A stretch of 64,000 nucleotides of DNA from Punctularia strigosozonata HHB-11173 SS5 (taxonomy: Eukaryota; Basidiomycota; Agaricomycetes; Corticiales; Punctulariaceae), in contig NW_006767436.1 of assembly GCF_000264995.1 (NCBI RefSeq), forward strand, positions 2,063,011-2,127,010, given 5' to 3'. A model generated the notes under the pieces. The model was not told the DNA's origin, searched no databases, and saw only the letters and a program-made list of their open reading frames with translations. Positions 1 to 64,000 of this stretch are shown here, piece by piece. The translations under genes were made by a program, and so were the position numbers. The first letter of the stretch is position 1; each line of letters starts with the position of its first letter.

Positions 1-273
1 CTATTTACAGTATATATCACGTCGCCTGTATTGAAATCCTGGGCAGCACCTGTATGTTTTCTAAGCGTGTCTCTGTATCAGGACAGCGAGATCACTCACG
101 CAAGCTTTTGCGCTTCGTCGCTTTGCCTTCCGTGACCACCTCATCGTCCCGAACGAAAACGTGCATGGACTTCGCGGGGAATACCTTGTAATAGCCTATC
201 GGCCGCTCATGACCTCAGCTGTCCGAAGGTGCTCGCACAGAATCAGACACTCACCTGTGATGCGATCTTGGAC
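1..273 (-). CDS. Partial gene, possible SET-domain protein (5' part)
   Basis: Reading the minus strand, three short exons can be joined with GT-AG introns: about 255-273, 100-195 and 1-49. The joined frame reads VQDRIT, then GYYKVFPAKSMHVFVRDDEV...KRKSL, then RAAQDFNTGDVIYT. The last stretch resembles the opening beta strands of SET methyltransferases (a 'GLFAxxDFxxGDVI' type motif), so a SET/SMYD-like protein is my best guess. The catalytic part lies outside the window. The true start codon is not resolved; several small 5' exons are possible between 273 and 408. The gene lies just downstream of TOM20 on the same strand, with little room for a promoter. The SET assignment is inference from about 15 residues. 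Confidence 0.4.
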
Positions 274-407
274 CTGAGACACGGGTCGGATGCGGAATGA
301 GCAAACAGAATTATATTGATTAGATCGATGCTGAAACGTAGAGGGCACATGCTGAAACGCGAGGGCGTAGCGTATGGTGCGGAAAGTATATAGGCATGGC
401 ACAATGT

Positions 408-1204
408 TCAAAACGCGGGTGTTTGAGAGCCCGGGTCCGTGAGCTTGTCCCAATCCTGCGAAGACGCCTCTGACGGAGGCCCGCCTCGCACTGGGCTGCT
501 CGCATCCCCTTCCGGACTGTCTGGCCGCCCATCAAGGTCCGCCGAAGATTCAGAACTTACATCCATATTCATTAACTCCATGACCATCTGTTCGATGGGT
601 CAGCAGTTGCACGTCAGTACATACAATGGAAGGGGCACACCTTGAACACAGGTTCTGGTAGAGTCTTTTGGTAAATGACGATGAGCTCCACGGGGGATGG
701 GTAGACCCTGAGGGCACGGTAGAAGTGAAGGGAAGCCGGTAGGGCGAACATTGGACCTTGAATGCTTGCGTCAGACGTGTAGCGATGTGTGCATGCTCTC
801 GTTACCCACCTTGCATAATGAGTTGTTCACCCATGCCAACTTGTGCGGTGAAAAACTGCTCCCGCTCTTCAGCAGTGGTTGGTAGCTCCTCGTTGCGCAA
901 CCTCTCAAGCGCCTCCCGCAGCTCTTCCGGGCGTGCGCTCGACCCTTCGTTAGAGCTAGCCTGGCTCTTCGTCTTGTCGACCTTCTTCTTCTCCTTACCT
1001 GTTCGCAACGAGACTCAGAACAACAAAGTCATGGGCGCAAGCAACGGTGTGGCACGTACGAAGCTTTCGCCGGAAGTCGGCATCGTTCCTCCGCTTATAG
1101 TCAAAGTACGCTGCATAGGCGACAAGCCCAAAGCCTACGGTGGCCCCTGCGACAACAAGAGCTGTTGTCGTTCTGCTCACACTGCTGCTGCTGGCGCTCG
1201 ACAT
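408..1204 (-). CDS. TOM20: Mitochondrial import receptor subunit TOM20
   Basis: This is the outer-membrane receptor that recognises presequences for the TOM complex. The first exon encodes a short serine-rich leader, one membrane helix (about residues 11-30, TTALVVAGATVGFGLVAYAA), then the basic FDYKRRNDADFRRKLR segment typical of fungal TOM20. After an intron with donor GTACGT the frame continues KEKKKVDKTK, then the helical receptor part PEELREALERLRNEELPTTAEEREQFF and VGMGEQLIMQ. The acidic C-terminus ends DWDKLTDPGSQTPAF at a TGA at 408. I chose the second methionine (1204) because it places the membrane helix at the very N-terminus as in the family; an upstream in-frame ATG at 1240 would add 12 residues. 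It is divergent from the AAA ATPase gene. Confidence 0.9.
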
Positions 1205-1423
1205 GGAGGAAGATGAATCGAAATTTGGTCGGAGCAACACGCGTCATGAGCCCGACGGCCAGTCACGAGGTGGCGGGCGCTGGTGGCAGTGCGTGCGTCT
1301 TTCCCCGCGCGCTCCCATCGCCACCCATGGGAGATTGCTGCCTCGAGCAGAGTACTGCGGAGGACGTCGCTGCGGTCGTCCTTCGTCTCCATTATCATCT
1401 GACCCCAGGAGCACGGCTACACA
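1205..1423. promoter_or_regulatory. Putative bidirectional promoter, TOM20 / AAA ATPase
   Basis: The 219 bases between the two divergent start codons must hold both core promoters. No clear TATA box is visible. The inference rests on gene layout only. Confidence 0.35.
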
Positions 1424-3482
1424 ATGCAGCCTCTTGAGGAAGCCTTCGTCAAGGTCTCGTTCCACGAAGAACAGAATGCACCATCTGGCATCGACGACCC
1501 GGTGTACCAGCAGTGGATCGTGGAGAACGGTACGCAGGTGAACGTTTCACCTGGAGAGTTTCTTATAACAGCATAGCGTCGAGTACGCGCGAGTCTCCAA
1601 TATTGTTTGGGTACGCACATCCAGCGGCAATGCGAATGTCGCACAAGGCTCAGCCATGATCATAGTGAACGAACGCTCCGGGAGCTCTATCCCGACCATT
1701 CTATCGTCATGACGGAGCAGTCGCTGCTCCTCGGCTTCCCGGGTGCTCTCATCCAACCCCTCGAGACGTCGTCTCTGATTGCGAACACGCTCTTCATACC
1801 TATGGCCAGGCGCACGGGAGTTCCTGGCGCATTACTCGATCAGATCGAATTCACGGCGCTACGCTTGGCCTGGGATGTACGCCTCCTCGCCTTCATTTAT
1901 GGCACGTGTCTGATGATCATGGCAGAGCTATGATTTCCTCGTCTACATCCTCAAGGCATGTTAATTCTTGTTAAAATTGATTGATCCCCTAAATTGCTGG
2001 TTCAGTATCCCAAACCGCTGTGGGGCTGGGTTTCTCAGCACTTCATCTTGCACAAAGGTTCGGAAACACCTTCCCGTCAACTTTTGCTAGCCGCCGGCGC
2101 ATTCAGCCAGGAGGTAAGCATATTCATAGTTTGCGCACATATTGCCTCACAATTATCTTCAGGTACATAACGAAGTCTGGATGTTCCAGAACGGGTTTTG
2201 GAGCCGGAACGTCGCACTGTATGAGGAGGTTAATATCTAACACGTCTAATGTATAGTATTTGTTGCTCATGACCTCCTCCAGATGCAGAAGGCTAACTGG
2301 GACGATGTCATCCTCAATCACGAGTTCAAGGATGGGCTCAAGAAGGATGTGTACGGCTTCTTCCGCAACGAGAAGATCTACAAGGATCTCGCGATTCCGT
2401 GGAAGGTAAGTATCAGCGCGATCGAACAGGTACCGGAAATGAGAATTACGAGTAGCGGGGCCTGATCATGTATGGTCCTCCTGGTGAATGGTTCTCCTTT
2501 ACTACCCCGCTCTGATGGAGTCGTTGATAATTGATGCAGGCAACGGCAAGACAATCAGTCTGAAGGCTATCATGAAGGACTGCAACGAAAAGGGCTATCT
2601 ACCACTTTATGTTAAATCCTTCAAGAGTATGCTAAGCTGCATCTTGTAACGGGCCATCTTTTATAACTTCCTCGCCTGGGCAGGTTGGATGGGCGAAGAG
2701 AACTCCATGGCCGAATGCTTCCGCAAGGCTAGGGAATTGGCGCCGTGCTGTCTTATTCTCGAAGACTTGGACTCGCTCATCAACAACGACAATCGCTCGT
2801 TTTTCCTCAACCAACTGGACGGCCTAGAGGGGAATGATGGTATCCTAGTCATCGGCACCACGAACCATCTTGACCAGCTCGATCCGGCGTTGACTACTCG
2901 TCCGAGCCGATTCGACAGGAAATAGTGCGCCGCTTATCTCTTTTCAGATACGCCTTTCATTGTTTCATCTTCACCAGTGACTTCAAGGATCCAGAGAAGG
3001 ACGAACGTGCTCTCTACTGCAAGTACTGGCAAAGCAAGCTTGCTTCTAGCAAATCGATCAGTTTCCCGGATTCGCTCGTCACGGAGATCGCTGAGGAAAC
3101 GGACCGATTCAGCTTTGCATACCTGAAGGAAGCATTGTAAGTCCTCGGAACCGATGTATTATTATGTATCGTTGTTGATTATGTCGTATACAGTGTCTCT
3201 ACCCTTGTTCTCATGGCCACAGCAGCTGAAGATGGAAAGAAGCTCGATTTTGAGCCCACGATCAAGAGCACTATCAAGACCCTTCGCAAACAGCTCAACA
3301 AACCGCAGAACCTTGTGGGCAGCGTCTCCATGGGCCGCATCTTTGCGCCACAGACCTCTCGCCCTGCTGAATCATCAGGACTCGGACCTCTGCCTCCGAA
3401 GACCAGCAACGCTGAGAACACACTGGATCTTCATGCTCGTGCCCAGGCGGCTATCGCCATGGGCCGGTCATATATTTACTGA
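1424..3482 (+). CDS. AAA+ ATPase, fungal P-loop family
   Basis: The protein begins [17 protein letters not shown] and is read through about ten short introns. Landmarks in order: [22 protein letters not shown], a pre-AAA region ([37 protein letters not shown]), Walker A GPPGNGKT (split by an intron near 2488), Walker B region [11 protein letters not shown], sensor-1 type [13 protein letters not shown] and arginine-finger region [10 protein letters not shown]-terminal tail ends GRSYIY. One intron (1956-2005) uses a GC donor. The ATPase domain is intact by motif. It resembles the BCS1-like branch of AAA proteins but lacks an obvious N-terminal membrane helix, so I do not call it BCS1. Substrate and location are unknown. 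Exon borders between 1650 and 1950 are the least certain. Confidence 0.85.
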
Positions 3483-3996
3483 TATGATCTCACCTTGTCT
3501 TTGCCGTCAGTATGGCATGTCTTGGATTTCAGCAAAATCGCATGATTTGTCTTGCTAGTCTTCGATGACTCTTTCATAGCGGACGAACTTCTGTCTGTCA
3601 GACAGAGTTGTGGCATGAATCATCGCATCTATGCGTTCAATAAAATATATGATATGGGAAGCATCGTAGGCTCGGGGAGATCTCACTGAAAGGAACAAGG
3701 AGCGTAAACACGACATGATGTGTCTGATAGTGTTCGTAAGCGCGAGATCGCGTTGTGGACGTCCAACAGCCTCAGAAGGAGGTGAAGTCAACGTACTTGT
3801 TCATCAGTCCTGGTTCATACCATTCCAGCCTCAGTATCGCCTCGTATGCCATCAAACCCTATATATCACACATTCTGTTCCAAACATTCACGCTTTCACA
3901 ATTCATACAAAACCAAGAGGTGCGCAATGGCAATCGTATGTTACAAGGAGATCAGCTTGGAACTCCTGGGTTAAAACCTTCTACCTTCCGGCCATG
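3483..3996. other. Intergenic, convergent gene ends
   Basis: The AAA ATPase (+) and the transporter (-) both end here. There are a few short open frames on each strand without family motifs or sensible splice context. I see no gene. Confidence 0.5.
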
Positions 3997-6647
3997 CTAG
4001 TCTCTCTGCTCTGCATGCGAGGCTGAAGGAGTCTCCTCTGGCGTCTTTCGTCCTTCGACCATCTCCTCTTGTTCAGAGATACCCCATCTGGTATAATTGA
4101 AAGTGAATGGATAACGCTTGAATAGTAGATGAGCTACGACGGCGCCTGAAAGAGCATGTTATTCGGGTGCTACACAAAGCGCAATTCGGTTGAACTTACA
4201 AATGGATGATATAAAGCACATCGCTGACGTTACGCCGAGGCCCATCTTATACCGCGGAGCGTCGCTTGCCGGCCAAAGATAAGCACCGTCTGCATGCAAC
4301 CAATAAACCAGAAGCGACAACCACTTTATGCGATAACGTACAGACAGAGGCGAGATTCCCCACTGCGTGTATGCATTAATGAATATTTTCGCCGCGAGAA
4401 AAGGTCTCCGTCCGAGACCTACCCATGTTGACAAAAGCTTGCACTACTGCACGCTTCTCGTTTGGATAATTGATGACATTAGGCGTCCATGCGAGGATGA
4501 TCGGTAGGGCACCTGACAAAAGCAGACCGTTAATGACTCGGAGTTACACGCTGCTCGTTGCTCGGAGGTAGGCGAACCCCATATGCCTCCAAAGCCGAAA
4601 CTGATCGCTACATCAGTTTCGGAGAATGTGCATCGCGGCGTCACGACTTACCACAGAAAGACGTATTGGGCGTGATGGTTTGCTATACCGATCGATAGAG
4701 CGTACATAATGCCTGTGAATGTATATACTAAGCGGGTAGTAGATGCCCGATAGCTACGGCATCATCCACCTGAGATGCAGAGAGGTATTGCGATGTGGAA
4801 GGCTCGTTCGTTGAAGTAATCCGAAGAATACGCTAGAATCATCTACAAGGGACCGGTTAGCGTTGGGAAAGGGTGGAAGAGACAATACAGCATTACCTCG
4901 ACCACCAGCGTGACAATATACACGGGAACTGTCATCCATTGCGCAGCTACCAATCCCTGGTCCAGAAGCTAACACAAGTATCAACCAAATGCCCTCACCT
5001 CTTCCAGTAAACCCAAGATTGGTCGTTAGAGTCGGAATGAAGTACTTGGAAGGTGGTTTCAGGCGAAACGACCGCGGGTGAATAGAGATAACAAAGTACC
5101 GTAATGGTGCCCGCTCCCACATCCGTCCTAGAGATACCTTGTGAGCTTGTTAAAACGACTAAAATGAAAGATACATACATGTACATCAACGTCAACAAGT
5201 ACATTCTCCAGTCGCTCAGTGCGGAGAGTACGCCGTTCCACGAGCTCATTCTAGCGGAAGCGCCCATGGTGCCCACGCGATCTGCCCTGATACGAGCATC
5301 CGCAAGCGCCTTCTCCTCCTCAGTCAACCAAGAAGTATTGGCCGGCCAATTCGGAAGAACAAAGACGAAGATAATGGAGAAAAAGACAGTGAGTGCCCCC
5401 TCGACTAGCGAAAATCAGTTTAGGAAGGGAATTAGCAATGTTGCGGGGCTTTACTAATGAACAACCACCGCCAACCGCGGATCCCCCGAGCTCCCTCAAG
5501 ACCATCGATGACACCTCCAGCCAGAAGACCGCCAAATGCACCTAACATTCCAATTGCTCCATCATTTTCGGAACCCGGAACCCAAAGATAATTATCGTAC
5601 CTGATAGTATCGCTGCGGCGTAGAGATATGCCATGCGACGTGACATCTCATTTTTTCGGTACCATGAGCTCAGCAGGAAGAGCTGGTGTTGGTCTGATCA
5701 ATACGATTGTGGCTGAGCCCAGTGCGCAATACGCACTACGCCGCAGAAAAAGCCAGACCTATGCCCGAAGTCAATGAAGGAACCACAACATCCAGCAACA
5801 TACTCACTCAACGAAACCCAGGACAAATCGCACACCGATCAAACTCTCCTTTGTTTGAACTTGAGACATTAGGGTTGCAATCACACCCCAGACCATCGTG
5901 ATCTAAGGCCCCGTCAATCCGAGTTCGTGCCTTATAAACAGTGCACTGACGCCAGGAAGATATATGGATGGTTTCACCCGAGCTGAGCTGATGAATGAGC
6001 GCTGTCCGCGACCAGTCCATCATACGTCCTACTCACTGAGGATCAGGTTCGAGGGGATTTCCCCTAACAAATAGGCGGGGAAGAAAACTAGCCTGGTCGC
6101 GAGGCGAATATCAGTGGTGCAGCCGAACATCCGCAAGATATCAGGCTCACAACGCCACCGAATAGTCCGAAGACGAAAGCTTGAGGTCATCTTGCATTCC
6201 TGCGCTACACCGTTCTGATCAATATATTTGCGCGCCCGGCATTTCACCACTCACACCTTGGCGTTGCCGATCTACGACAACAATCTGAGCATGTGCACAT
6301 GGTGGATGCATGGCTAACCTACGTTTTGACGGTCGAGATCTTGCGGGGCGTAGAACAACTATCAGCAAATCGTCACTTCCGAGTTGGAACTACGAAACAG
6401 TCTCACAGTTCAGAAGATACAGGATGCAGACGCAAGTAAACATATGCAAGTCAATCTTGCGAACCATGCGCTTCTCTAGATCGCTGCCAGGGACGTAGAT
6501 GCGGCGTTCACCATTCACAAAGTAAACAACCTGGTCAGTAGGAGATTGTGCGTCGGCTGTGGCGGCGTATTCAACCTGGGCGTCGTTACGACCATACTTT
6601 TCCTTGTCCGCTGGCATCGCAATGGAGGTGGTGGACGCAAGTGGCAA
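3997..6647 (-). CDS. MFS transporter, anion:cation symporter (DAL5/TNA1-like) family
   Basis: This is a plasma-membrane permease for an organic anion or vitamin; the exact substrate is not readable. The N-terminal cytosolic part ends PGSDLEKRMVRKIDLHMF and runs into TM1 (TCVCILYLLNYLDRQN), the usual opening of the allantoate/nicotinate/biotin permease family. After a 15-base exon encoding IGNAK comes GMQDDLKLSSSDYSVAL, then FFPAYLLGEIPSNLIL, the family's TM3 motif. A central cytosolic loop (TEEEKALADARIRAD) is followed by DWRMYLLTLMYMYVSF, and the gene ends with a hydrophilic tail (EQEEMVEGRKTPEETP...EQRD). The gene is cut by about ten introns. The family is clear, but the middle exons (4450-5000) are only roughly placed. 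The start is the first ATG of the long 5' exon. Confidence 0.88.
6257..6271 (-). other. 15-base microexon of the MFS gene
   Basis: The preceding exon ends ...YLDRQN with donor GTAGGT. The next in-frame family residues (IGNAK) are found only in this 15-base stretch, bounded by an upstream TAG acceptor and a downstream GTGTGAGT donor. Both phases are 0. Confidence 0.65.
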
Positions 6648-7344
6648 GGAACGGGCAACTTTTTCGCAGTTATGCTGGATAACCTAACAACAGAAGGCGG
6701 AGGGCCGAATCTCCGGCGTTCGTCGATATCGAGTGAATGCAAGAACTCGTCGGCATTCGGCAGAGCCGCGTGCAGGGTAACGACATTGATCCTGTGGGGT
6801 GCAAGGACCAAGATTGGTCTGAGGAAGCAAAGGTACCATGAAGCCGAAGTCAAAAGTTAGCCGCGAAGTGAATCCAGCGAATGCAGAACCCTGTCTGGTG
6901 ACCTAGTATGGACGCACATGAACCGCCCGACTTCCCAGATAGTTCGTTCAACTGCGCAAACTTCACAAGGGTGCAGAACTCTCATGGGGCAGAAGCCTGC
7001 AGGGTTGCAACCTCATGCACCATGTCAAGCATCGATCCTGATGCAGTCCCGCATTCCCAAAAGATGCAAACGTGCGTCATACTCAACGCGCGTCGTGACA
7101 TATGAGCGCGATAGACAAGCTCTGGGTGTATAGTACGTTGCAGATCGAAGATTTCATGATGTTACTGCCGGGGCGTGTTGGACAACATTCAACGCTGGAA
7201 GTCGCAGATCACTACGCCCACGTCGAATTTATGGCGATCTTGAACTTTTGGAGAAGTCTGGCTTCCACATCAGCCCAGCGTTAGGAGCAGATCATACATC
7301 TGAGGGCATGGTATCGGCGGAACATTGTTGACTACGTCAAGACC
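6648..7344. other. Intergenic, upstream of the MFS gene
   Basis: Both flanking genes lie on the minus strand. The stretch must contain the transporter promoter. Open frames here overlap in all phases and show no motif; I see nothing else. Confidence 0.5.
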
Positions 7345-7928
7345 TTAAAGAATTACAGCCAGAGCACCAACTCCAATAGACGCAAGAACTGCGGCACCCT
7401 TCACCAACTTATGATTGGTTTGCGCTGAAGATTTGTTCGTGACGTGGAAGAGAGCATTCGCAGTCCTAGTCGCCGCAATGGCGGACGTCGAGCTGCCCAC
7501 TACCATGCCGCACCCGACTGACGTTGTGGCCGCTCCAGTCCCAAGGGCACACGCGACTTGAACAGTTGTACTTGGTGCGTCCATGAGGAGAACAGCGGTG
7601 GCGGGGCCTTCGACCAAGGTACCTAAGAAGATGTCAGGTCTGTCATTTATCTGAGACTGTTTTGTTTGCAAAATCGTACCTGTTGCTACCGGCGCGCTCC
7701 CGGAAATGATAGAGAACGCATACGCGGTGCCTGCTGCGCCACTGTCGACCACTTGCGCATCCGCAACGATACCATCTCCAAGCATCGGTACGAATAGCTT
7801 TACGTCGGTGGGGGCGGCTGGGTTTCGGCGAGCTATCAGCTTTTGCTCTTGGAAACGATGTCGCGCTCACCTGCGACTTCAAGCGCAACACAAGCAAACA
7901 TAGCAATCAATGCGGAGAAGGATTTCAT
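7345..7928 (-). CDS. Small secreted/GPI-type protein, paralogue A
   Basis: Three exons give a protein of about 165 residues. Exon 1 is a signal peptide (MKSFSALIAMFACVALEVAA). The mature part starts APTDVKLFVPMLGDGIVADAQVVD and contains AAGTAYAFSIISGSAPVATG, then GTLVEGPATAVLLMDAP, ACALGTGAATTSVGCGMV and a short serine-rich stretch. It ends in a hydrophobic tail (AAVLASIGVGALAVIL) that fits a GPI-anchor signal or a membrane tail. Two mature-part cysteines are spaced as in its paralogue at 14326-14927, which has both introns at the same places. I do not recognise a named family; surface or wall location is inferred from the termini. Confidence 0.75.
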
Positions 7929-8409
7929 GGTGCTCAGCAGCCACAAAAGCAGCGGAAGCTAGCGTAAACAGAGGTATCAAAGAATCGAAGCAGTGGGATG
8001 GACCAGTCCACCAACAAACGGAAGAGACACCATAGGCCATTATTTGTACCTGGGACAGGACCAAGATTGCGATGACTGCACCGACCATCACCACAGGATT
8101 GATCCCCACAGCCATAAAAGTTTGGTAGGCTGCGGGAGCACCGCATTGAGAAGTCGCGCTCCCAGCTTCACAGGGTGACGTGGCAGTGGCGTGGAACACC
8201 AGCAGCACATCCTGTAGAGGAAACAAAGTGGATCCTCCGCAAAGCCGGTGGGCATATCTGCACTGGCAACATTAAATCGTAGTGCACAGTGGAAATACAC
8301 GCTTTGGATAATGGGCAGCGATGAATGCGATTAATGGAAGCTGTAACGTACAAGACCCACATGACTCCGCTCTAGAGTGGACGAAGAGTACTGATGGATG
8401 CCCACGAAT
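7929..8409. other. Intergenic, with an unassigned hydrophobic frame
   Basis: This is the upstream region of paralogue A. A minus-strand frame crosses it (7879-8226) with a hydrophobic run FMAVGINPVVMVGAVIAILVLSQ. It overlaps the signal-peptide exon of paralogue A in another frame and has no clear start. I cannot support a gene. Confidence 0.4.
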
Positions 8410-9450
8410 CTACTCTTTCCAAGGGTAATCAAACTTCGGCTGATCCCTGCGCCTCCACAGCTTCTTCCTGCAAAGTTAATGTCAGTATGATGCATAGCCT
8501 TGACAAGAAAGAGCGCACTTCTTCTTGGTTGGGACATGTTCGGCGAAGACTTCGACACAATGCTTCGCTTTGAATTCTCGAATGAATCGAGGGTCCCTTG
8601 AGAGAAATCAAATCAAGCCTGAACGAACACAAGCCGCCGTATGCTCACCAGAGTTCGCTAGCTATACCGAGATCTTTACAACACCGCATAAGAGCATTAG
8701 ACTTGGCAGCTTCCGTTGCCGTCGGAATCCCGTTAGGGTCAAAATATTCCTGTTCACCACGAGCAACAGCCACCAGTCTGGTTTGAGCCAGATGAGATCC
8801 CGTGATTGACGATGCGTAGAAAAGGGGCAAAGGAAGTTGCTTACCTGCCCAAGCAAACCAGAGCATACTCTCGGCTAACAATCTTCTGGCTAACATTCGT
8901 GGGGCTTCGGGGAGCGAGTCCCCAGCCACCAGGCCCGAATGCCTTGTTTAGAATACGTCGGTATTTGATCTCCGGGAGGTAAATGAGGCCATCTGTAGAC
9001 ATGGGAAGGGTTAGTGACATCCCGAGAGTTTGGAGGGCACTCAGTCATACCAGGCTTGCATTCAACGTCCAACGGATCGATCGGGGCGAGCAGTACGTCT
9101 GCAACCTCTTTAGAGAACGCCTCCTGGCTCAGACCCTGGTAACTCTTCGACCAGTCCGTTTCTCCCTCCAGTGACGTCGGAGGCTCGTCCATCGGGAAAG
9201 GGCTCGCAGAAGGATTAGAAGCGGTTTGAACGGGCGTGGTTTGAGTGGTTGGAACCGGATGTCGGGGAGCGGCCGTCCCTGCTTCGGCGAGGACGTCTTC
9301 GAAGTTAGCCTGAGTGCTGGCCGCACGCTGGTGCAAGAATGATGCATACGCGGGCCGCGAGGAGGGGGTTGTGCGAATGCTCGCAAGACTTGTTACTCTG
9401 CGCGATGCGCCAGCCGTGGAGACGCGCCGCAAGAAGGACTGCGCCGCCAT
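8410..9450 (-). CDS. MGM101: Mitochondrial genome maintenance protein MGM101
   Basis: This is a mitochondrial nucleoid, Rad52-like single-strand annealing protein needed to keep mtDNA. The N-terminus is a basic presequence ([19 protein letters not shown]) and a variable linker. The conserved core then follows across introns: [119 protein letters not shown], and at the end [28 protein letters not shown]. Every block matches the known family. The first intron sits inside the CKP-DGLIY junction (G|AT phase). It is divergent from the thioredoxin-fold gene, 152 bases apart. Confidence 0.93.
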
Positions 9451-9602
9451 GGTCGTCGCTGGAAAGAAAAGGATGCGTTCGGCGAATGCCAGGGACTGGG
9501 AAAATTCAATAAGCGCGCAGTACGCGTCCCGTGCTTGCGGGCGTCTAACGGCATGCGCTTCGCTGGCACTCGAGCGTCCGAAGCTGCGCCGCTTCTCTCA
9601 CC
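9451..9602. promoter_or_regulatory. Putative bidirectional promoter, MGM101 / thioredoxin-fold gene
   Basis: Only 152 bases separate the two divergent start codons, so transcription signals must be shared or overlapping. No TATA box is visible. This is inferred from layout. Confidence 0.4.
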
Positions 9603-10766
9603 ATGAAGTTGACCGCACTACTCGGGTGCTTCGCTGTCGTCGCGCCTGCTTACGCCGCCGACTATTTCTCGGATGGATGGAAGCCAGGGCAAGCTGTCCC
9701 GACCCACAGCTCTAGTGTCGGCTTCGTGCCAGGGGCCGAGCCGACCGTTCGAACTTACCAGCCGAAGACCGCGGATAAGATTGTCGACCGTCTGCTGTCC
9801 TCAGGACCCATAGCAGGACTCTTCAGTAAAATGGGCGTCAACGTTACGGAGCGTATGGAGGCAGCTAGGGCGGCACAGGCCAACATGTGGGACCACCGCG
9901 TACCCCTTATCACGGACGACAATTGGCGGGATTTGCTGGTCAACGAGGAGTTCTCGTCCGAAGAGGAGGAGAAGAACCGTGTCTGGTTCATCATCATGTA
10001 AGGACATTCCTCGCTTGCATGCACTCATAACTCATGTCGTGCAGTACGGCACAGATGAGCCAACCCGAGGGTCTTTCGAAATGGGCAGATCAACACTTTG
10101 ACGGAGCATTCAATATTACCCAGGAGAAAGGCGACCTCCCCCACGTTCGCTGGGGTCGCATCGACTACCTCAACGTGACGGATATCACCACTCGATGGGG
10201 AATCTGGCAGTACGTTGCACAAACCGCATAATTGCCTGTCTCACGGCTTAGGCTCCTATCTTCTGCAGGGCCCCATATCTTGTTGTCAGCACCGACCGTG
10301 CGCAATCGCTCCGCTTCTATAAAGCCAGCAATCTACGTATGGACCCTGAGATGATTCGTAAATTCCTTGAGATCGAAGGATGGCGCGACACGCCGCCTTG
10401 GGCCTCTTCCTTCGCACCGGGGGGTTCTCGCGAATGGATCATGGACTACACGGCGATATACATGACCAAGATTTACGACGTTTTGGTCCGCATTCCTCGA
10501 TGGGCTATGGTTCTCATCACCGGCATGCTCGGATCTGTCTTCATCCAACTCTTCCATCGTGGTGATAAGGATAAGGTAAAGTGTCGTCCTAGCTAGTCGA
10601 CGCACTTCGTTGACGTTGCAAGTAGCATAAGGCGCACCAACAACGATTGAGACAGCAGCAGGCAGCGGAGGCAGCACGAGCGGCGCAAGTCGCGGCTGCC
10701 GAGAAGCCACCAGCATCGCCTGCACAGAGTACCCCGAAATCGAAGAAGAAAGGCGGGAAGAAATAA
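9603..10766 (+). CDS. ER membrane protein with thioredoxin-like fold
   Basis: The signal peptide is MKLTALLGCFAVVAPAYAADYF. A lumenal region follows, with TYQPKTADKIVDRLLSSGPIAG, VPLITDDNWRDLLVNEEF, NRVWFIIMTA, HVRWGRIDYLNVTDI and APYLVVSTDRAQSLRFYK, the layout of a thioredoxin domain but without a CxxC motif. One membrane helix follows (WAMVLITGMLGSVFIQLF), then a cytosolic glutamine/alanine-rich, lysine-rich tail ending KSKKKGGKK. It is read over four exons (intron donors near 9999, 10210 and 10575). The topology resembles TMX-type proteins, and the missing redox motif argues against oxidoreductase activity. Function is unknown; the fold assignment is moderate confidence. Confidence 0.75.
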
Positions 10767-10999
10767 TCCATTCCTGAGGATTTGTAGAAAGATTAAGTAT
10801 CTCATCAAGTATATAAAGAGTCTGTTGTGTGTTGTAATGTGCTGTTACTCCGAGCTTTTACGATAGTTGTTCTCGAGTTTCGTTCAGCGAATCGCGATCG
10901 CGCCGTGTATCACTGAAGTCTACAACGAGAGCCTGCTCACAACACTCGAGGAAACCAATACTTTATCAAGAAAGACACACAACAAGGGACAAATCTGAT

Positions 11000-13444
11000 C
11001 TATCTGGCTGGTGACTTCGCATCCTCGTCGTCGCTGTCCCCCACCTCAAATATGGCTTCCTGCTCTTCCAAGGCCCGTTCTTTGCCTTTTGCACTTCGCT
11101 GACGGAACTCGTCCGCGTCATCACCAGAATGTCCATTCCCTTGTCCGCGCAACGGAATACTCTCCTCCACATCTCCGCGGTTGAGAGGAAGTGACACAGG
11201 CAACTTCAGAGCGCGTCGTCGCCGTATTCGGCACCAGACGATGCCAGCGATCACCGCAAGGATGAGCACGAGGACGAGCGCTGCGGAACCAGCACTGAAG
11301 TACTCTGTTGGAAACCACTGAGTCTTCCAAGTCAAGAAGGACGAAGGCAAGACCGTACCCTCCAATGCCGCCTTGTCGATCACCGGCGGTTTACCGCTGG
11401 TCGGTATGTCCGACTTTTGTTCCACCCACATCACTTTCTTGTCCTCTCCAACAGCGCTGGGTATCTTGGCGCTTCCATCCGTGATCTTCGAAAAGTCGAT
11501 CCCCATGAACCGGAGGATCATGTCGTGTGCTACGTGGGGTACGTCGTAACCGACCATGTGTGATGCGTCAAAAACCTTGACGTAGGTAAGGTTGCGTGCT
11601 GAAACCCAGGTGCCAGCGGGTTTTTCATTCACAGTCCATGTTTGCGTTTGTACGGTCTGAGTGCCTGTCAACAAGAGGGATTTGAAAGCACGAAAATTAC
11701 TCACTCCGAGCCCAGTCCCTCCGTTCCAAGTCATAGCGTTGATGAGAGCCTCTTGGCCCATATAATTACAGATGAAATCCTGATCACCAGCGAACAGCAT
11801 GACAGGTATGCGTTCGATAACGCTGGGCAAGATCTTAATCGACGAGTGTGACTTGCGGTTCCGTAGTTGGGAATGCACGCGCCCGTGGCATTCAGTCCAG
11901 GAAGACTGGTGCGCGGTCGCATGCAAAGCCCGTTTGACGTCATTTCTCTGCGGAGGCGAGGATGATTCACCGGGAAGGAGGCAACTTGATATGTACATAC
12001 CCCTAGATAGGTGGTAACGTCTGCAAGATCCGGAGGCCAGTTCATCCCGCATGCAGGTGACGTGTCCTCCAAACGAACGTCGTAGATGTTAACACACATC
12101 TTCTGACCGTCGACGCTACTCTCGGAATGAGCTAACATCAATCTACGATTTAGTTTCAAGGACATACACCCTCTCTTTGTGCGCCAGCGTTTTCGCCATG
12201 AGGCCTTCACAATCTTCGATGCTTACGGGCTCCGGTGATTCGGAGTTGAACTGACGGTCGATTTCGTCGATGCACTTGTCAATCGCTTGCTTTCCGCGTT
12301 TGTAATCCTGTCAGTGCGCAGAATCCGTTGATGCACGGTAGATGAGTAAGTTAAAAACAATGGGCATACGTTGGAGTTTTCGTCCACCAAGCCATGCTTA
12401 ACGGCGTATTCGAGAAAAGACGGATATTGGTGCCGGCCATCTATCCACCCATTCCCGATGGCAGCCCCCATCAGTGGTACGCCGAGGTCCGAGTTCAACA
12501 GTCCATCCGCTACATCTGACGTTAAAAATATCGTTCTGGAGCATGGACGGCGGCTCTTACCGAAATATGGGATATACTGGCCCGCATATGACTCGCCAGC
12601 GAGATAGGTCTGTATGACCGTTCAGTCAAATGAACACATAGCTGGTCCGGCATACGTACGTCCATGCCTTTGTATTCGGGGAACACGTGATAGAAATTCC
12701 GTAGAAATATTATGAATTGATCTCTGGCCTTCGGAGGAACATCGTGTGTTAGACGGAGAAGTGGGCAAGACGTTGAGCTTACCTCCGTAAGTTCATGAAC
12801 GTATTTATCTGTACTAGTGTACGAGAACCCTGTTCCGGCGGGTTGATCCACTGCGAATTCATCAGTGACATAATATGGGGGCTGCTGTGCCAGGTAGAAG
12901 CACCATATACGACATTGGCATACTCCTCCCAACCGCCTTCTTGCGTCTTGAGACCACCTTTGCCATCTACCCGCCATGGTCCCACTTCCATCATCAGGCC
13001 ATCGAAGGAGGAGCATCCAGGCCCGCCCTGTCATGCCGTCATGAACCCCAGCCGACATAAAAGATGTAGTGGTTGCATACATTGAACCAGAATATGACGC
13101 GTTCCTTATCCGCCGACCTTCTTGCCTTCGTCAACACGAAGAACAAATGTGGCGTAACGTCGGTGGGGCTTGCGGAAGCCTGACTGGGGTCAGAAGAGAG
13201 GTGCCCAGACCACATCTGCAGTGGGTGACCTTCATCTTGGTGCAAGTCCGGTAAATTGGTAATGTAGAACGACGCAGCTGAAGGAACTGTATCGCGCCGT
13301 CAGATCTGACCGAGCCATTGAAACAAGGGAATTGTTCGCACCGTCTGTGGGTGCAGCCCGTACCAGGACCCGAAGTGAGAGGAAGGCAACGATAGACCAG
13401 AGGACTGCGATGGGCCGTCGCCCATAGCTTCGAAGACCCGCCAT
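11000..13444 (-). CDS. KEX1: Pheromone-processing carboxypeptidase KEX1
   Basis: This is a late-Golgi serine carboxypeptidase (family S10) that trims C-terminal Lys/Arg after Kex2 cleavage. It has a signal peptide ([21 protein letters not shown]) and [25 protein letters not shown]. The oxyanion-hole motif [12 protein letters not shown] is split by an intron after [20 protein letters not shown] is also split. The nucleophile motif is [15 protein letters not shown], and [19 protein letters not shown] follows. The catalytic aspartate is in [16 protein letters not shown] and the histidine in [14 protein letters not shown] single membrane helix ([19 protein letters not shown]) and an acidic, serine-rich cytosolic tail mark KEX1 rather than a vacuolar carboxypeptidase. 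The triad is complete. In mushrooms its likely clients include pheromone precursors and other secreted peptides. Confidence 0.93.
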
Positions 13445-14325
13445 AAGGGGTGACGCGCGTCCTCAGACGAAGGGTATGTTGCAGTCGACTTCAAGAACGC
13501 GCCGAGCAATGCGGACCGGGACAGGCTTCAGCTGGCGGCCGGAAATAGCGGGGGAGGACTCAGGAGCAGGAGGCACAGCCGCGATTGGCCCTACTTCCTA
13601 CTCACGCAAACCCACCAATTCCTCTTAGGCGTTCTTGGCACCTGTCCTTAGTCGCTCGCGCTACAAGCTCCATGTCAACCTCAGCTGGCAGGAATCTTCA
13701 AATCAGAAGACCCTGATAACTGACATCCAGCAGCCGGTTCTTGGGCCCGAGAAACCAAGGGTTTCTACTTCCTTGCTCACGAGGTTGCACCTCCACCGGC
13801 GGGCGGCGCAGTCTGTGTGCTTAGCGCGGATTGGATGCATTCAAGTGTAAGGCCCTTTGTAGGCGAGTCGTCTGCTCAGAAATCATGGTTTTGCGACGAC
13901 TGCGATATGCACCAACCGCATCAGTTTCTACCCGCCAATCGCATGCAATTCCCGGGCAAGTTATCTGTGGTCCATAATACCATAGACGCGTAGGAAAGCG
14001 CAGCTGAAGGCATATTGATGCTCTGCGCTTGCACACAGGTTCCATCGTGGCCGCTGAACGCATCGCTTTATAAGTGTTTTGTGCTATACTTGTGCACTCG
14101 GCATTGCCGCTCCTATTCTCAGTATCCTACAACCCGCTCTCGTCTCCATCACGATGCCGCACGTCACTCGACCTGCTTGCAGAGCAGCTATAAGAGCGCT
14201 CGAAACCGCATTCGATGTCCCTTTCGAACGTTATACCTCGTCAACGGCAGGTCCACCCTTTCCCGTCCAACAGCGCTTCTCTTTCTTAGATCACAAGCTT
14301 GGGCTTGTAACCCGGTGCTGGCACC
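13445..14325. other. Intergenic between divergent KEX1 and paralogue B
   Basis: About 880 bases hold the promoters of both neighbours. A TATA-like run (TTTATAAG) lies at 14068-14075, roughly 250 bases before the paralogue B start. No supported gene. Confidence 0.5.
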
Positions 14326-14927
14326 ATGAAGCTATTATTCGTCTCTGCTCTGCTTTTTACCTGCTCGTTGCTCTCCACACATGGTAAGTGGCATGGACCC
14401 GAGGTTCACGATGATGATTACTAAAGAGTTCCCCAGCCGCACCCGCGCCAGCACCTAATCCGACACCGGCAGAGGTCACACTCTATGTTCCGACGCTTGA
14501 CAACGACATCGTCGCAGATGCCGAGGTGCTTGTTAAAGGCACAGCAGGGACGGCCTACGCGTTCTCGATTGTATCCGGAACGGCCCCCGTCCAGACCGGT
14601 TCGTATTCGCACCTTTCCCCTCTGTCATTTGACTCAACCTTGTGGTATACAGGAACGCTCATCGAGGGCGCAGCGACGGCTGTTCTTCTCATGGACGGCC
14701 CAAGCACGACGATTCAGGCCGCGTGCTCTCTCGGAACGGGCGTTGCCTCTGCACAAATTGGGTGCGGCATGGTCTCGGGCTCTACCTCGACGTCCCCGAT
14801 TGCTGCATCAAGGACCCATAACGCTGTCTTTCGGGTGAATGCGGCGAGTGTGAGCAGGAGCACTGTTATGACAGGCACTTTGGTATTGGCCTCAATCGGG
14901 ATGGGCGTCTTGATGACCCTGCTTTGA
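14326..14927 (+). CDS. Small secreted/GPI-type protein, paralogue B
   Basis: Three exons encode about 165 residues. The signal peptide is MKLLFVSALLFTCSLLSTHA, followed by a proline-rich mature start (APAPAPNPTPAE) and VTLYVPTLDNDIVADAEVLVK. The shared core is GTAGTAYAFSIVSGTAPVQTG, then GTLIEGAATAVLLMDGPSTT, ACSLGTGVASAQIGCGMVSG. The hydrophobic end is LVLASIGMGVLMTLL. The first intron follows the signal peptide and the second follows PVQTG, exactly as in paralogue A (7345-7928), which lies in the opposite orientation. Core identity by eye is well over half. No named family recognised; a wall or surface role is inferred. Confidence 0.8.
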
Positions 14928-15604
14928 GACGAAGCTTAGGCCTTTCCCTTCTCAGGATTTGTAGTAGCGGAGGGTGTATACACCATGCGGACCCAACTCA
15001 ATGAAATAGCGTACCTTCCGGAGCGAGGGGCTGGTTATCAATTTGGGTAGTGCGTTTCAGACAGTAATGAGCTCAACGCATATATTTTTTCATGGTGCGT
15101 ACATCACAAACGCATGTTGACGGTAGCGTGTTTGCGTCATGGTTTAACCAGACCGTCAAGGTCACATAGTGACAACCTACCCCCGAGAGGGTTGGCGGGT
15201 ACGGGAGGTACAGGAATATGACGCCGTCTCTCACCCGCAAGCGAATCGACACCCGGAGGCGGACTCAGCTCACAGGGAAAGACTTGTTCTAGTGAGCGCA
15301 GCCCCGAAGGACGCGCCTCGCTCCGCCAACATGAAAGACGCCATCAGGACAGAGCTGCACCGAAGTTGGCGGTTCAGATGTTGGACGGACACATAGTTGA
15401 AGTACAAGGCGGAAAATTTTGACTTATATACGGGCACGGCGTGAGAAAATCATACCAGCCTCGGCATTGCCCGTCGGACCGAATCACGTTTACCGTGCCC
15501 GCGTCCTCGGTCTTCGATCTCGTTCGTAACATCCGTCCAACTCTCCACTCGAACATATCGGACAAAGCGAAAACCACTGAGCACCCGTATCCGGCTGTAT
15601 CTGT
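14928..15604. other. Intergenic, upstream of SPC19
   Basis: About 680 bases follow paralogue B. Open frames on the minus strand (15374-15738) mirror the first SPC19 exon or lack motifs. I see only the presumed SPC19 promoter. Confidence 0.45.
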
Positions 15605-16435
15605 ATGAGACGAACCTCGAGAACGTCGTACCTCGCTCGTCCGCGAGAATCTATCTTCACCCAAGCAGACGCGTCGCGGATAGCACATGATGACTCCGCT
15701 ACAACCAGTCCGTACGTGACCGTGGCGTCATGGAGCATACCTTAACCGAAACTGCGACAATTCAGTTTTCTTGTTGACTGTGTTCAGGCCATGCATGACT
15801 GTGGAGTTGAGGTTAGATTGTCCTTTATCTCGTCGGTCAACTAGATACTGACATGCGTTGGTGGATAGGCTCGTGTAGCGGAGCAGCATCTTGCACATGC
15901 TACGGCGGACCTCACTCGTGTTTGCACGGTTTTAAATAATCACAAGGTGCGTACCTCATCTACACGCTGCGGCGCAGGGCTGACCACGACTGTGTCTCAG
16001 GTCTACCACCTCGTCTCCGAGCGACTGGTACAGCAATACAAAGAAGACATCGCCGACGAAATCGAGCCCACCATCAAAGAGCTCATTTCACGGGCAGAGA
16101 AGGATCTACAGGCACTGCACAAAGAGGCTCAGCGGCTTGAGGCGAAGCTACATGCTCAGCAGTCGAGGGGGCCGAGCAAAGCCACTACGGCTACCGCGTC
16201 ATCGAGAACGTATGGCCAGGGAAACGGAGCAAGGAGACTTCATCCTTCTTCGCGGGCAGAAGAGACGGCGGTGAAGACTGAGATACGGAGACAGCGGGGA
16301 CTGGTCAAACATCGCGAGCGCTTGGAAGCCGAGCTGCAGGAGTTGGAAGCCGAGCTCAAGAAACTAGTGAGTTTCTGGATAATTGCTCTGGGATCAGAGG
16401 CTCAGGGCCAGCACGATTGCCAGGAAGTGGAGTAA
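15605..16435 (+). CDS. SPC19: DASH complex subunit SPC19
   Basis: This is a subunit of the fungal DASH/Dam1 ring that couples kinetochores to microtubules. The first exon gives MRRTSRTSYLARPRESIF. A small second exon gives FLVDCVQAMHDCGVE, a third gives ARVAEQHLAHATADLTRVC, and then comes the conserved block VYHLVSERLVQQYKEDIADE, IEPTIKELISRAEKDLQAL, with coiled-coil heptads continuing to a polar linker and a second coiled coil (RERLEAELQELEAELKKL). The last exon adds GQHDCQEVE. The pattern 'V[YF]xLVxE...YKxDIxxEIEPxI' is the SPC19 signature. The exons join in frame with consensus GT-AG sites; the start is the ATG giving the RPRESIF N-terminus seen in homologues. It is convergent with URO-D. 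Confidence 0.75.
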
Positions 16436-16591
16436 TCTACTATGATTATGGTGGTCAAAACGTCAACCAGACTTTCCCGCGTCACTCGCTGCTGGATGTG
16501 CAGCACCACATCTCCGGGATCTTTACACTCTTGCTGTCGGATCGTATACGACCTACGAGAATTGCGACCTGATGGTACACTACGGTCCTTC

Positions 16592-17849
16592 CTACGTCGC
16601 GGAATACTGCCGGATGCACTCCAAGAGATGTCGAACGGATTCCGCATCAGCACCATCTGGAACACCGTGCGACAATCCCGCAATCCATCCACGATCACCT
16701 CCACTAGCAGCAACGGCATCGCAGACCCTCTTGACTTCTCGTTCAATGGCGTCCTTTCCCGCGAACAACACCATTGGATCTATGTTGCCATGAAGCGCGA
16801 CCCTGTCTCCGACTACTTCCCGACATTTTACGAGGTCGACTGTATGGTCGACGCTGATGACATCGAAACCGAGGTCGGCCATTTCGGCTAGAGCATGGCT
16901 CGCACCCTTTGCGAACAAGGAGAGCGGAACGACAGGTAGCTCTTTCTCGCGTAGACGATCGTGTACGCCGCTGGCGATGCGCCTCAAGGATGGAAATGAG
17001 AAGTTGTGCAAGTGATGCATCGTGAGGTCGCCCGTGAATGACTCAAAAATCTGTAGGAACTATGCAAGCGCCAGTCAGCGATGCCTTTAGCCGGTTGGCT
17101 ATGCACGCTCACCTGCGCGCCAGCTTGAACTTGCGCGACCAGAAAGTCAATGCATATCTCCGCGAGGCGACCGAGGAATGTGGCAGTTTCCTGCGGATAC
17201 GAATACAACCACCTCTTGGCCTGTTTCTGCGTCTGAGAGCCTCCACCCGTCATCAAAACTAGCAACGTCCACGGCGCGCCTGTGAAACCGATCACAGGCA
17301 CTTCACCCTCAAGTCTTCGCCTCGTCAAGGAGATTGCGTTCAGCATATACTCCAAAGCGGTCTCGATTTCGACCTCCATTTTCAGTTTTCGGAGATCGCT
17401 TGGTGTTTGTAGCGGATCGGGAAAGTACGGACCCAACTTGACCTCGACAGTCATCCCCATGACTTGGGGTATCACGAGAATGTCGCCAAAGATTATCGCC
17501 CCGTCCAAGATGCCGGTATACCGACGGATAGGTTGCATCGTCACCTCGCATGCAAGACTCGGGGTCTTACAGATCTCGAAGAACTCGTGAGACTTCCGTA
17601 TCTCCATGAACTCTGGCAGACGAGTTTCAGCGCATCGGACTATCAACTCCTGACATATACCTACCCGGAAGATAACGAGCGGCTTGTCGAACTAGCCATA
17701 CAGGAGCACGTTGTGTTTTCTCACCTGGAATTGTTGCGAAGCTGATGGTTCAGGGTTACAGTTATACACGAGAGCGACGCTCCCTCACGACGTGCAGCTT
17801 GCAACAAGAGGGTGTTTTTCAGTGGGGGAAAGTCTTCACTGGGCGACAT
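16592..17849 (-). CDS. HEM12: Uroporphyrinogen decarboxylase
   Basis: This cytosolic heme-pathway enzyme removes four carboxyls from uroporphyrinogen III. The start gives MSPSEDFPPLKNTLLLQAARRE, then EKTQRAPVWLVRQAARYLP, EFMEIRKSHEFFEICKTP, AIIFGDILVIPQVMGM (active-site Asp), VIGFTGAPWTLLVLMTGGG, QIFESFTGDL, ISVDHTVDL, ALHGNIDPMVLFA and the C-terminal GLSHGVPDG (His conserved). Oddities: the near-invariant RQAGRYLP reads RQAARYLP, and NLGHG reads GLSHG. The ATG chosen lies inside a stretch that could instead be an intron. An in-frame upstream exon at about 17895-17965 (RRVDAALPEDVLIKHIASGIK) would then splice to HEDFPPLKN and lengthen the N-terminus. Family assignment is certain; the start is not. 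Confidence 0.9.
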
Positions 17850-18445
17850 GATCCAGATAGTTGGGATTGGATTAGGGTGACGTCGTAGACTCACTGCATT
17901 TTTATACCGCTCGCGATGTGTTTGATCAGCACATCTTCCGGAAGGGCGGCGTCCACGCGGCGAACTTACAGCGGCTGTTCATTGATGTTCGTCACGGTAG
18001 CTAATTCACCTTCTACATGATGCTGTTCACTCAAGAAGTGCACCTGTTAGGGGAACTACTCTTATCTGGCTCAATATAGAGCGATGGCACTGATTCATAT
18101 ATAGCCATCATCCGGCACGCACCGTCATTGACCATGGCGCCGCACAACAACCCCTGCCCAGTTACCAAGAGGAGGCACTCCAAACGTCAGCGGACGATGA
18201 AGATGCTGCGTTCAGTGCGAGGATTACCCTGTGCTGTTCTGCGCGCCAACAACAGTATTTGGACTGTTCTCCGTGGCTCATTCGCTTGACAGATTGATGC
18301 TGTCTGCGAGATGCTGTCTGCGAGATGCTGTCTGCGAGATGCTGTCTCCAATTTCGCTTCGCTCCACCTGTGGACAGATATAAGAGGTGCAATCGAGGCC
18401 ACAACCTTGCGCATTGGCTAATTCGCCTTTTTCCCTGTCAAAGAT
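17850..18445. other. Intergenic with a short tandem repeat
   Basis: This region separates URO-D (-) from the 7TM gene (+). It holds a possible alternative 5' exon of URO-D (about 17895-17965, minus) and the 14-base tandem repeat at 18296-18348. Nothing else is supported. Confidence 0.5.
18296..18348. repeat. Tandem repeat, 14-base unit, about 3.8 copies
   Basis: The unit GATGCTGTCTGCGA occurs three times without change, followed by a partial fourth copy. It lies about 100 bases upstream of the 7TM gene start. Confidence 0.9.
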
Positions 18446-19768
18446 ATGCGTTCGCTGTTCGACAATTCCGCTTCCCATTCTCCTCTCTCCGCCTATATAA
18501 ATGCCATAAAACCTTCGCTGGGCGCTGTTGTTCTATCCACGGCATTCACAGCTATATTCTGTTGTATGGCCATTGCATCGTTCTATTTCTCCACGAAATC
18601 GTCTCGTTACAAGCCTATATTCTTATTCATCAGGAAAAATCTGACTATCGAAAGAGTCACTTATTGGGTACCGAAACCCTCTAAAGCTACTAAATGATCA
18701 CGTTTTAGTACGTTTTAGGAGGTTTTGAGCAAATCCGGTTTTTCCTGATGTTGAACTTGCTTTCTATGGTGTTCGCGATTGTTGCGGGTGTGTTGATCAA
18801 TGACTCAGCGGTGCGTGCCCGTGGTTGTTGGTGGCGACATGAATATTGACAATGTTCATGGACCTCAGATGCATGTCATCCTCCAGCCAGAGCAAATCAT
18901 ACAGCCGTCTTTAGACATCACCATTGGTGTGCTAGGCGTCGTCCAATCCATCCTTGTCGGAGTCATCTTGGTCGTACGGTTGCAGGCAGTATATCCACCG
19001 GATCTGGTTAACCGTTTGCACCGTGTTTGGGTACTGGGGATCCCTATATTGCTGAAAGTGGCTCGCATCATCAACTTAGCCTTATTTATCAAAGCCCTCA
19101 GCGACGACACCAACAATCGCGATACTGCACTGCAAGAAATCGCAGAGACCTCAGCAAAGGCACCTTACCTCAAGATAGAATGGTTCATGGAGCTGTTCGA
19201 CAATGACTGAGTGGTAGCATCAGATTCGCCTCGACGCTGTTCCTGTATAAGCTGTATGGTCGATCGAAAGGTCATTCGATCACAGGGACCATGGGCACCG
19301 TCAGTATGTGACTTTGGTGATGCGACGTATGGCTATCGGCTGATATCCAATGGAGGCTCGACTACCAATCGGATCAAGAAATTGTTCTGGATTGCTAGTT
19401 ACAACTTCGTAATCCCAGCACTCTTCTCCTTGGCCCAGATCATTGTCGTCTACAAGGACGGAGACCTACTCGAGGTTAATCTAATCATCCTCAGCAATAC
19501 CTCGGTGTCGATCATAGGTGTTGTGTTTGCAACCATATGGTCTGGATCCAATGCGAGCTCCAGTAGCGATGTCGGCTCTTCGGATACCTCCCATGTCATA
19601 GCCCCGATCGTATTCCGGCCCGGCGTCTCTGTTCCGTATACAATCACCAGCATGCACTACTCGACGGCAAGCACGGACAAGGACTGCACACAGACTCAAT
19701 CCGGGGACCTGTTACCAACATTTACGACACAGAAATCTCACGCTGGTTTGTTGCACAACACTTTATGA
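18446..19768 (+). CDS. Orphan seven-helix membrane protein
   Basis: The N-terminus is MRSLFDNSASHSPLSAYINA, followed by a membrane helix (SLGAVVLSTAFTAIFCCMAIASFYF). After an intron (acceptor TTTTAG at about 18709) come YVLGGFEQIRFFLMLNLLSMVFAIVAG, then helices in ITIGVLGVVQSILVGVILVVRL, VWVLGIPILLKVARIINLALF, FWIASYNFVIPALFSLAQIIVV and NLIILSNTSVSIIGVVFATIW. A serine-rich cytosolic tail follows, ending AGLLHNTL. The topology of roughly seven helices with a variable tail is typical of orphan membrane families expanded in mushrooms, but no ligand or G-protein motif is recognisable. Exon borders between 19150 and 19330 are uncertain. Confidence 0.7.
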
Positions 19769-20205
19769 ATGATTTCAGCTGATGTATTATCTCGTTGACA
19801 CTGTGTAGAGTCAGCAGAGGGACTCGCATCGGTGGAAGTAGCATAATGCGCGATAATTTACAGTGATAGTGCGACGACTTGCACTGATAGTCGTATCTCT
19901 GAGCGATATAATATATGAAAGGCGCAGGTTAATGTCCTGACCTAATTGGGATACGCAGAGAACCTGAGTCATCTGACTGGAACGCAGCGCGGGATTGAAG
20001 CGTCGATCATCAGCGGAGGGGCGCGCGCTTCACACTCGATCCGCCCCCGAACGAAGCTTCTCCAATGCGCCACAGCGACGGCCTGGCCTGGCCTTCCGCC
20101 GTCGCCGCCGCCCCTGCCCGCGGAGCCGTGGCCTGCACCGGGGAGCGTCCTCACCCGCCCAAACTCGCATCCTCGTGACTCCCGCCCACCTCACATCCTC
20201 CGGAC
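19769..20205. other. Intergenic, upstream of the RAX1-like gene
   Basis: This is the promoter region of the next plus-strand gene. An AT-rich run (GATATAATATATGAAA) lies near 19906-19921. GC content rises sharply from about 20020 onward. Confidence 0.45.
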
Positions 20206-21752
20206 ATGCCCCGCGACCGAGAGGCCAACGTTTGGTTGCCTCGCCTGCGCTTCCGGCGACATCGCGGGCTCGCCTCGCTCGCCGACGTGCTCTCGGGCAA
20301 CACCTGCCCACCCATGAGCCTCGCCGACTTCGAACACTACCTCGCCTTCGTCGAGCACTCGCTCGAGAACCTCCAGTTCGTCGTCTGGTATCGCGACTAC
20401 CGCGCCCGATTCTTTGCCCTGCCACCGGACGTCCAGGCCAGGTCTTTCGCCCAGCCTAGCGAGTCGACGACGACCGCTGCGGCCAGTACGTCCGCACGAT
20501 GCACGTTCAGGCTCGAAGGTCGACCCGGCGTCGTCAAGAAGCACAGGAGGGCGGAGAGGAGCCAGCGCACGATCGAGCAGCTTCGCCGGACATGGCAGGA
20601 TCGTCAGGCACTGGGACTCTGGGCGGACGAACAACGCAAACGGATGGAGCGCGCGCGGCCGTTGCCCGTCAAGGCCTGCGAGCCCATCGCCGGGCCCAGC
20701 AGCAGCTCGGACGGCAGCACAGGGTGTGAGCCGTCGGCACCGCCCATGGCACGCATCTCGCCCACCTCTTCCACCTCGTCCTCCTCTCCCTTACAGCCTT
20801 CTCCGCCCACCCCCACGCCGCCCACGTCCCCCTTCTCGCCCTCCTTCGATCTCCTCACCTCGCCCGCTCAGCAACCTTTCCGGTCCGAATGCCAACTCGT
20901 CCTCGCCACCTTCGTCCGCCCCGGCGCGCCAAAGGAGCTCTCGCTCGAGTCGCTCGTGCGCGACACGGTCCTGCGCGATCTCGCGTGGAATACGCACCCG
21001 GACGCGTTCCTGCCCGCGTACGAGGAGGCCTGGGACGCGCTCGAATCGCACCTGCTCCCCAACTTTCTCGCGCATGCGGTGAGCAACATGAACCGCGCGA
21101 AGCAGGCATTCCTCTACGTCGTCGGCACGTTGTGTCTCCTGCTCTCGATCGCGGGCGCGGCGCTGCTCGTGGCGCTGGCCGACGAGCGCGCGTATAGGGG
21201 CTTCGTGCTGCCGTTCGCGTTCGCGACCGCCCTGTCGCTCGGCGGCGCGGTGAACGGGATGTGCATCGAGCAGTGGACGCGCGGCGTGGCGCAGGTGAGG
21301 ACGTGGGAGATGGGAAGGGAGGGCGACGAGCAGGCGGAGACCTGGTGGGCGGGCAGGGTGAACGAGGGTCTTGGGGTTGTGGACGAAGCTAAAGCGGGGG
21401 AGGAGGAGAAGGAGGAGAATACATTGGCGGAGATCGCACCCTGGATGGTCGGAGGAGAGGAAGAGGTGGTGCCGGACGAGTACCAGCGTCCCGCTATCTT
21501 TGGGCCGGAGAAAATCGTCGTCGTAGGTGTTCACGCTTCTTCGCTATGTTGACAATAGGGACTAACGATCCGCAGGACCCACGCATACGACGGCTGCAGA
21601 CGCGTGCCGTCTTGTCGATTATAATCGCTTCGTTCCTCTATGCTATCGTAAGTCGCCGTCTTGTCTTTATAGAATATACGCGTGACGTTGCAGCGCCTGA
21701 ATCACAGGGTTTTGGCGCAGTCGTGCTGGCCCTCCCGCGCATGCGACAATGA
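20206..21752 (+). CDS. RGS-domain membrane protein, RAX1-like
   Basis: The long first exon starts MPRDREANVWLPRLRFRR and continues into an RGS-type domain split by a linker. The first half is LASLADVLSGNTCPPMSLAD, FEHYLAFVEHSLENLQFVVWYRDYRARF. The second half is LSLESLVRDTVLRDLAWNTHPDAFLPAYEEAWDALE. Between them lies a serine/proline-rich spacer (about residues 160-230). Two membrane helices follow (FLYVVGTLCLLLSIAGAALLVAL and GFVLPFAFATALSLGGAVNG), then an acidic loop and a third helix in exon 2 (AVLSIIIASFLYAI). RAX1 in yeast marks bud sites; the same architecture suggests a polarity or cell-end role here. The sequence is far more GC-rich than its neighbours. The last exon (ending ALPRMRQ) is the least certain. 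Confidence 0.75.
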
Positions 21753-22026
21753 CATTTTACATTATCCATTACGTCCGCTCGTTATGTCTTGCATTGCATT
21801 GCTGTTCTTGTATCATCAGCTTTCGCGACCCGTTCACGCAACGGTTATACGTGGTCTTTTGCTCCTCCCCCCCGCATCTGATATCTTTTTTGCACCGCAG
21901 AGCCTCCACTTGTACCATATAGCCTACATGTATTGGTACCGAATCCATCACGCAGCCGTTGACATGCATGAGTCCAGCTTGCCGTTGTACGCCGTCTGTA
22001 TAGGAATTGTGACGGCACGCCCTCAA

Positions 22027-23207
22027 TTACCTCTTGATCCTTGTTGAGCGTCGTGCTCCTACGCTAGCCGCCTCCGTTGCTGCCTTACGCTTCTTCCCTT
22101 TCTGCAAGGACACAGCACCAGCTTCCGGGCCACCTTCGTGAGGTTTGTCCTCGGTTTCGCCCTTCTTCGACGCTTTAGTCGACGTCTTCTTTTGGGCTTT
22201 CTTACTCAGCTCCTTATCATCCCAGCCACCACGCTCGGTCATGCTGGAAATCACGTCAAACGTCGTTTCTTCAACCCGCTGGACGCTTAAACGTCCCCGG
22301 TTGACAAGCGCCATTCCTTGATGGGCGATAATCTTACGTGAGTACACATACGCGATGCAGATCTGAAGTATGGTGCGCTTGCCTTGGATAGCCTTGACGC
22401 CCGATTTGCCGATATATTCAAGGCCCTCCGGCGGGTCCGCGCCGGTGGAAAGCGCTGCGATGGTCCGCAGGAGCGCAAGCGGTACAAAGTGTGGTGCGCG
22501 CTTGACAAAGGTCAAGTCGACCATGTACCACGTCGGGTTTTCCTGCTTGGTTTTCTGGTTGTGAAGGTATGTTAGCGCGAATGTCTCCGGGTTTATCAGC
22601 ATGTCAGGCTGACTGGGTCAAAATACGGGTGGGCGCTGACCGACTTGATTTCATGAGCGGATAACGCGGACCTTACAGGATTCCTAGCCGACTCACGCGT
22701 TCCATGCAGAGTCTGCTCAAATCCATAAGCATGAGCGCATTGTTTTCAGGTCGGGTCCGATGCATGCTTACGATCGGGGTACGCAAGCTTAGCAACCTTG
22801 TGAGGCGTGTGGGACACAGTGAGGTGCAGGACCTTGGCATGTATACGCACGAGCACTCACCTCGGCGAATCCTGCAATGCCAGGATTTTTACAGTTAGAG
22901 TGGTAGAACAGAACCTATGAGCAGCGTCAGGTACAGAAACATTAGTATCTCCGATAGGGCGTGAATATTGCAATGCTATACTTTATCTCCTATTTCCATC
23001 TCCTTCATGAGGTTCTTTGCTTCATGGTTGCGCACTCCTTCCCATGCAGTTGTTTTGGCCTCTTCGAAGTCGTCCACGCTGAACTTGGAAATCGAATTCC
23101 TCATGTTTCATGTGAGGTTGCACGTCGCGTCGTACAGAGCATACCTTAACGTCGTTGCCTTTCACAATGCGCGAATCAGGTTCGGCTTTCATCAACCAAA
23201 ATCTCAT
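22027..23207 (-). CDS. EVE-domain protein (THYN1-like)
   Basis: EVE domains have a PUA-like fold thought to bind modified bases. Exon 1 gives MRFWLMKAEPDSRIVKGNDVK, then FSVDDFEEAKTTAWEGVRNHEAKNLMKEMEIGDK, VLFYHSNCKNPGIAGFAE, VAKLAYPD, HPYFDPKTKQENPTWYMVDL, TFVKRAPHFVPLALLRTIA, GLEYIGKSGVKAIQ and GMALVNRGRLSVQRVEE. These blocks follow the family order closely, including the aromatic FYHSNC strand. A basic tail (KKGKKRKAATEA...RRSTRIKR) suggests nuclear location. The intron at 22317-22382 would need a GC donor and is 66 bases with no stop, so its retention would add 22 residues in frame. Biological role in fungi is unknown. Confidence 0.85.
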
Positions 23208-24144
23208 GGTGAACTAGTGTGAGGAAGTTCAGATGTTCAAGCACGACTCAGACTATAGAGTGCTCGAATACCGCGCTGACCAAGAGTGTATCCTTGCCGG
23301 TATTTGGCTTAGAACTGGTGATTGCCTGATCGATATCATGAACCGGGGGAGCATTCGCGTCGCGTCAACATTGACAACGGAGCTGTCGCGAACACACGTG
23401 CACTCGTCACGTCCTCCTCGCTCAGCTCAGGCTGCCCCCAATCGCCGGGTCGACCTTGCATTTTTCGAGGGTTTTTACCTTCGCTATCAAGTCTAAGCCT
23501 AACTTACCGTTTCTTGGAATCCCTTGACTTGCGTTCGACATCCGACAACTCATGGGAGAGTCACACTCCCACACGGTGACCTACTGATCCTGGTCGATGT
23601 CAGGAGATCGGGGGTAGACCCCAAGCTTCGTCCTCTATCGCCGCAATTGGCCACGAACGCTCGCACCTCCCGGAGTACCGCTACTCCTGCAATCACGATC
23701 ATTTCTTCTATCAGCCGACCTATATGCGTGTGTCCCTGAAGACCCAAATCTGCGGTCGAAGGTCATCTTCGCTCTGAGAGTCCGACAACTGTTACCTCGA
23801 TTGTTCGCGTCGGCATCAGGGCCATACGCTGTATCTGAATTATACCAACAATCACCGAAACTCAGCACACCGCATTCTCTGACAACGTCGTTTGGAGATG
23901 AATTTTTCCATCACGTTTGATTCCTTCAAGATCTGAACGAACGTGCGTCGACTCGCCCAGCACCGCCACGGCGTATCCGCATGGTAGGGTCAGCGAATGC
24001 CCTTCATCTCCTCCAGTCCAGCTGGAGTGCCGACGGGGCTGATGGTGTACATGCGACGAAATCTCGGGCCGTGGGGGAGCAGTGCCTTCCGGTCCCCCAT
24101 TTAATCAATGGAGCACCGAAGGTTGGACTGCGTACCCGCCATTC
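23208..24144. other. Intergenic between divergent EVE and esterase genes
   Basis: About 940 bases contain the two promoters. Several short frames (for example 23233-23496 plus) carry no motif and no splice context. I see no gene. Confidence 0.45.
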
Positions 24145-26074
24145 ATGCCAATGATGTATTGCAAGTCGACGGTCGGTTATCTGCTGCTTTCTTTGTCTGT
24201 ACTTTGTGGGTCGAGCGCCGTGCCTCCCCGAGCTTCGGCCCCAGCGGAACCCATACCTTCTCTCGCATTCAGCACGACTCTCGCTGGGAAAACCTTCGTT
24301 AACAAGGTCCGTTAGCAACCCGTGATGTTGAATCGCGAAAGCTCACCGTCTTGGAAATGCGCTTCAGGGCCTTGTTGCGTTCGGTCTCATCCCATCCAAC
24401 TTCACGGAATCGACTGGTGACACAATCGGAGGTATCGGAAGCGCCATTGCCTTGAAACGCGGATCCTTCCAGCGGCATGCCAATGGGACATATACGGGCA
24501 CCATCATCGTCCAACCAGACCGTGGCTTCAATGTGTATGCTAGAGCTCGTTCACACTATGATCTAAGTTTACTGAATGCTTAACTTCAGCATAACCACTA
24601 TTAATTACCAAGGGCGTCAGCACAGCATCGACTTCACGTTAACACCTTACTACGGCACTTCCGCTTTGTCGTTCAGCGATGCTCAACAAACCCTGAAGTT
24701 AAACTACAAGAGCACGCTGCTGTACTTCGATAGGGGTCATGTCAAGACCAGTGGGCTGGATGCGTTAGGTATTCGGCCTGCAGAGGATGGCTCTCCACAA
24801 GACTCCCTCGCCGATCCAGTGATGCCTATCCCCAACAGCACCTTCAATCACCTCAGCGTGGACGCGGAGGGCCTTGTTCTCAATGCTGACGGAAGGTCGG
24901 TTTTGAGTCCAGTATTGGACCTACAGTAGGTACTGAATGTCGCCCAGTTTTTGGACATCCGACGAGTATGGCCCGTATATTTACCGGTTTTCGCCTGAAG
25001 GGGATCTACTGCAGGCAATCCAGCCGCCCGCCGCCTTCCTTCCTGAGAATAAGAAGGGAAACATCAACTTCACCTCCGTAACGGATCCTACAACAGGGAG
25101 GGCTGGGAATCAAGGTTGATGTTTCTAATATGGGGCCTCTGGTTATTGTTGACATAGTGCTGCATGAATAGGATTCGAAGGACTCACTGCATCCCCCGAT
25201 GGATGTACTCTTTACGCACTGCTGCAAAGTGCCACCATCCAGGACGGGGGCGACTCGAAGAGCACCTCTCGATACACAAGGCTACTCGCTTACTATATCC
25301 CTGCCACCACCAGCACCCGTCCCCAGCTGATTGGTATGTGACACGCTCGGGCGGTATAATCTGCTCATCTCGAAGGGATGTTCTAGGCGAATGGGTCGTA
25401 CCTCTGCCCCAAAATTCGAAGGGTAACACGCTCGCGCAGTCAGAGATGCACTTCCTCAGCCCTACCACGTTCCTTGTCCTCGCGAGAGATGGCAAGGGAC
25501 ACGGAGACGACGATACGTCGTCTTCGTATAAGGTTCGTGGGAACTGTATTCGAGGTTCTGTTTGCTCATTGTCAATCCGGCAGCAAGCGGACCTGATTGA
25601 CATCTCGAACGCTACCGACATTCATGCCACGAGGTTTGATGACCCAGCTAACCCCATCGCGAAGAAGGGTAAACTCGACTCTGCCATCACGCCAGCGACC
25701 TATGTTCCATTCGTCAGTCTCATCAATGACACCCAGCTTGCAAGGTTCTCCCTGCACAATGGCGATCCGGCTAATGCTCAGCTCATCGATGCGAAATGGG
25801 AATCACTCGCCCTGGCTCCTGTGGGCGATCCTGCTTTCCCCCATGATTATTTCCTGTTCACAGCCGTAGGTACATTCTTCGCGAAATCGGATTACTCCTG
25901 ACCGAATCTCTCTCGCTGGCCTAGGCTGACAATGACTTCATCACCACCGATGGCATCTCCTTGGGTCAGCCGTACAACGCAGGCTTGGACAACGACAATC
26001 AGTTCATGGTTTTCCGCGTTACATTACCGACCGTGGCAGCCGGCAGTGTGCAGAGAGCCATCGGTATCGAGTAA
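24145..26074 (+). CDS. Secreted phytase-like esterase
   Basis: The N-terminus carries a signal peptide (MMYCKSTVGYLLLSLSVLCGSSA). Mature blocks, read over about eight exons, are FNVSITTINYQGRQHSIDFTL, PYYGTSALSFSDAQQTL, TLLYFDRG, SGLDALGIRP, NHLSVDAEGLVLNADGSFWTSDEYGPYIYRFSPEG, GFEGLTASPDGCTLYALLQ, EMHFLSPTTFLVLARDGKGHG, ADLIDISNATDI, ESLALAPVGDPAFPHDYFLFT and NDFITTDGISLGQPYNAGLDNDNQFMVFRVTLP. This is the 'esterase-like activity of phytase' beta-propeller type, with the SDEYGPYIY and ADNDF motifs. It is probably extracellular. Substrate is not readable. The start is the first of three clustered methionines before the signal helix; an upstream in-frame ATG (24082) would bury the signal. Confidence 0.85.
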
Positions 26075-26259
26075 TTCGTGGATGTCAGCCACGTTGTCGT
26101 CGTGCAGTAGACGATAATTGATCGCGAGCAAGTAAACAGTTCAATGAACACATATACATGAATGGTAGTGATACAAGCCAGATCCCTAGAAAATACCGAT
26201 ACAAGAAGCAGCACATCATAATCATCAATATCGTAAGGGACAAATGAAAGAAATGGCAT

Positions 26260-29200
26260 CTAAGTGCTGCGTTCCCAGTAAGACAAAGTGACAATGGGCC
26301 GAGTGTTCGCTTCATCCTCGATTTCCAATTTGTTCAGCACTGGCTTTCTAGGGTGCTTCCGCCTGTAGCTGCGACTGAACGCAGTTGGAGGGAAGTCGAC
26401 GGCAGGAACGAGCATATTAGAACCTGAAACATTTATGAACAAGCATACTAGGCCGAACCGTAGAGCTCGCGCACCTTTTCCGAGTCTGTGTGCTTCGCGG
26501 TGATGAAGCGTATACAGGCTGACGGTGCCTGGACCACTGATCTTGTGTACCATGAAGTAGCACATAATCCGGCCCCAGTCGCTATGACCGGGGCTTCGTT
26601 CCCTCTCTTTGGCGATGACAGCCTCAGCGCTTTCCCAAGTGATGGGGCGGTAATCCGGGGCTTGTTGAGCCATTTCCTTCATAACGTGTGTATCTATGCT
26701 TGCACCAAGAACCAGCGGCTCAAGGGGTTTCCCAGAAGAGTACCATTGCAAGAACGTCTGGGGCTGCAACAGAAAACGTAAGCAGCATGAAAAGACCACT
26801 CCTCCCCGTGGATTGGTGACTAACCTTCGGCTCTGGTCCATGTCCTTGCAGGGCGTGTCTTCTGACGTCGGCAGCAACGTTGTTCAGTTCATCCATAGGC
26901 GTCTCCGGACCGATACTGATGTTGTTGCCCATCCCAGACGTTGCCCTGGCTATGCCGTACGGTCCGGACGACGGAGGCACTAAAGGAGCTAAAGGCTCAG
27001 CCGCGGCTGGTTCGTCCTTCTTCTTCCCTTTCTTTTTCTTCCCCTTCTTCCCCTGTGGATATCCGTCAGATCAAGGCCGGCGAGAATTCATGTGTCACGT
27101 ACTGCTGCTGTGGTGTCCTCATCCGCCGGAGTCGCAAGAGACGCGGAGGGCCCATCAGCGGGAGCAGCCCCGTAAGTCCCAGACATTGAGTTATCATTTG
27201 CGCCATTCAGATCCCAGCTCGCGGATTCTTGACCCTAACAAGCGGTGAGTCACCTAGTTAGTCTACGATACGGTAGGTCACATACCGATTGAAGTTCGAG
27301 GCCAGTGTTATCAATCTTCTGCTCGTAACCGCCAGTGAGGCTCGCCGTTGCCCAGGAGCCATATTGATCATTCGCAGACTGCTGTCCGGAACCCAACGAG
27401 AAAGCCCCTGCGTTATCGTTTGATGTATAGTTGTTACCCCAGGACGATCCGAACGCGCCATTGCCATCGTTGACGTTGGTTGGGAACAGTGGATCAGCCG
27501 TTATGGGTGCGTACGAAGGTTCGGAAGGAGGTATCCCGTCCTTCGGCGTAGCAGCGGCCGGTGTCTCAGCAATGGAGGCGTCGTTCTTGCCCTTTCCTTT
27601 CTTCTTCTTTGACTTGATATGACATCGTCAGATCGATGCAACGCCGAAATTATATGGATGCTCACTCCTGCTTGGGTTGACGCGGCAAAGCCCCAGTCAT
27701 CGGTATTCTCGACTGGAGGGTCGACAGCGGGCTCGGGCGCAGGAGGCTGTTCCGCTGGCGGCGCCGGTTCAGCAACAGGGGTGGGCTCAGGAGTAGGCTC
27801 CGGCGCTGCCCCCCAGCTAAACGACTCTTGCTTGCCCTTCTTGCCCTTCTTGCCCTGCGCAGAATATTCAGCGACCCCGTAAAACGTATCGTCAGTGGTT
27901 AACACACTTTCGCTGTCGTAGTCGGAGTGAACCCCCAGTTATCCACAGGCTCCTGTGATTCTTCCTTCCTATCTTCTTCCTGCACGGATGGCTCTGGCTC
28001 AGGGTCGTTGCGTTCGAATAAACTACCCGCTTTGCCTTTCTTGCCCTTCTTCTTTGACTGCTTCTAAGGTTAGGATCCGGTGTTTCTTACAGCGAGCTAC
28101 TGCACTCACTGCCGCAGTGGAGGAGAATCCCCAGTTGTCTTCTTCCTGCTTCTCTTCTGGCTCTGGCTCTGGCTCTGGCTCCTTTGTCTCGGGGATGACT
28201 TCTGTCCCTGTCCCTGCTGGCGGAGTCTCCTCCTGAGGTGTCGCGTCGAAGACATCCCGTGCCGATGGCGTGGCTTTGCCTTTCTTTCCTTTCTTCTGTA
28301 CGTAATCGTCAGGTCCTCAGATACCGGCAGTCAACAGTAGTAATGTACGTACGCCTTTCGCTGTTGAGGAAAATCCCCAGTCATCCGCCTGTGCTGCCGC
28401 CGGTTGTTCCGGAGCTGCTGCAGGAGTCTCCTCCTGGGGAGTTGCCGGGGTCGAGGTGTCAGGTGTTTTGCCCTTCTTGCCCTTCTTCTGTGAGCAGAGA
28501 TTAGATCCTCAATGCACGATGTCACGATACAACATGTCGGGCTACACTCACGCCTTTGGTGGTCGTTGGGAAGCCCCAGCTACCGACGTCTGCTTCAGTC
28601 TCCTGCTCCTGCTCGGGCGTTGGTTCTGGTTGCGTCTGATTTCCCTCTAGTGCGGGTTGCCCAGGCTCCTCTTGTGTTGGAGATGTGAGACCAAATGAAG
28701 ACCCCCAGCCGCCGAAAGTGCTGGCAGCCTTGCCCTGGACGAAGATCATCGTTGGAAATGTCGATAAGTTCAACATCATAATCACTCACGACTGTCGAGC
28801 TGAAGTTCCCGAATCCGAAACTGGACGTGCCGAAAAGATCCTGCTTTTTTTCCTCTTTACCCTCCGGGGACTTCTCCGGTTCTCCACCTATAGCATCCCA
28901 ACCGAAGACGCTGCCAGCTTTTTTGGTCTTTCACACTATGCGTCAGTGATGCGAACCCGAAATTGCACAGCGTGCTTACAGAGAAGCTACCGAATCCACC
29001 AACACCACCCAAACCGAAGACGGATTCGGTAGCGCCGGCTGCCTCCTCTTTGGACTCAGCTGGAGCTTCCGTAGCCGCAGGAACCTCTTCTGCGGGCGTG
29101 CCGGATGTTGAGTCGCCTAGAGCGTCCCACCCGAAAGCCTGCTTGCCCTTCTTTCCCTTCTTCTTCTATGAACACAGTCAGGTACAGCATCAATGGACAG

Positions 29201-29852
29201 CCGGAACCTTGCTCACCGCAGCTGATGACATGCCCCAGTCGTCCTCCTCCTTCGCCTCTTCCTGTGCCGGCTGTTCCTGATTTTGGGGAGTGGCCGACGT
29301 CGTGCCAGCATCTGGCTCGTCCCAGCTGAATGCGTTACCCTTGGCTTTCTTACCCTTCTTCTTGCCCTGCGCCTGTATAGTAGTGTAAGAATGCACTCTG
29401 CTGAGTTCAGTAAGGCGGCGGTCCAACGCACCGCTGCGGGAGTAAACCACGAATCATCCGCCGCCTCTGTCGTCTCTGCCTCCCCTCCCCCAGCTTCTTT
29501 CTCCAATACCGCGTCGAGATCATCCATTCCATCGCCCTTTCCCTCTTCGTCCTCTGCAGGCGCAGGCGTCTCGTTGTCCTCGACCTGTCCCTTTTTGCCC
29601 TTCTTATCTTTCTTTCCTTTCTTGCCCTGCCCGAGCACGACAATTCACCGATTAGGTGGGGAGCAAGAAGCGTAGGTTGCTGGGGCTCACCGCTGGTCCT
29701 GGAACATCCTCTGGCTGCTCCGCGTTGTCTCCCGCCAGAAGCGCGTCCAAATCATCCATACCATCTCCCGCGTCCGGCGCCGGCTCCTGCTTGGGCGAGG
29801 GAGGCTCGGGACCCTTCTTGCCCGCCTTCCCAGTCTTCTTCTTAGCCTGCAT
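26260..29852 (-). CDS. Lysine-rich disordered protein built of tandem in-phase exons
   Basis: Fifteen exons can be placed: 29691-29852, 29432-29626, 29217-29366, 28980-29165, 28790-28927, 28552-28734, 28353-28487, 28110-28295, 27908-28063, 27666-27854, 27286-27612, 27103-27234, 26825-27052, 26475-26763 and 26260-26423. Most of exons 2-10 begin with a basic KKGKKGK-type block, carry an acidic proline/glutamate linker, and end with a tryptophan motif such as DDWGFSSTA, EDNWGFSSTA or DDWGMSSAA. Those I checked begin and end in phase 0. Exon 13 again starts KKGKKKKGKKKDEP. The C-terminal part is not repetitive (PLVLGASIDTHVMKEMAQQAPDY, SDWGRIMCYFMVHKI, then a basic tail ending SYWERST). No known domain recognised. 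The start is MQAKKKTGK, or an ATG at 29902-29904 spliced directly to AKKKTGK. Confidence 0.72.
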
Positions 29853-31160
29853 GGTCGATTTAGTATGTATGACAGCGCCTGTGATATCGCGCGGTCCGCA
29901 CCATGATCGACCGTTATCTGGTGGTTAGACTGGTGGTAGACGATGTCGTTATGGTCCCGTTATCCGTCCGACAGCACTGCGGAACCTCCAGGACAGTGAG
30001 CGTGGGCGAATGCTGGGTGGAAGCCGGCGAAAACTGAGTGCAGCGTGCATGATGGCTTGATCTGCTTGCCCCACGGGTCCCCCGACTGGGAAGGCGCGAT
30101 GCTCCTGCGGACGCCAGACACGGCTGACTCTTGTCGTCGACCGCCACCTTCGGGCAATCACATCTGTACTTGCGTCGGGTGACACTCTTGGTTGCGTTCA
30201 CCCGCGCACGTTGCGTACACGAGCCAAGAACCGGCAACGGAAGCGCTGATAGCTTTTCATATCTGGATATCAGAACCTGCCTGACGCTCGATGGGGTTTT
30301 CTCGCTCTTCCAAGACCGGCCGAAGGCCTTGCATACCTACGGGCTCATAGCGCCCCGCAAACAGCCTCGTGTCTCTTTGTGGATCGTTGGCCATTCGGAA
30401 GAATGAGCCAACAGGCTTCACTCGACCCCGTTTCGGTCCCTTTGACATGACACTTTTGCCATCCTATCTATTTAGACTGTTCAGCGCGGTTGCGCGCTGC
30501 TGCGGCCTGTCCAATGCTTGCCGGGAACGTTTAATCTTTTGTAATCGTTTGCACATAACGTCCACCATCGCTCGCTCAGCAAGGATCGATCAAGTTACTA
30601 GTGTGCTAGAATTCAGATGGTCCGCGGCTGCTCCTTACTGCAGACAAGACATGGTTCGCTTCTTGGGTGTTTCTTCCCTATAACATGCAGATTGCAATGC
30701 GTACGTTGGTACGCCGAACCGATACACGATGCTGAACGCATTTACAGGAACGTTTCTCTGCAAATGTTATCGGTCAAGCTATCCAAGCTACACATTGGCT
30801 TGGCGATCGGATACAACAGCCTGCCATTCTGACCCTCGTTCAGTTCGGGATAATGGTCTTCGTCCTGGCATTTGCTCGTTACTGCGCTGCTGCGATCGTG
30901 CAGCATCTTCCTGAATCAACCGAGCCGATCACGTTCGGCACTGTAGTGCAATCACGTCAACAGGTTGTCTGTCGTGCTCCGCCTGGGTAGGCGCCATTTT
31001 TTGTTATGCTTATAACTACTTCGCTGAGAATTCATATGGCTCAGCTGCATTTCAATCTCAGCTATGTAACAAGCATCGATGCATCCCGATTCCGAATAGC
31101 ATCATCCAACGAGCAACACTTGAACGGCAATACTCGCCTCCCGACCCGTACTGAACAGGA

Positions 31161-31436
31161 TCAAACCGGTGCGTTCCACGCAGCAGCTCTCGCGGCACTC
31201 CGAGTCGAGCGGATCCGGAGCGAATGGTCGAGTATGGAGTCCGATCCCGACGCCGCCCGGGGAGGGGGGCGTTGGGGGGAATCATAACCTTGCAGTTGCG
31301 GCCAATTCGCGGTGGTCAGGAGGTCACCGAGATCAGAGATGCCATAACTCGGCGACGTCATGTTCAACCATCCATTACTGCGGCGACGCTGCGCGCTGGT
31401 TCCACTTGACGAGGACGCGCCGTTGTCTTCGGTCAA
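31161..31436 (-). CDS. Possible small hypothetical protein
   Basis: A single open frame of 91 codons has a serine- and arginine-rich composition (MTEDNGASSSSGTSAQRR ... AARAAAWNAPV). Its middle (GISDLGDLLTTANWPQLQGY) looks protein-like. There is no signal peptide, membrane helix or known motif. It could equally be chance in a GC-balanced spacer. Confidence 0.22.
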   Translation of the reverse strand: MTEDNGASSSSGTSAQRRRSNGWLNMTSPSYGISDLGDLLTTANWPQLQGYDSPQRPPPRAASGSDSILDHSLRIRSTRSAARAAAWNAPV

Positions 31437-31741
31437 GCGTTATGGGCCATGTATCTACGGACGACTGTTTGCATCCGTCGCTGATACTACTTAGTTGCAG
31501 CCACAGCACGATGCCCTCAAGGATTGCTGTAAGTCCGTACGTGACAGCAAGCTGAGTGTGACCCGGAGGCGGCGTGACTTGAGACACCGGCTAACGTCGG
31601 CATACTGGATGGCAGTGCCTTGCATTGAGTCGCAGCTATGCGCAGCTGCGGAAGTGGGAGTGTGGACGGGCACGGCTCGCACACCGTTCGTCTCGCGCTT
31701 GGCCCTTGGTCCCTTCCACGTCGACTGCGCACCCCGTGTCT

Positions 31742-31747
31742 TATAAA
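31742..31747 (+). promoter_or_regulatory. TATA box of the stomatin gene
   Basis: A perfect TATAAA lies 45 bases before the start codon, in an otherwise GC-rich stretch. The short leader implied is unusual but possible. Confidence 0.35.
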
Positions 31748-31791
31748 CTAGCCCGCTGACCGCTGGGAATCCCCCCGCATACGTTGATACG

Positions 31792-33064
31792 ATGTCGACC
31801 AACAACAGCACGCTCGATCGCAAGGACCGCATCCCCTCCCCAATCAGCGAGGGCTCTTCACGTGGGAACGTCGTCGACCACAATGCTCCTCATGGTGAGC
31901 GTCATTGCGCCTTCTAGTGCCCCCTCGAGCTCATTTGGTATCAGTGACCGCTGACCCTGGGCCCTCAGCACCGCGCCGCACCGGGACAGAGTATGTAATC
32001 AAGGTTCAACCCTTGAAGCGCAACGAGATGCAGGTCCGTGCTCGGGACTGTTGAACCGGGCATTGCGGAAGCTAAATAAAGGCGTTGTCTTCAGCCTTCC
32101 TATGCGCAGGACATGGGCTTGCAAGAGGTCACCCATGGTCTTTACGGAACACTCCTTCAGGGGCTCGGAAACTTTGTCGGCTGCTTTGGCGCCGTTCCCT
32201 GCTTCCCTTGCCCGAACCCTTACCGGGACGTCAAGCAAGGATCAGTCGGCTTGGTTTCTCGATTTGGCCAGTTCTACAAATCTGTAGACCCTGGCTTGGT
32301 CCGCGTTAACGTCTGCACCGAGTCACTCCGCATCGTCGACGTCAAAATACAAATAAGTGCCATCGGACGCCAGAAGGTCATCACGCGCGACAACGTGGAC
32401 GTCGAAATGTGAGTGGATATCACATTGGAAGCGCAAGCATATATGAAACTGTTCCAGCGATTCCGTCATTTATTTCCAGATCACCAACCCTTACCGGGCC
32501 GCCTTCGGTATCACTGATTTGCGTCAGGCTCTCATAGAGCGAGCGCAGACCACCTTACGGCACGTTGTCGGCGCACGGGCCGTGCAATCCGTCGTCACCG
32601 AGCGCGAGGCGATCGCGTTTGAAATTGCCGAAATTGTTGGCGACGTCGCGGACAAGTGGGGCGTCGCCATCGAGGGCATCCTCATCAAGGATATCATCTT
32701 CTCGCCCGAGGTTTCCGCCTCCCTCTCGTCCGCCGCACAGCAGAAGCGGATCGGCGAGAGCAAGGTCATCGCCGCCCGCGCCGAGGTCGACGCCGCCCGT
32801 CTCATGCGTCAGGCCGCCGACATCCTCGCGAGCCCGGCCGCGATGCAGATCCGGCAGCTCGAGGCGCTGCAAGGCATGGCGAAGAGCGCGAACAGCAAGG
32901 TCGTATTCGTGCCGATGCAGCTGCAGAGCGACATCGCGAGTCAACTGGCGCCGCAGGCTTCATCCTTTGGAGCAGGTCCGTCGAGCGCCTTACGGGAGGA
33001 GACAGGCGAAGGCTTTGGCGCCACGTCTAGGGCGGCCATCCTGAACAGCGCCGCTGAGTTGTAA
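31792..33064 (+). CDS. Stomatin-like SPFH/Band 7 protein
   Basis: A membrane scaffold protein of the SPFH family. The polar N-terminus (MSTNNSTLDRKDRIPSPIS) is followed by the hydrophobic hairpin LLQGLGNFVGCFGAVPCFPCPNPY. The SPFH domain runs from GSVGLVSRFGQFYKSVDPGL through SLRIVDVKIQISAIGRQKVITRDNV, SVIYFQITNPYRAAFGI, DLRQALIERAQTTLRHVVG, SVVTEREAIAFEIAEIV and KWGVAIEGILIKDIIF. The coiled coil (IGESKVIAARAEVDAARLMRQA) and the oligomerisation stretch with VVFVPMQLQ follow. The last exon is long and GC-rich. The cysteine-proline hairpin suggests palmitoylation and monotopic insertion, as in human stomatin; whether it sits in mitochondria or plasma membrane is not decided by the sequence. Confidence 0.9.
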
Positions 33065-33426
33065 GGTTGGGCATGTGCTCGCATTTTGATTGTGATACCT
33101 CTCCCGACGCACATGCGACGAGTTTGTATAGGTTCGCTCTCCCGTTCGATCCGCTCGTCGACCTAAGGTTATATTAGTTACCTGTCACGATCAAGTCCGC
33201 TTACGTTCTATATAATGCCATTTGTACTACTATGCCCTACCTTGGAGACGGATGCCATCTCAGCGCAATTACGGCCCTCATGTGCTGCTGAGAATCACCC
33301 CGCAAAGCAACATATGGAACACATCAAGCAGCTATGTAAGTCACACAAGCTGCCCCATTTCTGCAGGTTATCATTGTGCAGTTGCTTGGTCCTTCCGGCT
33401 TAAGCCATCCGGCTACGCGGACTATC
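33065..33426. other. Short convergent spacer
   Basis: This lies between the ends of stomatin (+) and the GH5 gene (-). No open frame of interest. Confidence 0.5.
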
Positions 33427-35099
33427 TCACGTCGCCAAGGACGCAGAAAAGTCGAAAGCGCTATTGGTGGCGATGGTAGATCGCGACAGGCTCTCTAGAG
33501 TGCTCCAATCTTGACCATTCAAGGCGTCAATCTGGTATGCATGCTGAATGAGACCGTACGTAGCTGGGCATGGCGAGTGCAACAACTCACCTCGAAGTCC
33601 TGTCCTTGGTGAGGATCTGCACGCGTACGTGTGACCGATGAGACAGAGTAGAGGATATTCTGCCGAGCTTACCTATGTTGGTGATGAGCTCCCAATACAG
33701 CCAAGAGACGTCGTGTTCGTTGATCTTCTGGACATTGTTCTGCATATTGGCCACGCGTGATCCATCATTGGAGCTGAACTCGGATCCCCATTCCTCGATG
33801 ATGATTTTCTTTCCTGCACTTTGTGCGTTTGCAACAACTGTGCCCAGGAAGCCATCCCAGTCGCTGACCACGTTCATGAACAGGATCCCAAAGATCGATG
33901 ATTAGCGATCAACGCACTCGTTGTAGTCATGTATTGCAATGACATCCACGGCGCACGAGGTGCTGAAATACTCCGAGGGCGGGGCGCATTCTCCGCTACC
34001 ACATGAAAATCCACCGGAGAGAATTAACTAAGAATGATGCATGTGCCCCATAACGAAGTCTGCATGAAGAGCGGAGTGGACGAACCTGGTTTCTATCTCC
34101 CACATTGTTACGAATCTGCGCGAGGCGATGGCGTGCGTCATTTTTTCGTGTTGCATTGCATACCTGGGGTCGGCCTACCTGTTGAGCTGCACCGCAGACC
34201 CAGTCGACATGACTTGAGGAAGGTCTAGTTGCGGCATGATGTTAGTGTTTTCATTGGTACTCGAGATAGATGCCCACTCGTTCATAGGCTCATAGCCAAA
34301 GATATAACCTCCCAACTCGGACCATGGTTGATTTCCCAACAAAGCGTTCTTGTGGATATTGGTTATATAGGTGATACGCTGGTAAAAGTTGTTGATCGTA
34401 TCTGTGTTCTCGCTCAACAACCGATTCTCGTGTCATTCCGAGTTGCATCACTCACCGGGATTGGTGTAGAATCCTTCTACGCCATATGAATTGGCGTACG
34501 CTGATACTGAGCCGGAGTTCAACCAGTTCACTGGAGACGGTAATGACGTAAAGCTGATTGATCATGAACGCTAGTCAGTCTACTCACCATCATAAAGCGC
34601 TATCAACAGCTTGATTCCTGAGGAGAATTAGTTAGCGGAGGTCGTGACTGGTAGATATATGAGGCGCACCGACAGCATGTGCGTTGACCATGAGCTGGTC
34701 GATCTAGGCAGGAATGTAGTAATTAGACGGATTACAATCCGTAGCTTTTCCGCCTTACGCGGTTCAAGATTGTGTCGTCCCTGGTACCGACGCCGTTCTG
34801 CTCCAGATCGTTGGTTTCCAAGCTATCATTGTTCTTCTGGCCGGCGGCCTCGAACGATACAAACGTTCTCAAGACCTGTAATGCTTTAGTCATCAAAACT
34901 GAGCCTAAATGCGAGGCTTGTCTGGCAGGCCAACCTTCATCCCGGTATTACTCATAGCCTGCAGCAGCGCCTTCTGCTTCGACTGTGGAAGAGCATATGC
35001 GTAATAGTTATTAGCACCGGTGAAGCTGTTTGCCCCGCGAGCACTCAGGATGCATTGAGCGAAACTGCAGAGAGAAATGAAAACAATGCTGTACTTCAT
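33427..35099 (-). CDS. Secreted glycoside hydrolase, GH5-type cellulase-like
   Basis: The signal peptide (MKYSIVFISLCSFAQCILSARG) precedes NSFTGANNYYAYALPQSKQKALLQAMSNTGMKV, the start of a (beta/alpha)8 barrel. Next come NDLEQNGVGTRDDTI, DQLMVNAHAVGIKLLIALYD, YGVEGFYTNP, INNFYQRITYITNIHKNALLG, then GGYIFGYEPMNEW, whose NE motif gives the acid/base glutamate. CGSGECAPPSEYFSTSCAVDVIAIHDYN, AQSAGKKIIIEEWGSEF (probable nucleophile glutamate), and NVQKINEHDVSWLYWELI follow. The last exons give QGQDFE and QIDALNGQDWSTLESLSR. Both catalytic glutamates are present, so it looks active. The substrate (mannan, glucan or another) cannot be read. It is heavily split, with about a dozen introns. Confidence 0.85.
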
Positions 35100-36035
35100 C
35101 TCGAGGATCCGTGCGGTGTTGAATAATGATTGGACTGCATTTATACGTTCAGTGATTTAATATAAGCGACATAGACGGCACGGTTAATTGGGTAAATGCC
35201 AGCACATGGAATCACGACAAACTTCGGTGGCCCGGGAAAGGGTGGCGCGGATGAATATGATTGAGTGTCGGACGGTGACAAATAGTACGTCGTCGTTCCG
35301 TCACGCTTGTACGTGCGATGCAACTGAGGGCATCAGCATTGTTTTCCCCCAAGTGTCAAGCCCAGATGACTTTCAGAAGGTTGGCATGCGGTCCGGAATG
35401 AATTTATGGATCACGGTCTTGATGGGTATGTGATAGCATCACATGTCGACAAAAGACCCAGATGGGCGAAGAGTAAGAGCAGCATCATGTTTGAAGCTGA
35501 AGATAGATTGCGGAGGATGATGATAGTACTACTTTCCGACTGCCCGTAAGGGGAAGGAGTTGGTTCACAGTAACGCCCTGTGACATCCATCAATACATCA
35601 CAAAAGCGTGATCCTTCCGCGGAAATCGGCCAGCGGGCGCTCGAATCCCGCAGCAGCGTGACAATGTGTGAGAATACTGATATTATTTATTGAGATCAGT
35701 TGCAGATCTGACCAAGGAGCTCGCCGAGTTGCCGATCGTTTCATTGTTATTGACATGGTCAGTTACGCAAGTGTGATCTGCGTATTTTTTTCCTCTACGT
35801 AATAACACTTGCTGTCTTTGGGCATCGCCTATAGGAGGATAAGATTTGCTTCTGTGAAGGAGAAAAGACCTGGAATCGTCGAGCAAGTCCTGTCCTGGGG
35901 GAGTCAGAATGCGGCGCTTGGTGCCCTTTTAGCTCACGTATGTAGTATGACCGTTTCTGAACGAGAGTAAATCACGTGTTCGGTGACCGCGTCCCTCGGC
36001 GTCGCAGTAACCAAAGGGTGTAAACTCTGACGTGC
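35100..36035. other. Intergenic between divergent GH5 and NDUFAF5
   Basis: About 935 bases hold both promoters; the GH5 side shows a TATA box at 35140-35145 and an inverted CCAAT (ATTGG at 35129-35133). No gene supported. Confidence 0.5.
35140..35145 (-). promoter_or_regulatory. TATA box of the GH5 gene
   Basis: TATAAA on the minus strand lies about 40 bases before the GH5 start codon, with a CCAAT sequence overlapping the interval between them. This fits a strongly regulated secreted enzyme gene. Confidence 0.4.
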
Positions 36036-37553
36036 ATGGCGACCTTCTATGATATGTCTGTATCGGGCTTTGCGAGGCGTGCGTTGTGCAAGATACCTTC
36101 TGCAACGCGAAGCCTGGCATCGGTGGCATCGTCGACTCCTCCTAACCCACATACAGTGAGGCCCTTTGAAGTCTTCAACCGTCACGCGAAGCGCCTGCAG
36201 AAAGACCGTGCAGCATCCAAGGCTGATGGGGCGGCTAGTAGAACTGTTGACTACGTCCGAGAGGAGATAGCGGACTCTCTGGTGGAGCGATTCCTGGTCA
36301 GTTACGGGTTCGTGCACCCTATATTACCTCTACGACCGTCGCGTGGAAGCGTCAATTTAACGGAGATAAATCTCCAGGACATAAAAAGAAGATTTGAAAC
36401 CGTTCTTGATCTTGGATCAGGCCCTGGGCATTTTTCCAAGCTCCTTGAGAGGGAAGTGACTTCTAAGGTCATCATGCTCGATTCTTCCTGTACGTCAATT
36501 CATTCACATACACACCCGACCGTTGTACCTATTTCTCATAAATTTAGCGAAGAGTCTTCGTAGAGATGATGATAGCGAGTTCGATGGTGAGTGTTAGCAA
36601 TCATACAGAGAATCGGATATCATGGTTGACTACTGTTCCAGCTGAGGTAGAGCGCATCCATGGGGACGAGGAGCGATTGCTGGAGGTTATACCTCGCAAT
36701 TCGCAAGAAGCGGTGGTCTCATGTCTTAGCCTTCACTGGGTTAATGATTTGCCAGGTACGATAGTGCGTACATACATCAATCCCATACCCACGTTGGCAC
36801 AGGAGTGTTAGTCCAAATCAAAGAGGCCCTCAAGCCTGACGGTGTATTTCTTGGCGCTATGCTAGGTGGGGATACGCTATATGAACTTCGGTCAGATGTT
36901 TCCTTCCTTTTATAAAGTGGTGTGCATTACTGAAGATCATTGATAGAACGTCATTGCAGTTGGCTGAAGTTGAGCGCGAAGGTGGAATCTCACCTCATGT
37001 CTCACCGATGACTGGTACACCCCATTCATGATGTCAGCAAAACACAACATTGAACCCTTCCAGACACCAAGGATATGACAAATTTGCTGGGTCGAGCTGG
37101 CTTCAATCTTTTGACCGTGGACGTTGACGAACTCAAGGTCAACTACCCCAGCATGTGGGAGTTGATGGACGACTTGAGGGACATGGGTGAAAGCAACGCT
37201 ATCACGAATCGGTGAGTTGCCGCGCCTCGTTACTCGACGAGCTGCTGAAGACTGGTCTACCTAGGCGACATTTCATACATCGAGACACCATAGCAGCTGC
37301 CTCTGCCATTTACAAAGGTAGGTGCACACGCCGTCGTTAGAAGACTGGGCTCATACTAGCTTGCCCAGAAATGTATGGTAACGATGACGGTTCAGTTCCG
37401 GCAACTTTCCAAGTGATTTATATGGTGAGCCTATCCCTAATCTTGTGCATCCTCCGTAACTGTCTTGCACAGATTGGATGGAAACCCGCACCGACACAAC
37501 CCAAGGCCCTGGAGAGAGGCTCGGGCCAGACGAACCTCAAAGATATCCTATAA
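36036..37553 (+). CDS. NDUFAF5: Complex I assembly factor NDUFAF5-like
   Basis: This is a mitochondrial methyltransferase-fold protein; in animals NDUFAF5 hydroxylates an arginine of subunit NDUFS7 during complex I assembly. The N-terminus is a basic presequence ([21 protein letters not shown]). The family blocks follow: [60 protein letters not shown] (SAM-binding motif I), [110 protein letters not shown] and [26 protein letters not shown]. It ends at the expected C-terminus. The ATG at 36054 would give an equally good presequence. Confidence 0.9.
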
Positions 37554-37801
37554 GCTGCTTGTTCGCCTAAATTTTGGCGATCTGTATACAACTATGATAA
37601 CCATAATTTGCCCTCGCCTGTGCATGTAACCCGAGTTCGGGGTTAGGTGCATGTCTCCCAACATCGATGCTGCAGTTCATAAATCTTGCTTCCTTGGTGC
37701 TTTCTGCTCAGAGTTTTCTGGTGTATCCCCTCGCCGCATATCGTGAAAGTGTACGAATTGCTGGCCCTATCTTGGTGCAAAATAGACGACTGGTATCGGC
37801 T

Positions 37802-39117
37802 ATGGCCGAAACTGGTCCCGCTGAGACTTTACTTGGCGATATACCATCTACGAGTGCACCAACGAGTTCCGCACCATTGTCCAAGAACGCCCAGAAGAAG
37901 GCCGCTAAAGCTCAACGACTCGCGGAAATAAAAGTAAAGAAGCGTCAGTTGGAGAAGGAGAAGAGGAAGGAGAAAAAACGGATCCGTGAGGAGAAGCGAG
38001 CGGCTGGCGAATTGGACGAGTCAGAGCTCAAAGAAGAAGAGGAAAGGGCCAGGAAGAAAGCTAGGCTATTTGGGCCGAAGCAGCCATTTGGTGCGAGGGT
38101 CGTCGTAGATCTAGGTTTTGACGATAAGATGACCGAGAAAGTAAGCGACGATTGTGATCGCTCGGCGGAACAAATGTTGCTTATATGAATACACAGGAGA
38201 TTGTGTCTTTGATTAGCCAACTCGGTTATACCTACAGTGCAAACAGACGTGCTACCCGGCCATTCTCGAGGTTATTATTCACTTCACTCAATGGCCGCAC
38301 GAAAGAGAAGATGGATGCCACCAGTAATGCCGGATACAGTCGGTGGAAAGGCACGGAATGGTGGGAGGAAAGTTATGAAGGCCTCTGGGCAGGAAGCAAG
38401 ACGATTAATGGAGACGTATCACCGGAGATCGCTGAGTCTCCGCCGACAAAATCAGATCATGGAACTGCTGCACACACGGTTCATGTACCATCCTCGGAAG
38501 AAGGAAAGGAGTCGTCTATCAAACCTCAGGAGAAAAGTCGTTGCCCTAAGGAGAATATCGTATACCTGACGGCGGACGCGGACGAGGAGATTTCAGAGTT
38601 AAGGGAAGGAGAAACGTATATCATCGGAGGTATCTGTGATCATAATCGGTACAAAGTATGTGTCTTTCGATTTCTTGACATGACCTGACGTCTGATATGC
38701 TTGTGATACGTTCAGAATCTCTGTTTGAACAAGGCAGTCGCGAGCGGCATTCGGAGCGCCAGGCTACCGATAGGAACGTACCTGGCCGCTTTGCCAACGA
38801 GAAAGGTCTTGACAGTGAATCAGGTGTCTCTTCTACGTTTATGTGGTTGTTACAGATAGACTTACCAAGTCATACCGCAGGCCTTCGAGATTCTTGTGAA
38901 CTGGGTGGACTCACGGGACTGGGAGCATGCATTGAATGCGGTCATGCCGCAGCGCAAGTTCAACGCAGAGGGAAAGAGACGGAGAAGATACGGGAAAGAT
39001 GAGAAGCTGGAAGTCATCGGAGCCGATGAATTGGAAGATGGTGGAGAACCTGCACAGGGAGCTGACAGCGTCGGAGTTTTACAACAAAACAAGGAGACGC
39101 AGCACGAGGGAGTATAG
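37802..39117 (+). CDS. TRM10: tRNA (guanine-N1) methyltransferase TRM10
   Basis: A SPOUT-fold enzyme that methylates N1 of guanine 9 in tRNA. The N-terminus (MAETGPAETLLG) leads to a long basic helix (KNAQKKAAKAQRLAEIKVKKRQLEKEKRK). The SPOUT domain follows: ARVVVDLGFDDKMTEKEIVSLISQLGYTYSANRR, LLFTSLNGR, a long polar insertion, then KENIVYLTADADEEI, GETYIIGGICDHNR (family YIIGGIVDHNR), LCLNKAVASGIRSARLPIGTYL, RKVLTVNQ and FEILVNWVDSRDWEHALNAVMPQRK. The acidic tail ends QHEGV. An in-frame upstream ATG (37667) adds 45 residues that could be a presequence, but the nearer start matches the usual length. NUP98 follows on the same strand. Confidence 0.88.
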
Positions 39118-39359
39118 AGTCCTATATACTTGTCATCCAACCATCTAAAGAGAGCAGTGCGTACCTCTGTCAAAATCAGCGTCAAGACTTGCAGTTGCAG
39201 CGGTAATGTACGGTTATTAACTGCGCTCGGGAATCTGGTGACCGCGGCTGTGGCTGTGAGTCAACGGGCCTCATTCAAAGCCCGACAAGCAGGAGATCGG
39301 ACTCGACGTTCTCCAGGGCGCGTCTTCACCAACGACCACACCCGTGTTGGCTCCTCAGC

Positions 39360-42300
39360 ATGTTCGGGAATAACGCAATCACGTCTACCTGGGGTCAGCC
39401 CAACAACAACAATCAGCAGCAGCAGGGGACGTCTGCGTTTGGCCAGCCAGCCAACAGTGCGTTTGGAGGTGGCGGAGGTACGTCTTTCCCAGCCCGCGGC
39501 TGAGTGACTGAGCGTGCTGTAACTTCTTCCCATCTCATAGCGTTCGGGAGCGGAGGAGCCTTTGGTCAACCCCAACAGCAGCAACAAACACCAGCAGCCA
39601 ATCCCATGTTCGGTAGTTTCGGCACCCCTGCGGCAAACACTAGCCAACCCGGGACGTCCGGTTTTGGTGCGTCTGATGTACAATCTGCGACCCCAACGCG
39701 TCTTGACACGCGTCAAGGTGCCTTCGGTCAGAACAATGCATCGACTACCGGTGCATTCGGCGCGAAGCCAGCCACTGGATTTGGCGCTTTTGGGGGCACC
39801 GGGACCTCGACGTTTGGGTCCGGTGGCGCGTTTGGGAACACAACGGCGCCTCAGCCGGCTGCAACGGGTGTGTTTGGTCAACCCAGCACAAGTACAGGCG
39901 CATTTGGAGGGGGTGGGAGCTTGTTCGGTACCAACAAGCCTGCGACTACGTTTGGTACAACTGGTAAGAAGCCACTGAAGTGCATCCAGCGGTTTGACAC
40001 CATGTTAACATGTATCTTCACTTTAGCCGCAGATACGGTAGCCCCAGTAACGACGGGGTCATCCAATCCGCCATACTCCGTGTACTCGGAGAAAGATACA
40101 GCAAACGCTAGCATAACGCTGCAGTACCAGAGCATATCATGTATGCCTGCATATAGGGGCAGTTCTTTCGAGGTGCGCTTTTCATAATTTCGAGCTATAT
40201 ATCCTCGCCGGGCATGAGATCTGGCGACACATTGTCTGTCAAAACTCGACTAAGTTTATGTTGCCCGTGTTAACTCTCGGCATAACCCCTTCAACACACG
40301 CGACAGGCATCTGACTGTTTCGTCTTTTCCCTACCCGCTAGGAACTCCGTGTACAAGATTATCAGCAGGGTCGCAAGACTGCCAATGCAACGGTTGGGAC
40401 CGGCTTCGGGCAACCGGCCACCGGCGCATTCGGGCAACAGTCTACATCAGGCGGGATCTTCGGTCAACCTGCCCAGAGCACAACAGCCAACAATGCGTTT
40501 GGAGCATTTGGGTCCAACACAACCGCTACCCCGGCTACAGGCGGATTTGGTGCCTTTGGCCAGCAGAACAATGCGAGCCAACCCGCCAACACCGGTGGAG
40601 GTCTTTTCGGCGCGTTTGGTCAGCAGCAGCAACCACAAAATCCTCAGCCTTCGGCGTTTGGAGCCTTTGGGCAGGCCAATCAACAGCCAGCCGCGACTGG
40701 AACGAGTGGTGGGCTTTTCGGTGGAGGTAGCGCGTTTGGGCAACAGAACAAACCTGCGTTTGGTGCATTCGGTATGCTCATGTAACTCAGAAACTTGACC
40801 ATACGCTGATCAATTCGCAGGGGCAAATAACACCACAACCAGTGCTTTTGGCCAACCGACTCAATCGCAGCAGCCCACTACCACAGGCCTCTTCGGCCAA
40901 CAGCAACCGCAACAAAACACTACTGGTAGTGCTTTCAGCGCCTTCGGTAGGATGATACTTCGCCATATCATTTTATAGGCTCTCACGAACAGCAATTACT
41001 TCAGGCAGTAATAATAATCAACCGAAGCCCTCATTGTTCGGTCAACCGGCTCAGCAACCAGCGCAACAGTCGACTGGCTTTGGTCTCTTCGGCCAGCAGA
41101 ATCAGCAGAACCAGCAACAATCGGGCCAGCCAGCGACAGGCGGTCTATTTGGTGGTGGAACCACCGGCGGGGGCTTGTTCGGTCAGAACAGTCAGCAGCA
41201 GCAGCAGCCGTCTCAGCCGCAAACAGGAGGTTGTAAGTAACATAACCTCTTTCAGGTTGCTTGCGCTGATAGTCGTGTAGTATTCGGTAATACTCAGCCC
41301 GCTCAGCAGCCTGCCACTGGCGGTCTATTCGGCGGGGGGACTACAGGAGGGCTGTTCGGGAACACGCAACAACAAAACCAGCAGCAACCAACACAGACGA
41401 GCGCATTCGGTGGAGGCGGACTTTTCGGTACAAAACCCGCCACTACGACGCCTACCACCGGCGGACTATTTGGTGGACTTGGACAGAACAACACTGCGAC
41501 GAACACTCAAACATCGACGGGTCTTTTCGGTAGCACCTTTGGTCAGAACAACGCGCAGCAGAACAATACGGGCAGTACATTGAGTGGCGGCTTGTTCGGT
41601 ACAAAACCCGCAGCCCCGGCTTTCGGAACGGCGTCGTCGACGGGGCAGGCTACCGGAGGATCTCTCTTTGGTAGCACGCTTGGTGGCACTGGCAATACAT
41701 TCAATGCTTCCGCTACTGCTCCCGGTGCACAAGGATCGCTCACTGCGTCAATCGCACAACCCATTGGAGCCAGCCTACCTGTCTTCAGCATGCTACCTCC
41801 GGGTCCACGGGCAGTTCCTCTTGATCAACCGAAGAAAAAAGCCGGCTTCTTCACGGATGTTCCTACTCGTTCACCAGTTCCCAGATTGCAGCTTGGATTT
41901 ACCCCTGCAAGCACGAAGCTACGCGGTTTTGCGTCGACGGCCGGTGGAGGCAATCTCGGCTCCAGTTTAGCATATTCAACGACGAAGTCGGACGCTCTCA
42001 ACCTCACTCGATCGGCCTCCCCTAATAAGGGCATACCTGGACCTGATGTTTTCCTTAACGGAGGCGGCACAAGTGGCAGCAACGGCCGTCAAAGCGTGAA
42101 GAAACTGGTTCTGAACAAGAAAATCGAACCTGCTCATCTACTTGGCAGAGCGGGGTCGCCGGGCCTTGCTACGGCCGGTGGCAAAACGTCCTTCAGTCCA
42201 GTGCTTGGGATCGCTGCACGACAGAAAGAGGCCGAGGCTGCTTCAACGACGCCAAAGCCAGAAACTCCTGAACCCACCCCAAGTTCCACCCGCCCCAAAC

Positions 42301-42791
42301 CATCCGATGGCGATGCATCGTCCGCGGACCCGAAGACTGCAGACTTGCAAGAGGGCGAGTATTGGTGCAAGCCTGACTTAGCCACCTTGCGCACGATTAG
42401 CTACCACGAACTGCGTGCCTTCAAGGGGCTGGTGGTCGGTCGAGTTGGCTATGGCCAGATCGAGTTCCTCGCCCCGGTCGACCTGACCGGAGTGCCGCGG
42501 CTTGACGCCTTATTCGGCGATCTGATCCTCTTCGAGGATGCAGAGTGTGCCGTTTATCCTAATAGCGACGAGGCGGACAAGCCGCCGCCAGGCGAAGGTC
42601 TGAATGTGCCGGCAAGGATCACGCTCTGGAAGTGTTGGCCATTGGACAAATCCACGCAGGAGCCTATCAAGGACAAGAATCATCCAGCTGCTATCAAATT
42701 TCAAAAGCGCCTTGCCAAGCGAAAACACATCAAACACGAGCATTGGGATCTGGAGGAAGGGAAATGGGTGTTCCGGGTCGAGAGTTTTTAG
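39360..42791 (+). CDS. NUP98: Nucleoporin NUP98 (FG/GLFG repeats, GLEBS, autoproteolytic-type domain)
   Basis: This is a structural and barrier component of the nuclear pore. It opens MFGNNAITSTWGQPNNNN and runs through many FG, GAFG and GLFG repeats with glutamine-rich spacers. A GLEBS element (YSVYSEKDTANASITLQYQS, ISCMPAYRGSSFEELRVQDYQQGRK, split by an intron after SSFE) predicts binding of Gle2/Rae1. More GLFG repeats follow. A linker with KKLVLNKKIEPAHL is followed by the C-terminal domain (YWCKPDLATLRTISYHELRAFKGLVVGRVGYGQIEF, DLTGVPRLDALFGDLILFED, HWDLEEGKWVFRVESF). The protein stops there: there is no HF-S cleavage site and no NUP96 part. About seven introns, all short. Confidence 0.92.
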
Positions 42792-43032
42792 TACCTGTTC
42801 TACTTACCTTCGTTACCAGCCTTGTTCATGTATGTAGCCCACGTCGCACGACCACCTCATGTTAGCCAGTAGTCAATGTCCTTCGTTGAATATAATGCAA
42901 TCCTAAGGATACGTTACAACCACATGGTATAGATACAGAAAGGTAATGAATCCCAATTACAAGGTGTAGTTCTCGGCATGGAAATATCTGGCAGATGAGT
43001 CAAGACATGTGATCTTTGACCGAAACGAAGAC

Positions 43033-45765
43033 TCACACAGTGGGCAGCCCTCGGAGCACTCCCAACGGACCTGTAATCGGGGCAGCCAACGCAGAACGAA
43101 CGGATTCAATTAGGCTTCCGGGGCCAGAAACTATGACAGGGTTGAGCTCGGACGAGAGTGAACAGTTCCGTCCAGTCTTACCATTAACCGACACGGGCCC
43201 CTCGGCCACCCCGAACTCTTCCTGCAGAATTTCGCGAACATCGGGGCGGCGGCCACGGTGGACCGTGAGCCCTCCTGGAAGCTCAAAACTACCCTTCTCC
43301 AGGTCGTCCGACATGCGCTGACTCGTTGCTGAACTTGGACTACGCATATCGACCAGTTCAAACTTGTCCTTCTGCGTTGAGGACGACGTTGAATCCAACG
43401 ATGCAGGAGGCATAGATACCACAGTCTTGCGACCGGTGACGTGAACCAAAACCTCCAGGGCGTCAAGTCCGAGGAACTCCGGGACGGACGATAGAGCACC
43501 TGTGAGATGCTCCATAATCCACTTTAGATGCGCTATTTCCGAATTCACGTTAGTGGACATCCGGTAGATGTTAACGCGAGGGATAAGGTCTACCTTCGTC
43601 TCGGATAGTCCAGATAAAGACAATGCGACGTGTGCACGCTTTCCTTGCTTCTACTTGCCTGTTGTTTCAGTACGCGTCAGCCAAGCTTTCACTCGTTATA
43701 GCTGCCACTGGGAGGCATACCTGACTAGTTCCAGGAACATTGGTAAGATGTACGATATTCCACTACCACCTAGGAACGTCAGCTCGCGTCTGAGCTACAA
43801 GGAAGTTTTACCTACCAGCTATCAAGACGGAAGTCACGTAAGGAGTAAGATCCGGAGGGTTGCCGTAGGGCCCATCCAGGTACACAGGAACCTGGGATAC
43901 GCCCTGGAGAGCGAGAGCCTGTAGTCTTTTGGTCATCCCGTTCCTCGCGCGGACGATGAACACCAGCTCATCCCCCTCGCTGCTTCGACGCGGGAGTGCA
44001 TCGTCGTCGGTTTTCTCAGGCAATGACGCTATCGAAAACGGGTGTGCCTCCAGTGGCCACCGCGAAACAGACGGCAGCGTCAAGAAACAGTGCTGTCCCG
44101 CGCGCCAGCCTAGTGGGACGTTTCGCCGAACCTTGAGCCGGAGGGAGTCGTGGGTCAGGAGTTCGATAGTAGCGTCCGCCGGTTCAACCTTGGGCTTGGA
44201 CACAACGTCTAGCACCAGATGCCGAACCGCACGGCAAAATCGATCGAAACCCCACACAATCCATGCGGGCCAGATGTAGTACTCGTATCTGTGCCGTGCA
44301 TGAGCTATCAGACCGTACTGAGGTCATCGAAAACCTACCCTCGTCCTGACGTATGTACGAAGGCACAGACCAAGAAAACGCAGACCAGGATAACATGTAA
44401 GATGTAGAATGTCTCATAGGCCATAGCCCGTATAGGTCTGACGCTCAGGATTACCGCGATGGTATACGTTAAACCCGCAGCGGCGCCGAATTGTTGCCAG
44501 GTGTGTTGTGAGATATCGTCGGTCCCGGTGAAACTAGTCGAGGAACGCGAATCTTCAGGCTATATTCCAACCCTGGCAACCTCAGTCACGCACCCAACGG
44601 TAAACCTGATATAGGGGTTTAGCGTAAGAAAGGGCTGAAGTGCGATAGATACCAACCTTCCCCAGAAATGAGTCCATATCAAGACAAGGATACAACGCGC
44701 GACACCGCGATGAAATAGGTTAAGCTTCAAACCATCAGTTCCTTCTCGACGTAGGGAAGCAAAGACATCAAGTTCACCTTCTCATGGGTAACACCGGTAA
44801 GCCCTGACTTTGGGTGGTGAGTACGGCCATTGTCATATCTGACACACAAGAGGAACACTAGACAGATCACTCACATCCTATAACATTGTTTTTCGATGAA
44901 AGGGCGGGTAGTAAAGGAATTTGCGCTGCAGCCAGATGAGCTGCGCGATCACTCCAGAAGAGTATGTCAAGGTTGTTGGCTGTGTAATGCGCGATGCAAT
45001 GAATATTCAGAACGGCCAAAATGGAGGACACTCAGCCTCACTGTTGACAAATTCCCAGGTAAGAAGGACGGTGAGGTAGAAGAGAGTAACGAGACCCTCT
45101 AGGAGATTAGGTGACATCCCGTTTCCCCACAGACGTCTGACAGTCCGTGGCAGGGGGAGGGTGCATCGCAGCCATACGATGCGCGAAAAGGTCAGAATCG
45201 CTTGCGGTATTCGGCGGGGATTCGCCTGCTAGGTGACCAGCACGATAAGCACGTTTCGCCTGGGCCGAACGGCGTTGTACTGACCGTAGTGCCAATGGGC
45301 CTCTGTGCGCGCGCCAGTTCACCCGATCCAACGAATCGGCTCTGGGAATGCTCAGCTCGGGGTTGCATTCGAGACACAGGATCACCTACGGCTCGTGCCC
45401 TTTGTTTGCGCATGCGGTGAAGATGCCAGATACGGTATCTGGTCCATATAGCCGTACTCCAATGTATGATGGTAGCAACACCGATGACCGTCACGACGAG
45501 ATACCAGACTTGCATTGGGTACAACTGTGAAGCATGAAGGTCAGACAAAACGCACTGATGCATACAGAACACCACTCGCAAGTTCGCCGTGAAGGATCGC
45601 TGCCGCGCCTTCCGGAGTGTCGTCCTCGTCACCGTCACCGTCCCCGACTCTTCCGAGCAATGTGTTTGCATAGCGCCACCGCTGCAGGACCATCTCGGGC
45701 GATATTGCACTCCTGTCCGAATCGAATACAGAACGTCGTACCAGCGGAATGGGAGATATGATCAC
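43033..45765 (-). CDS. Ferric reductase (FRE family)
   Basis: A plasma-membrane flavocytochrome that reduces Fe(III), usually for high-affinity iron uptake. The N-terminus begins MIISPIPLVRRS. The first helix is QVWYLVVTVIGVATIIHW, followed by a cytosolic basic loop. Then come WSDRAAHLAAAQIPLLPALSSKNNVIG, LTGVTHEKVNLMSLLPYVEKEL and LNLFHRGVARCILVLIWTHFWG, carrying candidate heme-binding histidines. The FAD domain has WRAGQHCFLTLPSVSRWPLEAHPFSIASLP (HPFSI motif) and DGPYGNPPDL. The NADPH part ends with SELNPVIVSGPGSLIESVRSAL. The membrane region is broken into many small exons between 44250 and 45400. Substrate could also be copper. The start is the most upstream in-frame ATG, giving the typical PLVRR opening. 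Confidence 0.87.
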
Positions 45766-46756
45766 AGCGGTAGGCGCAGTACGGGGATGCGGCCTGTGTC
45801 AAGCGACACTGCTGGGAGAGCGGGTATCCTGCGGTGCGGAGGCGAAAGCGGGCCATATCGCGTATACAAATAGCTTCTGACGCGGAGGAGACAGCCGCAA
45901 GGGACAGAAATACCGGCACTTGTCATCGGAACGAGTCGCTGATCCCCGGTGAGTGCGTTGCGTTGCGTGGGCACGTACGCACATATCGGGTGGGAAGGTG
46001 CTCCGTAGGACGGGATCGGTGGTGCCCGAGGGGCGCCAGGCAGCGATGGGCGTGTCCGAAAGAATCTCGGATGGCGACGCGCAGCCCGAGGAAGGTGGTG
46101 CATGACGCCGCTGGCCTATCCTTGCTCGAGGGCTGCGCTGTCTTGGCTTGGGACTGGTTGAGAACGCCAGAGAGCGCGCCCGATATTGTCCTGCGCCGCC
46201 GAGCCGTGGGTGCGAAGCTGCAAGTTAGGGCTGATACGTCGGCGATGCCGCGCATCGGACAGCCAAGGATTGTCGAGTGCCTGAGCTAAAGCAGGCTCAT
46301 ATCATTGGCAGTCAAGCTGCGCAGATGCGAACAGCGAGCGAGCAAGTGCGATGTCCATTGACTAGAACTGACCACTGACAAGGCCCGCTCGTCAACCGTA
46401 GGCAGGTACTTATGGGAGTGCGGAGCCCAGAAACTGTGCCCCGTGAGATCCGTATGTGTTGTCCGGAGCGAGTGCTCTTTCACTCCACCACTTATACTCT
46501 CCGTCTCCTTCCATCAGCAATACGCATACACGCTCACTCATATCTGGTTCCGGTCCAGTGCACTGGTCGTGATACAGACGATTCCGCATGTCCTTAGTAA
46601 TAGGACGGATTGCTCTGCCGTAAGGCGACCACAGCGGGACAAACTACCGTAATAGTGCGTGAGTTTCAAAGCTTCAACGGCATATCAATCAAGAGTCGGT
46701 GCAAAACAAGCTTGCTACGCACAGGACACAGGGAAGAGCGTAACATACACATCGAC
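45766..46756. other. Spacer of about 1 kb, overlapping long frames on both strands
   Basis: Upstream of the ferric reductase, GC-rich sequence keeps long frames open on both strands (plus 45834-46289; minus 45762-46103 and 45923-46255). None has a motif, signal peptide or splice-supported continuation. The right part (46290-46756) looks like plain spacer. Confidence 0.4.
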
Positions 46757-49043
46757 TTAGCCGTCGTACGCCCAGTCGGGGTGAACTTGCGAATCCATCG
46801 TGAGGGTTCCCTCGTCCAATGCTTTCCTTACCTCGGTTTCAAACTCGATGAGCTGAACGTTTCGTCTCAACTACGGCCGACTACGCAGCAGCAACGAGGC
46901 TCACCATATTCAACCTTGCTTCCAAACCTTGCTGCGCGAGCGCCGAGTTCTCCCAGATAGCCTTGTATTTGGGTATCACATCCCGGACCTCCTCGACGAT
47001 GGGCAATATCTCCTTCAGAGGTCGGCCGCACTTGAACATAGCATCGGTCCCGCAGAATAGATACCTTTATGAGAGGGTAAGAACCTGCGAACTTACGGCG
47101 GGGAAGTTACTGACCACGCATGTTTCTCGTCATCAGGAGGAAGAGTGTGCGCAGCGGCGAGATAATTCTTTGCAGCCGTATGGAGATGCTCTTTGATCGT
47201 CTCTACATCCTTGTCGGGCCCGTACTGCGCGAGGTTCTTGTAGTAGAAAGCTATGATCCTATGATCTCGTGTTGGTCATCGTGCAATTTGGACGAACGAC
47301 GGGGCTACGAACGCTAGTGCGTGCGCTTGAGGATAGACATGGAAAGAGCTGTGACATGGGCTCATTGTCAGCTCTGCCGCCCGGACGAACGAGACGACAC
47401 GAACCTCACAAAGCCTGGGTCGACTTCACCGGTGATTGGATGCTCTTTTATATCGTCCAGCTGCTCTTGAGCCTCCTCGAATAGCTTTTCAAAACTATAT
47501 TCCTTGTTGGACTTCGGGTCCAAGTTGCATGCCTGAGGCGAGCAAAGGCACGAGTCAGATTTCATAACGCGCATCTAGGCCCTGGGGCACAATGGACATA
47601 CCTGCATATACGCTTCCAAATGTAGGTCGCGGACGCCGCGAACAAAGGTGTGATCGAAAATCGTTCCACGATCAGTCGGGGGCACGTTTTTCCACGTCCG
47701 CTGACCCCATTCCAGGACGTGCAGAACCTTGCTGTAAAACTCGACTTGGGTTTTCACGTCATTCTGCAGCCCGCCAGTGAGAAAACCACGAAGGAGCAAT
47801 CCACTATCACATTGGTATCAATAACGAGTCCTGATGTTTGGCAACAAGCTCACCGAACGGTGGTCGACAGAGCCGGTCTGGTCGCGTTCCACCCTTCATC
47901 CCTTACGCGTTTCTGGGCTTCTTCGATGATCTGCTCCGCACTATGTGTCGTCCAAGCTCGAAACCGTTTTGCTTGGAATGTAGCCTAACTCTTCTTAGCA
48001 TACAAAATTACCACCTGTGTACCACATTGGTGACCTACTTGATCATTATACATGTTTATGAAGCTATACATCATGAGTCAATTCATCACGAGTTTGAGCG
48101 CGCGGAAAAAAGGAGAATGCCGTACTTCTGATCTTTGATATGGAAAACTCGTTGATCCCGCATAATACCGTTCGAGAGGCATTCAAGGCCCTGCAATTGC
48201 ATGTGAAGGCGCAAGACGGGGTGAATCATCGTAGCTGATCACCTGCGTACTTCCCATCGCGGCGAAACCCTGTGGGCCTGCAATGGGGATTTTCTTGAAA
48301 CTTCTCAAGGCCATCATACCCTCTTCAAAGTTCTGGGGATTTGGTCTGAATCGACGTAGACGCGAAGCACCACAGCATCACACACCTCATGTGCCCCAAG
48401 GATCACCCACGCGCTACTCGCGAAAGCGCTCGTGTCCCCGTTCTCTCCCCTCCTCCGGAGATCTTCCTTCATGGCTGCTGCGCGGTCCCATGGGAGGTCC
48501 TTTCCCCCGGCCTTGAAGTAAACCGCGCGCGGTGTCGAGTTCGAGAATGATTCTGCCTCCTTCAGAGCGGCTGTGTATTGTTCTTTCTGCTTCTGCTCCG
48601 AAGGGGACAGATTCTCGGCAGGTAAGCTGGCCAGGGCACGTCTCCACGACTCTATACTAGCGGCTTGTTGAAGGCGCTAAGTGAGGTGTGGGGTACCATT
48701 CAGAGACCTCAGACAAAGTTGAGTAGACACGAACGTCCTGCGCGGTAGCTAAGCGGGCCCAAGCTTTTGCGTAGCCAGGATCGAGTGTCGTCGCCTTCTG
48801 GGCATCGACGAGAGCCTCCTGAAACCTTGGCAAGACAACATGACAGTCAGCATATAGGTAAGTCTACGAAGACCTGTGATACTACCGTTTCAAGTTGAGA
48901 CCGCACGCGGCGCGGTTCGCCCACAGGATCGCGTTCCCCTCATCCAGGGCGATGGCCTCGGTATATTTTGCATGTGCCTGTTTCCACTTCTGCTGAGAAA
49001 AAAGGGCATTGCCCTCATCCTTGAGCTGAGATGCGGTGGGCAT
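46757..49043 (-). CDS. TPR-repeat protein, unknown role
   Basis: The N-terminal TPR pair is clear: MPTASQLKDEGNALFSQQKW, KQAHAKYTEAIALDEGNAILWANRAACGLNLKR, FQEALVDAQKATTLDPGYAKAWARLATAQ. This is the Hsp90/Hsp70 co-chaperone style of TPR. The rest, read over many exons, contains PRAVYFKAGGKDLPWDRAAAMKEDLRRRGEN, NFEEGMMALRSFKKIPIAG, GLECLSNGIMRDQRVFHIKD, FQAKRFRAWTTHSAEQIIEEAQ, HVLEWGQRTWKNVPPTDRGTIFDHTFVRGVRDLHLEAYMQ and DEKHAWYLFCGTDAMFKCGRPLKEILP. It ends DSQVHPDWAYDG. I do not recognise a named family for the C-terminal helices. It is divergent from RPA135. Confidence 0.8.
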
Positions 49044-49238
49044 GTTGTGGACCAAAGGAAGAGCAGGAAATTTCCATTACAGTTGCCAGCTAGATAGTGG
49101 CAACGCGGCTGAGCCGCGTTTCCTTACGACGTTACGTCCATCCTCGTCGATTTCTCGATCACATGATGGTAAGTAATTTATGGCGGAACACAGCCACCAG
49201 CCTTTTGCTACTCTCCAGTTGGACCAACGCTCGGCGCA
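49044..49238. promoter_or_regulatory. Putative bidirectional promoter, TPR gene / RPA135
   Basis: 195 bases between divergent start codons. A GTAAGT site at 49167 and a CTCCAG at about 49215 would also allow a 5' leader intron for RPA135. Confidence 0.35.
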
Positions 49239-52200
49239 ATGCCCGATGGCTCTGCCATGACCAAGGATACGTTCAATACGTTAGAGCGAGAGCGCAAGTT
49301 TAGATTCCCCGACAAGACCGGATCCACGGTCCCAATACTCAACGAATTTGTGCTCCCTCACATCGAGTCTTTCAATGCTCTCTTCGACGATTCTGGCTTG
49401 CCAAAAGGCGATGGCAATGGCAAAGGCCTGCTGTCGCTCGCCCTGAAGGATATCGGAGAACGCGTGGTATTTGATGGAACAGGCGAACTTGGCAACGTGA
49501 GTGGTCAGTCGGGTTGGGGCAATCGCCTTGCAAGTGAGTTTCGCAATCGAAAGTTCAATGTTCCATCGCATAATCATATGCATGTCAGTTTCCATCGAGG
49601 AAGTAACTGTGGCGCGTCCCATGGTCTCTGAACGAGCTAAGGCTGTCGTGGAACCCCGTATATTCCCTTCCGAGGTGAGAGGTTGCATCTGTCTGCAGGA
49701 TGCATTCCGTCATGCTATAGTGATGACATACTGATTTTTCGTCTGTCATAGGCTCGTGAGAGGCTGACATCCTATCGTGGAAGGATGTACATCAAGCTCA
49801 ACTTTACGCTCAATGACAATCCGGTCCGCACAATCCAGAAAGACTGTGGTTTACTCCCCATCATGGTCCGCGTGCGTTAGAGACGAGTTCGCTTGCGCGT
49901 ATTATACATGCTGATAAGGGCTGTTCACCATATAGTCGGTCCGATGTAATCTTCGTTCCATGTCCTCTGCAGAGCTCGTCGCACGGCACGAGGAACCGGA
50001 AGAATTCGGGGGGTATTTCATCATCAACGGCAATGAACGCCTTATCCGTCTTCTCATTTTACCTCGGAGGAACCATGCTATTTCCCTGTTTCGCCCTTCT
50101 TGGGCCAACCGCGGCCCGTCTTATACGCCGTACGCCGTCCAAATACGGTGCGTCCGCCCGGACCAAACCGCCGCCACGAACACGCTGCACTACCTGCAAA
50201 ATGGCAACGCCGTCCTACGCTTCACTTGGCGGAAGAATGAATACGTTATCCCCGTGATGCTTATCCTCAAAGCTCTCGTTGGTGCCTCGGACAAGGAGAT
50301 ATTCGAGGGGCTTGCCATGTGTGATTACGAGAACACGTTTTTGACAGACCGCATCGAGATGTTGCTTCGCGGTTTTAAAACATATAGTCTGTACACAGGC
50401 ACTCAATGCCTCGAGTACCTCGGCGACAAGTTCCGTGTCGTGCTCGGTTGCCCCGAGGATTGGACGAATTCCGAGATCGGTGACTGGTTGCTGAAGAAGA
50501 TGGTTCTCGCTCACCTGCAAGATCCGAGGGACAAGTACCGTATGCTCATGTTAGTCCCGTACCCATCCCAACTGATTGCTTGCTCATCCTTCGTACAGTT
50601 TCATGCTCCGCAAACTTTACTCCCTTGTATCTGGATCGTGCGCGCCGGATAATCCAGATTCTCCCCAGCACCAGGAGGTCTTGCTTCCAGGGCATCTCTA
50701 TGGAATGATCATCAAAGAGCGCCTGGAGGAGGTCCTCGCTCAAATTCGGAGTCAGATCTACGCCGACGTGCGCAGAGAAGACCCTTCCATCGACTTTACT
50801 GATGGTACGTCGTGGACGGTCACATCTTCGCTCGGCGCTCTGATGGGTGCCCACCAGATCGCTACATCAATAAAGTTCTATCCCGCGTCAACTTCGACAT
50901 AGGCGCGAAAATGTCCAATTTCCTCGCTACTGGTAACCTGATTTCCCCGACCGGACTTGATCTCCAGCAAACATCCGGCTTTACCATTGTCGCCGAGAAA
51001 CTGAACTGGCAGCGCTACATCAGCCATTTCAGATCCATACATCGTGGGGCTTTCTTCGCTGAATTGAAAACGACGACGGTCCGTAAGCTGCTTCCGGAAG
51101 CTTGGGGTACGGATTTTGCATTACTGTGTCCGTTTGTCTGTCTAATCACTTATCGACGAAATGCAGGTTTCTTGTGCCCTGTGCATACGCCCGATGGAAC
51201 GCCTTGTGGTCTACTAAACCATTTATCTCGAACATGTCGGATCGTGACTACTCCGCTACCCGTCGCTCACCTTCCCGCCCTGCTCGCGGAACACGGCATG
51301 TCTCATCCATTCGCGCCTTCACTTGATGGTCGGGGACATGCCAACCTTTGCGTTCAACTCGACGGCCGGGTCATCGGCTGGGCCCGACCTGCCGTGGCGC
51401 TCCAGCTCGCTGAAAGGCTTCGGATATGGAAGACAGAAGGCCTTCACAATGTGCCCCTGGATCTCGAAGTCGGATACGTTCCGATATCGGAAGGTGGACA
51501 ATACCCTGGGCTGTACCTGTTTTCGACGCGGGCTAGGATGATGCGACCGGTTAGGTACCTTGCGAACGGTCGTGATGACATGATTGGTTCGTTTGAGCAG
51601 GTTTATATGGACATCGCGATCAAGCCCGAGGAAATCGAGCTAGGGGTTTCTTCACACGTGGAACATGCTCCAACGAATTTCTTGTCTATCCTTGCCAATT
51701 TGACTCCGTTCTCGGATTTCAACCAGGTCGATGTCTGCCTATCTGGATATGTTGCCTGATACTGAATGTTCTATAGAGTCCTCGCAATATCTATCAATGT
51801 CAGGTACGCGACTTGGCGACAATGATCGAATTTCTGTGTCTCACCGAATAATAGATGGGCAAGCAAACCATGGGTACGCCCTCGACCGCCATCAGACATC
51901 GCACGGATAACAAGCTATATCGTCTTCAATCTGGGCAGAGTCCCGTCGTACGCCCTAAACTCCACAATACGTACGGCATGGATTCCTTCCCCAACGGCAC
52001 CAATGCCGTTGTCGCCGTTATTTCCTATACTGGTTATGACATGGAGGACGCCATGATATTGAATAAGTCCGCGCACGAACGCGGCTTTGCCTACGGCACC
52101 ATATACAAATCGCAAACTGTCGATTTACAAGAACAGCATGGAGCTTCGAAGTCTAGGACCTCACCCACTCTGCATTTCGGCATAGGGGACGACGTCATCG

Positions 52201-53491
52201 TCGAGGCCGGAACCAAGCAGCACCATTGTGTCGAATTTCTCGACATGGATGGCCTCCCTAGAATTGGCACGCGACTGTCCACCGGTGACCCTATAGCGGC
52301 GTATATCGACGATACTACGCACAGGACGCGCTTTGTGAAGTACAAGGGTGATGAGGTGGCGTACGTCGACGAAGTCCGTTTATTAGGTGAGCGCCCCCCT
52401 GCTGTGCCATTTCTTCGGGTTATACAGGAGGCTTATCTGCGTAGGTGACGATGCCGGTGATTCAGAATTGCAGAAGATTCATATCACTTTACGCATCGCA
52501 CGAGCACCTGTTATCGGTGACAAGTTCTCGTCCAGGCACGGGCAGAAAGGTGTTTGTTCGCAGAAGTGGCCAGCGATCGATATGCCTTTCAGCGAGAGCG
52601 GGATGCAACCAGATGTTATAATCAATCCACATGCGTTCCCCAGTCGCATGACAATTGGCATGTTAGTGGAAAGCATGGCTGGAAAGGCCGGTGCTATGCA
52701 CGGACTTGCACAGGACGCTACACCTTTCCAGTGAGTGAAACAATAGCTGCTTTGCACAATCCTGTTGCAAACATCTTGTTAGGTTCTCCGAAGAAGATAC
52801 CGCTGTGGATTATTTCGGCAAGCAACTTCTCGCAGCTGGATACAACTACTACGGCAACGAACCTATGTATTCGGGGATCACCGGACAAGAGTTCGCTGCG
52901 GACATCTACTTGGGAGTTGTCTACTATCAACGCCTACGACACATGGTGAACGACAAGTTCCAGGTGCGGACGACGGGACCTGTGGATCCTGTGACGCGCC
53001 AACCGGTGAAGGGCCGCAAGAGAGCCGGAGGTATTCGGTTTGGGGAGATGGAACGTGACGCCTTGATTGCACATGGAACGTCCTTCCTCCTACAAGATCG
53101 ACTGATGAACTGTTCGGACTACTCAACCGCATGGGTTTGCCGTACTTGTGGTTCTCTCATCTCGCTAGGCTATGAAGACGTCTCGTTAGGGGAGGTGATG
53201 ATGGGTTCGTCTGCTACCATCCGGCCGCGGGGACCCGGGGGCGAGTATTGCCGCGTCTGTAGGGCCGCGGCGGAAGAGGAGGATGAACGGGCACGCAAAG
53301 CGCTGGCAGACGGTGCCAATGGCCGTCAGCACGCCCGAACAGACTTGCGAGTCTCGATTTCCTCCCATCATGTGTTGAACAAAGCTGCCAAGGGTGGTGA
53401 TCTGGACGTTGTCGCTGTGCCGTACGTCTTCAGATATCTGTGCGCGGAGCTGGCTTCCATGGGCATAGCCATTTCCTTGGAGGTTCGATAA
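49239..53491 (+). CDS. RPA135: RNA polymerase I second-largest subunit RPA135
   Basis: This is the beta-like subunit of Pol I, which transcribes rDNA in the nucleolus. The start gives [21 protein letters not shown] and [17 protein letters not shown]. The order of conserved parts is [46 protein letters not shown] (protrusion), the lobe, [60 protein letters not shown] (partly in a 27-base exon at 51777-51803), [36 protein letters not shown] (catalytic hybrid-binding site), and the anchor region with the zinc site CRTC...CRVC. The end is the clamp helix [27 protein letters not shown] and MRxQ-type details separate Pol I from Pol II and III. About nine short introns. Confidence 0.95.
51777..51803 (+). 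other. 27-base microexon of RPA135
   Basis: The exon encodes SPRNIYQCQ. It is flanked by CTATAG and GTACGC splice sites, and its residues are invariant in second-largest subunits, so the exon must be used. Confidence 0.85.
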
Positions 53492-53805
53492 TACTCGGTG
53501 TCCTCTGTCGCACATGCTTGTACGTCAAAAGTATCACAGTCACCAATGTAATCATTCGCAACATGACCCCTATTAGGATAAACTAGCGGTATCTTCCCTT
53601 CGGGTTACTCCAAAGGAAGCGAGAATGTGGGAAATGGATAACACGAGCAGATCCAACAAAGCTAACGATGCTATAAACATAAGATAAGATGCAGCGAATA
53701 CCATCGCCCACAACGATACGAAGCACAGATAAACGCAAACAGGGTGGTTTACTCACAACACCGAGCCGATATTATCGAAATGATCGTAGGTAGTGATGGT
53801 ACAAA
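53492..53805. other. Convergent spacer
   Basis: This lies between RPA135 (+) and the histone-fold gene (-). AT-rich with no open frame of note. Confidence 0.5.
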
Positions 53806-56800
53806 TCATGCATCCGCGAGCAACAATCCAACAATCGAGTTCTGTAGATCATCTTCCAGGATGGATAAAGGCTTGGGAGGAGTCTGGGGTCTGTGGCGAA
53901 CGACGGAAGGACTGGGCGAGGGATAAGGTACGTCGGTGTCCGTGTTCGCTGTAGGTGCGTTGAGCACGCCGGACTTGCCCAGGAATATGTCGACCAGTAA
54001 TCTGCACTCGTCAGCAGTGGCTGCTTTCGAGAGCAGTTTACGCAAGTCATGGGCTTCCTGCTGAGACAGGATCGGGGTATTATTAGCACTGCTGGCAGTT
54101 TGATCGTCTGTGGAGGGCGGAGAAGCAGCGGCTGCGTCCTCGACAGGCTTTTCTGCTTCTGATACGGGTGCCGGCGTGGGAGCTGTGCCGCTTGCAGGTG
54201 TCAAAGCAGTCGGGGATGCACGTTTCTCTTTCCTCTTGATAGGAAGTTTCGGGACTTCACTATCAGTGATAACTGTCCTGTGATGCGTCGACGCGGGGCT
54301 GCCCAACGGGCTGTCGTTGCCTACAGAGGCTGCAGAAGGCGGTGCTTTCGTCGGCAATGCAGGGGGTAAAGGCGCCTCGATCGTTGGAGATGGTTGCTCG
54401 CCCGCGGGCATGGTCGCGGATCGCGTGCGCCCATTCGTGCTCGCCTTGGCGGTAGTACCAATGTCGTCATCCGAGGGTTGCCATCTAGGCACGGCTTTGC
54501 GGTGGGATACCTCTCGCTGCACTCGAGACGTCGGTGGTGACGACATGGTCAAATCTTCGGATGACAGCTGCGACGGGGATGATGGAGGAGACAGCGGAGC
54601 CATGTACGGCGGCCGCGGCGGTTTGGTAACCACTGTCACATTTTGCAGCGACACTTTCGATGCAGACGATAGAGAAGACGGCTTCGGAGGTGTAGGATAA
54701 GAAACCGGAGGCAGGCCTATGCTTCTCGGAGACGATCTTGCATCGTCATTGTTCCTGTACAGGCGTTCCGCCGAGGCTTTGCTGGACAGAATTCCTGACA
54801 CCATACGTTGCAATCGTCCCGTCTTGGTCTTACGGGTGTCAAACGAGGCAGCAGTAGCTGTCTTGGGCATCACGGGGATATCTGCATCAGGAGGACCCGA
54901 GGACAGAAAATCGATGAGGTCCTGGGTGTTCTTGCTGATATACCCCGGCTTCGGTGTTGCCGGACCCTTCCTGCCAGGAGTTGTAGTAGCTGACCTGGAC
55001 AGCGGCACCACCTCCTCGTCGTAGTCACCACCGCCCATGATATCGTCGAGGTCCATAGATTCACGGTTCTGAGCAACCTTATGTTTGCGCTTTGGCATCC
55101 CCGAGGAATCTGATGTGGAAGTTTTAATCTGGGTGGGGCTAGGCCGAAGCTTCTGAGGTGTAGCAGGCACCGGCGGCGCAGAATCGTTAGGTCCGCGTCT
55201 AGGCATAAGGTTAGCAGAGGCTGAGAATGATCGAGACCTCGGAGGCGGGTCCGTGAGAACGGGCTGAGCGAGGTCTGGGGGTGCATTTCTCGTGGGCCCC
55301 GCCGTGGGATGCATGCTGGTCTGACGCGGACGGACGGACGATGGCAGAACATTTATACTCTGCGGGGCCTGCGATCCGTCCTTCTCTTCTTCGTCTTCCC
55401 GAATAGAATCAACTCGTGTCACGGGCCGCCTTCCCCCGAGCGGACGCTTCGGTGTCGGTGACGGTGTGCCGGTGTCGCCCTCGCTGGTTTCCTGGGTGGC
55501 TAAATCCATACCGGGCGGAGGTACCCGTTTGACTCCACGTTGATTGCGCTCTTGCTTGTACATCTAACGGAAAGCATGTCACTGGAAAGGTTCGAACATC
55601 CCGAGTTGACTAGTCAAAGTACCTCCATGCTTCTCAAGCGGTCAGGAGTCAACGACATTTTCATCGTAGACCCGGATCGCATGAGATCATCGAAATCGCT
55701 CTGGTCCTGGGTTCAGAAAGTTACATGGAGTGCGCGAACACTGCTTTCTCTACTCACCTGCAACTCCACTGGCGCATCTGCTGTAACATTCTGATTTCCT
55801 TCGAAAGCCTGCCACATCTGCCTTGTCTCGTCGCTGACGATGGATTCCGACATGCTGTGGTTTCTGTCACCGGAATTGTTGGGCTGCTCGCTACCGGAGG
55901 CACCGCGATTATGCTGTATTAACATCTTCAGGGCCCTTGCCTTCTCGAAGGATGTCCTTGTCGGCGGGCTAGCAGCGCCATGGGAGGTAGGGACTGTCTT
56001 TCCCGACCTTGACGAATCACTCGATAGACGGGCACGTCCATTCGACCGGCTGAGATCTTGGGAAGGAGAATTCCGTCCAACAGAGGCATTGCGATCACCG
56101 TTACGCGAAAAGGACTTGCTACGTCGCGGTTGAGGCATCTTAGACAAGGCCTCAATCTGCTCGTATACTATCAAACCATAAACAGGGTCAAAACCTCTCC
56201 GACATCAATGAAAAATCACATACCTTTCATGCTCTTGAACAAACCGTACATGCTGTCATCCTCGCAAAGCGCAACAAATAAGTCCTGCACTGTTGCGACG
56301 TTTCGGCTGCTGTCTCGGGCAGCAACTCGGCCAACAATCCCCAGGGTATGCCTATTAGCATTGTTGAACATATGCGCCAAAGGGGAGTTGGATGAATACG
56401 TACTCGCAGACCGCCCTGTAAAGATGATTAGACACGCAGAATCCGATCAGTCATGGCGACATACTCTAGGATTGCCGTGAGGTATAACGCTGCCTGTGCG
56501 ACCAAATGCGGTTTCGGGGGGGACACGCTGCCTGCGCGAATCATACGCTCTTGCAGGCTTCTTTCGGCGTCTGGGTCCTCGTCGGAGTCGTTAAGAGTGG
56601 AGTATGCTTCACATTTGAGGCGCAGCAACTGAGTTGGAGACCACGGCGTTCAGACAACGCAAGGATGGCCCTCATACAAGCGCTTGCTTACCTCAAAGGC
56701 ATACTGTAGATCGAATGTCTCTGCATCCTCCCCGGCCGTAGATCCGTTGGAGGCCGTCCTTTCCAGGTAAGCCCGGAGTTCGACCTCAGCTTCCAAGAGC

Positions 56801-57255
56801 GCCTCCTTTCCCAGCGACGTGGGCAAAACGCGACGCAAACCGGCGTTTAAATGATCCGTGGTCAAGGAACGCGACGCGTTGAGGATGCTCCACAGAATCT
56901 CGTCGAGGAGAACGTTAATGCAACGGAGCGCCTCGATTTTCAGCTTTATGGGCCTGACGTCGGACAGCACAACATCTGCGGACCGAGAGGATATGTAGGT
57001 CGGACCTGGGTGGAAGTTCTGGATCATCGACTGATGCTTGCGCGTGACGCTGGTACGTACTGGGGGTATCGGCAGACATGGCTGAGGGGGACGTGGTCGA
57101 GGACAAGCTTGGCTGGGACTGGTAACATCAGTTTAACCCAAATGTTACGCGATCAGGCTTCGCGTTCGCTCCAGCCAAGGACCCGCGTGGGAACGTGATC
57201 CCACAAAAGGCACATACCGAGGCCACTCACCCTCGTCTCCATGGAAGCCAGTCAT
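53806..57255 (-). CDS. Histone-fold protein with long disordered tail
   Basis: The short first exon gives MTGFHGDEG. Later exons give FHPGPTYISSRSADVVLSDVRPIKLKIEALRCINVLLDEILWSIL and LPTSLGKEALLEAEVELRAYLERT, then LLRLKCEAYSTLNDSDEDPDAERSLQERM. Two blocks then resemble the core helices of H2A-like histones: PHLVAQAALYLTAILEYVA, and, after an intron, VGRVAARDSSRNVATVQDLFVALCEDDSMYGLFKSMK. VYEQIEALSKMPQPRRSKSFSRN opens a serine-, proline- and threonine-rich tail of about 700 residues with basic patches (KRKHKVAQ, PIKRKEKR). The domain order recurs in uncharacterised fungal proteins I recall. A chromatin or DNA role is likely but unproven. Exon joins near 57050-57200 are uncertain. Confidence 0.75.
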
Positions 57256-57521
57256 TATTGCACCGCGGCCTACAGGGTACATATCTTGAACTGCTTCAGT
57301 GGGTGGTATAAGCAGCGCAGCTCAATATGAACCGCAAAGCAGCGAAGGCAGCCGGAAAGTGTTCAAATAATTGAATAAGGTAAACGTATTATCTTGGAAA
57401 CGACGCGAACAGATAGCATCGAAGAAAGATCACATCAATCCAAACACTCCTTCCCCGCCTCACGCTCGGGCTGCGCCTTGCTATACAAACGGTGCTCTAG
57501 CAAGGCTCCAGGCAACAACCA

Positions 57522-60500
57522 TCAGTCAAACATCGCCAATGCCGACTCGACTACTTCCTCGTCCACAGCTTCCGAGTTCACCGCCGACAGCAATTCCACC
57601 GAATCTTGGTTCCGTTCGTGAAAGCTTAATGCCCGCTCTGTCGTCGACACCGCTACCTCATCATGCTTGTTGACCCGGGGCGTTGCCTTGAGCAGCAGTT
57701 CATCTTCTGAGCTATCTCCATCACCGCCGTGAGAGGAGAATTCAGGCGCGGCGATTGGTGTGCTAATGAATGCGTCTGTATCGACGTCGCGGTCCCATTC
57801 CTCATCAGCTACGTCGCATTCACCCCCCTCACAATCGTCCTCTTCTTCCGGGAAATCGAACACGACTCCCTGGAGCACTTGTTCCGACACAGCAAGAGAG
57901 GCCAGCTCGTCGAAAGGCCTCCGCAACTTTGCGCGCCGTGCCCGGGCGGGAGTCTCCTGAAGGAAATCGTATGCATCCCCTCGTCCGCGCCGCGCACGCA
58001 ACGACTCCTCGACATCCTCACGACTGATTTTCTGAGTCTTCGGCGGGTGTCGTGCAGCGTGATGAGAGCCGAAGTACAACTGCGTGCTTGCATGAATCTG
58101 ACGGTACACCTTTTGGGATCATCGTGAACCACTCTCCCGATAAGAATGCGAATGATACGTACCCAAGGGCTTATTCTCGCGCGTCGCACGGACGAAGTAG
58201 GTTCCTGGGTGATGTGTCGAGTTATCGCCATGTATGCCGGCATTGTAGTAGGCATGTCAGGTAACGGATTCAGCACTGGGATGAATGGTTCATATGAGAT
58301 CTTCTTGAGAGCTCCCGGCCCATGGTCAGAGCCGCGATGCCTCTTCAAGTCATACATAGTGGCGAAGGTATTCTCGCAGTCTATCGATGTCACATCAGTG
58401 ATGGCAAATTGCGTTGTGCCCACAACGACTCGCCAGCGTACGGACAAGGCAGCGTATGGTGTTCATGCATCTGGACATGCTGTATCAAAGCCTGACGGCC
58501 ACTACATCGCTGCTCACAACTTTCCCAAAGACATAAGAGCGGTTCCTGTCTCGTTGTTCAGTCGACAACGCCATTCCTATTGACATTATACTTGCCCAGG
58601 AATCCAATCCCTCCGCGTGCAGTACGAGGTGCTGACCCAGTTTCTTTCCACATGCTAAGAGCGCTGTACATTCCCTCCACCGACAAGGTCGCGGGAACAA
58701 TGCGACTGAGACTTCTCGAGCGAAGTCTTCATCTAAAAATTGTATCAAGCAATGGCAAGGGTATCTAGAAAGATTTGATTACCCTCTGGGCTCGAGCTGG
58801 TAAACCCTAAATCAATCAGCGAGCGGTGGTTCCATAATTTTGATGTGCTCACCTCGCTCCCTGGCTTTATGCACCCACCCTGGGGCAACCGGAACTTCCA
58901 CCCATATATCACGCTTTTTAGCGCGACTCAAAGACTCATCCGTCACCTCTTCAGAAGGGACGACTCTGGCCACTGTCAGCGCGTCCTCATCCAAATGATG
59001 TGCGAACTGTACAGCATCCTCGGCAGATGTCGATTCGGGGGGTGTCGGCTCGAAAGAAGAGATTGTACGAGGAGGAGGTTCATGCCGATGGCCATTCAAC
59101 ATATTAACGGCACCAGGATCGCCCATTGGCTGGTCCGGCACTGATGACACTCCCCAAGATTTCGACGCCGCCGGCACCGACTGCACGGCCGTGGAGTGTG
59201 ACGTCGCTAGCAAAGGAACGTCCGGCTGGTTAAACTGAGGTATCGCTCCAGAAAGATCGCCGTTCAGGCTCGTCTGCACGATCGGCGGCGTATGATGTGC
59301 AACTTGTTGCGAAACGCCAGCCCGATACTTTTTTGCGGTATCGATCGGGAGTGGCGTGGATTCTGGGGATGTACTCCGCCTACGCTTCAAGAGCGAGTTG
59401 GGTCGCAATGCGCGCAAAATATCTTTAGCCAGTCGCCTCTTGTCCGCTTGTTGGGGCGAACGAAGCGGTATCTGCCGCTCATTCCGTTGCAATTGGGGTG
59501 TAGATACTGGAGAGCGTGCTGCGCTGCTTTCCTGTGGTTGGAAAGTCGGAGGAAGCTGCGGGGGAGGCGTCGTAACGCCACGAGCTGAAGCCGAGGTTGA
59601 ACCTGGAGCCGACATATATCCTGCAGTGTATGGCCGGTATGTCCAATGATGGGGTTGCGGCTGTTGCTGATTGTGACTCTGCTGACCTGTTATCGAAAAT
59701 GCATGTCCTTCTCTCGCGCTTAGCTTAGCTGACGTGGATGCAACGCTGGGCTTATCATTCAACAACATGCTTGGGGCATCCTGCGTCGAAGCATGTCTGG
59801 GTACAGATGCCGCAGCCGCAAGTCCATCCTGGGTGACGAGCGCATTTTGGTTGCTTGTCGATGCTGTCCCTGGTACGCCAATTCTTGCAGCAGATGGACG
59901 ATTATGACTTGAATCGAGTACGGGCGGGGCTGGGGTGGTATGGGCGACATGAATAGAATCGATCATTTGTGCCACGTATTCTTGAGCCATGTTCTAGTAT
60001 CACACTGAGTACTTGCTCCATCACCGCGGGAGTGTGATACCTCCTACCTTCGCAACACGCTTCACGGATTGTACATCCTACGTGATTTAACGTCATTGTT
60101 AAACGAGTATATTGTAGCGACATTCAAGGAATCACCTGTCGCGCGTCATTGGCTTGCTGCGATGATGACATGGATGGAGACGTTTGCTGGGAAAGCCGGG
60201 GCTGCTTAATGTTGCTTTCCGATTCATCGATTTCCACGATCCTCGATGAATCTTCACTAGCTTCGTCTGTGCGCTCTACTGAGGGGAAAGAGGCAATGGT
60301 GGGTGTACCGAGAGCGCCCGATAAACTGGAGGAAGAGGCAACGAAGGGGGAGGGTTCTAGACGGTGCATTAGTTTCTAGAAAGGGAGTATATGGCATAGA
60401 TCCCACCAGCGTTGTCGATGTGCACGGTGTTTGAGGAGCTATTGAAGTGGCCCTCCATCGTTTGGCTTACTGGGTACGGACCAGGGGCCGCATGGAATTG

Positions 60501-61295
60501 TGCGAATGTTGATTGCTGAGGGAGTGGATTCAACTGGTGGGCTGCTACATGGTTGTGCGTGAAATGAGATGGATGATGCGGCCAATATTGGGTCGAGGCG
60601 TTCATCGGTTGGGAGGACGAGAAGTTGTTTAGGTTCGAAGGCTGGTAGAATGGAGACAATGAGTTCATGCAGTGAGAGCGGGGAAGGCAGCATACATGTG
60701 AGTGCAACTGGTGACCTTGATTGCTCATTTGCCCTTGAACAGGCGCATAACCGTAGTTACCATTCATGGAAGATGGCCCGCTCTGAGAACAAATCAGTAT
60801 TCGTATAATATCAACAGAAGGGGTTGATTACTGGAGGAGCACGGTGTGCCGTAGAAATTGCCGGAACAGGGGTGCTCGCGCCAGAATGTGTTGACTGCAT
60901 GATCCGCAGGGCATTTCCAATCAGATTCGGATCACTGACTCGGCTCGTCAGTGACTCGTGCGTCTGCACGAATGCCAAGGATGGACGCACAACGAAGGGC
61001 CCACAGCGCCTCGTCCTTCCATTCGCTGTAACTCGAGCAGTTGCTGTCTGTAGAGGCTTCAGATGATCGTCATCCAGAGCGCGGAATGCGTCACTCACTG
61101 AGCATGTTGTCCTTGCCTAATCTGCTCAACCAGTAGATGACGGCGGTGCCCTAACTCGTTCTGTGCTCGCACATGTTGTATGAACCTTTGCATTTCTGCT
61201 TCAAGGCGGTTCAGCTGGGCATCGTTGCGCATATAGTCCGCATCGGGAATGATAGCACGAGATATCTGGTTGAGCCTGGACTGTTCATCTGCCAT
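57522..61295 (-). CDS. C2H2 zinc-finger protein with long disordered N-terminus
   Basis: The start gives MADEQSRLNQISRAIIPDADY and a coiled-coil stretch (LNRLEAEMQRFIQHVRAQNELGHRR). Long polar, glutamine- and serine-rich exons follow, with a basic patch KRRLAKDILRALRPNSLLKRRR. The apparent stop after MEPPLAD (58812) is removed if two small introns are used (donor GTGAGC in RERG, then GTAATC). The frame then runs RERGFTSSSPEDEDFAREV into three finger-like units: CRWREC...KKLGQHLVLH, CEQRCSGRQALIQHVQMH, and CPY...CENTFATMYDLKRHRGSDH. The C-terminus is acidic (DFPEEEDDCEGGECDVADEEWD), suggesting an activation region. Probably a transcription factor. Main doubt: whether fingers and N-terminus are one gene, as I propose, or two. 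Confidence 0.68.
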
Positions 61296-62029
61296 GAATG
61301 CTCAGAGTCGCGAGGAGGCGGTCCAACACGGGCAAAGACGAAAGAAAGTGCGTATATGAGTCACGTGATCAAAGGCAACTTTCTGGCAGCGCCGAATTAA
61401 GTATACACAGCGGGAAAACCAGGGAAAACATCTGGAAGGGGATCATTCCGCCGACCCGATCCTCGCTTGGCTCGTGTTTGTGACGTGTTGGGAGTACTGA
61501 ATAAGTAATGAGTTGCCTGAAACTTGAAATATGACTTTGGCAGGAATAAATTATATTGTTCTCACGCTCACATTACACATCAGTTACCACTCTAACCTGA
61601 TTACATTAACCCATATGCATCCAGCGTTGCTTACAACTTGAAAAGCAACGGATTCTGAACCAGCCGAGGCTGGAAATGCTGGGTTGTTAATGTCACCATG
61701 GTGCAAGCGAAGGTGGTCGCGCGGGGCACCCGCCGCTTTTCCAGTAATTGATGCAACGCACGCGTTGGCCGGCGATCCTCGCTCCTCGCTCGAGTCGCAT
61801 CAAAGAACCGAGCTAGGTTGGACCCTCAAGCCGGGACAAGGCAGTGAGGCTGCACACTGCCAGCCACACAGCGGAAAGCAAGGTTCTTATCCGGTACCGG
61901 TGCCATCGATCGATATCACGTCCCAACTTCGTCGGGACTGAAATCCATTCGACTGAATAAGTTAAGTAACTTCGCGGAAATGTCTTGGGTACACAATGCA
62001 CACCACCTACGAGTTTCTGCGTACAATTT
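61296..62029. other. Intergenic
   Basis: About 730 bases upstream of the zinc-finger gene. Frames at 61684-61941 show no motif. Presumed promoter only. Confidence 0.45.
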
Positions 62030-64000
62030 TCAATCTTCGTCTTCCTCTAATGCACCAATTTCATACTCTCCGCATATATCCCATCGCGACCCCTCGGCAG
62101 CGGCTGATACATATTTAACGAACTTCAAGACACCCTCGTCCCTCAGTACCATGAGCATTCTGTTGAATCCCGGTTGCACTGTCAGCAGCGTCCCGTCATC
62201 TTCGTCCTCGTCGCTTGAAGCGGATGCCATGGAAGCATCCTCATCCTCGTCGCCACTGGATTTTCTCTGGTCTTCCTCTGTAGAAGAGGGAGCACTGGAA
62301 GTCTGGATTTGTCCATCGTCACCATTGGCAGTAGCACGTGCGCCTTCCATCCCATTTTGTCGCTGAGCGCCCGATCGATAAACAGCGGGGTCTTCGTCGC
62401 CTTCGTGAGGAGCCATATAGCACTACATCCATCAACGGTTAGCGGTAAATTCGAACATTGAAACCAGAAATTCGCCTCCCAACCACCCCATAGGCCGGTT
62501 TCCCAGCCAGTGGGCTTGTGCTGTGTCCTCTTCTTCTTCCCTTTTGCCTTCGCCTCGCGAGCCTGGGCTTCAGGAGTCAAGCCGAGCACCACATCCAGGC
62601 GCGCTTCCTTTTCATTGCTCGTTGCCAAAGTGTAATCCAGCCCGGGTCGGAAGCGCCGGGCCTGAGCCGCGAAGCTCAGCGGTACCATTTGGGAAACGGT
62701 GGCGAGCCAAGCGCGGAAAGCCTCGCTTTTGAATAGCTCATCCTGAAGACTACGAATAATCTCCGTCGTGGAGGTGTTCGCAGCCCGAGGCTCGACTACA
62801 GCAGACGATGAGCCAGGGACTTTAGGCCGAAGCGTGCAGTAGCGCCATTTGTGTGGTGGGCCTGTGATTTCCCAGTCCCCGCTTAAACCGGCAGTATGAA
62901 GCGGTATGCGACCTTGCCGCTGCCCTTGGTCCAACCCGGCGTCTGCATCGGCGTCCCGTAAACCCGACAGGAGACGTGCAGCAAGCGACTCGGAAAGGAA
63001 GGAGTGCAGCTCCAAACTCGACTCTTCCACGAACCGACCGGCGAGTGCCCTCATCGTGCGCGGTTGAAGGTATACAGGATTGAGAAATTCGCGGAGGAAA
63101 GATGTGTGCTCCGGCGGTAATGTAGCGTCTGGCAGTGGCGGATCGTTCGTGTCTGCGTACGGGGTATGGTCGATGGAGCTGGAGGCCTAAGTACAAATCA
63201 GTGTATATTCATCGCATGGGAGCATAGAATTTACAAGTTGTTCGCGCGAGCTCTTGAGTTCCGGCGCAGGCTCGGGCACATAATCCTCCTCACCGGGTTG
63301 CGCCGCGTGGAACCATCCGCTGATACTCAAACGCTCACGGCCATCCTTTTCTTCTTTGCCGACGACGACTTCCTCGACGGAATGGAAGCTTTTTCCCGGC
63401 TGCACCTCGAAAAATATGAACTGGTTCCAGCTGGGTGGTATGCTCCTCGCCGGCAAAGCCTCGGGTTCCGGTATGCCACCTGGGCCATCCTTCGTAGCAT
63501 ACAACTCCAGTGCGCCGCCCCATTCCGGCTGCCACGTTTGTCCATGCGGGAGGGGCATATATAGGATGTATGATACCCGTCGGGTGCCGATCACGTCGTC
63601 ATGATTAAGAAGATGGCATCCGAACTTGTATGTGTTGACGGACATGTCTTGTTTGCTCCCAGAGAGTGGGCCGCATCCTGTAACGGTGCGCACGAACGAG
63701 CGGAATTGCGGAGAGTAGAGGGCGTTTCGCAGAGTGAGCAATGAAGGCAGGCGAGCGAGGTCCTCCGAGGACAGAAAGGACAGCGATGCAAGATCGCCGG
63801 TCTGGTGAACCTACAGGGGATCCAGGCCATGGATGAATCTACGACTATGACTCTGATCTGGTCTTGCACGCACCTTGTATATATCCGTCTCCTTTTCAGT
63901 GAAGCACAGCTGTCCTAAACACTCGTCTTTCACTTTGACAAGCAGTTCGTCCTGGAACAGCTGATCCAGCTTCGCATGTTTGTAGGGTTCGCTACTGGCA
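62030..64000 (-). CDS. TPA1: Prolyl hydroxylase TPA1/OGFOD1-like, 5' end outside the window
   Basis: A 2-oxoglutarate and Fe(II)-dependent dioxygenase of the Tpa1/Ofd1/OGFOD1 family, which hydroxylates a proline of ribosomal protein uS12 and affects translation termination. Visible parts are LVKVKDECLGQLCFTEKETDIYKVHQTGDLA, LTLRNALYSPQFRSFVRTVTGCGPLSG, then VNTYKFGCHLLNHDDVIGTRRVSYILYMP (HxD iron ligands) and WGGALELYA. SWNQFIFFEVQPGKSFHSVEEV and RLSISGWFH bring the second histidine and the 2-oxoglutarate arginine. The second, degenerate half-domain follows (PEHTSFLREFLNPVYLQPRTM to WRYCTLRPKVPG, RRFRPGLDYTLAT). The gene ends with an acidic tail (GALEEDED). Catalytic residues are intact. The protein start lies beyond the right edge. 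Confidence 0.9.

Follow-up and report, generated by a model that had tools for sequence, protein, structure and literature searches.

Introduction

Animals offer well-known examples of genes in which in-phase exons have multiplied and the product is disordered and blocky, among them titin PEVK and elastin. In tropoelastin, a cross-linked extracellular elastomer not known to have acidic linkers or Trp, in-phase exons alternate between Lys-bearing and other blocks. We know of no Trp-Gly motifs in the PEVK region of titin. According to excerpts of one report, this vertebrate region is Pro/Glu/Lys-rich and disordered, is spread over many exons and has undergone exon duplication and loss (PMC6469411), and excerpts of another distinguish two motif types in it, PPAK and poly-E (PMC9100103). 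A different group of described proteins, the WG/GW Argonaute-binding proteins, carries Trp-Gly motifs in apparently disordered sequence and includes GW182/TNRC6 and Tas3. For Cryptococcus, excerpts of two reports list Gwc1 as a GW/WG protein and Gwo1 as GW182-like, the latter within a P-body complex that also contains Ago1 (PMC6643885, PMC4778953).

Here we describe a gene from the basidiomycete Punctularia strigosozonata HHB-11173 SS5, found in a 64,000-nucleotide stretch of DNA (hereafter the window) on contig NW_006767436.1. It resembles titin PEVK in being a Pro/Glu/Lys-rich, putatively disordered product of many duplicated exons, although PEVK is an animal muscle spring and the likeness is one of architecture, not of sequence comparison. 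With tropoelastin it shares in-phase exons with alternating blocks, whereas its acidic linkers and Trp have no known counterpart there. As far as the excerpted descriptions go, it has in common with GW182/TNRC6, Tas3, Gwo1 and Gwc1 many Gly-adjacent Trp, apparent disorder and Argonautes in the genome, but Lys blocks, a Phe at +2 and an exon-per-motif layout set the fungal gene apart; these proteins are likened by features and not by homology.

Results

A predicted gene of in-phase exons

The minus strand from 29852 to 26260 was modelled, from the sequence alone, as one gene of 15 exons with a 937-aa product, which starts at an ATG at 29852 and reaches its stop at 26260. The predicted features are as follows (positions in the window).

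26260..29852, minus strand: the complete coding sequence as modelled (15 exons, 937 aa)
29691..29852, minus strand: exon 1, opens with MQAKKKTGKAGKKG; GDGMDDLDA common to exons 1 and 2
29432..29626, minus strand: exon 2, basic block, MDDLDAVL, ends DDSWF
29217..29366, minus strand: exon 3, core module with a basic block, FSWDE, an acidic linker and DDWGM
28980..29165, minus strand: exon 4, core module with a basic block, FGWDA and an end rich in FG
28790..28927, minus strand: exon 5, variant module whose basic block is weak; FGWDA, end rich in FG
28552..28734, minus strand: exon 6, variant module that has lost the basic block; GGWGSSFG, ends GSWGF
28353..28487, minus strand: exon 7, core module; KKGKKGK to DDWGF
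28110..28295, minus strand: exon 8, core module; KKGKKGK to DNWGF
27908..28063, minus strand: exon 9, core module; KKGKKGK to DNWGF
27666..27854, minus strand: exon 10, core module; KKGKKGK, FSWGA, DDWGF
27286..27606, minus strand: exon 11, opens KKKGKGK; long G/N/S-rich stretch holding SSWGNN and GSWATAS
27103..27234, minus strand: exon 12, no basic block; SWDLNG
26825..27052, minus strand: exon 13, opens KKGKKKKGKKK
26475..26763, minus strand: exon 14, non-repeat C-terminal region
26260..26423, minus strand: exon 15, preceded by the doubtful intron 14

Fourteen GT-AG introns of 46-65 nt each were placed, and the reading frame stays open across all of them. Donors match GTRNGY in 13 of the 14, and a CTNAY branch-like site lies in the expected zone of 11, compared with 23 of 300 windows taken from exons and 834 of 5000 random ones. 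Every exon from 1 to 13 has a length divisible by three, and the introns spanning exons 1-14 are in phase 0 without exception (13/13), as the earlier note had claimed for the exon ends that it translated. Intron 14 is in phase 1; it lacks a branch-like site and is open and in frame if retained, so its reality is doubtful and exons 14 and 15 may be a single exon. For both exon 3 and exon 11, an alternative acceptor 6 nt upstream is equally possible. The gene architecture is real and unusual, and is well supported at the sequence level.

The gene stands tail to tail with a plus-strand frame that seemingly ends in TAA at 26072-26074, about 185 bases from its stop at 26260. Elsewhere in the window we found an EVE domain at 22030-22617 (minus strand, E 1.7e-8, a fungal gene), a Band 7/SPFH domain at 32447-33061 (plus strand), the Rpa2-specific domain of the RNA polymerase I second-largest subunit at 50803-51756 (plus strand, E 1e-25) and an Ofd1 C-terminal degradation domain at 62185-63186 (minus strand). 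A Nup98-96 autopeptidase domain at 41241-42788 (plus strand, E 7.6e-40), with FG repeats ahead of it, marks a Nup98-type nucleoporin, which is a separate gene.

Module plan and age of the copies

A typical core module runs from a Lys/Gly block, through FxW(D/G) in some exons and an acidic Pro/Glu linker, to D[DN]WGF; exons 4-6 are variants that carry FG-rich text. These few FG-type stretches recall the FG nucleoporins, although FG motifs are few here and the full protein has no Pfam match. Lysines are concentrated at the exon starts, with 57 of 83 lying within the first nine residues of the 13 exons, a count matched by none of 771 border rotations, so exon borders are module borders. Pairwise comparison of exons 3-10 found 23 of 28 pairs alike. 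These eight exons form a clear duplicated core, exons 1 and 2 are a related pair, and exons 11-13 are only partly alike. Consecutive alike exons in a single phase place the gene among those made of symmetric exons duplicated in tandem, with an architecture like that of PEVK. The phase-0 introns, the coincidence of borders and the alike exons together confirm the serially duplicated in-phase exons proposed in the earlier note, and its view that one exon was multiplied in place agrees with the likeness among exons 3-10 and with phase 0 throughout exons 1-13. Of its count of about ten repeated exons, the duplicated plan stands, but the core numbers eight, to which the related N-terminal pair is added; the repeat exons were rightly recognized there, but the non-repeat C-terminal region (exons 14-15) was omitted.

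Codons were compared within the shared motifs. Between the KKGKKGK blocks of exons 4, 7, 8, 9 and 10 there are 22 synonymous differences in 36.7 sites (pS 0.60), with pN = 0 by choice of identical blocks. For D[DN]WGF in exons 7-10, synonymous differences reach 12 of 12 (pS 1.0) and pN is 0.05, a low value that is partly built in because these columns were picked for likeness. Over a wider nine-codon Trp block pN rises to 0.23 in exons 6-10 and to 0.32 in a set of seven exons, and the six-codon FxW block gives 0.22, which indicates that the core residues alone are kept; the linkers vary freely in length and sequence between modules. Given the high synonymous divergence in the shared motifs, the module copies are not recent.

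No general likeness is seen between the introns, and among 91 pairs only (10,12) and (4,10) reach the test floor. The copying of the exon together with its flanking intron, which we propose, thus draws solely on position and phase. No direct trace of copied introns is left, as would also be the case if the repeats had been born inside a single exon and every unit had afterwards received an intron at one and the same place. Such a history is unlikely: it would require 13 separate phase-0 insertions, making it less simple than the copying of a unit, a lysine block opens 10 of exons 1-13, and the introns are unlike recent copies of one element.

Searches for families, second copies and the C-terminus

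The full 937-aa protein matched no Pfam family, and the 13 exons searched singly gave nothing better than E 0.068. A profile search with one module, which the earlier note had proposed, was carried out in PDB and found no known repeat family (best E 7.1). For the C-terminus there were no matches in PDB or NCBIfam, and the best Pfam match, DUF7071 (E 0.11, 12.7 bits), fell under the cut-off of 27. The absence of a known match, as first noted, is thereby upheld for Pfam, NCBIfam (C-terminus only) and PDB, where nothing rose above the cut-off. AlphaFold run without an alignment gave a mean pLDDT of 46.7 for exon 14 and of 36.9 for exons 14-15 with intron 14 read through, values too low to yield a usable model. 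The real function could be carried by this non-repeat C-terminus. Pattern searches with the C-terminal region yielded one matching stretch among viral contigs and 54 among prokaryote genomes, none of them confirmed; both collections are poorly suited to fungal genes, so these searches say little on the spread of the family.

We also searched the organism's own genome (33.6 Mb, 32 contigs). The first 104 residues of the C-terminus matched one place, and the three matches of exons 4-6 were these exons themselves. Both matches of a pattern joining an acceptor to KKGKKGK lie inside the gene; another pattern matched twice, once in the gene and once on contig C2 without a comparable open frame, and GAYRAYTGGGGNTTY matched eight times, four in the gene and four in short or unlike frames. 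Whether the query was the C-terminus, exons 4-6 or a motif pattern, no second copy was found in this genome, although the six-frame searches score the best candidates only, so that a diverged copy could escape. The gene is apparently single-copy. In the collection of papers searched, GW repeat, Argonaute and basidiomycete nowhere occur together, the papers on exon duplication in basidiomycetes or tandem exon duplication in fungi mention no gene of this type in their titles or the opening of their abstracts, and of the strings KKGKKGK, DDWGF, DNWGF and FGWDA two occur, once each, in papers unrelated by title.

A possible scaffold and the alternatives

Charged residues make up 28% of the repeat region, and its mean charge is close to zero (-0.056 per residue). 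The charge is arranged in blocks, with a variance over 10-residue windows of 6.5 versus 2.7 in shuffles (s.d. 0.34). Gly adjoins 11 of the 15 Trp, versus a mean of 3.6 and a maximum of 9 in 5000 shuffles, a contrast that is overstated because the module copies are not independent. Successive Trp are spaced 19-65 residues apart, and the common forms are W-G-F-[STAP] and W-G-M-S. The alternation of basic and acidic blocks with regular tryptophans, as originally described, is borne out by these measures. Judged from its composition, the repeat region is probably disordered.

Taken together, the Lys blocks, acidic linkers and Trp-Gly motifs point to a disordered multivalent scaffold, and we see about an even chance that this fungal gene grew by in-frame exon copying and that its product is such a scaffold, acting by avidity. 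One phase-0 exon with its flanking intron would have been copied repeatedly in tandem, each copy contributing a complete binding unit of a Lys/Gly block, often an FxW, an acidic Pro/Glu linker and a Trp-Gly-Phe end. The product would be a long disordered scaffold working by avidity, whose lysine blocks would hold acidic partners, either RNA or the acidic surfaces of proteins, its own linkers among them, and whose Trp motifs would serve as short linear motifs docking with a folded partner or among themselves. Scaffolding, avidity, partner binding and the kind of partner are what we infer from the modules, and phase separation or condensation of the putative scaffold is possible. We expect the number of modules to change more over evolution than by routine exon skipping. 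For Schizophyllum commune, excerpts of one study put exon skipping at 1% and intron retention at 43-44% of coding-region alternative-splicing events in transcript models, and its splice-junction count gives 1,527 coding-region skipping events among 15,054 events (PMC5034255). Since this published evidence, so far as excerpted, is mixed, we lean towards reading the phase-0 exons as a trace of whole-unit growth, with isoforms also possible.

Known short-motif classes were compared with the 15 Trp. Ligands of the gamma-ear and GGA-ear domains follow aromatic-G-[PDE]-aromatic/L/M, and this class was rejected, as none of the 15 Trp starts such a motif. Atg8-interacting motifs are repeated Wxx[LIV] preceded by acidic residues; among Trp-started forms, Wxx[LIV] occurs at 2 of 15 (WDAL and WDAI, in exons 4 and 5), neither preceded by acidic residues, and this class was likewise rejected. 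A septal-pore disordered protein was considered and dropped, nothing in the gene pointing there.

A more specific partner would be Argonaute, if the Trp-Gly motifs in disordered acidic text docked into PIWI tryptophan pockets so that one hook per exon gathered several Argonautes. The protein has the several Gly-flanked Trp of the hook class, at the frequency and spacing given above (disorder judged from composition only), and the same genome has Piwi-domain matches on five contigs (C1, C4, C10, C12 and C16), although some of the matching pieces, mainly on C4 and C12, contain stops, so that some of the genes may not be functional. The solved structures nearest to the PIWI region of the C1 Argonaute are Neurospora QDE-2, at E 2.9e-62, and human AGO2, with a best E of 5.4e-60. 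What counts against docking is that Argonaute hooks are not known to carry, as a rule, a Phe at +2 or lysine blocks, both of which this protein has. We compared this one Argonaute with human AGO2 at 12 positions that we take to line the pockets (F587, P590, V591, L650, F653, Y654, F659, K660, R688, L694, E695 and Y698): L650, F653, R688, Y698 and P590 are kept and L694 is conservatively replaced by F, but F587, V591, Y654, F659, K660 and E695 are changed. Basidiomycete precedents for GW-kind partners exist in Cryptococcus Gwo1 and Gwc1, on the excerpted listings (PMC6643885, PMC4778953). Excerpts of a 2025 survey describe one of three Trp pockets as distinctly conserved in fungi, but the fungal sites as remarkably variable and outside any shared repertoire (PMC12477606). 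Argonaute docking of this kind is thus a minor possibility. Its fuller version, in which every frame-neutral exon would bring a Trp hook together with its own RNA-binding lysine block and the copies of the exon would set the number of Argonaute and RNA contacts, is improbable; if true, the number of Argonautes per scaffold could evolve one exon at a time. Near the C10 Argonaute, a 256-residue open frame (L007:1-768, minus strand) runs off the end of the locus; it has many KGKGK-type blocks between A/V/E/P stretches and an acidic tail, and is without Trp.

The lysine blocks might instead be a by-product of AAG-rich exon starts kept mainly as purine-rich splicing enhancers. Over 21 nt, purines make up 81-100% of the starts of the nine K-type exons that have an intron before them, versus 33-62% for the other five, and excerpts of one report describe that lysine is preferred near exon borders in vertebrates and some insects, and that C. 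neoformans has many amino-acid trends where its exons end (PMC2374712). The acceptors tell against it: the pyrimidine share upstream of them is 0.47-0.65 for the nine K-type exons and 0.41-0.71 for the other five. Weak acceptors and lysine blocks are not clearly coupled, and the idea is not clearly supported. An enhancer also has no need of the Gly in every third place (KKGKKG), and we hold this explanation to be unlikely as the main cause. Relaxed low-complexity sequence without selected function would agree with the freely varying linkers and the lack of a family, but it is the least credible account, given that the core motif residues are kept despite synonymous divergence (in columns chosen for likeness) and that the frame is open over 14 introns.

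Discussion

The proposed scaffold, formed as we think by exon copying, belongs to a kind already known. What is new here is the multiplication of symmetric exons for a blocky, probably disordered protein, with the function proposed above, in a fungus. Symmetric exons may serve whole-unit growth or isoform choice, and these two uses would be easier to tell apart with the aid of a clean example from a fungus whose introns are short. Should the Trp motifs bind Argonaute or another hub, one could read the valency across species from the number of exons.
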